DNA of 64,000 nucleotides from Chloroflexota bacterium. GTDB taxonomy: Bacteria; Chloroflexota; Dehalococcoidia; GIF9; UBA5629. Shown piece by piece: positions 1-64,000 of this stretch. The translations under genes and the position numbers were made by a program. The notes beneath the pieces were generated by a model. It was not told the DNA's origin. It saw only the letters and a program-made list of their open reading frames with translations, and searched no databases. Location: assembly GCA_016875875.1 (NCBI GenBank), contig VGOP01000002.1, forward strand, positions 1 to 64,000. The letters run 5' to 3'. The first letter of the stretch is position 1. Every line of letters starts with the position of its first letter.

Positions 1-268
1 TGAGGTGTAGGTATTGGTGTCGGTTCAGGTGTAGGTGTCGGTTCAGGTGTAGGTGTCGGCTCAGGTGTAGGTATTGGTGTCGGTTCAGGTGTAGGTGTCG
101 GTTCAGGTGTAGGTGTCGGCTCAGGTGTAGGTATTGGTGTCGGTTCAGGTGTAGGTGTCGGCTCGGGTGTAGGTATTGGTGTCGGTTCAGGTGTAGGTGT
201 CGGCTCGGGTGTAGGTGTAGGTACCGGTTCAGGTGTAGGTATTGGTGTCGGTTCAGGTGTAGGCGTTG
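1..268. repeat. Coding minisatellite, 18/24-bp units in 60-bp blocks
   Basis: Units of 18 bp (encoding PTPEPT) and 24 bp (encoding PTPEPTPI) alternate. Positions 3-60 and 63-120 are identical, giving a 60-bp higher-order period. All units keep the minus-strand frame open. Replication slippage would change repeat number without frameshift. Confidence 0.9.
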
Positions 269-848
269 TGATCTCCATCTTTTCTATTGCCAAGTTAGCC
301 TGCTCCAACTGGTTAGCTAGCCTTTCGGCAGTAATGGCGACCTGCTCGGCCTTCCCCTCGTTAGCCATAGCTTGGATTTCCACAGCCCTCGTCTGGGCCA
401 GCTTGGTGTGAACTTGAGCTTTGTTCTCATCGGAAATAGCAAAAGCAACTCCCACCTGTTCTGTGGCCAGCTTCACCGGATAAAGTGGTTCGTCAGGTAA
501 GGCAGTTGATGAGGCAGCCATGGTGCTGCCACCGCTTAGCAGAAGGACAAGTATGGTGGTTATAGCCACAGCCCAGCTTTGGCGCCAGCTGAAGAGGCCA
601 GGCTTTTCTGGCGGCTTTTGTTGTTTGGCATAATGTTGTGCGCCCTCGAGCCTCACTAGCGCCCAGTGTTTGAATTCGGGGCGAGGATGGATGTAGGAAG
701 CTCGCCTGCCAATGTCAAGGGCGGTTCTGAGCAATGGCTCGAGCTCAGCGGCATATTCCGGATGGCGCATGAGGCAACTTTCAAGGCTTTCGCCCGAGCG
801 TATCCGCTCATAACATTCGCTGAAAATATCGTCTAATTTTCTAGTCAT
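1..848 (-). CDS. DUF5667-type protein with Pro/Thr/Glu repeat, partial
   Basis: The frame opens at an ATG at 848 that overlaps the end of the upstream sigma-factor gene and runs off the left edge. Residues 1-85 are a soluble N-terminal part resembling regulators linked to ECF sigma factors. One membrane segment follows ([15 protein letters not shown]), then the motif [15 protein letters not shown], typical of DUF5667, and a charged helical region. From about position 265 to the edge, the frame encodes repeating PTPEPT and PTPEPTPI units. By analogy with sigma/DUF5667 pairs it may be a membrane-anchored partner or anti-sigma-like protein, but that role is inferred. The C-terminus is not in the window. 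Confidence 0.75.
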
Positions 849-1383
849 CCCATTTCCCGTAAAGGGCCTTTCTTAGTGAGGCCGTAGCATTGAACTGTAA
901 TGCCTTTACTGTCCCCTCGCTTTTACCCAGCGTTTTAGCCACCTCAGCAATTGACAATTGCCCAATGAAGCGGAGCATGGCTACCTCTCGCTGGGCCTCT
1001 GGCAACTGTTCCAATGCTTGCTTCAGTTGGTAAACTTCAAAATTCCGCTCTGTCATCTGCACCGGGTCCTCCATGCTATGTGCGTAGGCTTCCTCGAGAC
1101 TGGCCCTTTTTTCCTTAGACTGTTTTCTCATACGGTCGATTACCCTGTTGTGGGCGATCTTGAATAACCAAGCGGCAAATGGTAGGGCACGCCACTGGTA
1201 AGAGCCAATCGATTCAAGCGCTTTAATAAATACATCCTGAGTTAAGTCCTCCGCCTCAACTTGATTTCTAACCTTGACATAGATATAACGATAAATTTTA
1301 TCAAAGTTCTGGTTGTATAGCTGCGTAAAGGCTGCTTGATCACCATTTACTGCCTGCTGTACTAAATATTCTTCACTTAGCAC
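841..1383 (-). CDS. ECF-family RNA polymerase sigma factor
   Basis: Region 2 is seen at residues 15-85 ([49 protein letters not shown]). Region 4 follows at about 110-170 ([20 protein letters not shown], then a helix-turn-helix [17 protein letters not shown]). An ATG at 1425 is in frame, but a TATAAT box at 1414-1409 lies downstream of it. A GTG at 1383 has AAGAGG eight bases upstream, so I choose GTG 1383 (180 residues). The stop overlaps the start of the DUF5667 gene, so the two are translationally coupled. It should direct polymerase to a stress or surface regulon; the target is unknown. Confidence 0.9.
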
Positions 1384-1408
1384 CAGGATAACCTCTTGCC
1401 TGGTGTCT

Positions 1409-1437
1409 ATTATAGTAGAACGCAAATAAAAGGAAAA
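1409..1437 (-). promoter_or_regulatory. Promoter of the sigma factor/DUF5667 operon
   Basis: A perfect -10 TATAAT lies at 1414-1409, with a weak -35 TTTTCC at 1437-1432 and a 17-bp spacer. It places the transcript start near 1402, upstream of the GTG start at 1383. Confidence 0.5.
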
Positions 1438-1496
1438 CGTTTATATGTAGTTTTGGCTTAGGTAGAGTAATTTTACCGAAAATGAAGCCGGTTATA

Positions 1497-1538
1497 TTGA
1501 CAACATATGTTGACATAGGCAGATATTTCTTGAATAAT
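1497..1538 (+). promoter_or_regulatory. Promoter with palindromic operator for the HdrD/GlcD operon
   Basis: A -35 TTGACA (1510-1515) is followed by a 17-bp spacer and -10 AATAAT (1533-1538, five of six consensus). A perfect 12-bp palindrome CAACATATGTTG (1501-1512) overlaps the -35, and a second TTGACA begins at 1497. A dimeric regulator bound there would cover the -35 box. The regulator is unknown. Confidence 0.6.
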
Positions 1539-1566
1539 GCGATATATTGAAGGGAGGGACGCTAAA

Positions 1567-2616
1567 ATGCCTGAATTGAAGTTCGACAAAGCAAAATGCA
1601 CCGATTGTAAGGCAGTCAGCTGCCTTGTTAAGTGTCAATATATGAAATTTGATAAAGACAGGGCGAAGAAAGAATGGCAGAAGGTAATAAATGGTGAGGA
1701 TTCCTTTGTACTGGAGGCGTGCACTACATGTTATGCCTGCGAGGAGTATTGTCCCTTTGGAAACCATCCCTTCTACTTAATCGTCGAGCGCCAGGAGGAA
1801 AAGGGGATATTGCCGGCACCCAGGCCTATCATCACCATGTGGATTAACCAATGCCAGCCAGTGGGTAGATTTATGGTAGGTAAAGTGGAGGAGAGGGCAC
1901 TGTCGTATTGCTTCATGCCGCAATTCAATACCCTGGTGAAGGGAAAACTTTTCGACGGCATTGCCTGGTCTGTGATTTTTGGCCAGGAATTTTTCTGTAA
2001 CGCTGTTTACTTGCATTATGCCAAGGCATCCGTGATAAAGGATAGGCTCCCTAAGATAATTGAAAATATTAAAAATCAGGGAATCAAGGAACTGGTGTGT
2101 CTTCATGACGAATGTTATGGCACCTATACTTCTCTAGCTCGTGCCTACGGAATCGAAGTGCCGTTCAAACCAATTCATTATTTCGAATACCTGTATGACA
2201 AACTGAAAGAGCACAAAAAGCTGATAAAGCCGCTGAATATTAAAGCCGCCTACCAGCGGAATTGCTCGACTCGGCTTGTTCCGGAGATAGACCATTTCGT
2301 AGACGATATATTTGGGCTAATCGGGGTTGAAAGGCTAAAGCGGGAGTATGATAAGGAGAATGGGCTGTGTTGTGCTGAGGTATTCCGGATGGCAAAGGGA
2401 CCAGCGCTGGCAGATGATGTGCAGAAGCGGAATATAGATGATATGGTGAAAGTCGGAGCTGAGTATTGTGTGTTCAACTGCCCAGCTTGTTGGGATTCTT
2501 TAGCCGAGAAGGTTGTTAAAGCTGGCATCAAGCCGATCCATATGATTGACTTATGCAAGCTGGCGATGGGGGAAGAGCAATCACTGAAACTACCTGAATT
2601 AGCAGTGGAGGTGTAA
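1567..2616 (+). CDS. HdrD/GlcF-like iron-sulfur protein
   Basis: The N-terminus carries two cysteine clusters: CTDCKAVSCLVKC (residues ~11-23) and CTTCYACEEYCPFG (~52-65), suited to two [4Fe-4S] clusters. The remainder resembles CCG-domain electron carriers, with HDECYGTYTSLA near 180, GLCCAEVFRMAKG near 265 and FNCPACWDSL near 305. The canonical CCG is CCA here. ATG 1567 is chosen because GGGAGG lies nine bases upstream; an earlier in-frame ATG at 1537 lacks this. It is the first gene of an operon with an FAD oxidase and a second CCG protein, so it probably passes electrons from a hydroxy-acid oxidation to a membrane or soluble acceptor. The substrate is not readable. Confidence 0.8.
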   Translation: MPELKFDKAKCTDCKAVSCLVKCQYMKFDKDRAKKEWQKVINGEDSFVLEACTTCYACEEYCPFGNHPFYLIVERQEEKGILPAPRPIITMWINQCQPVGRFMVGKVEERALSYCFMPQFNTLVKGKLFDGIAWSVIFGQEFFCNAVYLHYAKASVIKDRLPKIIENIKNQGIKELVCLHDECYGTYTSLARAYGIEVPFKPIHYFEYLYDKLKEHKKLIKPLNIKAAYQRNCSTRLVPEIDHFVDDIFGLIGVERLKREYDKENGLCCAEVFRMAKGPALADDVQKRNIDDMVKVGAEYCVFNCPACWDSLAEKVVKAGIKPIHMIDLCKLAMGEEQSLKLPELAVEV

Positions 2617-2620
2617 AGCC

Positions 2621-4012
2621 ATGGTAACTACGAGTGCTATATATGAATCTTTAGTCAAAACAGTCGGCAAAAACTACGTTTCCAACCAGAAAGAAGAGCA
2701 GTATTTCTATGCTCGGGATGGTGGCTTGATGCCAGCACATGAGCCGGATTACGTGGTGCTGCCCAGGACAACCGAAGAAGTACAGGAGATAGTTAAGCTG
2801 GCGAATAGAGAGAAAGTGCCGATAGTTCCCAAAGGAGCAGGTCTGGCATTAACTGGCCTGGTTATACCTCAGAAGGGTGGAATCTTATTGGACATGAAGA
2901 GAATGGACAGGATTCTGGAAGTGAATGAGAAGGCTAGGTATGTAGTCGTTGAGGGTGGAACTACACACGGTGCACTAAAGAGTTATTTACAGAAGCATCA
3001 TCCCGACTTGAGACATAGCATACCAGATTCGCCGCCAGTAGCCACGGTGGTGGCCAATGTGGTGATACATGGGCAGGGGCGTCTGTCACAGCAACACGGC
3101 TTTAATTCGGACATGGTCTCCGGCTTGGAAGTGGTATTACCAACAGGGGAGATTTGTCGTATTGGCTCGTGCTCTGTGTCGTCGTACTGGTTCTCGAAAG
3201 GGCCTCCGTTGCCTGACCTCAGTGGACTCTTCCTGGGATGGTTCGGTACCACTGGCATTATCACTAAACTTGGTCTGAAGCTTTATCCCTGCAAGAAGAT
3301 AAGAGATGTAATGCTGTTCCTGACAGACAGAGTTGAGTTGGTTCCAGATATCATGCTCAAGCTCAGCCATACTGAAATGGTTGAAGATGTCACTATTTCA
3401 GCTCAGCCGTTACCCTTAAGGTACAAAGGGACTTTCTGGATAATGGCTTACATTACCGGAGATTCAGGAGAAGAGCTTGAGTTTAAGCGGAAGATGGTCT
3501 GGGACGCGCTTTGGGGTTATTTTGAGAGCCGAGATCTAGGTCCGTTGAGCGTTTCACCAGATATGAAAGCACCGCTGATGTCTATGCCATCGAAGGATAT
3601 AACGAGATTCGCTGATGTGGCCAAAGGCGGTGGATTTCAATATGCTGGCCCTATAACCCCCATTGAGAAGTTTCCTGCTTTCATTAAGAAGTTGGATGAG
3701 GTGGCCAAAAAATATAACGTCTTTTATGCTTCTACGACACGACTTATCGGTGCCGGGCACTGCATGATGTTCTCCTTTTCCTTCTCTTTCAACAGAGCCA
3801 ACCCAGATGAGATGGCCAGAGCTAAAGAGGCTTTGGATGAATGCAGCAAATTCGCTCTTGAGGAAGGGGGCGTTCTTTGGAAGGCAGACCTGGACGAACA
3901 GAAGATGCTGATGGCGAAGATGGACCCGAATACGCTTAGCCTGATGAAAAAGCTAAAACAGCTCTTAGACCCCAACGGAATCATGAATCCCGGTAACTGG
4001 GAGGTAAAATGA
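2621..4012 (+). CDS. FAD-binding oxidase, GlcD/D-lactate dehydrogenase family
   Basis: The 463-residue protein has a type-4 FAD-binding domain at about 38-220 (VPIVPKGAGLALTGLV, ARYVVVEGGTTHGALKSYL, GTTGIITKLGLKLYP) and a C-terminal FAD-oxidase domain ending LLDPNGIMNPGNW, a family signature. Members oxidise 2-hydroxy acids such as glycolate or D-lactate. The gene starts five bases after the upstream stop behind GGAGGTG, and its end overlaps the next gene, so the three are co-translated. The arrangement Fe-S/FAD/Fe-S matches GlcDF or Dld-HdrD units in anaerobes. The exact acid is not decided by the sequence. Confidence 0.87.
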   Translation: MVTTSAIYESLVKTVGKNYVSNQKEEQYFYARDGGLMPAHEPDYVVLPRTTEEVQEIVKLANREKVPIVPKGAGLALTGLVIPQKGGILLDMKRMDRILEVNEKARYVVVEGGTTHGALKSYLQKHHPDLRHSIPDSPPVATVVANVVIHGQGRLSQQHGFNSDMVSGLEVVLPTGEICRIGSCSVSSYWFSKGPPLPDLSGLFLGWFGTTGIITKLGLKLYPCKKIRDVMLFLTDRVELVPDIMLKLSHTEMVEDVTISAQPLPLRYKGTFWIMAYITGDSGEELEFKRKMVWDALWGYFESRDLGPLSVSPDMKAPLMSMPSKDITRFADVAKGGGFQYAGPITPIEKFPAFIKKLDEVAKKYNVFYASTTRLIGAGHCMMFSFSFSFNRANPDEMARAKEALDECSKFALEEGGVLWKADLDEQKMLMAKMDPNTLSLMKKLKQLLDPNGIMNPGNWEVK

Positions 4013-5178
4013 TGCAGCAGAAATACGTCAGCCAAATCCATAGATGTTTTAGATGCGGCTATTGCAAATTCCCTACTGATTACTCGTCATTCAATTGTCC
4101 TCCCTACAGAAGGTTCAGATTTGAGACTTATTCTACGGGCGGCCGGTTGTGGCTAATTTACGCTTGGCTGAAGGGTGAAGTTGAGTGGTCGGAACACCTT
4201 GCGGAAATCCTGTATACATGCACAACCTGTAAGAACTGCACTGAACAATGCCCAATGAAGTTTGCTCCTGATATTGTTGACTGGATAGTAGGAGCCAGGA
4301 GTGACATGGTTGAAAAGGGCAGGATACCGCCGCGGGTAGCACGCTTTTTTGAAGCTGTTTACGGTTATGGAAATCCTCTGAAGCTGCTCAGAAGTGACCG
4401 GGCTGCTTGGGCTAACGGCACGAAGATGTATGCGCCTGGCGACGAATACCTTTTATACGTGGGATGTCTGGGCTCATACGACGAAAACGGGCAGAAAATG
4501 GCCAAGAGCCTGGTTGATGTGTTTAACGCAGCCGGAGTCTCCTTTGGGATCTTGGGCAGTGGTGAAGAGTGCTGCGGCAATGAAATCTATATGCTGGGCG
4601 AAATGGGCTTGTTTCAGACTTTGGTTGAGAAAAATAGCCAGAAATTCAAGGAGCTTGGTGTAAAGAAAATAGTCACACTTTGCCCACACGGTTACAATGC
4701 TATGAAAAACCGTTACCCGGCATTAGGTGCCAGCTTCGAGGTTTATCACTATACCCAGCTCCTAAATGATTTGATCAAGAAAAACAGGGTAAAACCTTCC
4801 CCAAATAAGGCAAAAGTCACTTATCAAGACCCATGTTTCCTTGGTCGTTATAACCAGATATACGAAGAGCCGAGGCAGGTACTGCGGAGTATACCGGGTG
4901 TTGAGCTGGTGGAGATGGAAAAGAATAGAGCTGATGCTTTCTGCTGCGGTGGCGGAGGTGGTAACTTCATTATGGACCTCCTGGCAGGAGGCGAGGAAAG
5001 TCCGGCACGGGTTAGAGTCAGGGAAGCCTACGAGACCGGTGCCAATATTTTAGCAGTTGCCTGCCCAAGCTGCCTGACGATGTTCAGCGATGCCGTCAAA
5101 GCTGAAGACCTGGACGGCAAGCTGGCTGTTAAGGATATCTCACAGATCGTAAAGAAATCTCTGCCTGCAAAGAAGTGA
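4009..5178 (+). CDS. CCG-domain heterodisulfide reductase-related / GlcF-like protein
   Basis: The N-terminal cysteines CFRCGYC (near 14-20) and CTTCKNCTEQCP (near 72-83) fit [4Fe-4S] binding. Two CCG domains follow: GSGEECCGNEIYMLGE around 190 and DAFCCGGGGGNFI around 312, each preceded by its isolated cysteine (YVGCLGSY, YQDPCFLGRY). The ATG overlaps the FAD oxidase stop. It is the canonical electron-accepting partner of GlcD-type oxidases. Unlike the first Fe-S gene of the operon, both CCG motifs are intact. Confidence 0.87.
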   Translation: MMQQKYVSQIHRCFRCGYCKFPTDYSSFNCPPYRRFRFETYSTGGRLWLIYAWLKGEVEWSEHLAEILYTCTTCKNCTEQCPMKFAPDIVDWIVGARSDMVEKGRIPPRVARFFEAVYGYGNPLKLLRSDRAAWANGTKMYAPGDEYLLYVGCLGSYDENGQKMAKSLVDVFNAAGVSFGILGSGEECCGNEIYMLGEMGLFQTLVEKNSQKFKELGVKKIVTLCPHGYNAMKNRYPALGASFEVYHYTQLLNDLIKKNRVKPSPNKAKVTYQDPCFLGRYNQIYEEPRQVLRSIPGVELVEMEKNRADAFCCGGGGGNFIMDLLAGGEESPARVRVREAYETGANILAVACPSCLTMFSDAVKAEDLDGKLAVKDISQIVKKSLPAKK

Positions 5179-5218
5179 TAGCTGCTGTTTCAATGTAGTT
5201 AGGAAGGAGGAAAAGGCA

Positions 5219-5986
5219 ATGCCGAACTGGGCTGAATTAGGTACGGAATTAGAGAACACGCTGCGTCTGAAGACAAAGATTATCGCTTACAGAAGACTGG
5301 AGCAAGCTGAGGAGCTTGATAACATAAAGAATGTCGTCAGGCTCGACCGTTTCTTCACCTTCTGTCAAGTTCCCTTTATAGTGCGGGTTAATGAGTTGAC
5401 GGTGGGCATGACCAAGGCAGATAGGATAAGTGATCGCTGCACACGACTTTTTGGCTTAAGACACGCCACTGAGAAGAGCATGCAGGCTGAAGCAGCCATG
5501 CTTTCTACCACCTGGTTTCGCTCTCCAGAAGAAGCCTTACAACAGCAGGGTGATTATTATCGCATTCCTGTTGGTGGTGCCATAGTCCTAGCTCCCCTGA
5601 CAAAGCAGAAGTTTGAGCCCGAAGTTATCCTGGTCTACGGCAATCCAGCCCAAATAATGATGATTTTATGTGGTCTTCAGAAGATAAAATATGAGCGCTT
5701 CTCGTTCTCGTTCATTGGAGAGGGTGCTTGTTCCGACTCGCTGGCTCAGTGCTATGTTACCGGTAAGCCAGCAGTGAGTATTCCGTGCTACGGCGAGAGA
5801 TCCATGGGTGGTGTATCAGACGATGAGATGATAATTGCTCTGCCTCCTGGCGAGTTGGAGAGAGCCATTGCGGGATTAAAGGAACTTCGCAAGATAGGGT
5901 TTAGATACCCCATTAGCTTCATAGGGCCTTTGCTTGACCCTACTCCCCTGCTGAGCGGCATCTATCCTGCGGCTTCCCAGCGCTGA
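5219..5986 (+). CDS. DUF169 family protein
   Basis: The 255-residue protein matches the DUF169 (COG2043) pattern: VRLDRFFTFCQVPF with a conserved cysteine, SDRCTRLFGL, PVGGAIVLAPLTK, a GNPAQIMM turn and a CYVTGKPAVSIPCYGERS segment. The family is common in anaerobes, and its function is unknown. It lies 40 bases after the Fe-S/FAD operon behind AGGAAGGAGG and is probably co-transcribed. The conserved cysteines could bind a metal or cluster, which is only a guess. Confidence 0.75.
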   Translation: MPNWAELGTELENTLRLKTKIIAYRRLEQAEELDNIKNVVRLDRFFTFCQVPFIVRVNELTVGMTKADRISDRCTRLFGLRHATEKSMQAEAAMLSTTWFRSPEEALQQQGDYYRIPVGGAIVLAPLTKQKFEPEVILVYGNPAQIMMILCGLQKIKYERFSFSFIGEGACSDSLAQCYVTGKPAVSIPCYGERSMGGVSDDEMIIALPPGELERAIAGLKELRKIGFRYPISFIGPLLDPTPLLSGIYPAASQR

Positions 5987-6038
5987 CAAAACAAGGTTTA
6001 CACGCTTATAGATGCCTTCCCATTCAGTAATGGTTATT

Positions 6039-7055
<1,017 letters not shown>

Positions 7056-7121
7056 TTAATCCTCCTCCTTTTGTGTTTTTGGTTGTCACCCTGAGTGAGA
7101 GTAAAGGGCTCAGAATGAATG

Positions 7122-7532
7122 TTAGGATTTATTATTATAACTTACCCTCACCTTAGTTCCAACGCCGCCCCTTATATTCCACTCTGCCAGTATCTCCATT
7201 CTTCTGGGTTTCACAGCATTGACCAGGTCTTCAAGTATGCGGTTGGTTGCCTCCTCGTAGAATATTTCCACCATCCTATAGCTAGCCAGATAGAACTTGA
7301 GCGACTTTAATTCGAGGATTTGCTTATCGGGGGCATATTTTATGGTAAGTGCGGCGTAGTCGGGTTGTCCTGGGTTGAGCGGGCAGAGGCAGGTAAGCTC
7401 GCTGGTAACCATTTCCTCCTCATATTCCCTGTCGGGGTAAGGGTTAGGCATGGCTATCAGCAGCTCTTTTTGGGGATAGGACTTATATTTTAGTTTGAGG
7501 CTCCGCACCCTCTTTTTGATTTCGTCTATCAC
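7122..7532 (-). CDS. queF: NADPH-dependent 7-cyano-7-deazaguanine reductase
   Basis: The 136-residue protein is a short, unimodular QueF. It has the catalytic cysteine and nearby aspartate in ELTCLCPLNPGQPDYA and the QueF signature ELKSLKFYLASYR. The enzyme reduces preQ0 to preQ1, a late step in queuosine synthesis. The gene starts three bases after the upstream MBL hydrolase stop, so its SD lies within that gene. No preQ1 riboswitch is seen, since the gene sits inside an operon. Other queuosine genes are not in the window. Confidence 0.92.
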   Translation of the reverse strand: MIDEIKKRVRSLKLKYKSYPQKELLIAMPNPYPDREYEEEMVTSELTCLCPLNPGQPDYAALTIKYAPDKQILELKSLKFYLASYRMVEIFYEEATNRILEDLVNAVKPRRMEILAEWNIRGGVGTKVRVSYNNKS

Positions 7533-7534
7533 CC

Positions 7535-8533
7535 TTAACCCCCGGCCCAGTAGAGGTCGACATTTTCTTTCACAACTTTCTCTGCCTTGCCTTCTATCAT
7601 CAGGAGTTTAAGTTGAGCTATGGTTTCCATAACAGCCAGACGCTTATCGAAGGTAGACAGATTCTCGAACTTGACGGCCTCGCCGCTGGGCATCCATGGG
7701 ATCTCGGTAGCTATTTGATAGGCAGTCTTCATGTCATTTTCTATAATTCTCTTTATGGTTAATTGCCGTTTTTCGTGATGGCGAAATAGCTCACCGAGCC
7801 TTAGCGAAAACCCGCTGAAAACGGAGCCATGTCCCGGGAAAATGAAATTGACTTCTAGTTTAGCCAGGACTTCCAATGAATTGAAAAAGTCGCCCAGCGG
7901 GTTTTCACCAGATTGTGGATGGAGACCGACATTAGGGAATATATCGGGTAGGATATGGTCGCCGGAAAAGAAGAGTTTCCGCCTCGGCTCATAGAGGCAA
8001 ATATGGCCTGGTGAATGTCCCGGAGTCAGCACTACCTTGAAATCTGAAGAGGCGACGGTGATTTTGTCCCCATCTTTCAGCTTAATGTCAGGTTTAACCA
8101 CTCCTACGAATTGCCGCACCGCCATTGAAGCTTCAGTGAATTCGGACAGGTCTTCCTCAGGCACACCGTTAGATTCGAAGAGCTTTTTTACCTCCTTCAA
8201 CAGGTCATCTGTTTTCACATATCGCGAATCGATGAATTTTTCCTCGATTTCGCTGAACGCCACATTAGCCCCCGACATCTGTTTCAGCTTATCCGTCATG
8301 CCATAATGGTCGGGGTGAATGTGAGTTGCCACTATCAGAGTTATATCTTTAAATCCGAAGCCACTGAATCGTAGACCATCACGCAAGGCTGCGAAAGCCT
8401 CAGGTGTATCAAAGCCAGTATCAATCAGCAAATTGCCTTTTGTACCTTCTATCAAATAGGCATTGTTGTGGTCTAAGGCTGCTCCCGCTGGTAGCGGCAG
8501 TTTTATCTGGTGAACCCCCTGGACTATTTCCAT
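7535..8533 (-). CDS. MBL-fold metallo-hydrolase
   Basis: The metal site THIHPDHYGM (THxHxDH) is near residue 70, followed by TPGHSPGHICLYEP and the SGDHILPDIFPN segment with the bridging aspartate. A helical C-terminal extension (about 245-332) resembles the added domain of MBL hydrolases of the glyoxalase II/LACTB2 type. Two metals, probably zinc, are expected. Substrate candidates are thioesters, RNA ends or lactones, and the sequence does not decide. It lies between eno and queF in one operon. Confidence 0.85.
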   Translation of the reverse strand: MEIVQGVHQIKLPLPAGAALDHNNAYLIEGTKGNLLIDTGFDTPEAFAALRDGLRFSGFGFKDITLIVATHIHPDHYGMTDKLKQMSGANVAFSEIEEKFIDSRYVKTDDLLKEVKKLFESNGVPEEDLSEFTEASMAVRQFVGVVKPDIKLKDGDKITVASSDFKVVLTPGHSPGHICLYEPRRKLFFSGDHILPDIFPNVGLHPQSGENPLGDFFNSLEVLAKLEVNFIFPGHGSVFSGFSLRLGELFRHHEKRQLTIKRIIENDMKTAYQIATEIPWMPSGEAVKFENLSTFDKRLAVMETIAQLKLLMIEGKAEKVVKENVDLYWAGG

Positions 8534-8543
8534 TTTCGTCCTC

Positions 8544-10350
<1,807 letters not shown>

Positions 10351-10382
10351 CGATTTAAATTTGTAGGCTTAATCTTTCAGCC

Positions 10383-10411
10383 ATTATACCATCGGAGTCT
10401 AGTAGCGGCAA
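10383..10411 (-). promoter_or_regulatory. Promoter of the LOG/eno/queF/gap operon
   Basis: The -10 TATAAT (10388-10383) and -35 TTGCCG (10411-10406) are separated by 17 bp. Transcription would begin near 10376, about 26 bases before the first gene. Confidence 0.55.
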
Positions 10412-10556
10412 AAGAGGTTAACCCCCATAATTTGAAAAAAATCGAGTGAGCCTATCTGCTCTTTTGATAGCAAATATGTTAGCAAGCACGACTGGCAATG
10501 CGATGTTTTGCTATACTTATCTCTGCTAAAAAACTACATATGGCCGGAGGCAACCC

Positions 10557-11207
10557 ATGGAGTTAACGGTAATTGAGGCACTTACTATCGGAGATGCCTG
10601 GTTCCAGTGTCTTGAGAAGGCTCTGTTGCAGGGGAGGACGTATCTTATACAACAGGGTAGTTTTGAAGGCACTCATCGTAAAGAGATACCTCTTGTTGCG
10701 GTTATGATTCGCAATCCCGGTGTGAGACCACTAAGACCTGATGTACCGATGGGAGTCCCAGCACCTACTACAGACGAGGTTATTGAGGAGTATATGTCGT
10801 ATTTGATGACCGCCGTTAAGCAGGAGAATGAAGAGTACACTTATGGTGAAGACCTGGCTGCTCAAATCGATGAGGTAATCAGGCGCTATAAGCAAGGGTT
10901 TGATACCAACCAGCTATGTATGACGATTGGCAATCGGGATAGCATTTACCTGAAAGACCCGCCCTGTCTAAGGGTGTTAGATACCAGGGTTCAGGATGGC
11001 CGCCTAAATTTCATCATGTACTTCAGGAGTTGGGATTTGTGGGGTGGTTTCCCTACAAACCTCGGTGGCTTGCAGTTGTTGAAAGAGCACATGGCTAAGG
11101 AGATTGGTGTAGAAGACGGCTGCATGGTGGCCTTCAGCAAGGGGCTTCACCTGTACGAACACTGCTGGGACCTGGCAAAGATGGTGCTGCGCATGCCGCT
11201 GGAGTGA
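10557..11207 (+). CDS. Thymidylate synthase-like protein, methanogen type
   Basis: At 216 residues this is shorter than ThyA (~264), as in the archaeal TIGR03283 group. The C-terminal half keeps the ThyA core: DPPCLRVLD with the nucleophilic cysteine (PPC), FRSWDLWGGFPTNLGG matching RSxDLxxGxPxN, and GLHLYEHCW matching the HxY substrate loop. The asparagine of PTN that recognises uracil in dUMP enzymes is kept, whereas CMP hydroxymethylases have aspartate there. Methylation or hydroxymethylation of a pyrimidine nucleotide is likely; the one-carbon donor in this subfamily is uncertain. ATG has GGAGG seven bases upstream. It is transcribed alone. Confidence 0.78.
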   Translation: MELTVIEALTIGDAWFQCLEKALLQGRTYLIQQGSFEGTHRKEIPLVAVMIRNPGVRPLRPDVPMGVPAPTTDEVIEEYMSYLMTAVKQENEEYTYGEDLAAQIDEVIRRYKQGFDTNQLCMTIGNRDSIYLKDPPCLRVLDTRVQDGRLNFIMYFRSWDLWGGFPTNLGGLQLLKEHMAKEIGVEDGCMVAFSKGLHLYEHCWDLAKMVLRMPLE

Positions 11208-11263
11208 ACTATTTGGCTTTCTTTGTCTTGGTATGCTAATAGCTCCTGAAAAAGGAGTGAAGA

Positions 11264-12001
11264 TTACCATCCTCTTTGCTTGAAAGCTTCATACATCACT
11301 AATGCTGCAGCGATAGAGGCATTAAGTGAGGTAATTCTGCCTAGCATAGGAATAAATGCCAGAGAATCACACCTTTTCTTGACTAAATCCGACAGTCCCT
11401 TGCCTTCGCTGCCTATTACAATTGCTGTCGGTAATTTGAAATCCACCTGACTGTACGGAATTTTGCCAGTCTGGTCTATTCCAACAACCCAGACACTGTT
11501 TCTTCCCAATGCCAGCATTGTCTGGGAGATGTTGGATACCCTCGCTACTGGCACGTATTCCACAGCACCGGCTGATGCCTTAGCCACCGTTGCTGTGAGT
11601 CCCACAGCTCTTCTTGAGCGGGTAATCACACCATGAATGCCGCTCGCTTCGGCACTTCTTATAATAGCTCCTAGATTATAGGGGTCTTCAATACCATCCA
11701 GGATACAATAAAGGGGCGGTTCTTTTTTGTCTCTAGATATAGTTAGTAAATCTTCCAATGTAACGTATTCCTTGATTGAGGTATACGCAATAACTCCCTG
11801 GTGAGAAGAAGTCATAGCCAACTTGTCAATAAACCGTCTTTCCACAAATTCTACGGGGATCCTTCTAGATCTGGAAAGGTTCAATATTTCGGTAACTGCC
11901 GAATGAAGCCCAATATTGCGGGCGAGCAACACCTTATTTATAGGACGGCCACTCTTTAGTGCCTCAACTACAGGATTTTTACCCTCGATAGTATCTGCCA
12001 T
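11264..12001 (-). CDS. rlmB: 23S rRNA 2'-O-ribose methyltransferase, RlmB/TrmH family
   Basis: An N-terminal substrate-binding domain (GKNPVVEALKSGRPINKVLL) precedes a SPOUT methyltransferase domain with the family motifs DPYNLGAIIRSAEASGIHG, IVIGSEGKGLSDLV and SLNASIAAALVMYE, which form the trefoil-knot SAM site. RlmB methylates G2251 of 23S rRNA; the precise target here is inferred from family. ATG 12001 (MADTIEGK) is chosen because AAGGA sits seven bases upstream. A longer frame starting at 12019 is possible. Confidence 0.9.
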   Translation of the reverse strand: MADTIEGKNPVVEALKSGRPINKVLLARNIGLHSAVTEILNLSRSRRIPVEFVERRFIDKLAMTSSHQGVIAYTSIKEYVTLEDLLTISRDKKEPPLYCILDGIEDPYNLGAIIRSAEASGIHGVITRSRRAVGLTATVAKASAGAVEYVPVARVSNISQTMLALGRNSVWVVGIDQTGKIPYSQVDFKLPTAIVIGSEGKGLSDLVKKRCDSLAFIPMLGRITSLNASIAAALVMYEAFKQRGW

Positions 12002-12123
12002 TCTTCGTTCCTTAGACATTAGCAGAAATCGACAATAGATTGGAGTTAACTCTGGATTTTGCCACTGATAGCACCTGCACTGGCCGAAGATTCAGGACGC
12101 TGACCATGCCACCCGAAATGGCC

Positions 12124-12690
12124 TTACTTCTGACCTTCTCCAATCACTCTTCTGTGATAGGTATAACTTTTACGTGTCCACAAACCACTGAAAAAGCTCC
12201 GGTTTAGGAGATACCGATTATCGGCTACATTCAAGAGGTCCTTTGACACACCACTCTCGAAGTAGGCCACCTCGACATGCTTACCCATGTTCTTTACAGC
12301 TTGAAGAGCGTAGGCAAAATCAGAGTCACCGCTGACAAGCACTGCCACATCATAGAAGTCGTTCCAGGCAAAATATAGCAGGTCTGTAGCCAACATAATA
12401 TCTATACCTTTCTCAACAGGGATACCCTGTGCCACTTTGGTACTCCCTAGTCGAACCTCTAGATATGGCGTCTTGCGCAGGGCATCAAAAAAATCCTGTT
12501 GCTCTCGATAGCTATCAGGCCGTTGAGTCGGATCCTGTAAGACATTGTAATAATATGTTCGGAATAAGCGCCTGGACCCACATAGCTTATTGGAGAATTC
12601 AGAGAAGTTGAGGTTGTGGCGTCCAAAGTTACTTCGTAGACCGTGATATAGATTGCTTCCATCTATGAAGATGGCGACTCTATCGTCCAT
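12124..12690 (-). CDS. NYN-domain (LabA/DUF88-type) protein
   Basis: The whole 188-residue protein is a NYN fold, a PIN-like nuclease superfamily. It shows FIDGSNLYHGL near the N-terminus, GIDIMLATDLLYFA near 95 and VSGDSDFAYALQAV near 118, which supply the acidic metal-binding residues. It is probably an RNA-acting nuclease; the substrate is unknown. ATG has GGGAGG upstream. A TATAAT box lies at 12739-12734. It is a single-gene unit. Confidence 0.85.
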   Translation of the reverse strand: MDDRVAIFIDGSNLYHGLRSNFGRHNLNFSEFSNKLCGSRRLFRTYYYNVLQDPTQRPDSYREQQDFFDALRKTPYLEVRLGSTKVAQGIPVEKGIDIMLATDLLYFAWNDFYDVAVLVSGDSDFAYALQAVKNMGKHVEVAYFESGVSKDLLNVADNRYLLNRSFFSGLWTRKSYTYHRRVIGEGQK

Positions 12691-12800
12691 AACATCCTCC
12701 CTTGCGAACTGCCGCTAACTTTTGACTACTGATATTATACCATCGTATGTTGACAAACGTATATCATGCAATCTGACTATTTGTTACCCGCCCTCACCCA

Positions 12801-14651
12801 TTAAGTACGGCTATTAGCAATTTGTTGTGGTTCTTTGCCTGCTGCATGGCGGGCTCTAGCGCGCTGGTTCTGTGTCAGCAGCCGCTTACGCAACCTGATG
12901 TTTTTAGGTGTCACCTCAATAAGTTCGTCATCGCTGATCATGCCCAGAGCTTCTTCAAGGCTAAATTTCACTGGTGGCGTCAACCTAATGGCAATATCGG
13001 CTGTTGAAGCACGGATGTTGGTCTGTTTTTTCTCTTTGGCAACGTTGACTGCCAGGTCACTTCCCCGCGAATTCATCCCCACTATCATGCCCTCGTATAC
13101 TGGTGTGCCTGGCTCAATGAATGTTGTACCTCTTTCCTGGGCATTGTTTAACCCGTAAGTAACTGCAGTACCGTTTTCAGAAGCTACCAGCATGCCGCTA
13201 CGGGTCGAGACGATATCTCCATACCATGGTTCATATCCCAGCAATAGTGTGCTCATAATGCCTTCACCCCGGGTGGTAGTTAAAAACAGGCTGCGGAAAC
13301 CGATTAGACCACGCGTGGGGATGTGAAACTCCAGGCGCACATTACCCTGTCCGTCGTTGCGCATATTGGCCAATCTGGCCTGGCGCGTGCTCAAAGTTTC
13401 CATAAGAGCACCTACATATTCCTCGCGCGTATCGATGGTCAGCTCTTCCACAGGTTCCATAACCTTGCCATTTATTTCTTTAGTTATAACTTCCGGCTTT
13501 GAAATTTCAAACTCGTAATCCTGGCGTCGCATAGTCTCAATAAGTATTGCTAAGTGCAGCTCTCCTCTGCCAGATACCAGGAAAACATCAGGGGTTACGG
13601 TATCTTGAACCCTCAGGCTGAGATTTGTTTCCAGTTCCCGGTAAAGCCTTTCACGGAGTTGCCTTGAGGTGCAGTATTTCCCTTCTCTGCCGGCGAGCGG
13701 TGAGGTATTTATACCGAACATCATTTTTAATGTAGGTTCGCCTATCTCTATACGAGGTAAAGCATCCGGCTGGTCGGTGCTGGTTATGGTGTCTCCTATG
13801 CTTACTGTTTCCACGCCGGTTATAGCCACAATATCGCCTGCGGTTGCCTCCTCCTCTTCCGGTTGGTCGAGACCCATGAAGGTGAACACCTGGTTCACTT
13901 CGTAGTTCTGCGTGCTGCCATCGCTCCCGATAACAGCCACCTTATCATGCGGCTTAACGCTGCCGCGGTAAATTTTGCCGATGGCCAGCTTGCCTTTGTA
14001 GCTGCTATAGTCCAGGTTGGATACCAGCATCTGGAAAGGTCCGGACTCGATGCTGGGTGGCGGGACCTTGTGCAGTATAGATTCGAACAACGGTATCAGG
14101 TCCTGACCTTCCTTCTCCGCGTCGGTGGAAGCCGTGCCGTCCCTGGCGCTGGCGTACAGTACTGGAAAATCAAGCTGGTCAGCGTCAGTGGCTAATTCCA
14201 GAAACAGGTCCTGAGTCAGACGGACCACCTCGGCAATCCTGGAATTTTCCCTGTCTATCTTATTAATGACCACAATCGGCTTCAGCCCCTTATCCAGCGC
14301 ATGTTTTAGCACGAACCTGGTCTGTGGCATAGGTCCATCGATGGAATCAACCAGCAACAGACAGCCGTCTGCCATATTCATGACTCGCTCTACTTCGCCG
14401 CTGAAATCAGCATGACCCGGAGTATCTATGATATTTATCTTTACGCCGCGATAGGTTATCGCTGTGTTCTTGGCTAGAATGGTAATGCCTTTCTCCCGTT
14501 CCAGTGCATTCCTGTCAAGTATCAAATTGCCCACCTGCTGGTTATCACGGAAGATTTTGCTTTGCTTCAGCATCATATCGACCAGGCTTGTCTTGCCGTG
14601 GTCTACATGGGCGATTATGACTATGTTTCTTAAATCATCTCGATAATTCAA
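12801..14651 (-). CDS. typA: Ribosome-associated GTPase TypA/BipA
   Basis: The 616-residue protein has G1 AHVDHGKTSLVDMML, G2 around EKGITI, G3 IDTPGHADFSGEVERV and G4 VINKIDRE, followed by EF-G-like domains and the TypA C-terminal domain (RGLIGFRSLFLTTTRGEGIM). It acts on the 70S ribosome and the 50S subunit in stress-responsive translation. The start codon is TTG, ending the frame directly before a region with weak SD (GGAGAAAG). It is monocistronic, between the NYN gene and a repeat-rich gap. Confidence 0.95.
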   Translation of the reverse strand: MNYRDDLRNIVIIAHVDHGKTSLVDMMLKQSKIFRDNQQVGNLILDRNALEREKGITILAKNTAITYRGVKINIIDTPGHADFSGEVERVMNMADGCLLLVDSIDGPMPQTRFVLKHALDKGLKPIVVINKIDRENSRIAEVVRLTQDLFLELATDADQLDFPVLYASARDGTASTDAEKEGQDLIPLFESILHKVPPPSIESGPFQMLVSNLDYSSYKGKLAIGKIYRGSVKPHDKVAVIGSDGSTQNYEVNQVFTFMGLDQPEEEEATAGDIVAITGVETVSIGDTITSTDQPDALPRIEIGEPTLKMMFGINTSPLAGREGKYCTSRQLRERLYRELETNLSLRVQDTVTPDVFLVSGRGELHLAILIETMRRQDYEFEISKPEVITKEINGKVMEPVEELTIDTREEYVGALMETLSTRQARLANMRNDGQGNVRLEFHIPTRGLIGFRSLFLTTTRGEGIMSTLLLGYEPWYGDIVSTRSGMLVASENGTAVTYGLNNAQERGTTFIEPGTPVYEGMIVGMNSRGSDLAVNVAKEKKQTNIRASTADIAIRLTPPVKFSLEEALGMISDDELIEVTPKNIRLRKRLLTQNQRARARHAAGKEPQQIANSRT

Positions 14652-14749
14652 GGTAATTCTACTTTCTCCGCATTGTATAGGCTTACCAGCACAGCTATTT
14701 TAGAGTATTTCATACTGTTAAAGCGAATCCTCTCTCCCCCGGCGGGAGT

Positions 14750-14816
14750 TGTAGGGATGGACCTTCAGGTCCGTCCACCTGTTGTTTGCGGGCGGGCCTA
14801 AAGGCCCGCCCCTACA
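14750..14816. repeat. MITE-like hairpin repeat with TGTAGGG ends
   Basis: The element begins TGTAGGG and ends with its complement CCCTACA. It contains two perfect hairpins: GGACCT-TC-AGGTCC (14759-14772) and GGCGGGCC-TAAA-GGCCCGCC (14791-14810). It looks like a small non-autonomous dispersed repeat. Confidence 0.65.
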
Positions 14817-14883
14817 TTGCGTATATCATTATGAAGCTCCCTTTACCGCTCATTCTGAGCCTGTCGAAGAATGTGCGTCCTTA

Positions 14884-14903
14884 CGCGGAGCAGATGCTCC
14901 GCG
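14884..14903. repeat. Perfect 8-bp stem hairpin
   Basis: CGCGGAGC-AGAT-GCTCCGCG forms a perfect stem. There is no T-run after it, so it is not a classical terminator. It is probably part of the dispersed repeat cluster. Confidence 0.55.
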
Positions 14904-15065
14904 GTACCCATATCTCAATAAACCTCCATAATCTCCACAAATCTATGTAATCTTTAGTAATTTGGATATTTGAATTTATTTAGGATTTAGAAATTAGGAT
15001 TTAGGATTTGATTCATAAGTGGTAAAATATAAGCTAGACACACTTTAATTGCGGGAGATGGTGGT

Positions 15066-16823
15066 TTGTTACTGGAATTAAGGGTCAAGAACCTTGGAAT
15101 CATTGAGAATATAGGCTGGAACCTGAGCCGCGGTCTGAACGTCATCACCGGCGAGACAGGTGCCGGCAAATCACTACTCATCGATGCCGTGGAGACGCTG
15201 CTGGAAGGGAAAGTGGGCGAGGAGGTTATCCGCCATGGCAGCGACGAAGCCCACATCGAAGGTGTTTTCGCCCTGCCCGAGACTGAATATCTGACGCAGC
15301 TCAGGGAACTCCTGGACGAAAATGGCTTGAAATCAGATGAGGATAATCTGGTTATCAGTTGCGAATCCAAAAGGCACGGGCGCGGCATTGTCAGAGTCAA
15401 CGGACGTGCCGTTACCAGAGGCATTCTACGCCAGATCGGACGCCTGCTAATCGATATTCACGGCCAGAGCGAGCACCTGTCTCTCCTCGATACCAAGTAT
15501 CACCTGGATTTCCTGGATGGCTACGGTCATACCCTGGAGCTGCGGCACAGCTTCACCGCTAAAGTGGCAGAGCTTCATAAACTGGAACAGGAGCTAAAGT
15601 CGCTGGTTGAAGCCGAGAAAGATGCCGCTCGCCGCCAGGAATTCCTGCGCTTCCAGCTCGATGAGATAAGAAAAGCTGAGTTGCGTCCCGGTGAGGAGGA
15701 AGAGCTGGAAAAAGAACGGACTCTACTGTCTTCGGCTGAGAAGCTGAAGGCAATGTCTTATGAAGCCTACCAGGCGCTGGGCAGGGAAGATGCCTCGCGT
15801 GCTTCAGCTCCGGCTCTGGACAAATTGAATGAAGCGCTGGCAGTTATGAAGAAGCTCGTAGAGCTGGACCCCACGCTCAGCCAGCAGTTAAGTTCCCTGG
15901 AAGACGCGGTGTACCGGGTCGAGGAGGCGGCGCGGGAAATCAGCGCTTACAGCGGCAGGTTAGAGCAGAACCCGGAGCGGCTGGAAGAGGTGGAGTCGCG
16001 TTTTGAGGTTATAAAAAGTCTAAAACGGAAATACGGGCAGACCGTCACTGACATACTGAGCTACCTGGAGAAGACTGAAAAAGAGCTGGAGGGAATCTCC
16101 CGTTCTTCGGAGAGGCAGGCCGAGCTGGAGAAGCTGCGCACTGAGCTCAAGGTGGAGATGGGCAGGATAGCCTCCGAGCTCTCGACAGCGCGCTCAGCGA
16201 CGGCGGAGAAGCTGGTTGCCGAGGTGAAGAAGGAGCTCCAGGATTTGAGCATGTCGCAGGTTGAATTCCAGGTGTCCATAACCCGGGAGGAAGCTGAAGA
16301 AGGTATTCCTCTACCTGACGAAAAAACTTACGCTTTTAACAACGAAGGCGTTGATGTAGTTGAGTTTATGGCATCGACCAATCCCGGCGAGCCTGTCAAG
16401 CCTATAACCAAAATCGCCTCTACAGGTGAAATCTCCCGTTTTACCCTGGCGCTGAAATGTGCTCTGTCGGAGGTTGATAGTATCCCCATTCTCATTTTCG
16501 ACGAGATAGACATCGGTGTCGGTGGACGTAGCGGCGAAATTATTGGCAAGAAGCTGTGGGCATTAGCTCAGAATCGCCAGGTGATTTGCGTAACTCATCT
16601 TCCACAGATTGCTGCTTATGCCGACGCCCATTACAACGTTCACAAGGAAGAGTCAGGCGCTCGGACTGTCAGCATGCTTCAGTCACTTGAAGGCGAGGCT
16701 CGTACCCAAGAGATTGCCGTCATGCTTGCCGGTCCGCAGTACACTGAAGTTTCCCTGACCGATGCCCGCGGCGTGATACAAAGGGCAAAAACCTGGAAGC
16801 AAGACCAGCGCCAGGGCTCCTGA
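15066..16823 (+). CDS. recN: DNA repair protein RecN
   Basis: The 585-residue SMC-like ATPase has an N-terminal Walker A (VITGETGAGKSLLIDAVE), the RecN signature DIHGQSEHLSLLD near residue 130, a long coiled-coil middle (about 165-370), an ABC signature region (STGEISRFTLALKCAL) and Walker B (PILIFDEIDIGVGGRSGEII), then the H-loop VICVTHLPQIAAYAD. It acts in double-strand-break repair. The start is TTG with GGGAG eight bases upstream. Its last 73 bases recur as a diverged copy at 17328-17400, beyond the cupin gene. Confidence 0.96.
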   Translation: MLLELRVKNLGIIENIGWNLSRGLNVITGETGAGKSLLIDAVETLLEGKVGEEVIRHGSDEAHIEGVFALPETEYLTQLRELLDENGLKSDEDNLVISCESKRHGRGIVRVNGRAVTRGILRQIGRLLIDIHGQSEHLSLLDTKYHLDFLDGYGHTLELRHSFTAKVAELHKLEQELKSLVEAEKDAARRQEFLRFQLDEIRKAELRPGEEEELEKERTLLSSAEKLKAMSYEAYQALGREDASRASAPALDKLNEALAVMKKLVELDPTLSQQLSSLEDAVYRVEEAAREISAYSGRLEQNPERLEEVESRFEVIKSLKRKYGQTVTDILSYLEKTEKELEGISRSSERQAELEKLRTELKVEMGRIASELSTARSATAEKLVAEVKKELQDLSMSQVEFQVSITREEAEEGIPLPDEKTYAFNNEGVDVVEFMASTNPGEPVKPITKIASTGEISRFTLALKCALSEVDSIPILIFDEIDIGVGGRSGEIIGKKLWALAQNRQVICVTHLPQIAAYADAHYNVHKEESGARTVSMLQSLEGEARTQEIAVMLAGPQYTEVSLTDARGVIQRAKTWKQDQRQGS

Positions 16824-16853
16824 TATATAACTTTTAGTACAGCCTTTGCCCTG

Positions 16854-17243
16854 CTAGTGATGTTTTTCCGCTTCAGCTTTCTCAGCCTCGGCCTTCGTCT
16901 TATGCACGGTCTTGTCGGGATGGTTAGGAGGAGAGTATATGGTGTATAACTTCAGTTTTGTCTTACTCGAACTGTTTATTACATTATGGTGCGTGCCTGC
17001 CGGAACTATGACAGCATCGCCATTTTTTGCCGAATGCCTCTCTTTTTGATTGAAAACAAAAATTGCTTCGCCTTGTTCGATGCGAAAGAACTGATCAACA
17101 TTTGAATGCACCTCGTTACCGATCTCTTCACCCGGTTGTAAACACATTACCACAAGCTGAGCGTACCTCCCCGTAAACAATACTTGCCTAAAATAATCAT
17201 TACCTAAAGTTCGTTTTTCAATTGGTCCCACATATCCTGCCAT
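16854..17243 (-). CDS. Cupin-domain protein
   Basis: The 129-residue protein has a single cupin barrel: motif 1 PGEEIGNEVHSNVDQFFRIE and motif 2 KNGDAVIVPAGTHHNVIN with the metal-binding histidines. The lysine/glutamate-rich tail (KTKAEAEKAEAEKHH) ends in two histidines. It may be a small metal-binding enzyme or sensor; no substrate is visible. It converges on recN and lies between recN and a second, diverged recN 3' end, which suggests it was inserted there. Confidence 0.85.
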   Translation of the reverse strand: MAGYVGPIEKRTLGNDYFRQVLFTGRYAQLVVMCLQPGEEIGNEVHSNVDQFFRIEQGEAIFVFNQKERHSAKNGDAVIVPAGTHHNVINSSSKTKLKLYTIYSPPNHPDKTVHKTKAEAEKAEAEKHH

Positions 17244-17308
17244 CCGTTCGCCTCCTAGATAATTTCGTTAATGACATAACATTCTGTCAGCTAAATTTAG
17301 CACGAGCA

Positions 17309-17400
17309 CCGTCCGCCCGTCAACAGTGGCCCTGACCGATGCCCGCGCCGTGATTCAAAAGGCAGAAGCCTGGAAGCAAGACAACCGCAAGGTCGCTTGA
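17309..17400 (+). pseudogene. Diverged recN 3'-end remnant
   Basis: Positions 17328-17400 align without gaps to 16751-16823, the end of recN, with 60 of 73 bases identical by my count. Weaker similarity extends left to about 17309. The frame is kept, giving ALTDARAVIQKAEAWKQD against SLTDARGVIQRAKTWKQD in recN, and both end in TGA. The difference pattern (conservative changes) suggests it came from a related, functional recN rather than from recent duplication. There is no start codon, and it is probably not translated. Confidence 0.85.
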
Positions 17401-17481
17401 AAGAACAAAGCCTCTCATATAGATAGCCCACCGTTTGCCCAAATTAACAAATTCAATCGCACATTATGGCTGTTTGTTACT

Positions 17482-18369
17482 TTATCCAAATGAGGACCGT
17501 CTCCACGCTTCCAACTCTGACTGCAAAGCATCAATGTGTTCGTCAACAAGGACTTTCGCGAGTTTGAGGTCATCAAGGGCACATGATACCCGATACTCCG
17601 AGCCTCCGATCTGACTTCCAAAATACCACATACCCTGATTGACTGCCTCAGAGCTGACGACACTCTTCTCTGCTTCTTGGACAATCCACATTGCTATCTC
17701 TTCGTCAGGCATCTGCCTCCCCATGAGTTGTTCAGACACACGCCTTACCCAGGTATCTATCGGCTGCAGTAGGTGCCGGTCTTTTGAAGGCAAGATATGA
17801 TAGAAGGTTGCAACATCACGTAGAAAAAACGAGGCTATCTTATTCCCAATTCCGTTAATTTCATTTGATAACAGCTGATGAACTGTCCGAAGGTGTTCCC
17901 GTTCTAAATTTTGTTTAGCGTACGCAATTATGTTGGTTGATTCGCCCCTTCGCGAGAGTGCTACCAGAAATTCCAAAGCGGACGACCGGGAGGTTCTTGA
18001 CGTCCTTGACGTGCCCCTGTATTTACGCCTATATTCTGTTTCCTTCGGACATAGCGGGTTGTTAGCGTAGTTCAAGTCAGTATTATGAAGACTGGTTGAA
18101 AATTTCGCCCACAGTTCACTTGCCACATCGGGATTTGCCAGTGTGAAGCCGCTCTCTCTTATCTTGCGAAGTGCAGCACAGCCTGCATGGGCAAAGTTGC
18201 TCGGAGCCCCCTGGCGAGCAAAAGCATAACCCTCCAGAAATATACTCAGGGCGTCCCAGTCATTGTCATCGCGATCAGGGTATTTGCTCCAGAGAGGCCT
18301 AAGGAATCTTCCATCATAGAGGCAACTTAATCGGGCAAAAAACTGCAAGACCATAGATGCTTTATTCAC
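17482..18369 (-). CDS. HhH-GPD-like DNA glycosylase-related protein
   Basis: I do not recognise a named family. The middle (about 165-215) has INGIGNKIASFFLRDVAT followed by LLQPIDTWVRRV. This matches the hairpin-helix-hairpin of the endonuclease III/OGG superfamily, with the lysine (GxGxK) of bifunctional glycosylase/lyases and the aspartate about 20 residues later. The N-terminal 120 residues are of unknown type and include an RTSRTSRSS stretch. No Fe-S cysteine loop is seen. A role in base excision or modified-base recognition is inferred. The start is GTG behind a GGGAGTGG-type SD. The neighbour to the right is a zinc protein and an Nmad3-type protein. Confidence 0.6.
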   Translation of the reverse strand: MNKASMVLQFFARLSCLYDGRFLRPLWSKYPDRDDNDWDALSIFLEGYAFARQGAPSNFAHAGCAALRKIRESGFTLANPDVASELWAKFSTSLHNTDLNYANNPLCPKETEYRRKYRGTSRTSRTSRSSALEFLVALSRRGESTNIIAYAKQNLEREHLRTVHQLLSNEINGIGNKIASFFLRDVATFYHILPSKDRHLLQPIDTWVRRVSEQLMGRQMPDEEIAMWIVQEAEKSVVSSEAVNQGMWYFGSQIGGSEYRVSCALDDLKLAKVLVDEHIDALQSELEAWRRSSFG

Positions 18370-18530
18370 CCACCCACTCCCGCACTATCTTCTTAGGGCG
18401 TGTAGCACAATATTACGGCAATGAAAAATGAAAATCAAAACTGCATTGACTAACGGTACGACTCTTATAGCCAAGGGGCATAGGTTTATACGAAGACAGT
18501 ATGGATATACTACTTTATCATGTTTGGTTG

Positions 18531-18536
18531 TATAAT
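18531..18536 (+). promoter_or_regulatory. -10 box upstream of the zinc-module gene
   Basis: TATAAT lies 22 bases before the ATG, with AAGGAAGGAG between. I see no good -35. Confidence 0.35.
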
Positions 18537-18557
18537 TGTTAAGGAAGGAGATAACTA

Positions 18558-19007
18558 ATGGGGAAGAGAGTAACTGCTAAAACGTGGAAGGAAATGACTG
18601 TTGAGGAAATGGACAAATGGTGGAATGAGCTGATCAAAGGAGTTAACTTCAACAACCATGAAGAATCCTATAACTTCCATATGAATTTCCCCGACTGCTT
18701 GATCTGTGGTGAAATACCTACTCATTGGATACCGACAAAAGATGATGGCTGGTTAATGCCGGCGTGCGATAAACACTTTAATAATCCTAAGATAACAGAG
18801 AAGCGATGGGCTAAAGCCAGAGCAACACGAGAAGAGATCGCAGAAGAAATGGCAGACTTGAAATGTCATAAATGCGGTGGAATGCCTGTTACTGGCTTCA
18901 TACCCGCCAATGAAGCCGAAGGCTGGATCACACTTGATGATAATGCCCCTGATTGGATACCACTGTGTGATGAGTGCAGCCTAGCTCATATCAACAGTCT
19001 CACGTAA
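18558..19007 (+). CDS. Hypothetical protein with two tandem CxxC zinc modules
   Basis: No family recognised. The 149-residue protein has two similar units: CLICGEIPTHWIP ending MPACDKHF (about 46-75), and CHKCGGMPVTGFIP ending IPLCDECS (about 102-143). Each has a CxxC-G-x-x-P opening, a GW in the middle and a closing CxxC or CxxH, as expected for two zinc ribbons arisen by duplication. ATG has AAGGAAGGAG upstream. It lies between the glycosylase-like gene and Nmad3 in the accessory region. Confidence 0.65.
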   Translation: MGKRVTAKTWKEMTVEEMDKWWNELIKGVNFNNHEESYNFHMNFPDCLICGEIPTHWIPTKDDGWLMPACDKHFNNPKITEKRWAKARATREEIAEEMADLKCHKCGGMPVTGFIPANEAEGWITLDDNAPDWIPLCDECSLAHINSLT

Positions 19008-19122
19008 TATCTAGCCAATTACAAAAATCTCTTTACCTCAAGCTGAATTATACAATTGGCTAACATAGATTCATGCTGTTTTGTTAGCCTGTAGCGATAA
19101 GATAGTAATTGGAAAAAAACGA

Positions 19123-20094
19123 ATGCACAAATTTGGAAAGGTTGTATTGAGCCGAAAAGGCTTTGATTCTAGTGCTGGGGGAGATTACTCACCATTTGAC
19201 CCCCAGACTGGTAAATATGTTGTATTACCGATTCCAGATGGTGAAATTGGGAAAAATATTGGTAATAGAACAAGATATGAACAGATTAAAATCGAACCAA
19301 ATTATTTACCCGGAATTGACGCCGAGACTCTAAAGGATTTGATTAACTCTAAGGCGCTTGGTTTTGGTAATAAAGTCAAAGAAGGCATCACTAAGAAATA
19401 TGCCCATTTCGATCCTTGGCTTGGGCCATGTCCGTGGTTAGCAGAAGGTTCAAATCATCAGGTAGGTGCATTTGGCCAGGTAGATAGCGCACAAGCGCAA
19501 CTACAAAACCAAGGCGTAGATAAAGGTAGTCTCTTCTTGTTCTTTAGTCGATTCAAGCCCATAGGTAAAAACAGTGAGAAAATGATTGTTACTGATATCA
19601 GTCCTGAGCACCTCGACGGAGGATTGTATTTCATATACGGGTGGCTTAAGGTCAAAAAAGTTATCCAGCAATACGAGGATATTGATGACCAGAGCTTACG
19701 GTCACGGCACCCTCATGCCACTAAAAAGTATTTTGAGATGCATGCACACAAGAAGAAGGGAAAGAACACCCTATATATCGCCGACGATTTTCTGTTCAAT
19801 GACGGTAGCAATTTACCTGGTTGCGGCTATTTCCCTAGATTAAACAAAGACCTACTTCTTACTGCCTCTGCTCAGGAAACAGAAACATGGATACCCAGCC
19901 GATGGAGACTACCAGGCTTCTTGTATGAGAAATGTCTCTCAGTGATGAAAGGTAAAGGACGGCTTTGTAACGATGACTCAGGCTCATATCTTGTAAAGAC
20001 GTCTGGGCGATGGCAGGAAGCAGTCTTTGAAGAAAGCGAAGAGTTTTGCCAATGGTTTTACAGACTGCTCGAATCAATTGCTGACAACGTATAG
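19123..20094 (+). CDS. Nmad3-type putative nucleotide-modification protein
   Basis: The N-terminus VVLSRKGFDSSAGGDYSP followed by YVVLPIPDGE matches the Nmad3 (nucleotide modification-associated domain 3) pattern of SRKGFDSxxGGxPSP and LPIPD. The later part has conserved HFDPWLGPCPW, GAFGQVDSAQAQL, LFLFFSRFKP and GWLKV segments. Family members occur near phage and defence genes and are predicted to act on DNA bases; the chemistry is unproven. ATG 19123 is preferred to a TTG at 19081 because the homologous region begins there. The two upstream genes may form one functional group. Confidence 0.75.
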   Translation: MHKFGKVVLSRKGFDSSAGGDYSPFDPQTGKYVVLPIPDGEIGKNIGNRTRYEQIKIEPNYLPGIDAETLKDLINSKALGFGNKVKEGITKKYAHFDPWLGPCPWLAEGSNHQVGAFGQVDSAQAQLQNQGVDKGSLFLFFSRFKPIGKNSEKMIVTDISPEHLDGGLYFIYGWLKVKKVIQQYEDIDDQSLRSRHPHATKKYFEMHAHKKKGKNTLYIADDFLFNDGSNLPGCGYFPRLNKDLLLTASAQETETWIPSRWRLPGFLYEKCLSVMKGKGRLCNDDSGSYLVKTSGRWQEAVFEESEEFCQWFYRLLESIADNV

Positions 20095-20122
20095 TACCTG
20101 TGGCATGCAATTCGCCACCATG

Positions 20123-20242
20123 ACTTCCCTCTGATAATAACAACATGACGAAGTGCTACTCCATTGGATGTGCTTTGAAGAATTGCCAGATTACTTCGCT
20201 GGCGTTGAATTCCCTGGACATCTTGCCAATCACAGATTCTGG
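20123..20242 (-). pseudogene. Esterase 3'-end remnant, copy A
   Basis: These 120 bases match 24324-24442, the last 28 codons plus downstream sequence of the intact esterase. On the minus strand the remnant still reads VIGKMSREFNASEVIWQFF then KAHPME and a stop. It overlaps the last codons of the DUF5131 gene in another frame. It marks the left edge of the TcmP/DUF5131 module. Confidence 0.85.
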
Positions 20243-20955
20243 CTCTTTGGCGCGGGGATCTCATCCCAAGTTCGCCCCTCAAGTTCTCGGCCTGATTTCC
20301 TCTTACTTCTTCCTCCCCACTGCTTGAAGAAGAAAGATATTCCCACGTTCTGGCATTTATCCCGTATGTCGAGTACCCAAGACATTTCCATTTTCCTAGG
20401 CCGAGGACCAGACTCACCACCTACGATTACCCAGTCAATTCCTTCCAGATTAAGGCTAGGTATAGGTCCGAGGAGAGGTTCCAACGAGAGAAATTTGACT
20501 TTTGCCCCTGTATTACGAAGATGGTCTATTCGGAATGTATAATCCTCATTCTCGACGCTAACGCCCATCCAGACGTTTTCGGCCCAGGGCAGTTTTGAAT
20601 CTAACTCAACCAGTCTCTCAGTTCTCTTGGTTAATATCTGATAATTGTGCCAGCGAGCTGTTTTCATAGTGTCAAACGCGCTTAAAATAAACTCTTCAGA
20701 AACTTCTTCATGGAACAGGTCGCTCATCGAATTCACGAATATCATTTGTGGCTTTTTCCATTTGAGTGGGAGGCTGAGCAACTGATAATGCATGGTGGAC
20801 TTGAATCCATTGGCGTATCTACGGTGGCCCATTGCTTGCAGTCTTAATGCCATGCGCTCCGCATAGCAGTTCTTGCAAGCGGGACTGACTTTACTGCAGC
20901 CAGTCACCGGGTTCCATGTCGATTGTGTCCATTCTATTGACGATAACGCGGCCAT
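20230..20955 (-). CDS. DUF5131 (phage Gp37/Gp68) family three-Cys protein
   Basis: The 241-residue protein has the cysteine motif TGCSKVSPACKNCYAERMA near residue 18 (C-x7-C-x2-C), followed by IFVNSMSDLFHE, ILTKRTERL, WMGVSVEN, FLSLEPLLGPI and WVIVGGESGPRPRKM, all typical of the Gp37/Gp68 family. The motif resembles a radical-SAM-like cluster site, though with unusual spacing; the reaction is unknown. It lies 10 bases downstream of tcmP, the usual pairing for this family. Its 3' end runs into esterase remnant A. Confidence 0.88.
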   Translation of the reverse strand: MAALSSIEWTQSTWNPVTGCSKVSPACKNCYAERMALRLQAMGHRRYANGFKSTMHYQLLSLPLKWKKPQMIFVNSMSDLFHEEVSEEFILSAFDTMKTARWHNYQILTKRTERLVELDSKLPWAENVWMGVSVENEDYTFRIDHLRNTGAKVKFLSLEPLLGPIPSLNLEGIDWVIVGGESGPRPRKMEMSWVLDIRDKCQNVGISFFFKQWGGRSKRKSGRELEGRTWDEIPAPKSQNL

Positions 20956-20965
20956 AAAGCAATGC

Positions 20966-21793
20966 CTACCTAGTGTACTTTTTGAAAATATCTTTAACTA
21001 TATCTTTAACTATTTTATCAGCCACCCATTGTTGAGAAGCGAAGAAAAGGTAGTATATGACAGAACCCCGCGAGTTGCGCATCGCAAGTGGTTGCGGCAC
21101 GTATTCGAATCCCGCGACTTCGAGTAATCTTTTTCGAAAAGCTTGCGCAATCGTCTTATTGGTCATCTTTAATTCCTTGTCCCCTCCAAATAGACTAGGT
21201 ACTTGGCTATAGGCAACAGTTCTCCAGGATTCGTCACCCCAATATGCATTCATGCGCTCGATATCCGCCCTGTCCACACCATCGACATTTCGCCAGAATA
21301 CATTACGATTCATGTCTGCTACTGGGAAGTTCAGGAACATATCAATAGTTTTCATTTGTCCAGCAGTCTCTATTACTTGCCAGTTAAGATGAAGACCATA
21401 CGGATCAAGGAGACAAAGGCCCCTACGATAATCCCTGTACTGCACTTTTGGGAATACTTCTTTGAGTAATTTCTCATTGCAGTCGCCCTCGTAGATGTGG
21501 ACCTCAGGTCTGTGCGATGTATTCTTTGTCAGTTCTGAGACCTTGGAACTATCTATGTCAATGAAAAAGTACTCTTTAAAAGGAGGGACAATCTCAAGGG
21601 CGATTATTGGACTTCCAGGTATCAAATCTCCCGTCCGCCTAGAAATATGCCTACCAGCTCCAGCAAAGGCATCGATGTAAACGTGATATAGGTTTGTATT
21701 AGTAAGAATCGTGGAGTATGCCTGTGCGTATTGTCGCAGGATGTCAAGCTTGATTTCTGACCAATAGCCGATTCTGTCTAATTTCAAGCCCAT
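20966..21793 (-). CDS. tcmP: Three-Cys-motif partner protein TcmP
   Basis: The protein matches TcmP (TIGR04474): WSEIKLDILRQYAQAYSTIL at the N-terminus, YIDAFAGAGRH, PGSPIIALEIVPPFKEYFFI, LLDPYGLHLNW and DMFLNFPVADMNRN. The layout recalls a Rossmann methyltransferase-like fold with a SAM-type FAGAG loop. It is always found next to a three-Cys protein, here the DUF5131 gene. A TATAAT box ends only 11 bases before the ATG and there is no SD, so the mRNA is probably leaderless. Confidence 0.88.
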   Translation of the reverse strand: MGLKLDRIGYWSEIKLDILRQYAQAYSTILTNTNLYHVYIDAFAGAGRHISRRTGDLIPGSPIIALEIVPPFKEYFFIDIDSSKVSELTKNTSHRPEVHIYEGDCNEKLLKEVFPKVQYRDYRRGLCLLDPYGLHLNWQVIETAGQMKTIDMFLNFPVADMNRNVFWRNVDGVDRADIERMNAYWGDESWRTVAYSQVPSLFGGDKELKMTNKTIAQAFRKRLLEVAGFEYVPQPLAMRNSRGSVIYYLFFASQQWVADKIVKDIVKDIFKKYTR

Positions 21794-21804
21794 GTCTGGG
21801 GCAC

Positions 21805-21833
21805 ATTATAGCCTCAATAGTAATACGCAACAA
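21805..21833 (-). promoter_or_regulatory. Promoter giving a leaderless tcmP transcript
   Basis: The -10 TATAAT is at 21810-21805 and a partial -35 TTGTTG at 21833-21828, with a 17-bp spacer. Predicted start of transcription is near 21798, about five bases before the ATG at 21793. Confidence 0.5.
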
Positions 21834-21855
21834 GCTCGGCCGAGTAAATGAGGCA

Positions 21856-21984
21856 ATGCTACTTCATCGGATGTTCTTGGAAGAATTGCCAGATTACCTC
21901 GCTGGCGTTGAATTCCCGGGATGTCTTGCCAATCACTGATTCCGGCAGGTACTGTAAGCCGCCGGGCCAGGTATGCCCGTCGCC
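21856..21984 (-). pseudogene. Esterase 3'-end remnant, copy B
   Basis: About 129 bases are roughly 91% identical by my count to 24353-24481 in the intact esterase. On the minus strand it reads GHTWPGGLQYLPESVIGKTS, then REFNASEVIWQFFQEHPMK and a stop. It thus keeps the catalytic-histidine segment, the frame and the stop codon, but no N-terminal part. It separates the TcmP module from the RNA helicase operon. Confidence 0.87.
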
Positions 21985-22142
21985 AGGGCTCCCGAAAGAA
22001 TATATGGCTAAGGTGCCTGGGATAGACAGAATATAGCTACGCGATACGATGTTTTGTTACCCGGCAAAATGTCTTTCTGTTACTAATCCTATCATTTGGT
22101 GATATGCGCCGTCGTAATTGACCTGGGGAGCGGATGTATTTG

Positions 22143-23282
22143 TTATCTGGCGGCAGCGGGCTCCGAGTAATCAAAGCCTTGCAGTTTCCGGCGCTCCAGT
22201 TTTGCCTGGAGAATAAGCTCAAGAGCCCGGACCTTGGCTGTATCGGCACCGGTGATAAAGGTTAAGGCATCGCCGTTTTTTTCAACACGTCCGGTGCGGC
22301 CGATGCGGTGCGTGTAGGCATCCGTGGTCTCAGGCATGTCGTAATTTATGACGTGCGAAATACTCAATACGTCAATGCCGCGGGCGGCGATGTCGGTCGC
22401 TACCAGGATTTTAACCGAGCCGTCACGAAAGCCATCGATGGCAGCCTGACGCCTGCCCTGAGTCAGGTTGCCCTGCAATGAGGTGGCTCTGAACCCGGCT
22501 CTTTTCAGCTGCTGCATGACACGCTCGGTGCGGTGTTTGGTACGCGTGAAGACAAGTACCGACTCCGTTTCGATGTGCCGTAAGAGCTCTATCAGCAGCG
22601 CAGTCTTGCGATGCTGCTCAACCGGGTACAGCGCGTGCGATACCGTGAGTGCCGGCGCCGTGCGGCCGATTTGAACCGTAACCGGCTGGTGCAGGACATC
22701 CTGGACCAGACGCCGGATATCGTCAGGCATGGTGGCCGAGAAAAGGAGCGTCTGGCGCTGTTTGGTGAGACATTTCAAAATACTACGAATGTCCGGCAGA
22801 AAGCCCATGTCAAACATCCGGTCCGCCTCGTCGATAACAAGAACTTCCACATGCGATAAATCGATTGTGCCCTTCCAGATGTGGTCCAGCAGGCGGCCGG
22901 GACAGGCAACAGCTATTTCGACCCCGTCGCGCAGCCCCTGCATTTGTTGCTGCATGCTCACCCCACCGTAAATAGCGATGCTTCGCAGTCGGGTTTGACT
23001 GCCCAGGTCAGTAATAGCCTCGCAGGTTTGCTCAGCGAGTTCACGCGTGGGCGAGATTATGAGAGCATTGACCCGCCCCCTGGGGGACTGCAGCAGACGC
23101 TGCAAAATGGGCAGCACGAAGGCGGCTGTCTTGCCGGTGCCGGTCTGTGCCAGGCCGATGACATCACGGCCCTGCATTATGGGAGGGATGGCTCTAACCT
23201 GGATGGGTGTGGGCGTAGTATAACCAAGCGCTCGCACACCGGCTATAACGCTCGGATGAAAATTAAATGCTTCGAAATTCAC
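22143..23282 (-). CDS. DEAD-box RNA helicase, RhlE-like
   Basis: The 379-residue helicase has the Q motif (FNFHPSVIAGVRALGYTTPT, PIQ), motif I AQTGTGKTAAFVLP, Ia PTRELAEQ, II VIDEADRMFDMGF, III FSATMP, V ATDIAARGIDV and VI HRIGRTGR. The C-terminal tail after domain 2 is short. The start is GTG 23282 with AAGGAG five bases upstream; a longer frame to 23324 lacks an SD. It is the last gene of a four-gene operon with RRM, S21 and zinc-ribbon proteins, a set that suggests cold or ribosome stress response. Confidence 0.93.
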   Translation of the reverse strand: MNFEAFNFHPSVIAGVRALGYTTPTPIQVRAIPPIMQGRDVIGLAQTGTGKTAAFVLPILQRLLQSPRGRVNALIISPTRELAEQTCEAITDLGSQTRLRSIAIYGGVSMQQQMQGLRDGVEIAVACPGRLLDHIWKGTIDLSHVEVLVIDEADRMFDMGFLPDIRSILKCLTKQRQTLLFSATMPDDIRRLVQDVLHQPVTVQIGRTAPALTVSHALYPVEQHRKTALLIELLRHIETESVLVFTRTKHRTERVMQQLKRAGFRATSLQGNLTQGRRQAAIDGFRDGSVKILVATDIAARGIDVLSISHVINYDMPETTDAYTHRIGRTGRVEKNGDALTFITGADTAKVRALELILQAKLERRKLQGFDYSEPAAAR

Positions 23283-23344
23283 AAAAACTCCTTGAAAAGT
23301 TATTTTTAACTGATTGGTGTCCAATTTGGGAGAGGCGATTCAAC

Positions 23345-23674
23345 TTAGGCCTGGTGTCCTTGCTGTCTTTTGTTATGATAACGGCTAACTCTCTTGCTAT
23401 TTAAGAACCATTTATCTTTGTTGTCCGAAAGGGGAAGAGCCGAGATAACTTCAATTACCCGGCCACCTATTTCTTTGCCTTTGAGGTTGAAAACTGCGGC
23501 TTCGCCTTCTACCTTCGAGTCCATTTCAACAAAGGCATATAGCCGCGGTTGTCTGCTGCCGGTGTATTTGTCATTTATGAGGCTGACGGATTTCACCTGC
23601 CCGAAAACCGAGAATTCCCTCCGGAGCTCGTCTTCGGTCAACTCAAGCGGTAAGTTACCCACATAGATATTCAT
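23345..23674 (-). CDS. RRM-domain RNA-binding protein
   Basis: The 109-residue protein is one RNA recognition motif: RNP2 MNIYVGNLPL at the N-terminus and RNP1-like RLYAFVEM near 45-52, then a short basic tail (SKRVSRYHNKRQQGHQA). Such small RRM proteins in bacteria bind single-stranded RNA and are often cold-induced. It lies between the S21 gene (12 bases away) and the helicase. Confidence 0.9.
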   Translation of the reverse strand: MNIYVGNLPLELTEDELRREFSVFGQVKSVSLINDKYTGSRQPRLYAFVEMDSKVEGEAAVFNLKGKEIGGRVIEVISALPLSDNKDKWFLNSKRVSRYHNKRQQGHQA

Positions 23675-23685
23675 GATGGAACCCC

Positions 23686-23886
23686 CTAGCGCGGTCCTCT
23701 ATTAGCCTGCTGCCGTCTCCGCCGGGCGCTGTTTCTTGATTTTATCCGGTAAGCGTCTCTCTTGGACACGAAGCGGAGATTGGCTTTCGCCTCACGCATG
23801 ATTCCACTTAGCTGCACCTGCTTCTGAAAGCGACGCAGCAGAGCATCCTGGGATTCACCCTGACGTATCTGTACTTCTACCGACAT
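23686..23886 (-). CDS. rpsU: 30S ribosomal protein bS21
   Basis: The 66-residue basic protein shows the bS21 pattern VEVQIRQGESQDALLRRFQK, then GIMREAKANLRFVSKRDAYR and an arginine-rich tail. It binds near the anti-SD end of 16S rRNA and affects initiation. The position between a zinc-ribbon gene and RRM/helicase genes, rather than with dnaG/rpoD, points to regulation with RNA-remodelling functions. Confidence 0.93.
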   Translation of the reverse strand: MSVEVQIRQGESQDALLRRFQKQVQLSGIMREAKANLRFVSKRDAYRIKSRNSARRRRQQANRGPR

Positions 23887-23906
23887 AATAAATCACCTAA
23901 TTCTAG

Positions 23907-24134
23907 TCAGACTAGTAAACTGGCCAGCCGGGCCTGCGCACGGCCTAAAATCTGGCCTGAGGAGCTGTAGCAACTGTTTACGTAGTGTCCTGATTTCCTT
24001 GCCTGACGGCAGGAGGGGCAGCGTTTGGGCTCGTTAGTAAAGCCTTTGGATGCGAAAAACCCTTGCTCATCAGTGCTGAAATTGAAATTAGTCCCGCAAG
24101 CGGTGCAGTGGAGCGTCTTGTCCTGAAAATTCAT
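23907..24134 (-). CDS. Zinc-ribbon protein (probable zinc-ribbon domain)
   Basis: Residues 1-45 hold two CxxC pairs, LHCTACGTNF and KRCPSCRQAR, typical of the small bacterial probable-zinc-ribbon (PF13451-like) proteins found near cold-shock genes. The C-terminus (GQILGRAQARLASLLV) is not conserved-looking. It is the first gene of the operon, after a leader of about 107 bases. Confidence 0.82.
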   Translation of the reverse strand: MNFQDKTLHCTACGTNFNFSTDEQGFFASKGFTNEPKRCPSCRQARKSGHYVNSCYSSSGQILGRAQARLASLLV

Positions 24135-24247
24135 TGGATACCTCTTCTCTTCTAAATTTTAGTTAGAGTTCGGTCATCCAATGCTTAAAATAAATCTGAG
24201 CGGATTCTAAGAAGCTTGTAACAACCTAAACTGGAACTACTTCAACC

Positions 24248-24276
24248 ATTATACGCTAAAACGTGCCTTATGTAAA
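24248..24276 (-). promoter_or_regulatory. Promoter of the zinc-ribbon/rpsU/RRM/helicase operon
   Basis: -35 TTTACA (24276-24271) and -10 TATAAT (24253-24248) are spaced by 17 bp. Transcription from about 24241 leaves an untranslated leader of roughly 107 bases, long enough for a structured cold-shock-type 5' UTR. Confidence 0.65.
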
Positions 24277-24323
24277 ATTTCTGCGGGGTCACCTGTACTC
24301 CGGGCTACTTTTTACAGTGTGCT

Positions 24324-24442
24324 ACTTCCCTTTGTAGTAACAAAATGACGGAACGTTACTCCATCGGATGTTCTTTGAAGAATTGCCAGATTACCTCGCT
24401 GGCGTTGAATTCCCGGGATGTCTTGCCGATAATTGATTCGGG
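24324..24442. repeat. Esterase 3' end shared with remnants A and B, copy C
   Basis: This is the source-type copy inside and just beyond the intact esterase gene. Copy A (20123-20242) matches it including about 34 bases downstream of the stop. Copy B (21856-21984) matches the coding part and extends further into the gene. Confidence 0.88.
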
Positions 24443-25324
24443 CAGGTACTGTAATCCACCGGGCCAGGTGTGCCCGCCACCTTCTATGGCGTAAAGAACC
24501 ACTTCAGCGCCACCTTCGCAGCCTCCGTAGACTTCCGTCCGCACTGTGGTGCCATCGGAGGGGTCTTTGTCCGGCAGTTGTGTGATAACCGGCGATGAGG
24601 AGCACTGGTTCTTCTCAACCCAGAATTTGACTGTATCGGCTACAGACAGGACTACCCCGTATGTGTTTCTCCCCAGGCGGATTTCGCCACCTTCCCAGCG
24701 CTCAAGGGGGTCGTCGGTCCCGTTGATTATCAAAACTGGCATCGGCCGTGATGGCGACCATACTGGCGCCTTGTTTACCGGTATGTTGCTGGCAACAGGA
24801 GAGATAGCCGCTATTTTCTGGGATAGTTCGCAGCCAAGGCGGTGCGACATCATGCCTCCGTTGGATATGCCGGTTACATAAACCCTTTTGGCATCAATAT
24901 TCAGTTCATGTGAAAGTTGGTCTATCAGAGCAGATATAAAGCCGACGTCATCAGTGTTTTCAACGTGGGACTGCCATTGTACCCCCCTGCCGTCGTTCCA
25001 GTGCTTTCCGAAGCCATCAGGGTAGACAATGATGAAATTCTCTCTGTCGGCAACGGCATTGAAGCCGGTGAGTTTGACCATGCCCTGGCCTGTGCCTCCG
25101 CCGCCGTGCAGCACAATGACCAGCGGGGTCGGTTGGCTCGGGTCATAGGAACTGCTGATGTGGACGCTGTAGGTGCGTTCCAGCCCTCCACTAACGATTG
25201 ATTCCGAGTAATCATGTTTTACCGTACTGGAATAATCGGTGCCGGGCGTACAGCTAAAGCTCTGCAAGGCAAAGACCAGCACCAGAATCAGGAAAACCAG
25301 GCAGGATAATCTTTTTGTGTTCAT
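24356..25324 (-). CDS. Secreted PHB depolymerase-like esterase (LpqC family)
   Basis: A signal segment (LVFLILVLVFALQSFSC) with a possible lipobox cysteine leads an alpha/beta-hydrolase. It has an oxyanion region VIVLHGGGGTGQGM, nucleophile elbow VTGISNGGMMS, acid in IINGTDDPLERW and catalytic histidine in GGGHTWPGG. Family members cleave polyhydroxyalkanoates or feruloyl-type esters outside the cell; the substrate is not known here. ATG 25324 is preferred to a TTG four codons earlier. A TTGACA at 25373-25368 with TTTAAA 15 bases downstream may be its promoter. Its 3' end occurs twice more to the left. Confidence 0.9.
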   Translation of the reverse strand: MNTKRLSCLVFLILVLVFALQSFSCTPGTDYSSTVKHDYSESIVSGGLERTYSVHISSSYDPSQPTPLVIVLHGGGGTGQGMVKLTGFNAVADRENFIIVYPDGFGKHWNDGRGVQWQSHVENTDDVGFISALIDQLSHELNIDAKRVYVTGISNGGMMSHRLGCELSQKIAAISPVASNIPVNKAPVWSPSRPMPVLIINGTDDPLERWEGGEIRLGRNTYGVVLSVADTVKFWVEKNQCSSSPVITQLPDKDPSDGTTVRTEVYGGCEGGAEVVLYAIEGGGHTWPGGLQYLPESIIGKTSREFNASEVIWQFFKEHPME

Positions 25325-25390
25325 TATTTTGCTCAATTTCCCGCACTTTAAATGTCTGTGCCGCCTTTGTCAAGCTCTTAACAGCAAAAA

Positions 25391-25419
25391 TTGCCAATCA
25401 GCGAATTGAGGTGTAAAAT
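25391..25419 (+). promoter_or_regulatory. Promoter of the FAD oxidoreductase gene
   Basis: -35 TTGCCA and -10 TAAAAT (each five of six consensus) are 17 bp apart. The expected start of transcription is about 60 bases before the ATG at 25487. Confidence 0.55.
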
Positions 25420-25486
25420 GCCATAATGCCTGGCGCAGGTAAGCCAGGATATGGCAGGTACCCTTCATCCAAAAGAGGAGAAAAAA

Positions 25487-27031
25487 ATGTCTGCGAAAAT
25501 CTCCAACAATTATGATGTCATAGTAGTTGGCTGCGGGATAGCCGGGTCGGTTGTCGGTGCCATATTATCAAATATGGAACATAAGAAGGTTCTCATTCTT
25601 GAGGCTTCGTCGCAGATTGGGGGGCGTGCTACATCATTCCGCGGAGAAGGTATTATAGATGCCGACGAGTTCCGTAAAACGCTGGCGCTGTCTGCTCACT
25701 CCTGGGTTAGTGATAGGACTGAGCCTGATCTGCCCACGCTGATAAAGAAGAAGATGCTTAATGGATATGTCCTCGAAGCTGGTGGCAGGGGCGCCTGGTA
25801 CACCAACCGGGGACGTGTAAGCCATGCCCTGGCACTGTTTAATAAGGCTTCGATTTTCTATCCCAACGTAGGCTTTGTGTGGTATGACCATGACTGGAAG
25901 CCTTACATCGTGGGCAGGAGAGAGAAGTATGGCTGGATGAGCGATGAAGATTACGCTGAGATGGTGAAGGTCCATAAGCGCAAGTTCCTGGTACGTACCA
26001 TAGCTGAAGCTGAAAAACTCGACCATGTGACCTTGAAAGATTGGGTGGAAGGGATAACTGAAAGCGAACTGGCACAAGAATTCCACTATGCCATGGGGAC
26101 TTTCCAGACAATCATTAATGACCCGGCGCTAAACGCTGCTGGAGAGAATTTGAAGGTATTTTTACAAGTCCAGGAAACTGGTGTGCATATTACCAATGGT
26201 TCCTGGGCTTTCGCCGGGGCACCCGGGCACCGTTTCATTACCGAGGGTTTTGCTGCCGTGGTCAAAGACGCTGAAGGCGACATAGTTACAAATGCTAGGG
26301 TCAAAGAGGTTATCATCCATAATGGAAAAGCGGCTGGCGTTGTGGCTGAAATTGATGGTAAAATCATGGAAATAAAATCCCCCGTGGTAGTCTGCACTGC
26401 CCCGCCAAAGGCATTGCTGAAAATCTTGCACGAGAGCCTGCTACCAGCGGATTTTGTTAGATTAACTAAAAAGATAATACATACTTCTATGGTTGCCGGC
26501 CAGTTCGGCATGACTAAACCGATTAATACTTTCTGTGAGCTTGAGGTAGACCCCAGGTCTTTTTACCATACCTCGATGTTGATTCCCGAGAGCGAAGGGC
26601 TGTTCCGGGGCAATGTTCCACTTGACATAGTGGCTATGTCTGCAATTGCACCCACAAGTGCCCCCGAAGGCAAGCATCTGCTGGGTATGGCCAGCAGTAT
26701 CCTGGATACCGAAGCCCATGATAAGAAGAAAGTGGATATAGTGATTGACAGGATGTTGAAGTTTGCGGATACTGTATTTTCGGGCTGGCGAAAATCGCTG
26801 GAGTTCATGTTGTTTGCCGTTGGAGATACCTGCATACTGTGGCGGCACCCAGAAGATGAGTGGGTGGATGTGAAATGCCCCACCGTCGAAGGGCTGTATT
26901 TTGCCGGGGATACATACGGCAAACGTCTTAACGAAGGGGGCATCGAGGGCGCTGCCCACTCCGGGTTTATCTGTGCCAGCGCCATAGCCGGCAAGGACTA
27001 CCTGCAGCTACTGCCGCCGGTCTTCCGTTGA
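25487..27031 (+). CDS. FAD-dependent oxidoreductase, phytoene desaturase-like
   Basis: The N-terminal dinucleotide fold YDVIVVGCGIAGSVVGAIL leads into LEASSQIGGRATSFRG. The C-terminal FAD motif is VEGLYFAGDTYGKRLNEGGI, followed by EGAAHSGFICASAI. This is the amino-oxidase/carotenoid-desaturase-like group, 514 residues. Substrate unknown; carotenoid genes are not seen nearby. ATG 25487 has AGAGGAG seven bases upstream. It is followed by an FKBP lipoprotein in the same direction. Confidence 0.85.
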   Translation: MSAKISNNYDVIVVGCGIAGSVVGAILSNMEHKKVLILEASSQIGGRATSFRGEGIIDADEFRKTLALSAHSWVSDRTEPDLPTLIKKKMLNGYVLEAGGRGAWYTNRGRVSHALALFNKASIFYPNVGFVWYDHDWKPYIVGRREKYGWMSDEDYAEMVKVHKRKFLVRTIAEAEKLDHVTLKDWVEGITESELAQEFHYAMGTFQTIINDPALNAAGENLKVFLQVQETGVHITNGSWAFAGAPGHRFITEGFAAVVKDAEGDIVTNARVKEVIIHNGKAAGVVAEIDGKIMEIKSPVVVCTAPPKALLKILHESLLPADFVRLTKKIIHTSMVAGQFGMTKPINTFCELEVDPRSFYHTSMLIPESEGLFRGNVPLDIVAMSAIAPTSAPEGKHLLGMASSILDTEAHDKKKVDIVIDRMLKFADTVFSGWRKSLEFMLFAVGDTCILWRHPEDEWVDVKCPTVEGLYFAGDTYGKRLNEGGIEGAAHSGFICASAIAGKDYLQLLPPVFR

Positions 27032-27067
27032 CCGGAAGCTTAATATATATAAAGATTGGAGGTTAGT

Positions 27068-27565
27068 GTGTTTAAAATCAGCTACATTGTTCTAGCGGTA
27101 ATTCTGATGATTGGAGTGATGATGACAGGATGTAATGCAGCCCAAGCCAAGAATGGCGATACCGTTCAAGTGCACTATACTTTAAAACTGGCAGACGGAA
27201 CCGTATCTCAGTCATCAATTGGGAGTGAACCTTTGGAGTTTACTTTGGGTGCAGGTCAGATGATTCCTGGGTTTGAAAAAGCTGTTCTGGGTATGAAAGT
27301 TGGTGAAAAGAAAACCGTTATCATCCCATCAGATGAGGCCTACGGACCATATCGTGATGACATGATGCTGGAAGTATCCCGAAAAGAACTTCCCAGTGGC
27401 ATAACTCCGGAGGTTGGCCAGAGATTGGGGATGAGGCGACCGGATGGTGGAACAAGCCTGGTCACTATTATCAGTGTCTCTGACAACACGGTCACTTTAG
27501 ATACCAACCATCCTCTTGCCGGGAGAGACCTGACTTTTGAAATTGAGCTGGTAAAAATACAGTAA
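27068..27565 (+). CDS. FKBP-type peptidyl-prolyl isomerase lipoprotein
   Basis: A 165-residue protein: lipoprotein signal (YIVLAVILMIGVMMTGC), then one FKBP domain with VQVHYTLKLADGT, EPLEFTLGAGQMIPGFEKAV, GMKVGEKKTVIIP and AYGPYRDD. The later SlyD-like flap contains RLGMRRPDGG. It would help folding of exported proteins on the outer face of the membrane. GTG 27068 is chosen: GGAGG lies five bases upstream, while the in-frame TTG at 27056 precedes that SD. Confidence 0.9.
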   Translation: MFKISYIVLAVILMIGVMMTGCNAAQAKNGDTVQVHYTLKLADGTVSQSSIGSEPLEFTLGAGQMIPGFEKAVLGMKVGEKKTVIIPSDEAYGPYRDDMMLEVSRKELPSGITPEVGQRLGMRRPDGGTSLVTIISVSDNTVTLDTNHPLAGRDLTFEIELVKIQ

Positions 27566-27624
27566 ATTGTCTAATCGCCCTTTAGGTATCATCACTCAAA
27601 TCAACCGAAATCGAAGGGAAAATA

Positions 27625-28200
27625 ATGAAGATTCTGGCTATTGTTGGCAGTCCCAGACCTGGAGGGAATACCAGCTACCTTGTTGACCAGGCGCTCAAGG
27701 AAGCAGCCACCCACGGTTTTGAGACGGAGAAGATTATTTTGACTAAATATCGAGTAAGCCCCTGCGATGGGCATGAGAACTGTGCTTCGTTTTCAGCTTG
27801 CAAGCATGATGACGATGCCCCTATGATTCTGGATAAATTTATTAGCGCAGATGGAATCATTCTGGGCAGTCCGGTCTATTACTATAATATGACGGCTCAA
27901 ATGAAAGCCTTTGTCGACCGAAACTATTTCCTCTACACCCACGAAATTTCCCCTAAAATGTTTTGTGCTGGTTTGATTGTAATTGGTGGTGGGGCTGGTC
28001 TGGAGCATACCGTCAGGGCATTGAGACGGTTCGTGAAGCTATCCGCCGATATTCCCGATGATAGGATAGTAACGGTCACCGGGTACGCCAGCAAACCTGG
28101 CGAAGTAAAAAGTAGCCCGTCCTTAATCGAGGAAGCGCGAAAGCTGGGCGGGCGGCTGGCGGAGATATTGACCTCGGCCCACAGCCCGAAATCAGTATAG
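27625..28200 (+). CDS. NADPH-dependent FMN reductase-like flavoprotein
   Basis: The flavodoxin-like fold has the FMN phosphate loop GSPRPGGNTSYLVDQ and the isoalloxazine-binding GSPVYYYNMTAQMKAFVDR. Between them DGHENCASFSACKHDDD carries cysteines as in iron-sulfur flavoproteins, but without their compact four-cysteine motif. It probably reduces quinones, metals or serves as an electron carrier. It is 191 residues and appears to be transcribed alone. Confidence 0.82.
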   Translation: MKILAIVGSPRPGGNTSYLVDQALKEAATHGFETEKIILTKYRVSPCDGHENCASFSACKHDDDAPMILDKFISADGIILGSPVYYYNMTAQMKAFVDRNYFLYTHEISPKMFCAGLIVIGGGAGLEHTVRALRRFVKLSADIPDDRIVTVTGYASKPGEVKSSPSLIEEARKLGGRLAEILTSAHSPKSV

Positions 28201-28232
28201 TTGCCTTTCTTTTCGTTACCTTTTCGGTGAGC

Positions 28233-28814
28233 TTAGTTGAATTTGTTCATGGCGGCGGTTATGCCTTCAGTTAAGATACACTCGATAGCCTTGGCGACTT
28301 TGGCAATAGCTGGCTTGACTATATCATCTTCCCGTGGGGTGAAGTCGCTGAGCACGTAGCCAACTATAATATCCTCGTCGGTGATGGCTGTCCCGTCCTC
28401 TGTGGTCGGGCGGCCAATGCCTACCTTAATGCGGGGGAAGTCTTCGCTCCCCAGGACCGAGATTATTGAGTTTATTCCTTTGTGGCCTCCAGTGCTGCCA
28501 CCGGCGCGGAGGCGGAGCTTGCCCAGAGGCAAATCGAGGTCGTCGCAGATTACAATCAGGTTATCTAGCTGGATTTTATATTTGCGCATCAGCCGTCCAA
28601 CCGCCTCGCCGCTGAGATTGACAAAAGTCTTGGGTTTAGCCAGAAGCACTTTAAAGCCGGCTATTTTACCGCTGCCGGTTTGGGACAGGCATTGGTGCTG
28701 CTTCACGGGGATGGAGTGGAGCTTGGCTAGGTGGTTCAGGCAGCGGAAGCCGATATTGTGGCGGTTGTGGGCATATGCTTTGCCCGGGTTGCCTAGTCCT
28801 ACAATTAGATTCAT
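28233..28814 (-). CDS. pth: Peptidyl-tRNA hydrolase
   Basis: The protein starts MNLIVGLGNPGKAYAHNRHN with the catalytic histidine in NRHNIGF. Other Pth marks are KPKTFVNLSGEAVGRLM, VICDDLDLPLGKLRLRAGGS and GGHKGINSIISVLG. It releases peptides from prematurely dropped peptidyl-tRNA. ATG 28814 is used; a TTG four codons upstream directly follows GAGGGG and is the alternative. Confidence 0.95.
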   Translation of the reverse strand: MNLIVGLGNPGKAYAHNRHNIGFRCLNHLAKLHSIPVKQHQCLSQTGSGKIAGFKVLLAKPKTFVNLSGEAVGRLMRKYKIQLDNLIVICDDLDLPLGKLRLRAGGSTGGHKGINSIISVLGSEDFPRIKVGIGRPTTEDGTAITDEDIIVGYVLSDFTPREDDIVKPAIAKVAKAIECILTEGITAAMNKFN

Positions 28815-28838
28815 ATTGTTTTTCAACCCCTCACCCTG

Positions 28839-28935
28839 CCCTCTCCCCTGTCGAAGGGGAGAGGGGAAAGAAGTATTGTGAAAGGGGCTGCGCCCCTTTC
28901 AATCCCCCTGTCGCCTGAGGTGGGGCTAAAGCCCC
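28839..28935. repeat. Cluster of three perfect hairpins between ligA and pth
   Basis: An 11-bp stem (28839-28849 with 28855-28865), an 8-bp stem GAAAGGGG/CCCCTTTC (28880-28900) and GGGGC-TAAA-GCCCC (28922-28935). They resemble the short repeats at 14.75, 31.1 and 63.98 kb. They may also slow transcription between the two genes. Confidence 0.65.
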
Positions 28936-28965
28936 GCCGCTAAATTGTTTGTTTTTAATCCCCTG

Positions 28966-31056
<2,091 letters not shown>

Positions 31057-31101
31057 CTATAACCGGCTCAATGTCATCAAGAGCGCGGTCTCTGTTTTTT
31101 G

Positions 31102-31184
31102 TGGCATTGCGAGCGAAGCGTGGCAATCTCCCGTTGTCCATTCCCCACAAAGATTGCCGTGTCGCTAGCGCTCCTCGTAATGAC
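31102..31184. repeat. Inverted repeat of the CATTGCGAGCGAAGCG type
   Basis: The left arm GGCATTGCGAGCGAAGCG with TGGCAATCT (31102-31129) is approximately complementary to the right arm AGATTGCC ... CGCTCCTCGTAATGACA (31151-31184). This widespread bacterial dispersed-repeat pattern suggests a small non-autonomous element. Confidence 0.7.
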
Positions 31185-31369
31185 AGTGGAGGTGAATTGA
31201 GTTTGCCACGGCACTTTATACCTCGCAATGACAAAAAGGCGAGTGTTTTGGTTATTGGTATTTTGGGTTTTGCATCTGTTTAGTGCTTAGGGATTAGAAT
31301 TTAAGATTTTTATAATGTGTGGGAGCAGGCATACAGTCCTGAGATCCGGATAGATATGAACTTATGTTA

Positions 31370-31398
31370 TTGCCAACTGACCCTCCCTATGCCATAAT
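31370..31398 (+). promoter_or_regulatory. Promoter of the cyclase gene
   Basis: -35 TTGCCA (31370-31375) and -10 CATAAT (31393-31398), each five of six consensus, are 17 bp apart. The -10 lies within GCCA-TAATCT-TGGC, a short dyad that could be an operator. Confidence 0.55.
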
Positions 31399-31427
31399 CT
31401 TGGCATGGGCATTGTTGGAGGCGAGAT

Positions 31428-32189
31428 ATGGTGAGGATAATAGATTTGAGCGTTCCCACGGAAGATAGTCCCAGCGAGCCGTTGCCGGTGAAGGTAACTC
31501 ATGAGCCTCATCAGCAGGCTGTCGGTTTGATGAAGATGTTCTTCGGCTGCACCGAGCAGGACTTACCACAAGGGTTGGGTTGGGCTAATGACAGCGTAAC
31601 GCTGGGGGCACATGCCGGGACTCACGTTGACGCTCCATGGCATTACTTCCCCACTTCTGAAGGAAAGAGAGCCAGGACTATCGATGAGATGCCCTTAGAG
31701 TGGTTCTATCATGATGGCGCGGTGCTGGATATGAGGCATAAGCCTCGTGGCTCCGGCATAACAGTGGACGACCTTAAAGCAGCCTTGAAGAAGATTAGCT
31801 ACAAGATTAAGCCCTGGGACATTGTGATGATACAGACCGGTGCTGACAAATTATGGGGGAAAGCGGAGTATTTTGAGGCTGGCTGCGGTATGACCACGGA
31901 GTCCACCCTTTGGTTAATAGAGCAGGGCGTTAGGGTTATGGGAATCGATGCCTGGGGGTGGGATAGACCGTTCTGGGCAATAAAAGAGGAGTTTGCCAAA
32001 ACTGGTGACAAAAGCGTGCTGTGGGGTGCCCACTTCGTTGGCAAAGACAACGAATATTGCCATATAGAGAAGCTGGCAAATTTAGACAAGCTGTCCAAGC
32101 CGTTCGGCTTCAAAGTGGCTTGTTTCCCGGTGAAGCTCACCGGCGGCAGCGCCGGCTGGGCTCGTGTTGTCGCCATACTTGAGGGCTGA
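31428..32189 (+). CDS. Cyclase / kynurenine formamidase-like metal hydrolase
   Basis: The signature GAHAGTHVDAPWHYFP (HxGTHxDxPxH) near residue 62 supplies the metal ligands of the cyclase family (PF04199). The rest has DIVMIQTGADKLWG and RVMGIDAWGWDRPFW, as in this group. Members hydrolyse N-formylkynurenine, isatin or related amides; the substrate is not decided. ATG follows GGAGGCGAGAT. It is 253 residues. Confidence 0.87.
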   Translation: MVRIIDLSVPTEDSPSEPLPVKVTHEPHQQAVGLMKMFFGCTEQDLPQGLGWANDSVTLGAHAGTHVDAPWHYFPTSEGKRARTIDEMPLEWFYHDGAVLDMRHKPRGSGITVDDLKAALKKISYKIKPWDIVMIQTGADKLWGKAEYFEAGCGMTTESTLWLIEQGVRVMGIDAWGWDRPFWAIKEEFAKTGDKSVLWGAHFVGKDNEYCHIEKLANLDKLSKPFGFKVACFPVKLTGGSAGWARVVAILEG

Positions 32190-32358
32190 TACCACCTCGG
32201 GATTTTTTTCGCTTTTGCCTGACCGGAGAATTGTAGCGTTGTAAGCACAGTGCCTCACATAATTATAATTATGCCTTGAGACAAAGGCTTCAAACGGCTA
32301 AAATTGAGGTTGTTTTTGAGAAGAATGCGGTTATGTATGAGCATGGGGTGTTGCTAAC

Positions 32359-32640
32359 ATGGTAGAAACGTTCCTCTGCCCTAAGTGTGGAGAGGAGAAT
32401 CTTATGAGCTATCGGTTTTGTGCGGCTTGTGGGACGCAGCTGGCTCCAGGGGTGCAGCAGCCGGAAAAGGCCTGCGCAAAATGCGGTTCACAAAATCTCC
32501 TAAGTTATAAATACTGCGGCACTTGCGGTGTGAAGTTAGGCAATTGTTGCCCTAATTGCGGAGCCGATGTTCCCGCCGACTCGAGATACTGTCCGAATTG
32601 TGCTTATCTTTGTGGCGAAGGGCGATATAATGCGGAGTAG
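32359..32640 (+). CDS. Double/triple zinc-ribbon protein
   Basis: The 93-residue protein is almost entirely CxxC pairs: CPKCGEEN / CAACGTQL, CAKCGSQN / CGTCGVKL and CPNCGADV / CPNCAYLC, giving three zinc ribbons. These occur as membrane- or protein-docking modules; no partner is obvious. The next gene, an NfeD-like membrane protein, starts 13 bases after its stop. Confidence 0.78.
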   Translation: MVETFLCPKCGEENLMSYRFCAACGTQLAPGVQQPEKACAKCGSQNLLSYKYCGTCGVKLGNCCPNCGADVPADSRYCPNCAYLCGEGRYNAE

Positions 32641-32653
32641 GGGTGAGCCTGAA

Positions 32654-33076
32654 ATGAAGCCTAAACCGCCGCTCTGGTATAAAGTGCAAGCGGTTTTAGG
32701 CTGGATGCTTGAGGAAGCTATGCTGGTGGCTGTCGTCCTCTGGGTGCTGCCACATTTGTTCAACATAAATATTCCGCTGCGGGGTCTGGCTATTTTGATG
32801 GCAGCTTTAGCCGTACATTCCTACATCATGTACCGGATAGGCAGGCCGACCTTTCTCATGAGGCCGAAGGTGTCTGCTGAGACTATAATCGGCAATGAGG
32901 GCAAAGTGACTAAACGGCTGGCTCCCGATGGCTATGTCAAAGTCCAGGGTGTGCTGTGGAAGGCTACGTGTGCTGAGTCAGAGCTGGAAGTCGGCGACGA
33001 GATTGTGGTTGTGAACATTGAGGGGCTGAGGCTTATCGTTAGCCCTAAAAGAAGAACACTGTACAATAAAAGGTAG
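32654..33076 (+). CDS. NfeD-like membrane protein
   Basis: 140 residues: two membrane segments (EEAMLVAVVLWVLPHLF and LAILMAALAVHSYIMYRI), then an OB-fold resembling the NfeD C-terminal domain (GNEGKVTKRLAPDGYVKVQG, VGDEIVVVNIEGLRLIV). NfeD proteins assist stomatin-type membrane proteins; no stomatin is next to it. ATG 32654 is chosen because AGGGGTGAG lies eight bases upstream and it follows the zinc-ribbon stop; a longer frame overlaps that gene. Confidence 0.8.
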   Translation: MKPKPPLWYKVQAVLGWMLEEAMLVAVVLWVLPHLFNINIPLRGLAILMAALAVHSYIMYRIGRPTFLMRPKVSAETIIGNEGKVTKRLAPDGYVKVQGVLWKATCAESELEVGDEIVVVNIEGLRLIVSPKRRTLYNKR

Positions 33077-33163
33077 TGGGTCTATTTGGACATAATGTTA
33101 CGGCTGGACTGATTTTCGGGGGCCTGTCATAATTAGGCTAAATTCTTGAGAGAGGAGGCTTAT

Positions 33164-33646
33164 ATGACTGAGCGAGAAGTTATAAACTATTGGAAGGGTC
33201 GCTGTTTCGGCTGCTCAACAACGAATGAGCGTGGCTTGAAACTTCGCTTCTGGTTCTCCGAGCAAGGTTGCTTTACCAAGTGTGTGATCCCTGACTACCT
33301 ATGTGGAATTGGTGGATTGGCTCATGGTGGAATTATTTACCTTCTAATGGACGAGGTGTGTGAGTGGACAATCATCTCTCGCCTGGGGCGGTTTGGAGTC
33401 ACTCTAGAGATGACAATTCGCTACCTGAACCCGACAGAGGTTAATACCGAAATCGTTGTGGAAGGGCAGATTGTCAGCCATGACGACAGGAATGGTGTCT
33501 TACGCGCTACTGTCCATTCTTTAGATGGCAAGCTCCTGGCGGAGAGTCAAAGCAAGTGGATGTTTCCGAGCCTTTCCAGCCTCGCGAAAATCGGAAAAGT
33601 GGATGAGTCGATATTGCGTGAATTTCTGGCTAACTACCCTCAGTGA
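33164..33646 (+). CDS. Hotdog-fold thioesterase, PaaI-like
   Basis: The 160-residue protein has GRCFGCSTTNERGLKLRFWF at the N-terminus (the CFGCG-type motif of this group) and the hotdog helix GGLAHGGIIYLLMDEV with the active-site aspartate, then LGRFGVTLEMTIRYLNPTEV. It probably hydrolyses an acyl-CoA. ATG 33164 follows GGAGG; the TTG at 33146 precedes it. Confidence 0.85.
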   Translation: MTEREVINYWKGRCFGCSTTNERGLKLRFWFSEQGCFTKCVIPDYLCGIGGLAHGGIIYLLMDEVCEWTIISRLGRFGVTLEMTIRYLNPTEVNTEIVVEGQIVSHDDRNGVLRATVHSLDGKLLAESQSKWMFPSLSSLAKIGKVDESILREFLANYPQ

Positions 33647-33784
33647 TACTCCAGTCTATTACCGATTTCCGATCTTTTGGAATAATGCTCTCTTCAAGGA
33701 AAAAACAGGTACTAAATGCTCCTGCTAGAAAAATTTCAAAAGTCCTCTATTTCAAATTGACCCACTACCCAATAAAAAGCCCTA

Positions 33785-33834
33785 TTGACAAAATTAAAGA
33801 TTCCTGTATAATACAAATAACGATAACTATTATT
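33785..33834 (+). promoter_or_regulatory. Promoter and PerR/Fur-box-like dyad of the perR-type gene
   Basis: -35 TTGACA (33785-33790) and a perfect -10 TATAAT (33807-33812) are 16 bp apart. Directly after, AATAACGATAACTATTATT (33816-33834) is an imperfect palindrome with AATAA/TTATT arms, AT-rich like Fur/PerR operators. It lies at the transcription start, so autorepression by the Fur-family product is a reasonable inference. Confidence 0.6.
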
Positions 33835-33844
33835 AATAAAGGCA

Positions 33845-34222
33845 ATGAGGAGAACTAAACAGAAAGAGGCTATTATCGAGGTGTTGAGGGGTACGAACTC
33901 TCATCCCACGGCTGATTGGTTATATAACGAGGTGAAGAAGGAGATACCTAACATCAGCTTGGGGACAGTATATCGTAATCTCAGATTGCTATGCCAGAGC
34001 GGGGAGATATCAGAGCTGGACATTTGCGGTACTGTGAGCCGGTTCGATGCCAGACAAGATAACCATTATCATTTCAGATGTGAGAAGTGCGGCCAGGTGT
34101 TTGATGTCGATGAGCCGGTGAACAAAGAGATTAATGGCAGTATAGCCCGGAAAACAGGCTTCATGGTTGTATACCATAAGCTTGAGTTTCGTGGAGTATG
34201 CCGGGAGTGCCAGGATAGTTGA
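33845..34222 (+). CDS. Fur-family peroxide/metal regulator, PerR-like
   Basis: 125 residues: a winged helix (HPTADWLYNEVKKE, SLGTVYRNLRLLCQSGEI) and a dimerisation domain with RFDARQDNHYHFRCEKCG, carrying the aspartate and histidines of the regulatory metal site. Two CxxC pairs (CEKC, CREC) form the structural zinc site. This pattern is closest to PerR. It heads the oxygen-defence district and has a dyad at its own promoter. Its regulon probably includes the genes that follow. Confidence 0.88.
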   Translation: MRRTKQKEAIIEVLRGTNSHPTADWLYNEVKKEIPNISLGTVYRNLRLLCQSGEISELDICGTVSRFDARQDNHYHFRCEKCGQVFDVDEPVNKEINGSIARKTGFMVVYHKLEFRGVCRECQDS

Positions 34223-34240
34223 TTGTCTGGGAGGTGGTTC

Positions 34241-34414
34241 ATGGCAAAAGCGGTAATAGCACTCGATGAGCAGCAGGTAACCAGGTTGGAGCAGGTCATT
34301 ATTGACCATGATGAGGAGGGGGCGTGGGAGCTGTTGGCTGAGATAAGGGCGAAGGTCAAGGCAACACAAGACACTCGCTGCGGTGTAGAGAAGTTGAGGA
34401 AAGGGGTGCAGTGA
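34241..34414 (+). CDS. Small hypothetical protein
   Basis: 57 residues, acidic-basic and helical (LDEQQVTRLEQVIIDHDEEG, AWELLAEIRAKVKA), with one cysteine. No family recognised. ATG 34241 has GGGAGG upstream and lies 18 bases after the Fur-family stop, so the two are co-transcribed. Small ORFs of this kind often follow Fur-family regulators in anaerobes, but I assign no function. Confidence 0.65.
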   Translation: MAKAVIALDEQQVTRLEQVIIDHDEEGAWELLAEIRAKVKATQDTRCGVEKLRKGVQ

Positions 34415-34441
34415 GGATTTTGCGGCTAAATTCCCCTCATC

Positions 34442-34470
34442 TTGACAATGGGTTTGTATGTGCTTATATT
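34442..34470 (+). promoter_or_regulatory. Promoter of the Sec-glutaredoxin/trxB operon
   Basis: A perfect -35 TTGACA and -10 TATATT (five of six) are separated by 17 bp. The transcript would start near 34477, giving a leader of about 113 bases. Confidence 0.65.
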
Positions 34471-34480
34471 TGTGGTAGAA

Positions 34481-34501
34481 CCAGTTGTCGACAGTGACTG
34501 G
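34481..34501 (+). promoter_or_regulatory. Dyad at the transcript start of the Sec-glutaredoxin operon
   Basis: CCAGT / TGTCGACA / GTG / ACTGG: a perfect 8-bp palindrome TGTCGACA inside CCAGT...ACTGG arms. It lies about four bases after the predicted start site, a typical repressor position. The following GACTGGCAGCT recurs at 35805-35815. Confidence 0.45.
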
Positions 34502-34589
34502 CAGCTTTTTATCTAGTGAGTGACGGGAGGCAGAAACTCCGCTTTCAATGAGACAAACGCCCCCCCTAGTAAACCAAAAGGAGCATGAA

Positions 34590-34826
34590 ATGGCAAAAGA
34601 GGTTAAAGTCTATTCTACCACTACCTGATCCTGGTGCATCAAAGTCAAGCAGTTGCTGGACGAAAACAAAGTTATTTATAAGAATCTTGATGTTGCCAGA
34701 GATAAGGTTGCTCGTGAGGAGATGCTCAACAAGACAGGGCAATTTGCTGTGCCCGTCATTGACATCGATGGTGAGATTTCCGTTGGCTATGACGAAAAAT
34801 GGCTGAAGCAGAAGCTGAACCTTTAG
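34590..34826 (+). CDS. Glutaredoxin-like selenoprotein (UGA at codon 13)
   Basis: An ATG with AAGGAG seven bases upstream opens a frame whose codon 13 is TGA (34626-34628). Reading through gives VYSTTT-U-SWCIKVKQLL and then a normal glutaredoxin/NrdH-type fold (FAVPVIDIDGEISVGYDEKW) to TAG at 34824, 78 residues. The TGA replaces the first cysteine of a CxxC active site (UxxC). A hairpin GTCAAGC-AGTT-GCTGGAC (34644-34661, one mismatch) has its loop 23 bases after the TGA, where bacterial SECIS elements lie. It sits 16 bases before trxB, its likely reductant. A cysteine-to-stop pseudogene is the alternative, but conserved downstream coding argues against it. Confidence 0.82.
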
Positions 34827-34842
34827 ATGAAGGGTACGGGCA

Positions 34843-35754
34843 ATGTACGACTTGATGATTATCGGTGGTGGTCCTGCCGGCATGACAGCAGCCGTCTATG
34901 CGGCACGAAAGAGGCTGAATGCCCTGTTGCTTAGCAAGGACCTGGGGGGCCAGGTCAACTGGACATTGGGTATAGAAAACTATATGGGCTACCAGATCAT
35001 CGAAGGTCCGGAGCTGATAAAGAAGTTTGAGGAGCAGGTAAAGCAGTTTCCCATAGATATAAAAACCGGGGAAGGTGTCAGCAGTTTATCCCGAACAAGC
35101 GGCGGCTTTGAGGCTAAGACCGATAGCGGTGAGACCTATCAGGCTAAGGCAGCTATAATTGTAACCGGCAAACGTCCCCGCCCCTTAAACGTCCCGGGCG
35201 AAGAAAAACTCAGGGGCAGAGGGGTTACTTACTGTGCTACCTGTGATGGTCCCCTGTTTGCTGATATGAAGGTGGCTGTCATCGGCGGTGGCAATTCAGC
35301 CCTGGAGGCCGTTGATGACATGGTCAAAATCGCTGAGCATGTCTATCTGGTATCATTGACTCAACTCACCGGTGACCAGATATTAATTGACAGAGTAAAG
35401 AGCGCCGTGAACCTGACGATGTTTTTGGAGCATGAAGTTGTGGAGATAACCGGAGAAAAACTTGTGGACGGGATAAGAGTAAGGGATTTGAAAACGAAAC
35501 AGGAAAGGGAGCTTCAGGTTAGTGGTGTCTTTATTGAAATCGGTCTTATCCCCAATTCGGATTTGGTGAAGAATGTAGTTACGCTTAACCGCCATGGGGA
35601 AATCGAAGTTAATTGTAATAATGAGACCAATGTACCGGGGCTTTTCGCTGCTGGCGATGTCACCAGCGTCCCGGAAAAGCAAATAGTGGTGGCTGCTGGT
35701 GAGGGGGCTAAAGCAGCCCTTCAAGCCCATCGTTATCTGCAGAGGCTGGGCTGA
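34843..35754 (+). CDS. trxB: Thioredoxin reductase
   Basis: 303 residues, full length: FAD motif MIIGGGPAGMTAAVYAARK, redox-active pair in YCATCDGPLF, NADPH fold AVIGGGNSALEAVDDM, and C-terminal GLFAAGDVTSVPEKQIVVA. It would reduce the adjacent selenocysteine-type glutaredoxin-like protein, making a two-gene reducing system next to a PerR-like regulator. Confidence 0.95.
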   Translation: MYDLMIIGGGPAGMTAAVYAARKRLNALLLSKDLGGQVNWTLGIENYMGYQIIEGPELIKKFEEQVKQFPIDIKTGEGVSSLSRTSGGFEAKTDSGETYQAKAAIIVTGKRPRPLNVPGEEKLRGRGVTYCATCDGPLFADMKVAVIGGGNSALEAVDDMVKIAEHVYLVSLTQLTGDQILIDRVKSAVNLTMFLEHEVVEITGEKLVDGIRVRDLKTKQERELQVSGVFIEIGLIPNSDLVKNVVTLNRHGEIEVNCNNETNVPGLFAAGDVTSVPEKQIVVAAGEGAKAALQAHRYLQRLG

Positions 35755-35804
35755 TTATATAAAGTCTTTTTGTAAGGGGTGGTATTGGTTGCGCCTAACG
35801 ATGG

Positions 35805-35821
35805 AGACTGGCAGCTATAAT
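35805..35821 (+). promoter_or_regulatory. Probable -10 region upstream of rubrerythrin-thioesterase
   Basis: A TATAAT box at 35816-35821 directly follows GACTGGCAGC. The same GACTGGCAGCT occurs at 34496-34506, upstream of the selenoprotein operon. I see no consensus -35. Confidence 0.35.
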
Positions 35822-35934
35822 TTGTGAGACAAAAGTCGCAGACAGGGGCTTTGCTTTGGTCTAGATTAAGATGATTAAGCATATATAAGATTTTGCAACT
35901 AATCTTCGTATCTTTGCAGAGCGGAGGCAGGATT

Positions 35935-36801
35935 ATGCAGTTACAAGGAAGTAAAACACAGGAAAACTTACGTAAGGCTCTTGTAAGAGAACTACATGCT
36001 CGTGCTAATTATACATATTTTGCTGAGGCTGCCAGAGAAGCCGGCCTTGAGCAGATAGCCGAAATGTTTTTGACGACAGCTCAGAATGAAGCGGAACATG
36101 CCGAGCATGAGTTTAAATTCCTTGGCCGCCTCGGTGATACTGCGGCAAATTTGAAAGTGGCTACTGGTCTTGAGCATGAGGAAGCGACCAAGTTGTATCC
36201 CGAAGCGGCGAAGGTGGCAGAGGAGGAAGGTTTCAGTGAAATCGCTGATTTCTTCCGCAGGATGTGTAAGGTTGAGGCGAATCATGAAAAGAATTTTAAT
36301 GAGCTGCTGGAAGCGTTGAACAAGAGCAAGGAATTTAAAGGCAGGACAGTGGGGCATTCAGCGGTTGAGATGGCGCAACTGATGTTGCCACACCAGACTA
36401 ATCCTGCCGGTTTTGTTCATGGTGGCGAGTTGATGAAGCTGATGGACAACGCTGCCGGTGTAGTGGCTGCCCGCCATAGTCGGGCTAACCCGGTCACTGC
36501 AATGGTCGAAGACATCAATTTCCATAATCCGGTGCGCGTTGGAGACTTGGTGCTGGTGCATGGAAAAATCACTTTTACTAGCCGCTCATCAATGGAGGTG
36601 CGGATAGAGGTTGAGGCAGAGAATCTTCTCAGTGGCAAGCGGCTTCCAGCGCTGACTGCCTATTACGTTATGGTGGCTGTGAGCCTTGAGGGGAAACCTG
36701 TGGAGGTGCCGACTCTTATCGTCATTACCGAGGAAGAAGAGAGGTTGTTTAATGAAGGCTTAACTAAATATCAGGCGCGCAAGGCGAAATCTGGCAAGTG
36801 A
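35935..36801 (+). CDS. Rubrerythrin (erythrin domain) - hotdog thioesterase fusion
   Basis: Residues 1-128 form a rubrerythrin-like four-helix ferritin fold, with diiron ligands in [29 protein letters not shown] and [13 protein letters not shown]. There is no rubredoxin domain. Residues ~138-265 form an acyl-CoA thioesterase of the YciA/BFIT hotdog type, with [31 protein letters not shown] and [13 protein letters not shown]. Fusion of the two is unusual. The frame is continuous, with no internal SD at the junction. ATG 35935 follows GGAGG. It may couple peroxide sensing or reduction to lipid-acyl turnover, which is an inference. Confidence 0.85.
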
Positions 36802-36815
36802 AAGGAGATGTGAGG

Positions 36816-38015
36816 ATGGGAAATGCAAAGCCTGAAAGAAGAGTTTATCTAGATTATGTCGCTACTACACCGGTATTGCCTGATGTGTTGGAGGCGATGT
36901 TGCCTTATTTTCGAGATGTCTATGGGAATCCACAATCGCTTCACTACTGGGGTGATGCAGCCAGGGAAGCGATGGAAAAAGCTCGAGAGCAGGTTGCTGT
37001 CCTTATCGGCAGCAGTCCTGAAGAGATAATCTTCACCTCTAGCGGCAGCGAAGCGAATAATGTGGCAATCAAAGGGCTGGCTCAAGGTCAGAGCGGAAAG
37101 GGAAAGCATATAATTGTTTCTGCGGTTGAGCATTTTTCGGTGCTGCACGCCGCCAGAACTTTAGAGAAGGCTGGTTTTGAGCTTACTGTGGTGCCGGTAG
37201 ATAAATACGGGTTTGTTGATCCCGATGAGATAGCCAAGAATATCAGGAAGGACACGATATTGGTATCCGTTATGCATGCCAATGGAGAGGTGGGCACAAT
37301 CCAGCCCATCGCTGAGATAGGTAAGATAGCCAAAGAGGCTGAAGTGCTCTTCCACACCGATGCCGTCGCCAGCGCAGGCAATATACCGGTGGATGTAGAT
37401 AAACTGGGCGTGGATGCCTTAAGTCTGGCAGGGAACGAATTTTATGGCCCCAAGGGCTCAGCTGCCTTGTGGGTACGCAAGAAGGTTCGTCTTATGCCAT
37501 TAATGGATGGAGGGGTGCAGGAAGGTGGACGTAGGCCAGGCACGGAAAATGTGCCAGCTATTGTCGGTATGGGCGAAGCTGCTGAGTTAGCTGTTAAAGA
37601 CATGCCATCGCGGACGGGGAAGTTTTCTCAGCTCAGAGACAGGTTAATCAACGGTCTACTGAGTGCAATTGACCATACCATTCTTACCGGGCACCCGACC
37701 CAGCGCCTTCCCCACCACGCCAGCTTTTGCATTGAGTTTATTGAAGGTGAAGCCATGCTGCTAATGCTAAACAGCCAGGGAATCGCTGTCTCCAGTGGCT
37801 CAGCCTGCACCTCTCGGGCTTTGAAGGCTTCCCATGTCCTTATTGCCATGGGCATTCCACATGAAATTGCTCAGGGCTCTTTGCTTTTTAGTCTGGGGGT
37901 GGACAATAATGAGGCGGACATAGATTATGTGCTTGAGAAATTGCCACCTATCGTGGATAGGTTGAGGCAAATGTCGCCGTTGTATGCCAAATTCGTGAAA
38001 GAAAAGAGGGGGTGA
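36816..38015 (+). CDS. Cysteine desulfurase-like protein lacking the PLP lysine
   Basis: Class-V aminotransferase fold of the NifS/IscS type, 399 residues, starting at ATG 36816 behind GGAG. The start [27 protein letters not shown] and VEHFSVL (His-106) are present. The catalytic loop cysteine is present in [17 protein letters not shown] (Cys-331). But the PLP-lysine position, SGHKxYGPKG in IscS, here reads [11 protein letters not shown]: His to Asn-207, Lys to Glu-208. The PLP-contacting Gln of DATQ is also changed (TDAVASAGN). A comparable Lys loss is known in Archaeoglobus IscS. The next gene is IscU, so it may act as a sulfur-relay or scaffold partner. Confidence 0.88.
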
Positions 38016-38021
38016 AGTTTT

Positions 38022-38456
38022 ATGCCGATGTATAGTGAAAAGGTAATGGACCATTTTATGAATCCCCGTAATGTCGGCGAGATTAAAGACGCTGATGGCA
38101 TTGGTGAGGAGGGCAATCCGGTCTGTGGTGATATGATGACGTTTTATATCAAGGTTAAGGATAACCGTCTTGAAGACGTCAAATTTCAGACCTTTGGCTG
38201 TGGTGCTGCAGTCGCCGTTTCCAGCATGGTCAGTGAGATGGCAAAGGGAAAGACCCTGGAGGAGGCTGTGAAAATCACTCCAAGCCTGGTAGCTCAGGAA
38301 TTGGAAGGCTTGCCTAAGAACAAATATCATTGTTCTAACTTGGGAGCTCAAGCCCTAAGAAGAGCAATTCGTGATTACGCCCAGAAGAAGGGAATCACCA
38401 TCGAAGGTCTAGAAGAGAAAGGAGAAGAGCATGAAGAAGGAGAAGAAAACGACTAA
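38022..38456 (+). CDS. iscU: Fe-S cluster scaffold IscU
   Basis: 144 residues with the three cluster cysteines: GNPVCGDMMTF, FGCGAAVAVSSMVSE and KYHCSNLGAQALRRAI, with the aspartate after the first. The tail is acidic (EGLEEKGEEHEEGEEND). Assembles [2Fe-2S]/[4Fe-4S] clusters using sulfur from a desulfurase. It starts six bases after the desulfurase-like gene, whose PLP lysine is missing, so the sulfur source needs another explanation. TusA lies three genes later. Confidence 0.92.
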   Translation: MPMYSEKVMDHFMNPRNVGEIKDADGIGEEGNPVCGDMMTFYIKVKDNRLEDVKFQTFGCGAAVAVSSMVSEMAKGKTLEEAVKITPSLVAQELEGLPKNKYHCSNLGAQALRRAIRDYAQKKGITIEGLEEKGEEHEEGEEND

Positions 38457-38637
38457 AGAAGCAGGTTGTCTCTGTCCTTACTGCGAGGAGGAGCTGATTG
38501 TCGCCAGCTGTCCCTTCTGCGAGGCTTGTGGTTCAGTCCTCAGCTATTGCGTTAGATGCGAGATAACAATTCTGGATAAAAAAGCCACTAAATGCCCTAA
38601 ATGCGGTGAGCCGCTGAAAAAAGGCGGGAAGAAGTGA
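38431..38637 (+). CDS. Small zinc-ribbon protein overlapping iscU
   Basis: 68 residues, rich in CxxC: CLCPYCEEEL, CPFCEACG, CVRCEI, CPKCGEPL. The ATG lies inside the iscU tail, with AAAGGAG upstream, overlapping by 26 bases in another frame, so it is translationally coupled. It could bind zinc or a cluster; its role with IscU is unknown. Confidence 0.75.
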   Translation: MKKEKKTTKEAGCLCPYCEEELIVASCPFCEACGSVLSYCVRCEITILDKKATKCPKCGEPLKKGGKK

Positions 38638-38666
38638 GGTAAGTATTATCATTTGGGGGGCAATGG

Positions 38667-38894
38667 ATGAAAGCTGATGAAACTTTAGATTGCGTCGGAC
38701 TTTATTGTCCAATGCCTATCGCCCAAACTGCCAAAAAGATGAAGGAGTTAAAATCTGGGCAGGTGTTGGAAGTCCTAGCCGATGACAAGGGTATAAAAGA
38801 GGATATGCCAAACTGGTGCAAGACGACAGGCAATGAATTCCTGGGCATAGAGGAAGATAAAGGGATATACAAAGTATTTGTAAGAAAATCATGA
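38667..38894 (+). CDS. TusA/SirA-family sulfur carrier
   Basis: 75 residues with the signature LDCVGLYCPMPIAQTAKKM: the CPxP cysteine carries persulfide sulfur. The remainder is the usual two-layer fold ending VFVRKS. Placed three genes after the lysine-less desulfurase, it may deliver sulfur to IscU or receive it from another enzyme. GGGGGG precedes the ATG. Confidence 0.87.
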   Translation: MKADETLDCVGLYCPMPIAQTAKKMKELKSGQVLEVLADDKGIKEDMPNWCKTTGNEFLGIEEDKGIYKVFVRKS

Positions 38895-38907
38895 CAGTGG
38901 GGGGCAT

Positions 38908-39441
38908 ATGGAAAACGAACATGGCAAGACTTTAGAAGCAATTCAGTTTGCTATACAGATGGAAATTGATGGCAAGGGGTACTACCAGAAAGCCAGCCGG
39001 GAAAGCGGTAACAAGGTGGGCAGAGAGCTTTTTGATTGGTTGGCTGGTGAGGAAGATAAACACCGGCAGAGATTTGAAGACATATATAACGCCATAAAGA
39101 AACAAAAAGCCTGGCCTGAGGTCAACATTCAGCCTCGTAAGGGGGAGATACTTAAAACCTTATTCTCCGAGGCGATGCGGACAGTCGGCTCCAATGTGCA
39201 GGTGGCCGATGCTGAGTTTGATGCCATAGCCAAAGCTATGGAAATGGAGAACAAGACTGAGAAATTCTACAACAACCAGGGTGAGAAGAAGGCTGTCTAT
39301 GATGCCGAGAGGCAACTCTATACGTCACTGGCTGCCGAAGAGAGAGGTCACTATCTGGCTCTGGTTGACTATCGGGAGTATCTTATTGACCCGGCAGGAT
39401 GGTTCCGTAAAGCGGAGCACCCTACTCTGGACGGCGGCTAA
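38908..39441 (+). CDS. Ferritin-like/rubrerythrin-related protein
   Basis: 177 residues, four-helix bundle with diiron-type ligands: FAIQMEIDGKGYYQKA, WLAGEEDKHRQRFED, KAMEMENKTEKFY and SLAAEERGHYLALVDY. It belongs to the COG1633 rubrerythrin-like group without a rubredoxin domain. Likely roles are peroxide reduction or iron handling. It lies between tusA and sufC. Confidence 0.85.
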   Translation: MENEHGKTLEAIQFAIQMEIDGKGYYQKASRESGNKVGRELFDWLAGEEDKHRQRFEDIYNAIKKQKAWPEVNIQPRKGEILKTLFSEAMRTVGSNVQVADAEFDAIAKAMEMENKTEKFYNNQGEKKAVYDAERQLYTSLAAEERGHYLALVDYREYLIDPAGWFRKAEHPTLDGG

Positions 39442-39453
39442 GGAGAGAGTAAT

Positions 39454-40203
39454 ATGGAGTCGGATAATGTGTTGGAGATTAAACACCTGAGCGTGGCTGT
39501 GGGTGACAAAGAGATATTGCATGATATAAATTTGAACATTAAAGCTGGTGAAACGCATGTGCTTTTTGGGCCCAATGGTAGTGGGAAGACCACTCTTCTG
39601 ATGGCGATAATGGGTTCTCCCAAATATCGGGTAACCAAGGGCAGCATTATCTTCGAAGGTAAGGACATAGTTGGATTGCCTGTGGATGAAAGAGCCCGTT
39701 TGGGGATTGGTATGTCACTCCAGAGACCACCGGTTGTCCGTGGTGTGAAAACTCGTGACATGGTAACTGCCTGTGCCAAAGGGCGAGTGAGCGATGAGGC
39801 CATAGGTAGTCTGGCAGAGAAAGCTAACCTGACTGAACTCATGGATAGGGAGGTGAACTACGGATTTTCCGGAGGGGAGATAAAACGTTCTGAGCTTCTG
39901 CAATTATTGGCTCAAGAACCAGACCTGGCGTTATTGGATGAGCCTGAATCCGGTGTTGACCTGGTAAACATCGCTCTTATTGGACAGCTTATAAATGAAC
40001 TTCTACAGAAAGAGCATCCTATACGTGACCGGAGGCACGCTGGACTCATTATTACTCATACAGGACATATTTTGGACTATGTCAATGCCCGCAGCGGTTA
40101 TGTCCTGCTTGATGGTAGGATAGTTTGCGAGGGAGACCCTCATGAGATTTTGGAGACGATAAAGCGTAAAGGTTATGAGGAGTGCAAAAGATGCGTAACA
40201 TAG
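39454..40203 (+). CDS. sufC: Fe-S assembly ATPase SufC
   Basis: 249 residues: Walker A LFGPNGSGKTTLLMAIMG, the SufC-type ABC signature NYGFSGGEIKRSELLQLL, Walker B LALLDEPESGVDLVNIALIG and the H-loop LIITHTGHILDYV. It energises SufB on cluster assembly. Its 3' end overlaps the sufB start. Confidence 0.94.
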   Translation: MESDNVLEIKHLSVAVGDKEILHDINLNIKAGETHVLFGPNGSGKTTLLMAIMGSPKYRVTKGSIIFEGKDIVGLPVDERARLGIGMSLQRPPVVRGVKTRDMVTACAKGRVSDEAIGSLAEKANLTELMDREVNYGFSGGEIKRSELLQLLAQEPDLALLDEPESGVDLVNIALIGQLINELLQKEHPIRDRRHAGLIITHTGHILDYVNARSGYVLLDGRIVCEGDPHEILETIKRKGYEECKRCVT

Positions 40204-41426
40204 ATGCTGCCAAAGCATCTAAAGAGACAGCCAAAGCAGCGGCGTCTAAGCCAGCGGCTTTCGGTGAGGATATAGATTTAGACAAATATGCTCATTCTGG
40301 GGATGAATTGCCCTATCATGATGACCCGTCGAAATTGCCGGCTGAAGCCAAGAAACAAATGGTACAGGTTGGTGTTACATTAGACGATGATAGCCAGCGC
40401 TCAGGAACAATCATTCAAATAGACCATTCCACAATACATCGCAGGGCAAAGCAAGATGGCATAGAGGTTATGAGCACCAATGAAGCTCTGGAGAAATACG
40501 ACTGGTTGGCCGATTACTCGTGGAAAGCCGTAGCTGTAGATACCGACAAATACACTGCCAACGTGGAGCTCGGTCAGAACAATGGCTACTTCATCAGAGC
40601 TCTGTCTGGAAGCAGGGCTTCATATCCGGTTCAGGCTTGCCTTTATCTGGGAAAACGTAACCTGGCGCAAAAAGTTCACAATATCATTATTGCCGAAGAA
40701 GGTTCTGAGTTGCACATTATCACCGGCTGCACTACAGCTCCCAGAGAGGAACCGGGTATTCATATAGGCATTTCTGAATTTTACATCAAGCGGGGGGCTA
40801 AGGTTACTTTTACCATGATACATAGCTGGGTGCCGGAGATAGCTGTCCGCCCGCGCACGGGCATAATCATTGAGCAAGACGGTGTGTTCTTGAGCAATTA
40901 TGTCATTATGAGGCCAGTTCACTCGCTGCAAATGTATCCTGTGGCAAGATGCGTCGGTGAGAATGCCGTTGTCAGGTTTAACAGCATATTGGTGGCGTTG
41001 CCTGGCTCTAATATGGATGTCGGCTCGCGGGTTCTGCTCAATGCTAAAGGAGCCAGGACGGAGATAATATCACGGGCTATAACTACTGGGGGGAACATTT
41101 ACGCTCGGGGTTATATAGAAGGCAGTGCCCCTGATGTAAAAGGACATCTGGAATGTCGCGGCCTCATATTACGAGGCGAGGGCATGATTCATGCTATACC
41201 GGAATTGAAGGGCACGTTGGCTGGCGTAGACCTGTCCCACGAGGCGGCTGTGGGCAAGATAGCTGAAGAGGAAGTGGAGTATCTGATGATGCGGGGATTA
41301 ACTCGAGACGAAGCTACCGCTGCCATAGTGCGAGGTTTTTTGAGAGTAGATATAGAAGGCCTGCCACCTGAGCTCAACCTTGAAATACAACGAGCTGTCG
41401 AAGCCAGCGAAAAAGAAGTCATGTAG
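40191..41426 (+). CDS. sufB: SufB/SufD-family Fe-S assembly protein
   Basis: 411 residues, the beta-helical SufBD core: RALSGSRASYPVQACLYL, EGSELHIITGCTTAPREEPG, SVRP-type IAVRPRTGIIIEQDGVFLSN and RTEIISRAITTGG, ending with SHEAAVGKIAEEEVEYLMMR and the helix LTRDEATAAIVRGFL. No separate SufD or SufS is present, so SufB2C may be the minimal complex. ATG 40191 has GAGGAG upstream, inside sufC. Confidence 0.92.
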   Translation: MRNIDAAKASKETAKAAASKPAAFGEDIDLDKYAHSGDELPYHDDPSKLPAEAKKQMVQVGVTLDDDSQRSGTIIQIDHSTIHRRAKQDGIEVMSTNEALEKYDWLADYSWKAVAVDTDKYTANVELGQNNGYFIRALSGSRASYPVQACLYLGKRNLAQKVHNIIIAEEGSELHIITGCTTAPREEPGIHIGISEFYIKRGAKVTFTMIHSWVPEIAVRPRTGIIIEQDGVFLSNYVIMRPVHSLQMYPVARCVGENAVVRFNSILVALPGSNMDVGSRVLLNAKGARTEIISRAITTGGNIYARGYIEGSAPDVKGHLECRGLILRGEGMIHAIPELKGTLAGVDLSHEAAVGKIAEEEVEYLMMRGLTRDEATAAIVRGFLRVDIEGLPPELNLEIQRAVEASEKEVM

Positions 41427-41448
41427 TTTAGATTGCTAGAGGTGAATT

Positions 41449-42135
41449 ATGAATCTAAAAGCGCTTTATAAGTTGGGTTATGGTCTGTATGTGGTGTGTT
41501 CCAAAGAAGATGGCAAGCTTAACGGTCAGATTGCCAATACGGTCTTTCAGGTTTGCTCTGAGCCGCCTATTATCGCTGTGGCTCTCAATAAGCAAAACCT
41601 AACTAACGAGTTTGTTTCTGCGAGTAAGGCGTTTACGGTTTCAATCCTTTCCCAGGACACACCTTTAAGTTTCATCGGTGGCTTCGGCTTTAAGTCGGGC
41701 AGGGAGGTAGATAAACTCAAAGGCATTAATTATAAGCTGGGTGAAACCGGGGCGCCGATAGTGCTCGACAATACTCTGGCTTATCTTGAAGCTAAGGTGA
41801 TTAATCAGGTAGAAGTCGGCACTCATACCATCTTCATAGGAGAGATTGTGGCAGCGGATGTAGTAAAAGAAGGTGAGCCGATGACTTATGCTTATTATCA
41901 TGATGTCAAGAGAGGCTCCACACCTAAGACGGCCCCGAGTTACATTGAAGAGAAAAAGGAGGCAGCACCGAAAATGGCGAAATACAAATGCGCGGTTTGC
42001 GGTTATATCTATGACCCTGAGCTAGGCGACCCCGATGGTGGAATAAAACCTGGCACGCCTTTTGAAAGGCTACCTGATGACTGGGTGTGTCCTGTTTGCG
42101 GTGCTAGCAAATACCAGTTTGAGAAGGTTGAGTAA
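41449..42135 (+). CDS. hrb: Flavin reductase-rubredoxin fusion (high-molecular-weight rubredoxin)
   Basis: Residues 1-150 are an FMN-binding flavin reductase ([33 protein letters not shown]), and 175-228 a rubredoxin with [11 protein letters not shown] and [14 protein letters not shown]. The same fusion in Moorella (Hrb) takes electrons from NAD(P)H to the flavodiiron protein, which lies two genes on. Just before the rubredoxin an AAGGAGG and an in-frame ATG (41974) could allow separate translation of a 53-residue rubredoxin. Confidence 0.92.
41956..41976 (+). promoter_or_regulatory. Candidate internal ribosome binding site for free rubredoxin
   Basis: AAGGAGG (41956-41962) is followed after 11 bases by ATG 41974 in frame with the fusion. 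The product would start [16 protein letters not shown], as stand-alone rubredoxins do. Confidence 0.4.
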
Positions 42136-42175
42136 CGCAAGATTATGGCAAAAACCGTAAGGAGGAGCTAGGGCT

Positions 42176-43381
42176 ATGGCGGAAGGCAGAAAGGAAATCC
42201 TGAAGGGGTTGCTCAAGAAGCTGCATGAAGGTGCTGACCCTGAGCAGATGAAAGAAGAGTTCAAGAAAACACTGGGAGATGTCCCACCGACTGAAATAGC
42301 AGCAGTGGAGGAAGAGCTTATAAAAGAGGGCATGCCTAGGGAAGAAATACAGAAATTCTGCGATGTTCACCTGGCTGTTCTCAAAGAATCGCTGGAAAAG
42401 AAAGAAACTCTAGCACCTGCAGGACATCCCATCCATATTCTCATGGAGGAGCATAAATTGCTCTTGCAGTTTGCTGATGAGCTTAAGAATATTGCCAAGG
42501 GGATAAAGGGAGCAAAAGGTTTTGCTTCAATTGGTGAAAGCATGAAACAGCTATACCATATAGTTGAGCATCTTAAGGACTCTGAAAGCCACTATGTGCG
42601 AGAGGAGAACGTACTTTTTCCCTCACTTGAGAAGCATGGGATTAAAGAACCGCCGGCGGTTATGTGGATGGAACATGACAAGATAAGAGAGATAAAGAAG
42701 AATGTTTACCGCATAGTTGATGGTCATAAAAGTATGGCTTTTCAAGACTTTGCCAAGCAACTGGATGAAGCAGCACTGGCTTTGACTGAGATGCTATCGA
42801 GTCACTTTTACAAAGAGAACAACATTCTGTTCCCAACTGCTTTACAGGTTATAGGTGAAAACGAGTGGCCTGATATAAGACATCAATTCGATGAGCTCGG
42901 TTATTGCTGCTTTACTCCCGAGCCGGCAAGGATAGCTATTGGGGAGGTGGAGAGGCCAGCCTTTAAACCAGAGATGGAAGGCATGGTTTCTTTCGAAACC
43001 GGGGCTTTATCGGGGGAGGAACTCGAAGCGCTCCTTGACACCTTGCCGGTGGATGTGACTTTTGTGGGCAAAGATGACACAGTCCGATACTTCAGCCAGT
43101 CCAAGGACAGAATCTTCCCCAGAGCTAAAGCAATTATCGGACGGAAAGTTCAACAATGCCATCCTGAAAAGAGTGTACATGTTGTCAATCAGATATTGGA
43201 AGATTTTAGAAGCGGCAAGAGAGATACAGCCCAGTTTTGGATTAATCTGAAGGGTAGACTGATTTATATTCGGTACTTTGCTGTTCGTAAAGACGTTGAA
43301 TACCTGGGATGTCTGGAAGTTACTCAGGATATCACGGATGTGAAGATGATTGAGGGAGAAAAGAGACTGCTGGAGTATTGA
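42176..43381 (+). CDS. DUF438-hemerythrin-PAS protein
   Basis: 401 residues: an N-terminal DUF438 helical domain (1-70, EILKGLLKKLHEGADPEQM), a hemerythrin-like domain at about 82-215 with histidines in IHILMEEHKLLL, YHIVEHLKDSESHYVREEN and LSSHFYKENNILFP, and a PAS domain at ~275-390 (LPVDVTFVGKDDTVRYFSQ, GRKVQQCHPEKSVHVV). A diiron O2 or NO sensor coupled to PAS is likely. It sits between the rubredoxin fusion and the flavodiiron protein, which suggests it senses their substrate. Confidence 0.9.
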   Translation: MAEGRKEILKGLLKKLHEGADPEQMKEEFKKTLGDVPPTEIAAVEEELIKEGMPREEIQKFCDVHLAVLKESLEKKETLAPAGHPIHILMEEHKLLLQFADELKNIAKGIKGAKGFASIGESMKQLYHIVEHLKDSESHYVREENVLFPSLEKHGIKEPPAVMWMEHDKIREIKKNVYRIVDGHKSMAFQDFAKQLDEAALALTEMLSSHFYKENNILFPTALQVIGENEWPDIRHQFDELGYCCFTPEPARIAIGEVERPAFKPEMEGMVSFETGALSGEELEALLDTLPVDVTFVGKDDTVRYFSQSKDRIFPRAKAIIGRKVQQCHPEKSVHVVNQILEDFRSGKRDTAQFWINLKGRLIYIRYFAVRKDVEYLGCLEVTQDITDVKMIEGEKRLLEY

Positions 43382-43393
43382 AGGAGAAGTAAA

Positions 43394-44578
43394 GTGAAAC
43401 CAAGAGAGATAAGGCCTGGGATTCACCGTGTAGGGGCGATTGACTGGGACAGACGGCTGTTTGATTCGCTTATACCGCTTCCCGACGGTACCAGCTATAA
43501 CTCGTATCTGATTAAGGGGAGCGAAAAAGTTGCTCTTATAGACACGGCAGACCCGACTATGGAGCAGGTGCTGGTAAATCACCTGGACGAGCTTAAAGTC
43601 AAAAACATAGATTATGTGATTGCCAATCACGCCGAGCAGGACCACTCAGGTAGCATATCTTATGTCCTTGAGAAATATCCTAAGGCAAAGGTCATATGCA
43701 CCCCTAAATGTAAGGGGATGCTGATAGACTTGCTTTTGGTTCCGGAAGACAGGTTCATAACCGTCGAGGACAAAGAAACTATTTCGCTGGGAGACAGGAC
43801 ACTTGAGTTCATTCATACTCCATGGGTTCACTGGCCTGAGACCATGGTGACCTACTTGAGAGAAGAAAAGTTTCTGTTTTCTTGTGATTTCTTCGGCTCT
43901 CATCTGGCTACGACTGACACGTATGTTACTGACGAAGGGCAGGTATACGAGGCGGCCAAGAGGTATTATGCCGAGATTATGATGCCCTTCCGAACGATTA
44001 TCCAGAAGAACCTGGAGAAAATAAAAGATTACAAGATTGAACTTGTCGCTCCCAGCCATGGGCCTATGTACGATAAACCTGAGTTTATCACCGAAGCTTA
44101 TCATAGCTGGGTCTTTGGTGAGCCTAAGAACATCGTAGTCTTGCCCTATGTATCTATGCATGGCAGCACCCGCAAGATGGTGGCTTATTTTGTTGAAGCT
44201 CTGGCTCAGAGGGGTGTGACGGTGAAACAGTTCGACCTCACTGTCACCGATATCGGAAAGCTGGCAATGGCTTTGGTGGATGCAGCGACCGTTGTTATCG
44301 GTACACCCACTGTCTTGGCTGGCCCACATCCCAATGCTGTCTATGCTGCTTTTCTGGCAAACGCCCTGAGACCGAATTTGAAATTCGCCTCTATTATCGG
44401 TTCCTATGGTTGGGGAGGCAGGACTGTTGAACAACTGATAGCATTGATGCCAAGCCTGAAGGTGGAAATATTAGAACCTATTTTGGCTAAGGGCTACCCG
44501 AGAGAAGCAGATTTCAAGGCTTTAGAGAGTCTAGCTGATGCCATCGCCCAAAAGCACAAAGAGCATGGCTTCGTCTAA
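43394..44578 (+). CDS. fprA: Flavodiiron protein (FprA-type O2/NO reductase)
   Basis: 394 residues: an MBL-like diiron domain with the ligands IANHAEQDHSGS, TPWVHWPETMVTYL, FSCDFFGSHLAT and LVAPSHGPMYD, then a flavodoxin domain from ~255 (LPYVSMHGSTRKMVAYF, GTPTVLAGPHPNAVYAAF). It reduces O2 to water or NO to N2O using electrons from the rubredoxin fusion upstream. It starts with GTG behind AAGGAG, 12 bases after the hemerythrin gene. Confidence 0.95.
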   Translation: MKPREIRPGIHRVGAIDWDRRLFDSLIPLPDGTSYNSYLIKGSEKVALIDTADPTMEQVLVNHLDELKVKNIDYVIANHAEQDHSGSISYVLEKYPKAKVICTPKCKGMLIDLLLVPEDRFITVEDKETISLGDRTLEFIHTPWVHWPETMVTYLREEKFLFSCDFFGSHLATTDTYVTDEGQVYEAAKRYYAEIMMPFRTIIQKNLEKIKDYKIELVAPSHGPMYDKPEFITEAYHSWVFGEPKNIVVLPYVSMHGSTRKMVAYFVEALAQRGVTVKQFDLTVTDIGKLAMALVDAATVVIGTPTVLAGPHPNAVYAAFLANALRPNLKFASIIGSYGWGGRTVEQLIALMPSLKVEILEPILAKGYPREADFKALESLADAIAQKHKEHGFV

Positions 44579-44620
44579 CAATAGTCAAATTCTCGTATCG
44601 GGTTTAAAGGTGACAGCAAA

Positions 44621-45124
44621 ATGAAGAGTCTAAGGCAAAAAGTTATCTATATTACAGTGGTTATTACTGTACTGACAGCGGTTATGGGTCTATCATGTTC
44701 GAAACCCGAGTCTGAAGTCTCCGTGCAAATTGCACCGCCTGCACTTGAGGAAACGCCTGTACCAGAGCCTGTGTCTAGCCCTACGCTTTTAGAATGGGTG
44801 CCTCGTATATCAATTGAGGAATTATTGGGGAAAATGGAGAGCAATGCCAACATCGTTATTGTGGATACTCGATATGAAGACCAATACAATGTGGATCATA
44901 TCAAAGGGGCGGTATCCGCTCCGCTTGCCACAATAATAGCAGGGCAATGGGTGCCTCCATCTGACAAGGAGATTATCCTCTATTGCAGTTGACCAAGTGA
45001 GAAAACGAGTGCCAGTTCGGCGCTGGAGTTGATCAAGAAGGGCTTCTCTGATGTGAAGGTCTTAAAAGGAGGGTATGAAGCTTGGAAGGCAGCGGGCTAT
45101 CCAATAGAATCCACCGGGAATTGA
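44621..45124 (+). CDS. Rhodanese-like lipoprotein selenoprotein (UGA at codon 124)
   Basis: An export signal with a likely lipid-anchor cysteine (ITVVITVLTAVMGLSC) is followed by a proline-rich linker and a rhodanese domain (IVIVDTRYEDQYNVDHIKGA). The active-site loop reads ILYCS-U-PSEKTSAS, where U is TGA at 44990-44992. The frame continues through ALELIKKGFSDVKVLKGGYE to TGA at 45122: 167 residues, a complete rhodanese. A hairpin AGTGCC-AGTTC-GGCGCT (45008-45024) has its loop 22 bases after the TGA, almost as in the glutaredoxin gene. It would act outside the membrane on sulfur compounds. A nonsense pseudogene is the alternative. Confidence 0.8.
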
Positions 45125-45137
45125 ACGGAGGTTAGAG

Positions 45138-45443
45138 ATGAAGGGAAATTTCAAGGCAAAACTGAAAGTGAACAACATCACTATCGAGATGAACCAGTTC
45201 GTTGAGGAGTTTTTAGCTCGAACTATGGTTGGCGCCATTGCTTCGCTGAAAGGCGCAGAAGACATAAAGAGCTTGAAAATCAATCAGAAGAAGGGCAATG
45301 TCGAGATCACCGTCAATGGTAAAGATGTTCCTCTCACACCTTTTCCCAACGACATTATTTCCAATACCCTGGTAGGTATGGTCTCCTCGCTGAGAGGGAT
45401 TGATGATATAGACAGCATAGACATCAGCGTTGAAGGGGGGTGA
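45138..45443 (+). CDS. Hypothetical protein with a two-fold internal repeat
   Basis: 101 residues, no family recognised. Two halves are alike: VNNITIEMNQFVEEFLARTM, VGAIASLKGAEDIKSLKI and VNGKDVPLTPFPNDIISNTL, VGMVSSLRGIDDIDSIDI. Each has a strand, a helix of the type TxVGxxxSLxG, and a strand. GGAGG lies before the ATG, 13 bases after the rhodanese stop. No cysteines. It is probably a soluble two-domain binding protein, function unknown. Confidence 0.7.
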   Translation: MKGNFKAKLKVNNITIEMNQFVEEFLARTMVGAIASLKGAEDIKSLKINQKKGNVEITVNGKDVPLTPFPNDIISNTLVGMVSSLRGIDDIDSIDISVEGG

Positions 45444-45505
45444 GTTGTGTTAGCTGGCAAGATTATATAGTTTGCGTGCCAAATGAAAAAGAGAGGAGGT
45501 TTGTC

Positions 45506-45922
45506 ATGACAGGCTTATTGGCGATTTGTGTATTCGTTATTGTTTTTGGCTTAAACCTTAAGGTTATATCGAAGACACTGGATATAACTGCTGCAAGCAC
45601 AAAGGAAGTAAAAACTCAACTAACGAAGATGGGTTTAAAAATTGTCTACGCTAGCATTCCGATAATTATTGTAGGCGGGGTACTTTTTGCAGGCATAGCA
45701 GGGTGGGGATTTCAGCCGCGCCACGAGGACGGAACTGCTATAGCATCAATGGGGCTTACTGTGCTAGCTCTCGGTTTCACTACGATAATTAGAGCACGTG
45801 GACGTCCAAAAGAAGTATTGAAAGGCGCGCGAATTGTGATATGGGTTGGGGTCGGGTTTTTCCTGTTTTTTGTCATTGCTTATTTGGCTTATTTGATTTA
45901 CGTCTGGGTCACGAGCGCATAA
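45506..45922 (+). CDS. Small integral membrane protein
   Basis: 138 residues with four hydrophobic segments: LLAICVFVIVFGLNLKVI, IVYASIPIIIVGGVLFAGI, MGLTVLALGFTTII and VIWVGVGFFLFFVIAYLAYL. No family recognised. ATG 45506 has GGAGG upstream; the longer frame to 45440 lacks one. It lies between the repeat protein and a cupin. Confidence 0.7.
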   Translation: MTGLLAICVFVIVFGLNLKVISKTLDITAASTKEVKTQLTKMGLKIVYASIPIIIVGGVLFAGIAGWGFQPRHEDGTAIASMGLTVLALGFTTIIRARGRPKEVLKGARIVIWVGVGFFLFFVIAYLAYLIYVWVTSA

Positions 45923-45926
45923 AAAT

Positions 45927-46259
45927 ATGGAACGTATCGAAAAACAACTTGAAGCAAAGGTTACGAAACTGGCTGAACTGGTGGACTATCAGGATGGCTC
46001 TATAGTTAGCCGGGAAATCATAGGCAAGAAGACCGGGACAGTAACTTTATTTGCCTTTGACCAGGGGCAGAGACTTAGTGAGCACACGGCACCTTTTGAT
46101 GCTTTAGTTTATGTACTTGAGGGCGAAGCGGAAATCGTCATCTCTGGAAAACCTCTTCGTGTGAAACAAGGCGAGATGGTTATAATGCCTGCTAATCAGC
46201 CACATGCCCTTAAGGCGATTAAGGGATTTAAGATGATACTGACGATGATAAAGGCTTAG
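45927..46259 (+). CDS. Cupin-domain protein
   Basis: 110 residues, one cupin: GQRLSEHTAPFDALVYVLEG with a metal-type histidine and the second motif VKQGEMVIMPANQPHALKAI. It starts four bases after the preceding stop and is followed by copA after 19 bases. A metal-binding or quercetinase-like role is possible; not decided. Confidence 0.85.
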   Translation: MERIEKQLEAKVTKLAELVDYQDGSIVSREIIGKKTGTVTLFAFDQGQRLSEHTAPFDALVYVLEGEAEIVISGKPLRVKQGEMVIMPANQPHALKAIKGFKMILTMIKA

Positions 46260-46278
46260 TTCAGGAAGGTAATTTACC

Positions 46279-48939
46279 GTGGCTGTAAAATCCAAGTCAA
46301 GCAACCCTCAGAAGGCGCGCATACATGTAACTGGTATGACCTGCACGACATGTGCGGCTACTATTGAGAAAGGTCTTGCCCAGACTCCGGGTGTGGAAAA
46401 GGCCGATGTTAGCTTTGCCTCGGAGAAGGCATCCATAGAGTATGACCCTTCGAAGGTTAATCTGGCCACGGTCGCAAAAACCATCTCGGAATTGGGTTAC
46501 AAGGTAGCCACCAAGAAGTCCATATTTCCTGTGAGTGGTATGACCTGTGCCTCTTGTGTCGCCCGTGTGGAAGCAGCTCTCTCCAGTGTGCTCGGGGTTA
46601 TTTCAGCCAATGTTAACCTGGCTTCGGAGAAAGCCACAGTCGAATATGTCGATGGCACTGATGTGGCTGTGATGCGACGGGCAGTTGAGGAGGCCGGTTA
46701 CGGATTGGGGTCAGAAGCGGCAACGCTGGAAGATGTCACCACAGCCGCTCAGCGAGAGACGAGAGGTCTAAGAAACAGGCTTATCTTCGCTTTAGCTTTT
46801 GCTGTGGTGATAATGGCGCTGAGCATGGGGCCTGATTTCCCCGGGAAACCCTATCTGCTCTGGGCTTTAGCTACTCCGGTACAGTTCTGGACAGGGTGGC
46901 GATTCTACAAGGGAATGTGGGGAGCGCTGAAGCATAAGACCGCCGATATGAATACCCTTATTGCTGTGGGTACTTCGGCGGCTTATTTCTATAGTATGGT
47001 GGCAGTATTGGCTCCCTCTCTGTTTGCTGCTGCAGATATAGAGCTTGGCCTTTATTTTGATACATCCTCCATGATTATAGCCCTGATTCTCCTGGGCCGA
47101 TTTTTGGAAGCTAGGGCTAGAGGACAGACCTCGGAGGCGATAAAAAAGCTTGTTGGCCTCAAGCCAAAGACAGCCACCGTGATACGTGATGGCAAAGAAA
47201 TTGAGATTTCTGTGGAAGAGGTTCAGGTCGGTGACCTTATACTGGTGCGGCCGGGTGAGCGGATACCTGTAGATGGTATCGTCCGTCAGGGTTATTCCAG
47301 CATTGATGAGTCTATGATAACCGGAGAGAGCATCCCCGTAGACAAAAAAGTTGGTGACACGGTCATCGGCGGTACTATTAACAGGATGGGCAGCTTGCAA
47401 TTCGAGGCAACCAGGGTGGGCAAGGATACCACTCTAGCCCGTATTGTAAGGCTGGTAGAGGAAGCACAGGGAAGCAAAGCACCTATACAGCGCCTGGCTG
47501 ATGTCATTGCCAGCTACTTCGTGCCGGCAGTGATAGGCATTGCCATCGTAACTTTTATTGTCTGGTTTTTCTTGGGGCCACCGCCAGCACTGACTTATGC
47601 CCTGCTTAACTTTGTGGCCGTATTGATTATCGCCTGCCCCTGTGCTTTAGGCCTGGCTACTCCGACAGCTATCATTGTCGGCTCCGGCAAAGGGGCCGAG
47701 AACGGCGTCCTCATCAGGAGTGGAGAGGCACTGGAAAGGGCACACAAGATAAATTCTGTGCTGCTGGATAAAACAGGAACATTGACGCGGGGCGAACCCA
47801 GGGTAACTGACATAGTTGCCGTACCATCCATTTCGGAAGAGGAGGTTCTGCGGTTAGCAGCCTCGGTTGAACATGATTCAGAGCATCCGCTGGCGGAGGC
47901 CGTAGTCAAAGCGTCTTATGAAAAAACCCTGAAGCTACTTAAGGTCTCAGATTTTAGGGCTATGCCGGGACATGGCGTGGAAGCCGTGGCAGGGGGTAAG
48001 AAGCTTTTGCTGGGCAACCTCGCTTTGATGAAGAAAAAAAAGTTTTCTCTGAATGGCATGCAGAAAGAAGCCGAACGCCTGCTAAGTCAGGGTAAGACCG
48101 TGTTGTTCCTCGGTGTGAACAGCCGGGTAGCGGGCATTATTGGCCTGGCAGATACTCTTAAACCGAATGCCAAGGAAGCAGTGGAGGCATTGCGTAGATT
48201 AAACGCTGAGGTGGTGATGATTACCGGCGATAACCGTCGCACGGCTGAGAAAATTGCTCATGAGGCGGGGATTGACCGCGTTCTGGCTGAGGTTTTGCCG
48301 GAGAATAAAGCTCAGGAAGTCAAAAGATTGCAGGAGGAGGGCAAGGTGGTGGCGATGGTGGGGGATGGTATTAACGATGCTCCGGCACTGGCACAGGCGG
48401 ATGTGGGCATTGCCATAGGCACCGGCACAGATGTTGCCATGGAAACCGGCGATATAACGCTGATCAGTGGTGATTTAGATGGCATTGTAACTGCCATATC
48501 TTTGAGCAAGCGCACCATGAGCACTATCAAGCAGAACCTGTTCTGGGCTTTTGCTTACAATACAGCACTTATACCGGTGGCAGCAGGTCTGTTGTACCTT
48601 GTTTTTGGGCATACTGCTGTCCCATCAGGACTCCACTTCGTTTTCGGTAATTACGGTTTCCTGAACCCGATGCTGGCGGCTCTGGCAATGGCCGCCAGTT
48701 CTATCACTGTAGTGTCCAACTCGCTGAGATTAAGAACATTCAGGCCGGCTAAGTTTGAAAAACCAATGGAAGGAGGTGAGCATATGGCGGTAGACCCAGT
48801 GTGCAAAATGCAGGTGAACGAGAAAAAAGCTGCAGCTACTTCCGAGTACAAAGGAAAGAAATACTATTTCTGCGCAGTGGGTTGTAAGAAGGCTTTCGAC
48901 CAAAACCCTGGGAAATATCTCACCGAGAAAAGCAAATGA
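46279..48939 (+). CDS. copA: Copper-transporting P-type ATPase with C-terminal YHS domain
   Basis: 886 residues. Two N-terminal metal-binding domains carry [14 protein letters not shown] and [14 protein letters not shown]. Then come the actuator loop [12 protein letters not shown], the transmembrane ion site [13 protein letters not shown], the phosphorylation site [20 protein letters not shown] and [18 protein letters not shown] and MAASS motifs in the last helices identify a Cu(I) exporter. Residues 836-886 are a YHS domain ([21 protein letters not shown]). Start is GTG 46279. A perfect SD and ATG lie at the YHS boundary. Confidence 0.95.
48772..48939 (+). CDS. Candidate internally initiated YHS metallochaperone within copA
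   Basis: GGAGG (48772-48776) and ATG 48784 lie in frame inside copA, seven bases apart, at the exact start of the YHS domain ([17 protein letters not shown]). The product would be 51 residues with two cysteine sites (DPVCKMQ, CAVGCKK). The SD is read as Glu-Gly-Gly in CopA. This is either a relic of two fused genes or a real second start giving a soluble copper protein. Confidence 0.55.
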
Positions 48940-49024
48940 GGGCTAAAGCGTTTCTTCAGGTAGTCGTGGGCTGCAATTAAATCTACCTATTTGCGACAAA
49001 TGAAATAAATTTACGGAGGGACAG

Positions 49025-49864
49025 ATGAAAAAGGAAGAAATCATTGCTTTACTTAATGAAGACCTCGAGGGCGAGCATGGCGCTATTATCCAGTATCTGA
49101 CCCATGCCTATGCCATGGGTGAAGGTGAGATGGCTTGTGAGATTGAAGCCATTGCCCGAGAGGAGATGCGCCATCTTGATTGGCTAGCTGATGCTATAGT
49201 GGGGTTAGGTGGTAAGCCCAGCATGAAAAGGGGCAAGATGCGCATGGAAGGCAAGTCGGTCAGTGATTGGATGAAGAGAAATGTGCTGCTGGAAAAGGAT
49301 GCCATAACTATGTATAAGGAGCACATTAAGGCTATCGGTGACCGCAAGACAAAACGGTTGCTGAAACGCGTATTATCGGATGAGGAGTCCCATCATGGTG
49401 ACTTCGCCCATTTCGTAGACAAAGCAAAGAAGGAAGGTGCTAAAGACCTGCGGGGTGACCGCAAGGATAAGGTGGCTAAGATTCTTAACTGGGGTATTGA
49501 ACATGAATATACAGTAGTTCTGCAATATTTACTGCACTCATATTTGGCAAAGAATGAGGAAATGAAGCTGGAGATGCAGGACCAGGCGATAAATGAGATG
49601 CAGCATATGGGCTGGCTGGCTGAGGAGATGGTCAGCGGCAAGGGTAATCCTAAACTGGAGCATACCAAGATTGATAAATCGACCAAGATGGGTGACATGC
49701 TCCGCGCTGATATTAAGATTGAGAAAGAAGTAGCTGCAGAATATGACCGAGCTGCCAAAGAAGTAACCGTGCCTGACCTGAAAAAGCTGCTTAAGCGAAT
49801 AAGGGACCACGAATTGTATCATATAGAGGTATTCGACGACCTACTGAAGGAAGTAGAGAAATAA
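49025..49864 (+). CDS. Tandem double ferritin-like protein
   Basis: 279 residues made of two ferritin-like four-helix domains. The first (1-140) has LEGEHGAIIQYLTHAYAMG, AREEMRHLDWLADAI and LSDEESHHGDFAHF. The second (150-279) has IEHEYTVVLQYLLHSYLA, AINEMQHMGWLAEEM and RIRDHELYHIEVFDDLL. Each has the Glu...ExxH...Glu...ExxH diiron set, with some variation. ATG follows ACGGAGGG. Probably iron storage or peroxide detoxification. Confidence 0.87.
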   Translation: MKKEEIIALLNEDLEGEHGAIIQYLTHAYAMGEGEMACEIEAIAREEMRHLDWLADAIVGLGGKPSMKRGKMRMEGKSVSDWMKRNVLLEKDAITMYKEHIKAIGDRKTKRLLKRVLSDEESHHGDFAHFVDKAKKEGAKDLRGDRKDKVAKILNWGIEHEYTVVLQYLLHSYLAKNEEMKLEMQDQAINEMQHMGWLAEEMVSGKGNPKLEHTKIDKSTKMGDMLRADIKIEKEVAAEYDRAAKEVTVPDLKKLLKRIRDHELYHIEVFDDLLKEVEK

Positions 49865-49948
49865 AAAGAATAGATTGCAGCGATAAATCGCCGTAATCGA
49901 ATTTAATCGTTGAAATCACATAATTATATATTGAAAGGAAGGAATGAA

Positions 49949-50074
49949 ATGGCAAAAGTTAAGGCAGTTGGGGAAATCTTCAGGTGTGAGATTTGTGGGA
50001 ATGTGGTTGAGGTGAAGAAGGTTGGCGGTGGTGAGCTGGTTTGTTGTGGTAAACCAATGATATTAGCCAAATAA
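49949..50074 (+). CDS. dsr: Desulforedoxin
   Basis: 41 residues: [19 protein letters not shown], then [12 protein letters not shown], the CxxC...CC rubredoxin-like iron site of desulforedoxin. AAGGAAGG lies eight bases before the ATG. In other anaerobes this domain is fused to superoxide reductase; here it is stand-alone and next to a superoxide dismutase. It likely carries single electrons to one of the neighbouring ferritin-like or dismutase proteins. Confidence 0.88.
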
Positions 50075-50105
50075 ATAAAGATGGAAATGAAAAAGGAGGG
50101 GGAAA

Positions 50106-50684
50106 ATGGCTTACGAAGCGAAAGATTATAGCAAGTTGATTGGCATGGAGGGTTTTAGCGAGACGTTGCTAAAGAATCACTTTACCCTTTATCAGGGCTA
50201 TGTAACAAATACCAACAAGCTGATGGATATGCTGGCTTCTATGCTGAAGGAGGGCAAGGTTGGCACGCCGGAATATGCTGAACTGAAACGGCGGATGGGC
50301 TGGGAATTCAACGGTATGCGGTTGCATGAGTATTACTTCGAAAATCTCGGCGGCAAGGCAGCGATAGATAAGTCGGGAAAGCTGGTAAAGAAACTAGCGG
50401 AGAACTTTGGTAGCTATGAGGACTGGGAGAAGGATTTCAAGGGCACAGGTACCATGCGCGGCATCGGCTGGGTCATTTTATATGAGGACAATGTAAGCGG
50501 AAAGCTCTTCAACCAATGGATAAATGAGCATGATGTTGGCCATCCTGCTGGTTGTGTGCCAATTTTAGTAATGGATGTCTTCGAACATGCCTTCATCACT
50601 GATTACGGGCTGAAGCGGGCTGATTACATCGAGGCCTTCTTTAAAAACATAAACTGGTCTGTTGCCGAAAGCCGGCTGAAGTAA
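50106..50684 (+). CDS. sodB: Fe/Mn superoxide dismutase
   Basis: 192 residues with the four metal ligands His-25 (LLKNHFTLYQGYV), His-74 (GMRLHEYYFENLGG), Asp-157 and His-161 (MDVFEHAFITDYG). Asp-157 and its context VMDVFEHAF are as in the family, though the usual GSGWxWL region is GIGWVILYED and the central glutamine motifs are altered. Metal preference is not decidable. It lies in a superoxide-related run with desulforedoxin. Confidence 0.92.
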   Translation: MAYEAKDYSKLIGMEGFSETLLKNHFTLYQGYVTNTNKLMDMLASMLKEGKVGTPEYAELKRRMGWEFNGMRLHEYYFENLGGKAAIDKSGKLVKKLAENFGSYEDWEKDFKGTGTMRGIGWVILYEDNVSGKLFNQWINEHDVGHPAGCVPILVMDVFEHAFITDYGLKRADYIEAFFKNINWSVAESRLK

Positions 50685-50711
50685 GGTTTGTCCAGTCGAG
50701 GAAGGTGCAAT

Positions 50712-51062
50712 ATGGTGAAGTTTGTCGAGGTGGTTAAAAAGCATGACCTTACGAATGGGACGATGAAAGAGGTCAAAATTGAAGGTCATGATATTCTCTT
50801 GGCTAAGGTTGCCGATAAATACTATGCTATTGATAACCGCTGTCCTCATTTCGGTGGTAATTTATCCAGAGGTCGTCTTGAAGGGACTGTGGTCACCTGT
50901 CCACTGCATGGCTCACAGTTTGACTTAAGTGACGGCCATGTAGTCCGCTGGCTGAAGGGCTCCGGTGTTTTCTCTGCTATAGGAAAGACTCTCAAGTCGC
51001 CGCGATCTACTATTGCGTATAAGATTAAGGTCGAAGGCGATAAAGTGTTGGTTGAGGTTTAG
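50712..51062 (+). CDS. Rieske 2Fe-2S ferredoxin
   Basis: 116 residues; cluster ligands in CPHFGGNLSRG (CxH) and CPLHGSQFDLSDG (CxxH). No membrane anchor, so a soluble Rieske-type carrier as in dioxygenase or nitrite-reductase small subunits. ATG 50712 (MVKFVEVVKKHD) has GGAAGGTG upstream; a GTG eight codons earlier is possible but less likely. It follows the dismutase. Confidence 0.9.
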   Translation: MVKFVEVVKKHDLTNGTMKEVKIEGHDILLAKVADKYYAIDNRCPHFGGNLSRGRLEGTVVTCPLHGSQFDLSDGHVVRWLKGSGVFSAIGKTLKSPRSTIAYKIKVEGDKVLVEV

Positions 51063-51129
51063 TTTTTGGGTAGTTGATAAGCAAAGGTCGCCGCTGGCTT
51101 CTCTAATATTTGATTGTAGGGGGTAGCCG

Positions 51130-51654
51130 ATGTCATTAAAGGGAAAGCGTATTGCCATACTGGCAGAGCAGGATTTTGAGGATTCCGAACTCGTCGAGCC
51201 TTTGAAGGCAGTGAAGGAAGCTGGTGCCCAGGTGTTTGTAGTGGGCAGCGGCTCCCAGACGAGCTATAGGGGCAAGAGAGGCAAGGCGACTATAAATGTC
51301 GACATCGATGCCGATAAAGTTAGAGCTGATGATTTTGATGCTATCATCATCCCCGGTGGTTATGCCCCTGACAAGATGCGACTGCACCAGCCTATGATTG
51401 ATTTGGTAAGGAAGGCACACGATTTAGGCAGGGTGATAGCGGCCATTTGTCATGGCCCACAACTGCTCATCTCAGCGGATATAGTGAGGGGGCGCCGTCT
51501 CACTTCGTGGCCTTCGGTGACAATAGACCTTAAGAATGCCAGCGCCATCTGGGTAGATGAGCCCATGGTTAAAGACGGCAATATCATTACTTCTCGCAAA
51601 CCATCTGACTTGCCGCTATTTAATCGCGCAATCATCCAGGCTCTTGGAGGATAA
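51130..51654 (+). CDS. PfpI/DJ-1-type class I glutamine amidotransferase-like protein
   Basis: 174 residues with the nucleophile elbow AAICHGPQLLISAD (cysteine of the PfpI type), VRADDFDAIIIPGGYAPDKM and an early GKRIAILAEQDFEDSELVEP. Such proteins deglycate or chaperone stress-damaged proteins, and a role in protein or carbonyl stress fits the location. GGGGGTAG precedes the ATG. Its stop precedes a CoA-binding gene by three bases. Confidence 0.88.
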   Translation: MSLKGKRIAILAEQDFEDSELVEPLKAVKEAGAQVFVVGSGSQTSYRGKRGKATINVDIDADKVRADDFDAIIIPGGYAPDKMRLHQPMIDLVRKAHDLGRVIAAICHGPQLLISADIVRGRRLTSWPSVTIDLKNASAIWVDEPMVKDGNIITSRKPSDLPLFNRAIIQALGG

Positions 51655-51657
51655 GCT

Positions 51658-52083
51658 ATTTCACTAGAAGCTGATATCTTAAAGACATACCGAAATGTGG
51701 CTATCGTTGGGGCATCGTCCAATCCGGAGCGGCCCAGCTATAGGGTAGTTCGTTATCTCATGAAACATGGTTATCATGTAATTCCAGTTAACCCTAGTGT
51801 ACAAGAGATATTGGGCAAGACTAGCTATCCCGACCTCAGCTCAATACCTGAAAAAGTGGAGGTGGTGGATATATTCCGAAGGTCGGACGAAGTGATGCCG
51901 ATTGTTGACGAAGCGATAAAAATTGGGGCTAAGGTGGTGTGGATGCAAGAAGGGGTTATCAATGAGGAAGCCGCAGCTAAAGTTAGAGATGCCGGGCTCT
52001 TGGTGGTCATGGACAAATGTATGCGTAAGCAACACATGCAACTTGTTCGAGGTGAACGTAGAAAAAAGGCAAGGGGTGAATAG
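51658..52083 (+). CDS. CoA-binding (YccU-type) Rossmann protein with ATT start
   Basis: The fold begins ISLEADILKTYRNVAIVGAS, then SNPERPSYRVVRYLMKHGYH and VIPVNP, and ends DKCMRKQHM; close to YccU/CoA-binding proteins. A GTG at 51697 would cut off the first strand. ATT 51658, seven bases behind GGAGG and directly after the preceding stop, gives the expected N-terminus. ATT starts are rare, so an error or variant ATG is possible. The product likely binds CoA; its role is unknown. Confidence 0.78.
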   Translation: MSLEADILKTYRNVAIVGASSNPERPSYRVVRYLMKHGYHVIPVNPSVQEILGKTSYPDLSSIPEKVEVVDIFRRSDEVMPIVDEAIKIGAKVVWMQEGVINEEAAAKVRDAGLLVVMDKCMRKQHMQLVRGERRKKARGE

Positions 52084-52084
52084 A

Positions 52085-52747
52085 ATGATTTTTAAACAGA
52101 GCTCTTGGATGAGATTCAGACGCCGTTTCGCCGTACTGGTTGCATTCTCTGTGTTGTTCGTCATCTTGGGTGCAGCTTGTTCACCACTACAGGTACCCCC
52201 AGAGCCATCGCCAGCTCCTCCGTCGGCATCCTTGCCGCAAACGCCATCTACTCCCTCAGCACCGCAGCCAGCCGAATGGTCAGCTGACGGTGTGATTACC
52301 GCCGGGGAATATGCTGGGGTGCAGACATTTGGCGATTATGAAATACAATGGACTAGCGACGGAAATTATATATACATTGGCATGAAAGCTAAGACGAGCG
52401 GCTGGTTAGCCGTGGGCATACAACCGGGGACAAGGATGAAGGATGCTGATATGGTGCTGGGTTTTGTCAAGGATGACAAAGCCACCATTTATGACTTCTT
52501 CTGTACTGGAGACTATGGTCCGCATTCTCCAGATACTGAACTTGGCGGCGCCAATGACATCCTCGAATTCGGCGGCAAAGAAGCAGGTGGCTATACCACC
52601 ATTGAATTCAAGCGCTTGCTGGATACCGGCGATAAATATGACATTTCAATCTTCAAAGGTGCTAACAAAATCATTTGGTCCTATGGTTTGGATGACCAGT
52701 CGACGCAAAAGCACGTTAGTCGCGGATACGGGGAGATAGAACTGTAG
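52085..52747 (+). CDS. DOMON-domain lipoprotein
   Basis: A signal peptide with a lipobox (VLFVILGAAC, residues ~24-33) is followed by a proline-rich linker and a DOMON-like beta domain (YEIQWTSDGNYIYIGMKAKT, GWLAVGIQPGTRMKDADMVL). DOMON domains bind heme or sugars outside the cell; a methionine (RMKDADM) and a C-terminal histidine are candidates for heme ligands. Next gene is an 82-residue membrane protein. Start ATG 52085 follows AAGGGGTG. Confidence 0.8.
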   Translation: MIFKQSSWMRFRRRFAVLVAFSVLFVILGAACSPLQVPPEPSPAPPSASLPQTPSTPSAPQPAEWSADGVITAGEYAGVQTFGDYEIQWTSDGNYIYIGMKAKTSGWLAVGIQPGTRMKDADMVLGFVKDDKATIYDFFCTGDYGPHSPDTELGGANDILEFGGKEAGGYTTIEFKRLLDTGDKYDISIFKGANKIIWSYGLDDQSTQKHVSRGYGEIEL

Positions 52748-52777
52748 TCCGCACAAGCGATCTTGGAGGTATGTATA

Positions 52778-53026
52778 ATGGAAATCTTTCAATCAATAAT
52801 AGTTGCCAGGCTGATATTCATCTTAGGCATTGTCAATCTGCTAGCGGGTATGCTGATATTCTTTTCTTGTCGGTGCATTCCCAACGGCAGTTTGTTGAGC
52901 AAGCTCACTAAGTATCCCGCTTATCAACGTTTCTTTCGGTATCATTGTTATATCTGGTGGATATTCTGGCCATCGGTGATTGTTCACGCTCTGTTAGCAA
53001 TCGCCTTTTTTGGCATACCGGTTTAA
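52778..53026 (+). CDS. Small two-helix membrane protein
   Basis: 82 residues with segments IIVARLIFILGIVNLLAGML and WWIFWPSVIVHALLAIAFF. Histidines at YHCYIWW and VIVHALL are placed as heme-b ligands might be, though this is inference. GGAGG lies before ATG 52778, just after the DOMON stop. It could anchor or electron-couple the DOMON lipoprotein. Confidence 0.65.
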   Translation: MEIFQSIIVARLIFILGIVNLLAGMLIFFSCRCIPNGSLLSKLTKYPAYQRFFRYHCYIWWIFWPSVIVHALLAIAFFGIPV

Positions 53027-53069
53027 GCATTCTAGAAACAGGATGGCTATCAAAGGGTAGAAAGGTGTA

Positions 53070-53684
53070 ATGAAGATTAAAATAGTCTTCTACAGCATGT
53101 ACGGGCATATCTACAGAATGGCGGAAGCTGTAGCTGAAGGTGCCCGTGAAGTGGAAGGAGCCGAGGTAGAACTGCTTCAAGTTCCTGAATTGATTCCTGA
53201 CGAGGTTTTGGAGAAATCAGGGGCTAAAAAGGCGCGTGAAGCATTTGTTCACATCCCGATAGCCAAACCAAGTGATTTAGCTGATGCCGATGCCATAATC
53301 TTCGGTACCCCAACACGCTTCGGCAATATGTGTGCCCAGATGCGTAATTTTCTGGACCAGGCAGGAGGGTTATGGGCAAAGAATGCTCTTGTGGGCAAAG
53401 TGGGCAGTGTCTTTACCTCCAGCGGCACCCAACATGGCGGACAGGAGACAACCATCATTAGCTTCCACATTACGTTGCTTCATCTTGGGATGGTGATTGT
53501 GGGGCTGCCTTACTCAGAGACCCGCCAGACTACAACAGATGAGATAACCGGGGGCAGTCCCTATGGAGCGACGACAATAACAGGGCCAGATGGCAGTCGT
53601 ATGCCCAGTGACAACGAGCTGGCCATGGCACGGTTTCAGGGCAGGCATGTAGCTAACATAGCTAGGAAACTCGCAGGCAGATAG
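53070..53684 (+). CDS. wrbA: NAD(P)H:quinone oxidoreductase WrbA
   Basis: 204 residues: FMN phosphate loop [59 protein letters not shown] and the WrbA-specific insertion [19 protein letters not shown]. Reduces quinones by two electrons, which prevents semiquinone/superoxide formation. Fits the oxygen-defence run. Confidence 0.93.
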
Positions 53685-53686
53685 AA

Positions 53687-54370
53687 ATGAAAAGAGCAGT
53701 CAGCAGTGTAATTGTTTTGGTTGTGTTTCTTTTATTGATTTTAGCAGCTGGTTTTGCCTGTGCCGTAGGTAAACCTGTGGGTGAAGCAGGCAAACTGCAG
53801 CCTGTGGAGATAAGAGAGTATCAAGGCGAAAAGCTTTCCTCAATAAATGAATTTAGAGAGAATTCCATAAAAGGCCCGCAGAATGTGAATTTGGAAAGCT
53901 ACAGGCTCAAAATAACCGGAATGGTAACAAATCCTAAGACTTACGCTTACGACGAAGTCATTAACAACTATCAGAATTACGAGAAAATTGTAACGCTTGA
54001 TTGTGTTGAGGGGTGGAGTGTAGACATCCTTTGGAGAGGTTTGCTGGTGAGAGATTTGCTTGCAGAAGCAAAGGTTTTGCCAGATGCGGAGGTGGTTATA
54101 TTTCATGCCTATGATGGGTACACAACCTCCTTACCCGTCAATTACATAATCAATAATGACATACTAGTCGCCTACAGTATGAACGGCGTTACTCTTCCCA
54201 CAGAAAGAGGTTTTCCTTTTCAGCTTGTGGCTGAAAGCAAATGGGGATATAAGTGGATAAAATGGATAACGGAAATCGAGCTATCTGACGACGTCGATTA
54301 TAGAGGCTATTGGGAGAGTAGAGGCTATTCTAACAGTGCCGACCTTGACGACGGCTTCTTTGAAAGATGA
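53687..54370 (+). CDS. Exported molybdopterin-binding oxidoreductase (YedY/MsrP-like)
   Basis: An N-terminal export segment (VLVVFLLLILAAGFAC) precedes an oxidoreductase molybdopterin-binding domain: LKITGMVTNPKTYAYDEV, the Mo-ligand cysteine in VTLDCVEGWSVDILW, FHAYDGYTTSLPVNYI and FPFQLVAESKWGYKWIKWI. It is shorter (227 residues) than MsrP and lacks a Tat twin-arginine, so it may be a lipoprotein. The last codon overlaps a heme-type membrane gene (ATGA), a unit like MsrPQ. Confidence 0.82.
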   Translation: MKRAVSSVIVLVVFLLLILAAGFACAVGKPVGEAGKLQPVEIREYQGEKLSSINEFRENSIKGPQNVNLESYRLKITGMVTNPKTYAYDEVINNYQNYEKIVTLDCVEGWSVDILWRGLLVRDLLAEAKVLPDAEVVIFHAYDGYTTSLPVNYIINNDILVAYSMNGVTLPTERGFPFQLVAESKWGYKWIKWITEIELSDDVDYRGYWESRGYSNSADLDDGFFER

Positions 54371-54609
54371 GAAACGTATTTAAGCAAAACCTGGCCAAAC
54401 GAGTGGTGCACTGGTTGTTGCTGGTTGTGATAATGCTCTATATCATAACGGGCTTGGGTATCACGGAATACCGGGTTGTTGAGTTTTTGACATTCGGGTT
54501 GCTAGCCAAACCGTTGGCTTTCAAGATTCATGACAGTCTGATAATTCCATTTATAGTCCTGTTAGGCTTACATATCTATCAGCAAACCAGGAAGGCATCT
54601 CGACCGTGA
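54367..54609 (+). CDS. Small heme-b-type membrane subunit
   Basis: 80 residues, two transmembrane helices: VVHWLLLVVIMLYIITGLGI and IIPFIVLLGLHIYQQ. Histidines (VVHWLLL, KIHDSLI, LLGLHIY) resemble cytochrome-b ligands. It starts inside the preceding stop, so it is co-translated with the molybdopterin protein. It would supply quinol electrons to it. Confidence 0.72.
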   Translation: MRNVFKQNLAKRVVHWLLLVVIMLYIITGLGITEYRVVEFLTFGLLAKPLAFKIHDSLIIPFIVLLGLHIYQQTRKASRP

Positions 54610-54656
54610 TTTCTTTCTTCCCTCAAAGACCAAACAATGACAAAAAACCAGTCCCT

Positions 54657-56708
54657 CTATATCTTATCCTCTTTTCTTCTCGGCTGGGCGACGAAGCCAA
54701 TAGCGATTAGGGGGCTGAATACGAATGCGGTGAGTAATCTGGCTAACGTATTGATATTGAAACGCAGCATAAAGTCTGGATATCTATTCAGGTTTTCAAT
54801 GAAATCGATGTACAAGTTTGCCAGTGGTACTAGCTGGTCGCGAGGCACACGTTCCAGTGTGTCAGCGGCATCGAAAAGATAAACTGGGCCGCTTATGTAG
54901 CTGACCACGGGTAATCCCTCACGGCTGAGTGGGCCGGCATCGGTAGGAACGCCAAGCGGGGTTACTGTGGGAAACAGAAGGGTGCCATAAAGTCCGTAGC
55001 GCTGGAGCAATACGGCATAAAGGCTGATAGCCACGGGGTTCTCCTTAAAAAACACGCCCCTTGCCTCTACATAATTGCTATAAGGCCAGTTGTCGGCGAT
55101 GTGCTCGATGCACATATAAAAGAGGCTATCTGAGAGCATTCCCTCCTTGTGCCGCTCGATAAAATCATCACTGGATGGTTCTCCAACAAAATGGGAGCCG
55201 GTGAACAAGAAAACCATCGTCCGGTGGCGCTCTTCCGGTGGGACTTGGGCGTAGTAGCGGGCAAGAGCCAGAACCATGCCCACTCCGGAGCTGTCCTCTA
55301 CACCGCTGGGCCAGGGAGAGTCGAAATGGGAAGAGATGATGAAGTTTCTGTCGCTTTTGCCCGGTAGAACAGTGTAGATATTGATCGCTTCTCCACCACC
55401 TCTGGATATGGTTGCATCGAGGACTAGATTGATTTCCAATGGTCCTTCCTGCAGCCTCTTTTTAAGTATTTCACCATCTTCTTCTCGGATATACAGGCTG
55501 GGCACTGAGCGGATTTGGCCGTCATAGGGAGCGTAATAGGTAAGCGGTCCCATATTGGGATAATCTTCCAGTATGTAAACCGCGCCTACGGCACCGGCTT
55601 GTTCAAGTCTTGGGTAGATATTGAAAGAATGGAGTATCCAGCCAATGGGGTATGGATGGCTGTTGCCAGCAGCGAGATTGTCAGGGTCATAAGCCATGTA
55701 GGAGAATAGCTTCAGTTCGTTCCAGCCGATATTTATGGGCGGCAAAGATATCAGTGCCATCTTTTCTTTGACATCAACAGCCTGAAAGTCTGCTTCCGTA
55801 CCCTGGCCCAAGTAGACAAGCTGGGCAGTGATACCTTCAGGTGGTGTCTGACCGCTGTAGGGCCAGAAGTAACATTCCATTTCAGTTGGATTGTCTCCAT
55901 TAGGCTCTATAACCAGTTGCCATTTCCTCTCTTCCCAATAGTCGAATGTTGTGCTCTCTATAGTGACCGGGGGGGCTGAGCTTTTGAGCCAGGCAGTCAA
56001 ATCAGCAGCGGCGTCTTGATATGACGCCGAACCCGGTCGCCGTGGGCCAAAATCGTAGACATCCTTTATATGTCCATATATTTCATCTTCGGAGGGTTGA
56101 GCAACGCCTTCAACGAAATTGCCTGTGGTAGGTTTGGAGATGGCATAAATTGATAGAGGTATTGCGACCAGCAAGAACACCAGAACGATTGTTGAGACTA
56201 CAAAGGCGGGCTTAGTGTTAACGTTACTTGTCATCCGCCCGTAGGTTTCACTTTTGAGGCGGTAGCCGAAAATGTACAGGGCTAATCCGCCGAGGAGAAA
56301 AACGATGATCCCTGACAACAGTCCCCAGCCAGAAAAATAAGCCACATAGCCGACCGGATGTCTTACCAGGAGCCCTCCGGCAAATTTAGCCGGTAGCGAT
56401 AAGAGCGACAGAAGCGGTGAAACTGTGGTCAGGGATTCCAAGGCTAGCTGCAATAGAAACCAAGTGCCCACTCCCATCCAGGCTCTGCCCAGAAATGTCA
56501 GCCAGTTAGCCTCATTGCGGTACAGGAGATAAGCCAGGAGCAGCAAGGCTATCGGTGGGAGCAGGCCATACCATATATTTAAGAGAGCCTGCGCATAGCT
56601 TGATGTGTTACCTAATACTGCCAATAGTGCCGGAATAAGGGAGAAAAATAAGGAGAGTAGCAAGAAGGCCAGGAACTGGAGAAGCAGCCGCTTTAGATGG
56701 TTAACCAA
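54657..56708 (-). CDS. Membrane M28-type aminopeptidase-like protein
   Basis: The N-terminal ~185 residues contain about five membrane helices. The rest is a periplasmic M28-type domain with IISSHFDSPWPSGVEDSSGV (zinc His and Asp), a variant TGSHFVGEPSSDDFIERH where the family normally has adjacent glutamates, and CIEHIADNWPYSN. Near the end the usual histidine is missing: VYLFDAADTLERV. It may therefore be inactive or use altered metals. There is one further C-terminal membrane helix. Start is TTG 56708. It is transcribed toward the plus-strand genes. Confidence 0.82.
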   Translation of the reverse strand: MVNHLKRLLLQFLAFLLLSLFFSLIPALLAVLGNTSSYAQALLNIWYGLLPPIALLLLAYLLYRNEANWLTFLGRAWMGVGTWFLLQLALESLTTVSPLLSLLSLPAKFAGGLLVRHPVGYVAYFSGWGLLSGIIVFLLGGLALYIFGYRLKSETYGRMTSNVNTKPAFVVSTIVLVFLLVAIPLSIYAISKPTTGNFVEGVAQPSEDEIYGHIKDVYDFGPRRPGSASYQDAAADLTAWLKSSAPPVTIESTTFDYWEERKWQLVIEPNGDNPTEMECYFWPYSGQTPPEGITAQLVYLGQGTEADFQAVDVKEKMALISLPPINIGWNELKLFSYMAYDPDNLAAGNSHPYPIGWILHSFNIYPRLEQAGAVGAVYILEDYPNMGPLTYYAPYDGQIRSVPSLYIREEDGEILKKRLQEGPLEINLVLDATISRGGGEAINIYTVLPGKSDRNFIISSHFDSPWPSGVEDSSGVGMVLALARYYAQVPPEERHRTMVFLFTGSHFVGEPSSDDFIERHKEGMLSDSLFYMCIEHIADNWPYSNYVEARGVFFKENPVAISLYAVLLQRYGLYGTLLFPTVTPLGVPTDAGPLSREGLPVVSYISGPVYLFDAADTLERVPRDQLVPLANLYIDFIENLNRYPDFMLRFNINTLARLLTAFVFSPLIAIGFVAQPRRKEDKI

Positions 56709-56909
56709 CCTTTACTACCCCCTTGGCTGAGAAACCGTACCAGATTGAGGCCTATTGTAAACCTTTCTGTTAAACTTGTCATCATGTCTCACAATGCAAA
56801 AACAGTTTGAGAAAAGAGGGACAGGTCTTTACAGGTTGAGATATTTTGTATTTGAATTTGCTTGAGATTTGGAATCTGGTATTTCCGAAGAACTATTTGA
56901 CATGTGCAC

Positions 56910-56938
56910 TGGAAGCTAGTGGAGATAGCGAGTATAAT
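56910..56938 (+). promoter_or_regulatory. Promoter of the PAS hybrid kinase gene
   Basis: A perfect -10 TATAAT (56933-56938) with a poor -35 TGGAAG (56910-56915) and 17-bp spacer. It lies inside the longer frame that starts at 56846, so transcription supports ATG 56990 as the true start. Confidence 0.45.
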
Positions 56939-56989
56939 GAAATTCGGGCAGCGTGCGGCAATATTTATTCCTTTTTAAGGAGGTGGGAG

Positions 56990-59900
56990 ATGAAGGGCAC
57001 TGAAAAGACAAAGGGGCAGCTAATAAAAGAACTGGACTCCTTGCGTCAACGGGTTGCTGAGCTGGAGGCAATGGAAGCCGAACATGAACGCGCAGGGCAG
57101 GAGTTGAAGCTGCGAGACCAGATTTTAGAGAAAAGCATCCAGATTTTAGAAAGCGCTATCGACCCCGTCTTTCTTCATGATGTTGAGGGTAATCTCATTT
57201 ACGTTAATGAAGCAGCAGCTAAGTCGCATGGCTACACTATAGAAGAATTAATGAAAATTAATCTTTATAAGCTGGAGACCCCTGAGTCTTCAGAACTGGT
57301 CGAGCCACGCATTAAGAAAATTCTGGAACAGGGGTCAGACCTTTTTGAAGTAAGGCATTATTGTAAAGATGGCTCAGTGGTGCCATTTGAGATGCATACT
57401 AGAACTATTGAAGTAGATGGGAACACCTTCTTTTTCACTGCTGCGCGTGATATCAGCGAGCGCAAGCGAGTTGAGGAGACGTTGCGAGATAGAGAAGAGA
57501 GATACAGGTATCTCTTTGAACATAGCCAGGTCGCTAATGCCTTAGTCGGATTAGATGGAAAAATCATTGATGCCAATGAGTCAGCTGCGGCACTCTATGG
57601 ATATGACAAGAGTGAGGTAATCGGTAAAGATTTGCTGGAATTTATCTCCCCGGAGAGTAAGGCAAAGGTAGCGGAGGCCTTTGCTCAAGGTTTACAGCAT
57701 ACCCCTGCTGAATCTGTGGATGTTGATGTCATTGCCAAAGGGGACATCCGAACCTTTTTCTACCCGGGAGGTTACCATTTGGTATTTGAAGGCGGTAAGG
57801 AGATAGGATTTTTAATTAGTGCAGTCGATGTGACCGAGCGCAAGAAGGCAGAGGAAGCCTTAAGACATTCGGAGGAGAGATATCGGACTATACTTGAGGA
57901 GATGGAGGATGGTTACTTTGAAGTTGACCTTGCTGGCAACTTCATTTTTGTTAATGATGCACTATGTCGCCAGCTAGGGTATTCCAGGGAAGAGCTGATA
58001 GGTATGAACTACCGAGCTATCATCGCTAGTGATGATGTCAAGAACGTTTATAGAGCTTTTAATCAGATCTACAGGGAAGGTCAGCCAATTAGAGATTTCA
58101 ATTTTAAAACCGTTCGAAAAGATGACAGTATTGGGCATGGCGAGCTCGCAGTTTTCCCCTTACGAGACGAAAAGGGCGAGATAATCGGCTTTAGGGGAGT
58201 CGGCCGTGATATCGCTGAACGCCTGCAGATGGAGGACGCTTTAAGGCGGTCAGAGGAGAGATATAGGACTGTTTTAGAGGAAATGGAAGAGGCTTACTAT
58301 GAGATGGACCTTGCCGGCAACTTCACGTTCTTCAGTGATGCACTGTGTCACCATTTAGGCTATTCCAGAGAAGAGCTAATGGGGATGAACTACCGGGTTT
58401 TCACACCCCCTGAGAATATCAAAAAAGTGTTTGAGACCTATAACAATGTGTATCGTACAGGTGAGTCGATTAAAATGTTTCCTATGGAACGGATTAGAAA
58501 GGACGGAACGCGAAAACTTGCCGAAGCCTCGGTCTTTCCTTTACGAAATGACAAGGGCGAAATAATTGGCTTTCGGGGAGTCGGCCGTGATGTCACCGAG
58601 CGCCTGCAGATGATTGAAGCTTTAAGGCGGTCGGAAGAGCGATACCGTACGATGCTTGACGAAATGAAAGAGGCCTACTATGAGGTGGACCTTGCCGGCA
58701 ACTTCACTTTCTTTAGCGATGCACTGTGTCAGCAGTTAGGCTATTCCAGGGAAGAGCTAACGGGGATGAGCTACAAGGCTTACACGCCATCTGAGAATAC
58801 CAAAAAGGTGTTTGAGGCCTACAATAAGGTGTATCGCACTGGTGAGCCACTCAAATTGTTTCATTCGGAACAGATTAGAAAGGACGGAACGCGAATACTC
58901 ACCGAGGACGCGGTCTTCCCTCTGCGAGATGAAAACGGCGGAATCATCGGATTTCGGGGGGTCAGCCGCGACATCACCGAGCGTAAGCTAGCTGAGGAGG
59001 CATTGCAGGAGTCTGAAGAGAAATTCCGAACCCTGGCAGAAGAGTCACCAAACATGATTTTCATTAACAAGATGGGGCCAGTAGTTTATGCCAATATGAA
59101 ATGTGAAGAAGTCATGGGTTACACGAGGGAAGAGTTGTGCTCTCACGATTTCGACTTCATAACACTGATTGCGCCCGAATTTAGGGAACAGGTGAGGGTA
59201 GCTTTCGAGCGTCATAAGAAAGGATTCGAGTCCGAACAACTAGAATATACGCTTCTCACTAAAGATGGAAGACGAGTCAACTCGATACTGGCTACAAAGC
59301 TGATCACATACGGTGGAGGGCACGCTATTCTGGGGATGATAACTGACATCACCGAGCGCAAGAAGGCAGAACAAGAACTAAGGCAACTGGAGCAGAGGGC
59401 TCAGTTCTCCAGTCGCTTGGCTTCTGTTGGTGAGTTGGCATCAGGTGTCGCCCACGAGATAAATAACCCTCTCACCGCAGTGATTGGTTATGCCCACTTG
59501 CTATTAGATAGAAAAGATATCCCTGAGGATATAAGGCGAGATGTGGAAGTTATTAATGAAGGCGCTCAGCGGGTAGCCGGAATTATCAGAAAAATGCTTA
59601 TCTTCGCCCGTCAGACCAAGCCGGAACGGACATATGTTGATGTTAACGAAATCATAAACACCACGCTTGACCTGCGAGCTTATTCTTTGCAGAACAATAA
59701 TGTAAAGGTTGTCCTCCAGCTTGACCCTGATTTGCCCATGACTGTCGCTGACCCCGGTCAACTCCAGCAGGTGTTTCTCAATTTAATTATGAATGCCGAA
59801 ACAGAGGTCAAATTAGCCCACGGTGGCGGCAAGCTGGCAATTAAGACAGAGGAGATGGATAACAACATAAGAGTGTCTTTTAAAGACAATGGTCTGGGGA

Positions 59901-60508
59901 TAGCCAAGGAAAATCTTGAGAAGATATTTAACCCCTTCTTCACCACTAGAAAGGTAGGTCAAGGGACAGGGCTTGGCTTGAGCGTCTGTCATGGCATAGT
60001 AAACGAACATAAAGGCAGGATATGGGCTGAAAGCCACCTAGGCAAAGGCGCTACCTTAATTGTGGAATTGCCCATAGTTACTGAGCACAAGCAGTTGGAG
60101 ATGCCTGAGCCTGTCATCGAAGAGCCTCATAAGGTGCTCAAGGCTAAGATACTGGTGGTAGATGATGAGGCGGTGATAAGACAGTTCGTAAGCCAGATGC
60201 TGATGGATGAAGGGCATGAGGTGGAAGCTTTAGATAGCGCTGAAGATGCGTTGGAACAGGTTAAGAGTAAGGAGTACCAGGTCATCATGCTGGATATCAA
60301 GATGCCGGGCATGAATGGCATTGAGTTGTACAGGCATTTTCAAAAGATATCACTGGCTTTGGCTGAGAGGGTAGTTTTTATAACCGGCGATGTTATGGGA
60401 GCGAGCACCATGGCCTTTCTTTCCAAGACCAAAGCGCCTTATATTATCAAGCCGTTTGATGCCAAGCAGTTGAAGATAGAGGTAAACCGCATATTAGTCA
60501 GGGGGTGA
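56990..60508 (+). CDS. Cytoplasmic hybrid histidine kinase with six PAS domains
   Basis: 1172 residues, no membrane helices. An N-terminal coiled coil (1-45) is followed by PAS domains at about 45-160, 170-285, 290-412, 417-540, 545-667 and 672-795. Domains 3-5 are near-copies (RRSEERYRT..., LAGNFTFFSDALC) with a 381-bp DNA period. Then HisKA with GVAHEINNPL (His ~820), HATPase (VFLNLIMNAE, FKDNGLGI, GTGLGLSV) and a C-terminal receiver (ILVVDDEAVIRQF, MLDIKMPGMNG Asp ~1101, IIKPFD). ATG 56990 follows AAGGAGGTGGGAG. Its regulator partner is not in view. Confidence 0.93.
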   Translation: MKGTEKTKGQLIKELDSLRQRVAELEAMEAEHERAGQELKLRDQILEKSIQILESAIDPVFLHDVEGNLIYVNEAAAKSHGYTIEELMKINLYKLETPESSELVEPRIKKILEQGSDLFEVRHYCKDGSVVPFEMHTRTIEVDGNTFFFTAARDISERKRVEETLRDREERYRYLFEHSQVANALVGLDGKIIDANESAAALYGYDKSEVIGKDLLEFISPESKAKVAEAFAQGLQHTPAESVDVDVIAKGDIRTFFYPGGYHLVFEGGKEIGFLISAVDVTERKKAEEALRHSEERYRTILEEMEDGYFEVDLAGNFIFVNDALCRQLGYSREELIGMNYRAIIASDDVKNVYRAFNQIYREGQPIRDFNFKTVRKDDSIGHGELAVFPLRDEKGEIIGFRGVGRDIAERLQMEDALRRSEERYRTVLEEMEEAYYEMDLAGNFTFFSDALCHHLGYSREELMGMNYRVFTPPENIKKVFETYNNVYRTGESIKMFPMERIRKDGTRKLAEASVFPLRNDKGEIIGFRGVGRDVTERLQMIEALRRSEERYRTMLDEMKEAYYEVDLAGNFTFFSDALCQQLGYSREELTGMSYKAYTPSENTKKVFEAYNKVYRTGEPLKLFHSEQIRKDGTRILTEDAVFPLRDENGGIIGFRGVSRDITERKLAEEALQESEEKFRTLAEESPNMIFINKMGPVVYANMKCEEVMGYTREELCSHDFDFITLIAPEFREQVRVAFERHKKGFESEQLEYTLLTKDGRRVNSILATKLITYGGGHAILGMITDITERKKAEQELRQLEQRAQFSSRLASVGELASGVAHEINNPLTAVIGYAHLLLDRKDIPEDIRRDVEVINEGAQRVAGIIRKMLIFARQTKPERTYVDVNEIINTTLDLRAYSLQNNNVKVVLQLDPDLPMTVADPGQLQQVFLNLIMNAETEVKLAHGGGKLAIKTEEMDNNIRVSFKDNGLGIAKENLEKIFNPFFTTRKVGQGTGLGLSVCHGIVNEHKGRIWAESHLGKGATLIVELPIVTEHKQLEMPEPVIEEPHKVLKAKILVVDDEAVIRQFVSQMLMDEGHEVEALDSAEDALEQVKSKEYQVIMLDIKMPGMNGIELYRHFQKISLALAERVVFITGDVMGASTMAFLSKTKAPYIIKPFDAKQLKIEVNRILVRG

Positions 60509-60535
60509 CTTGCTGAAACTCATCCTAACCCGGCG

Positions 60536-60554
60536 TCTCTCTTCAAGCGAGAGA
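60536..60554. terminator. Weak bidirectional hairpin between kinase and recO
   Basis: TCTCTC-TTCAAGC-GAGAGA followed by ATTTTG. It lies between converging genes. The stem is only 6 bp and the T-run short. Confidence 0.3.
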
Positions 60555-60563
60555 ATTTTGGCT

Positions 60564-61334
60564 CTATTTGTGCTGCCTTTCCTGCTTTAGCTTGTCAAGC
60601 CAGGCTGTTGATTTGAGCTGCCTTTCCAGAAGGTATTTGAGATATTCCCGCATCAGTTGTTCCAGCTCCGTGGCTAGCTCTGGATTTATTTTTACTCGCC
60701 TAGCAGTGGCAAAGTCGCAATTCTGCCACAGGCGCAGCACCTTTAAGGCATTTAGGGATAGTGGGCGCGCCACTGGCTCGTGAAAACCGCAATCGTGGCA
60801 GAGGACACCACCTTGGCTGGGACTGAAGAAATTGGTCTCCGGCTTCAAAGGTAAATTGCATTCTGTACATTGCTGTAGCTGGGGACGATAGCCGAGATGG
60901 TCGAGAAGGTGAAGTTCAAAATAGCGTAGAATAGGCTCGCAATCGTTGGACTGGGACAACTGTTGTAGGGCTTCCAACATCAGGTCAAAGAGGCGGCGGT
61001 CTTCGATGCGCTCGCCGGTAAAGGAGTCAACCAGTTCTGCGATGTAGAGACCGCATGAAATACGTTCTAAATCATCCTTTATGGCCAAAAAGTTATTGAT
61101 GGTCTGGGCTTGAGTGATGATGTCGAGGTTGCGGCCCCGAGCCAGCATCAGGTGGCTGTGAGTGAGAAGCTCTACGTGGCCGCCCAGCTTGCTTTGGGGA
61201 CGGCGTGTCCCTTTGGCTACTGCTTTCAGTTTGCCCAGTTCAGGTGTATAAAGGGTAAGTATTCTATCGGCTTCGCCCAGCTTAATTCGCTTGATGATAA
61301 TAGCTTCTGTTTGGTAAACGCGGGGTGCCGTCAT
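60564..61334 (-). CDS. recO: DNA repair protein RecO
   Basis: 256 residues: N-terminal OB-fold (VYQTEAIIIKRIKLGEADRI, LTLYTPELGKLKAVAKGTRR), a helical domain (ISCGLYIAELVDSFTGERIE) and a zinc-ribbon CTECNLPLKPE ... VLCHDCG. Acts with RecR in loading RecA. Last of four genes in the dnaX operon. Confidence 0.92.
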   Translation of the reverse strand: MTAPRVYQTEAIIIKRIKLGEADRILTLYTPELGKLKAVAKGTRRPQSKLGGHVELLTHSHLMLARGRNLDIITQAQTINNFLAIKDDLERISCGLYIAELVDSFTGERIEDRRLFDLMLEALQQLSQSNDCEPILRYFELHLLDHLGYRPQLQQCTECNLPLKPETNFFSPSQGGVLCHDCGFHEPVARPLSLNALKVLRLWQNCDFATARRVKINPELATELEQLMREYLKYLLERQLKSTAWLDKLKQERQHK

Positions 61335-61346
61335 AATCTACGTTGG

Positions 61347-61958
61347 TTACATTTCTTGCCTGCCTTCTAAGGCACGGCTAAGGGTGACATCATCAGCATA
61401 TTCCAGGTCACCACCGTAGGGTAAACCGCGAGCCAGCCGGGTGACTCGAATACCAAGCGGGGCAATCAGGCGCTGGAGGTACATGGCGGTGGCTTCTCCT
61501 TCTATGTTGGGATTGGTTGCCAGTATCACCTCTGTCACCAGGCCGGCGTTGAGGCGTGATAACAGCTCATTAACTTTCAGCTCATCAGGACCTATCCCGT
61601 CGGTCGGGGCGATGACGCCGTGAAGCACATGGTAAAGTCCTTTGTATTTTCTGGTGCGTTCCAGGGGAAGGATATCTATAGGCTCTTCGACGATGCAGAT
61701 TTTGGTACGGTCGCGTTCTTCATCGCGGCAGATAGTGCAGGGGTCGGAATCGGTGATATTGAGACAAATGGAACACAAAACCATTTTTTCTTTTAGGTTT
61801 TTGATAGCGTCAGCTAAGGCACCAACTTCATTTGCAGGTGCTCGGAGCAGATAATAGGTCAGCCGCTGGGCACTTTTGGGCCCTATACCTGGCAGCTTGT
61901 TGAGTTCTTCTATTAATCTGGCTATGGGTTCGGCAGCGGGCATTAAATCAGTGCTCAA
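61347..61958 (-). CDS. recR: Recombination protein RecR
   Basis: 203 residues, as usual for RecR. It has [19 protein letters not shown] (helix-hairpin-helix), a zinc finger ([18 protein letters not shown]) and a Toprim domain ([28 protein letters not shown]). TTG 61958 is chosen: GGAGG is eight bases upstream. A later ATG (61943) is the alternative. The gene lies 13 bases after ebfC. Confidence 0.95.
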
Positions 61959-61971
61959 AAGTCTTGCCTCC

Positions 61972-62277
61972 TTAGAACAGCCCCGGAATCTTGAGTCCAC
62001 CGGTTATACTGCTCAGGTGGCTGGCAGCGAGCTCCTGGGATTTTTGAATAGCTTCATTCACTGCTGCCACGACCAGGTCCTCGAGCATCTCAGCATCTTC
62101 AGCGTTTATAACTGCTGGCGATATACTCACTGAGCGAATTCTTTGCTGGCCATCAACCACTATCTTGATGGCTCCGCCTCCTGAGCTTACTTCAGCAGTC
62201 ATATCAGCTAGCTCTTGCTGAGCCTTGGCTAGCTTAGCCTGTAATTCCTGTGCCTGGCGTAAAACAAACTTGTTCAT
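61972..62277 (-). CDS. ebfC: Nucleoid-associated protein YbaB/EbfC
   Basis: 101 residues: a coiled N-terminal helix ([20 protein letters not shown]), then the YbaB core [20 protein letters not shown] and [16 protein letters not shown]. It binds DNA as a dimer. Its start overlaps the dnaX stop by four bases; the standard dnaX-ebfC-recR order is kept. Confidence 0.95.
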
Positions 62278-63896
62278 TCCTCCTCCGTTCTGGGCTTCCT
62301 GCCAACAACTTTAGCTCCATAGCTTTCTTTAGCAGTTTTCACTAGAGGGCTCTCTGTTTCCATTTTGACTTTCCCGCTGGGGTTAGTAAGAACGCAACGC
62401 ACCTGATAGGAACGTCCGAAGACCTCTCGTAGCTTCTTTTCCACCAGATGCCTATACTTGGGGTCTTCGATATATTTCTTGTGAAATTCGTGATAAAAAC
62501 CTAATATTAAAGTGTTATCTTCAATAGCTAGAGGTTCGCAAGCGCTACGTAAAAAGGCATCCAGGTTGCCTTTCGAGCCCTCACCGCGCATGGCATTAAC
62601 AAAATCTTTCCAGCGGTCGCGCAGTTGGTCGATTTCTGGAGAAGACATCGCCTCCGGAGTTCCCTTGGTTCCGCTTGGTTCCGCTTCAATTTCAGTGCTT
62701 TCTGCTGGCGTCGGAGCTTTAGCCTTTGGAGCCGACCTGGTTGATTTGGTTGGTCGGCTAGCCACCGTGGCCAGCTTTTCTGACTCAGACTGTTTAGGTT
62801 TGACCAACTGCTTGTCTCCGGCCACAGACAATATGCAGTCAACGAGGGCCAATTCTAAGGGTAGAGGGGAATAGTTATCCAGGCGAAGGTCTATCTCACC
62901 GAAGCGCTTGACTGCTGTCAGCAGGTAATCCAGGCTGGCGTTTGCTGCCAGCTCTTTAATTTCAATTAAGTCGTCGCTGGTAACATCAATCACTTCTTCT
63001 GAGCCAGACTTAACCAGAAGCATCTCTCGGAGATAATCCACCAGTTCACGATTAAATTGGCGGAGGTCAAGTCCGTCACTGGTGATGCTGTTAATGGTCT
63101 TAAGACCGGCAGTGATATCTTTATTGACGATATTTTTGGCTAACTCTCCAATACGCAGGTCTCCACTAATGCCTAGCATCTCTTGTACCTGGTGCAGCTC
63201 GATCTCATGCCCATAGTAGGTAACCAGTTGCTCCAGTAGATTTTCGGCGTCGCGGAGGCTGCCGGTAGTTACTTTGGCAATAAGCCTTAAGGCTTCGGGC
63301 ACAATATGCACATCCTCTTTTTCGCAGACAAGATTGAGCTTGGAGATAACTGATGATTGGGAGAGACGGTGGAAATCAAACCGCTGACATCGTGATAGGA
63401 TGGTTGGCAGGACTTTGTGAGGTTCCGTAGTTGCCAGAATGAATATAGCGTGGGGAGGTGGCTCCTCCAGGGTCTTAAGGAAGGCATTGGACGCTTCTTT
63501 AGTTATCATGTGGACTTCGTCTATAATGTAGACCTTGTAGCGAGCCAGATTTGGAGAATAATTGACTTTTTCTCTCAGGTCACGAATTTCATCAATGCCC
63601 CTGTTGCTAGCTGCGTCTATTTCTATGATATCAGGAGCGCTACCTTCGTTAATTGCCTTACACAATGCGCAGCCATTGCACGGCTCGCCCTCCTCGGGGT
63701 TTAGGCAGTTTATTGCCTTAGCCAGGATGCGTCCAGTGCTAGTCTTACCGGTGCCTCGTGGACCACAGAAAAGATAGGCATGGGCTACTCGCCCGCTAGC
63801 TACAGCGTGACGCAGTGTTTGGGTAACATGCTCTTGTCCTACTACTTGAGACAAGGTCTGGGGGCGCCATTTGCGGTAGAAAACTTGGGAAGTCAT
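62274..63896 (-). CDS. dnaX: DNA polymerase III subunit gamma/tau
   Basis: 540 residues: AAA+ domain with Walker A GPRGTGKTSTGRILAKAINC, a cysteine zinc motif (CNGCALCKAI), Walker B VYIIDEVHMITKEASNAFL and sensor ATTEPHKVLPTILSRCQRFD, then domain III and a tau-type C-terminus. The linker (SESEKLATVASRPTKSTRSA) is low complexity. No programmed frameshift A-run is evident. The start may lie on a nearly leaderless mRNA: a TATAAT box ends ten bases before the ATG. Confidence 0.95.
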   Translation of the reverse strand: MTSQVFYRKWRPQTLSQVVGQEHVTQTLRHAVASGRVAHAYLFCGPRGTGKTSTGRILAKAINCLNPEEGEPCNGCALCKAINEGSAPDIIEIDAASNRGIDEIRDLREKVNYSPNLARYKVYIIDEVHMITKEASNAFLKTLEEPPPHAIFILATTEPHKVLPTILSRCQRFDFHRLSQSSVISKLNLVCEKEDVHIVPEALRLIAKVTTGSLRDAENLLEQLVTYYGHEIELHQVQEMLGISGDLRIGELAKNIVNKDITAGLKTINSITSDGLDLRQFNRELVDYLREMLLVKSGSEEVIDVTSDDLIEIKELAANASLDYLLTAVKRFGEIDLRLDNYSPLPLELALVDCILSVAGDKQLVKPKQSESEKLATVASRPTKSTRSAPKAKAPTPAESTEIEAEPSGTKGTPEAMSSPEIDQLRDRWKDFVNAMRGEGSKGNLDAFLRSACEPLAIEDNTLILGFYHEFHKKYIEDPKYRHLVEKKLREVFGRSYQVRCVLTNPSGKVKMETESPLVKTAKESYGAKVVGRKPRTEEE

Positions 63897-63905
63897 GCTG
63901 CCCTT

Positions 63906-63934
63906 ATTATACTCTATGTGTGCTGATTCCTAAA
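63906..63934 (-). promoter_or_regulatory. Promoter of the dnaX-ebfC-recR-recO operon
   Basis: -10 TATAAT (63911-63906) with weak -35 TTTAGG (63934-63929), spacer 17. Predicted start of transcription is about 63899, three bases before the ATG; AAGGG between them could serve as SD only on a longer transcript. Confidence 0.5.
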
Positions 63935-63972
63935 GAGTTTGGTTAATAATTTTTGAACTCATCTCTCTTAAT

Positions 63973-64000
63973 TCCCCTCTCCTTTCAAGGAAAGGGGGGA
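63973..64000. repeat. Partial hairpin repeat at the right edge
   Basis: CCCCTCTCCTTTC-AAG-GAAAGGGGGG makes an imperfect stem, like the one at 28839-28865. It may continue beyond the window. Confidence 0.5.

Follow-up and report, generated by a model that had tools for sequence, protein, structure and literature searches.

A predicted selenocysteine-containing YruB/Cp9-like glutaredoxin encoded beside a thioredoxin reductase-like flavoprotein in Dehalococcoidia

Main finding

The window analysed here is a 64,000-nucleotide stretch of an anaerobic Chloroflexota bacterium (positions 1 to 64,000 of contig VGOP01000002.1, assembly GCA_016875875.1). It encodes a 78-aa glutaredoxin (34590..34826, + strand) in which the TGA at codon 13 is predicted to be read as selenocysteine (Sec). 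Translation, homologues, profile scores and substitution pattern confirm that the gene is genuine and that an earlier note, made from the sequence alone, had observed codon 13 correctly. We are highly confident that the product is a selenoprotein and a YruB/Cp9-type glutaredoxin, predicted to be decoded by SelB and tRNA-Sec and, by analogy with a clostridial system, to pass electrons from the adjacent TrxB to a peroxiredoxin or another disulfide. A well-supported selenoprotein and many relatives are thereby added for a class of largely uncultured anaerobes.

A TGA codon in place of the first active-site cysteine

Translation of 34590-34826 gives MAKEVKVYSTTT*SWCIKVKQ...KLNL*, with one internal TGA (34626..34628, + strand) and a TAG stop. 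Alignment with homologues puts this TGA where the note had put it, at the first Cys of the CxxC motif. That Cys is replaced, giving a UxxC motif (U13-S-W-C16). The note's favourable view of the ribosome-binding site, the stop and the downstream conservation was also borne out: a Shine-Dalgarno sequence, AAAGGAG (34577..34583, + strand), lies just 5' of the ATG, the reading frame closes at TAG, and dN/dS is low past the TGA. We scanned the window for other TGA-interrupted genes and found none convincing besides this one; the remaining candidates, judged by inspection with no family scan, had tiny or unconserved upstream parts or were normal gene ends.

Homologues were sought in 84,980 species genomes and, in a further search, in 393 genomes of the class Dehalococcoidia. 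The same codon is TGA in the three nearest relatives (L009, L010 and L011) and in a more distant one (L035), all separate assemblies, while all non-TGA homologues of the first scan, over 70 Cys forms, have TGT or TGC there. Sequencing error is thereby excluded. Many further TGA forms came from the class search. Across 176 sequences the site holds TGA in 45 (a number that counts some repeats as well as the Grx-PDZ fusions described below), a Cys codon in 131, and TAA or TAG in none. The short-form Sec loci collected from Dehalococcoidia number 21, or 19 distinct once two repeats are set aside.

The alignment proposed in the earlier note, which had named homologues ending at the TGA as evidence against its reading, instead showed a Sec or Cys codon at the site and conservation continuing beyond it. 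Beyond that codon, identity split by codon position (1/2/3) was 0.95/0.94/0.83 against L009 (dN/dS ∼0.14) and 0.91/0.95/0.65 against L010 (dN/dS ∼0.07). Substitutions on this side of the TGA are thus mostly in third positions, the signature of purifying selection. A pseudogene or an assembly error might be suspected, as the TGA breaks an otherwise ordinary Cys-glutaredoxin family. Such an origin is nonetheless extremely improbable, given the recurrence of the TGA across genera in independent assemblies, the low dN/dS and the lack of any other stop codon among the 176 sequences.

Selenocysteine machinery and stop-codon use

The source genome (1.97 Mb, 97% complete) was searched by family for the Sec genes that the earlier note had recommended looking for, and whose absence it would have counted against Sec. 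All four are present and score over their cut-offs: selA (562 bits), selB (360 bits), selD (391 bits) and tRNA-Sec (74 bits, with anticodon tca according to ARAGORN). They cluster within ∼7 kb on contig C12. The SelD encoded there (L137:2364-3431) has an in-frame TGA of its own (...GAGUASKLG...) and is a selenoprotein too.

TGA ends nine of the 14 window genes checked, and so is a normal stop here. A lineage-specific reassignment of TGA to Trp or Gly, with no Sec recoding, would also explain why an in-frame TGA is tolerated. But the use of TGA as a stop by these neighbours, the position of the codon at a redox Cys and the full Sec machinery in the genome make that account vanishingly unlikely, and we retain the reading as Sec.

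The selA gene tends to accompany the Sec form. In the first homologue set, selA was found in three of four Sec-form genomes vs one of 17 Cys-form genomes. Within the class it was present in 13 of the 15 genomes with a Sec form and in 11 of the 32 that have Cys forms alone (one-sided Fisher p 0.0009, a guide only, the genomes being related). Completeness is 77% and 79% for the two genomes that have a Sec form but no selA.

A SECIS-like hairpin downstream of the UGA

Folding, another check suggested by the earlier note, produced a hairpin of bacterial type with a G in the apical loop, the window's own copy being modest by computation. The predicted SECIS stem-loop GUCAAGC-AGUU-GCUGGAC (34644..34661, + strand; computed at ∼ -6.2 kcal/mol) has one A-G mismatch in its stem (GUC.AGC-AGUU-GCU.GAC), and its loop G lies 24 nt 3' of the UGA. 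Against synonymous-codon shuffles the window hairpin reached p ∼0.056 when 30 nt were considered and ∼0.21 for 42 nt; sequences taken one at a time were only suggestive, with p ∼0.03–0.06 over 30 nt and no significance over 42 nt.

The signal is much stronger across the family. When the hairpin had to have five or more stem pairs and a G-U or G-G loop at this place, ∼24 nt past the UGA, it was found in 17 of the 19 distinct short Sec forms; among 124 Cys forms, 13 had it (p 4e-12, again a guide for related sequences). For the most frequent register, 99% of the pair cells were paired, compared with 63% in Cys controls, and the stem pair 7-21 alternates between C-G and T-A across sequences. The loop start shifts by one base between groups, and no clear hairpin was seen at the expected place in the Sec forms L174 and L177. 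Two Cys forms, L176 and L207, retain a hairpin with a GUU loop; these may be remnants of a lost Sec site, as would be left by a recent Sec-to-Cys change.

Family assignment

Read with the TGA as Sec, the protein passes Pfam Glutaredoxin PF00462 at 60.5 bits (gathering cut-off 22.9). The best NCBIfam model is YruB TIGR02196, and its score of 80.3 bits falls under the equivalog cut-off of 88.55, so we call the protein YruB-like and do not file it as a YruB member. Of the note's label, glutaredoxin/NrdH-like, the first half stands. NrdH identity was rejected at 33.7 bits (cut-off 85.75), far weaker than YruB, and the YruB/Cp9-like assignment takes its place. No ribonucleotide reductase (RNR) genes were found among the neighbouring genes scanned by family models.

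The probable TrxB partner and the gene neighbourhood

TrxB starts 16 nt past the glutaredoxin stop codon. Structure relatives, family models and synteny describe it as a TrxB/AhpF-C-like flavoprotein disulfide reductase of 303 aa with a CATC motif (34843..35754, + strand) and the likely electron donor of the glutaredoxin. The closest relatives of known structure are AhpF proteins, which it resembles in their C-terminal part. Among NCBIfam models, AhpF (337 bits) outscored thioredoxin reductase (307 bits), both below cut-off, and we saw no HRRxxxR NADPH motif in the translation. Another protein of the same genome (C9, 374 bits) scores over the thioredoxin reductase (TrxR) cut-off; the adjacent TrxB is therefore probably a second, specialised reductase.

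Upstream lie a Fur-family regulator (33845..34222, + strand) and, between it and the glutaredoxin, a conserved small ORF of 57 aa with no family match (34241..34414, + strand), conserved in L009 (85%) and L010 (79%). The earlier note had called the regulator PerR-like; the Fur family assignment held and PerR was the best match, but at 113 bits it fell short of the PerR equivalog cut-off of 200. Downstream of TrxB is a rubrerythrin-like domain fused to a hotdog thioesterase (4HBT) domain, a peroxide-defence candidate by family models and synteny (35935..36801, + strand). The order Fur, 57-aa ORF, Sec-glutaredoxin, TrxB, rubrerythrin-hotdog, NifS is intact in L009 and L010.

The note's pairing of the glutaredoxin with trxB is kept in relatives. 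Of the 21 short Sec forms, 17 have TrxB within the next 250 nt downstream, as do 50 of 127 Cys short forms, the latter from several phyla; gene order shows the Cys version of the Grx-TrxB pair to be common in other phyla.

A proposed selenol relay

We propose that UGA codon 13 is decoded as Sec by SelB and tRNA-Sec, guided by the computed hairpin just downstream, and that electrons would run from NAD(P)H through TrxB and the Sec-glutaredoxin to a peroxidase or another disulfide. The AhpF/TrxR-like flavoprotein, with NADH dependence probable, would reduce the U-S-W-C selenenylsulfide. From its position upstream, the PerR-like repressor may control the genes.

The onward step, to a peroxiredoxin or another disulfide, is modelled on Clostridium pasteurianum. 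According to PMC3720550 (citing Reynolds 2002), the glutaredoxin-like Cp9 is encoded there between the NADH-dependent TrxR Cp34 and the peroxiredoxin Cp20, and hands electrons from Cp34 to Cp20. The two systems are alike in having a small Grx-like carrier with a motif of the C-P-[YW]-C type encoded beside an atypical AhpF/TrxR-like reductase, and by analogy in the role of that carrier. They differ in details of the motif (first Cys replaced by Sec and middle residues S-W in the window protein), in the host, here a Dehalococcoidia-related Chloroflexota, and in that no peroxiredoxin gene adjoins the window pair. The window couple is most likely a selenol version of the Cp34/Cp9 relay.

Searches of the source genome with the families PF02955 (glutathione synthetase) and PF04262 (E. 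coli-type GshA) found neither. TrxB rather than glutathione (GSH) is therefore the likely reductant, and a classical GSH-glutaredoxin role is unlikely.

The substrate is the least certain step, because family models found no peroxiredoxin among the genes neighbouring the couple, and the standalone peroxiredoxin of the genome (C2:96160-96633) adjoins a Cys-glutaredoxin and an FTR-rubredoxin fusion. Peroxiredoxin-family genes do occur elsewhere in the genome. The Fur/PerR-like and rubrerythrin neighbours suggest a role in peroxide defence. The Sec-glutaredoxin, though real, could instead have a main job other than peroxidase reduction with TrxB, serving RNR, MsrA, rubrerythrin-linked partners, or FeS or selenium chemistry with the nearby nifS-nifU. 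That would suit the nifS, nifU and TusA-like genes that follow downstream in the same direction, and the Sec-glutaredoxin of C. oremlandii, which serves a Sec-MsrA (Kim 2011, a title cited in PMC13188914). We consider it rather unlikely, since adjacency to TrxB is kept across phyla, adjacency to nifS is rare among relatives, and the Cp9 precedent is peroxiredoxin reduction.

The second locus just mentioned (C2:95312-96633; L188:620-1941) appears to place a Cys-glutaredoxin with a CVWC motif in one operon with an FTR-beta/rubredoxin fusion and the peroxiredoxin, and may be a second redox relay, of ferredoxin type.

Relation to known selenoproteins

Sec-glutaredoxins are a known kind of selenoprotein, and the window protein is a new one, on the TrxR-coupled YruB/Cp9 branch. 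Our literature search, partial in coverage, found no YruB/Cp9-type Sec protein described from Chloroflexota. UXX-star selenoproteins (NF041114, NF041212) share a small Grx-like fold with Sec, yet the window protein scores far lower to them (31–50 bits), and the UxxT motif of UXX-star family 1 differs from UxxC, which keeps the resolving Cys. The AhpF N-terminal domain (TIGR02187) is a double Trx fold, whereas the window protein is a single 78-aa Grx that partners an AhpF-C-like reductase. A selenoprotein homologue of that domain (PMC13188914) resembles the window protein as a Sec-containing Grx-like carrier tied to AhpF-type chemistry.

Selenoprotein glutaredoxins have been listed since 2006 from Geobacter, Alkaliphilus and Moorella (PMC1794560), and that of C. 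oremlandii is cited as characterised (PMC13188914). Like these UxxC proteins, the window protein has the glutaredoxin fold and Sec at the first active-site position. It differs in scoring far higher to YruB (80 bits) than to GRX_bact (49 bits), a comparison made on its own scores alone, in being paired with TrxB, and in coming from a genome with no detected GSH synthesis genes.

Sec/Cys interchange and longer relatives

On a tree of 44 Grx+TrxB pairs, built with the Sec/Cys column omitted, nine Sec/Cys changes are needed (8–10 in bootstraps, with at least five forced by well-supported branches), counted without direction. The residue has thus switched repeatedly between Sec and Cys. Close Sec/Cys pairs, sometimes within one family, offer a means to measure what selenium buys. 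We tentatively suggest, thinking it slightly likelier to be wrong than right, that Dehalococcoidia use the Sec-glutaredoxin and the adjacent AhpF-C-like reductase as a dedicated selenol relay free of glutathione, in effect an AhpF split in two whose carrier contains selenium, and that at least five Sec/Cys interchanges in it have left SECIS remnants in some Cys forms.

Many Chloroflexota also encode a Sec glutaredoxin with a UPxC motif and a long C-terminal extension, ∼170–190 aa (L117, L127, L132, L139-L151, L153-L157, L217 and L218). A PDZ domain was found in the extension of L132, the one long form scanned. We did not find a Grx-PDZ fusion named in the part of a 2026 review available. Truncation by standard gene callers is expected for the window gene and the wider Grx-PDZ family. 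The UPxC long forms carry a very clean SECIS-like hairpin.
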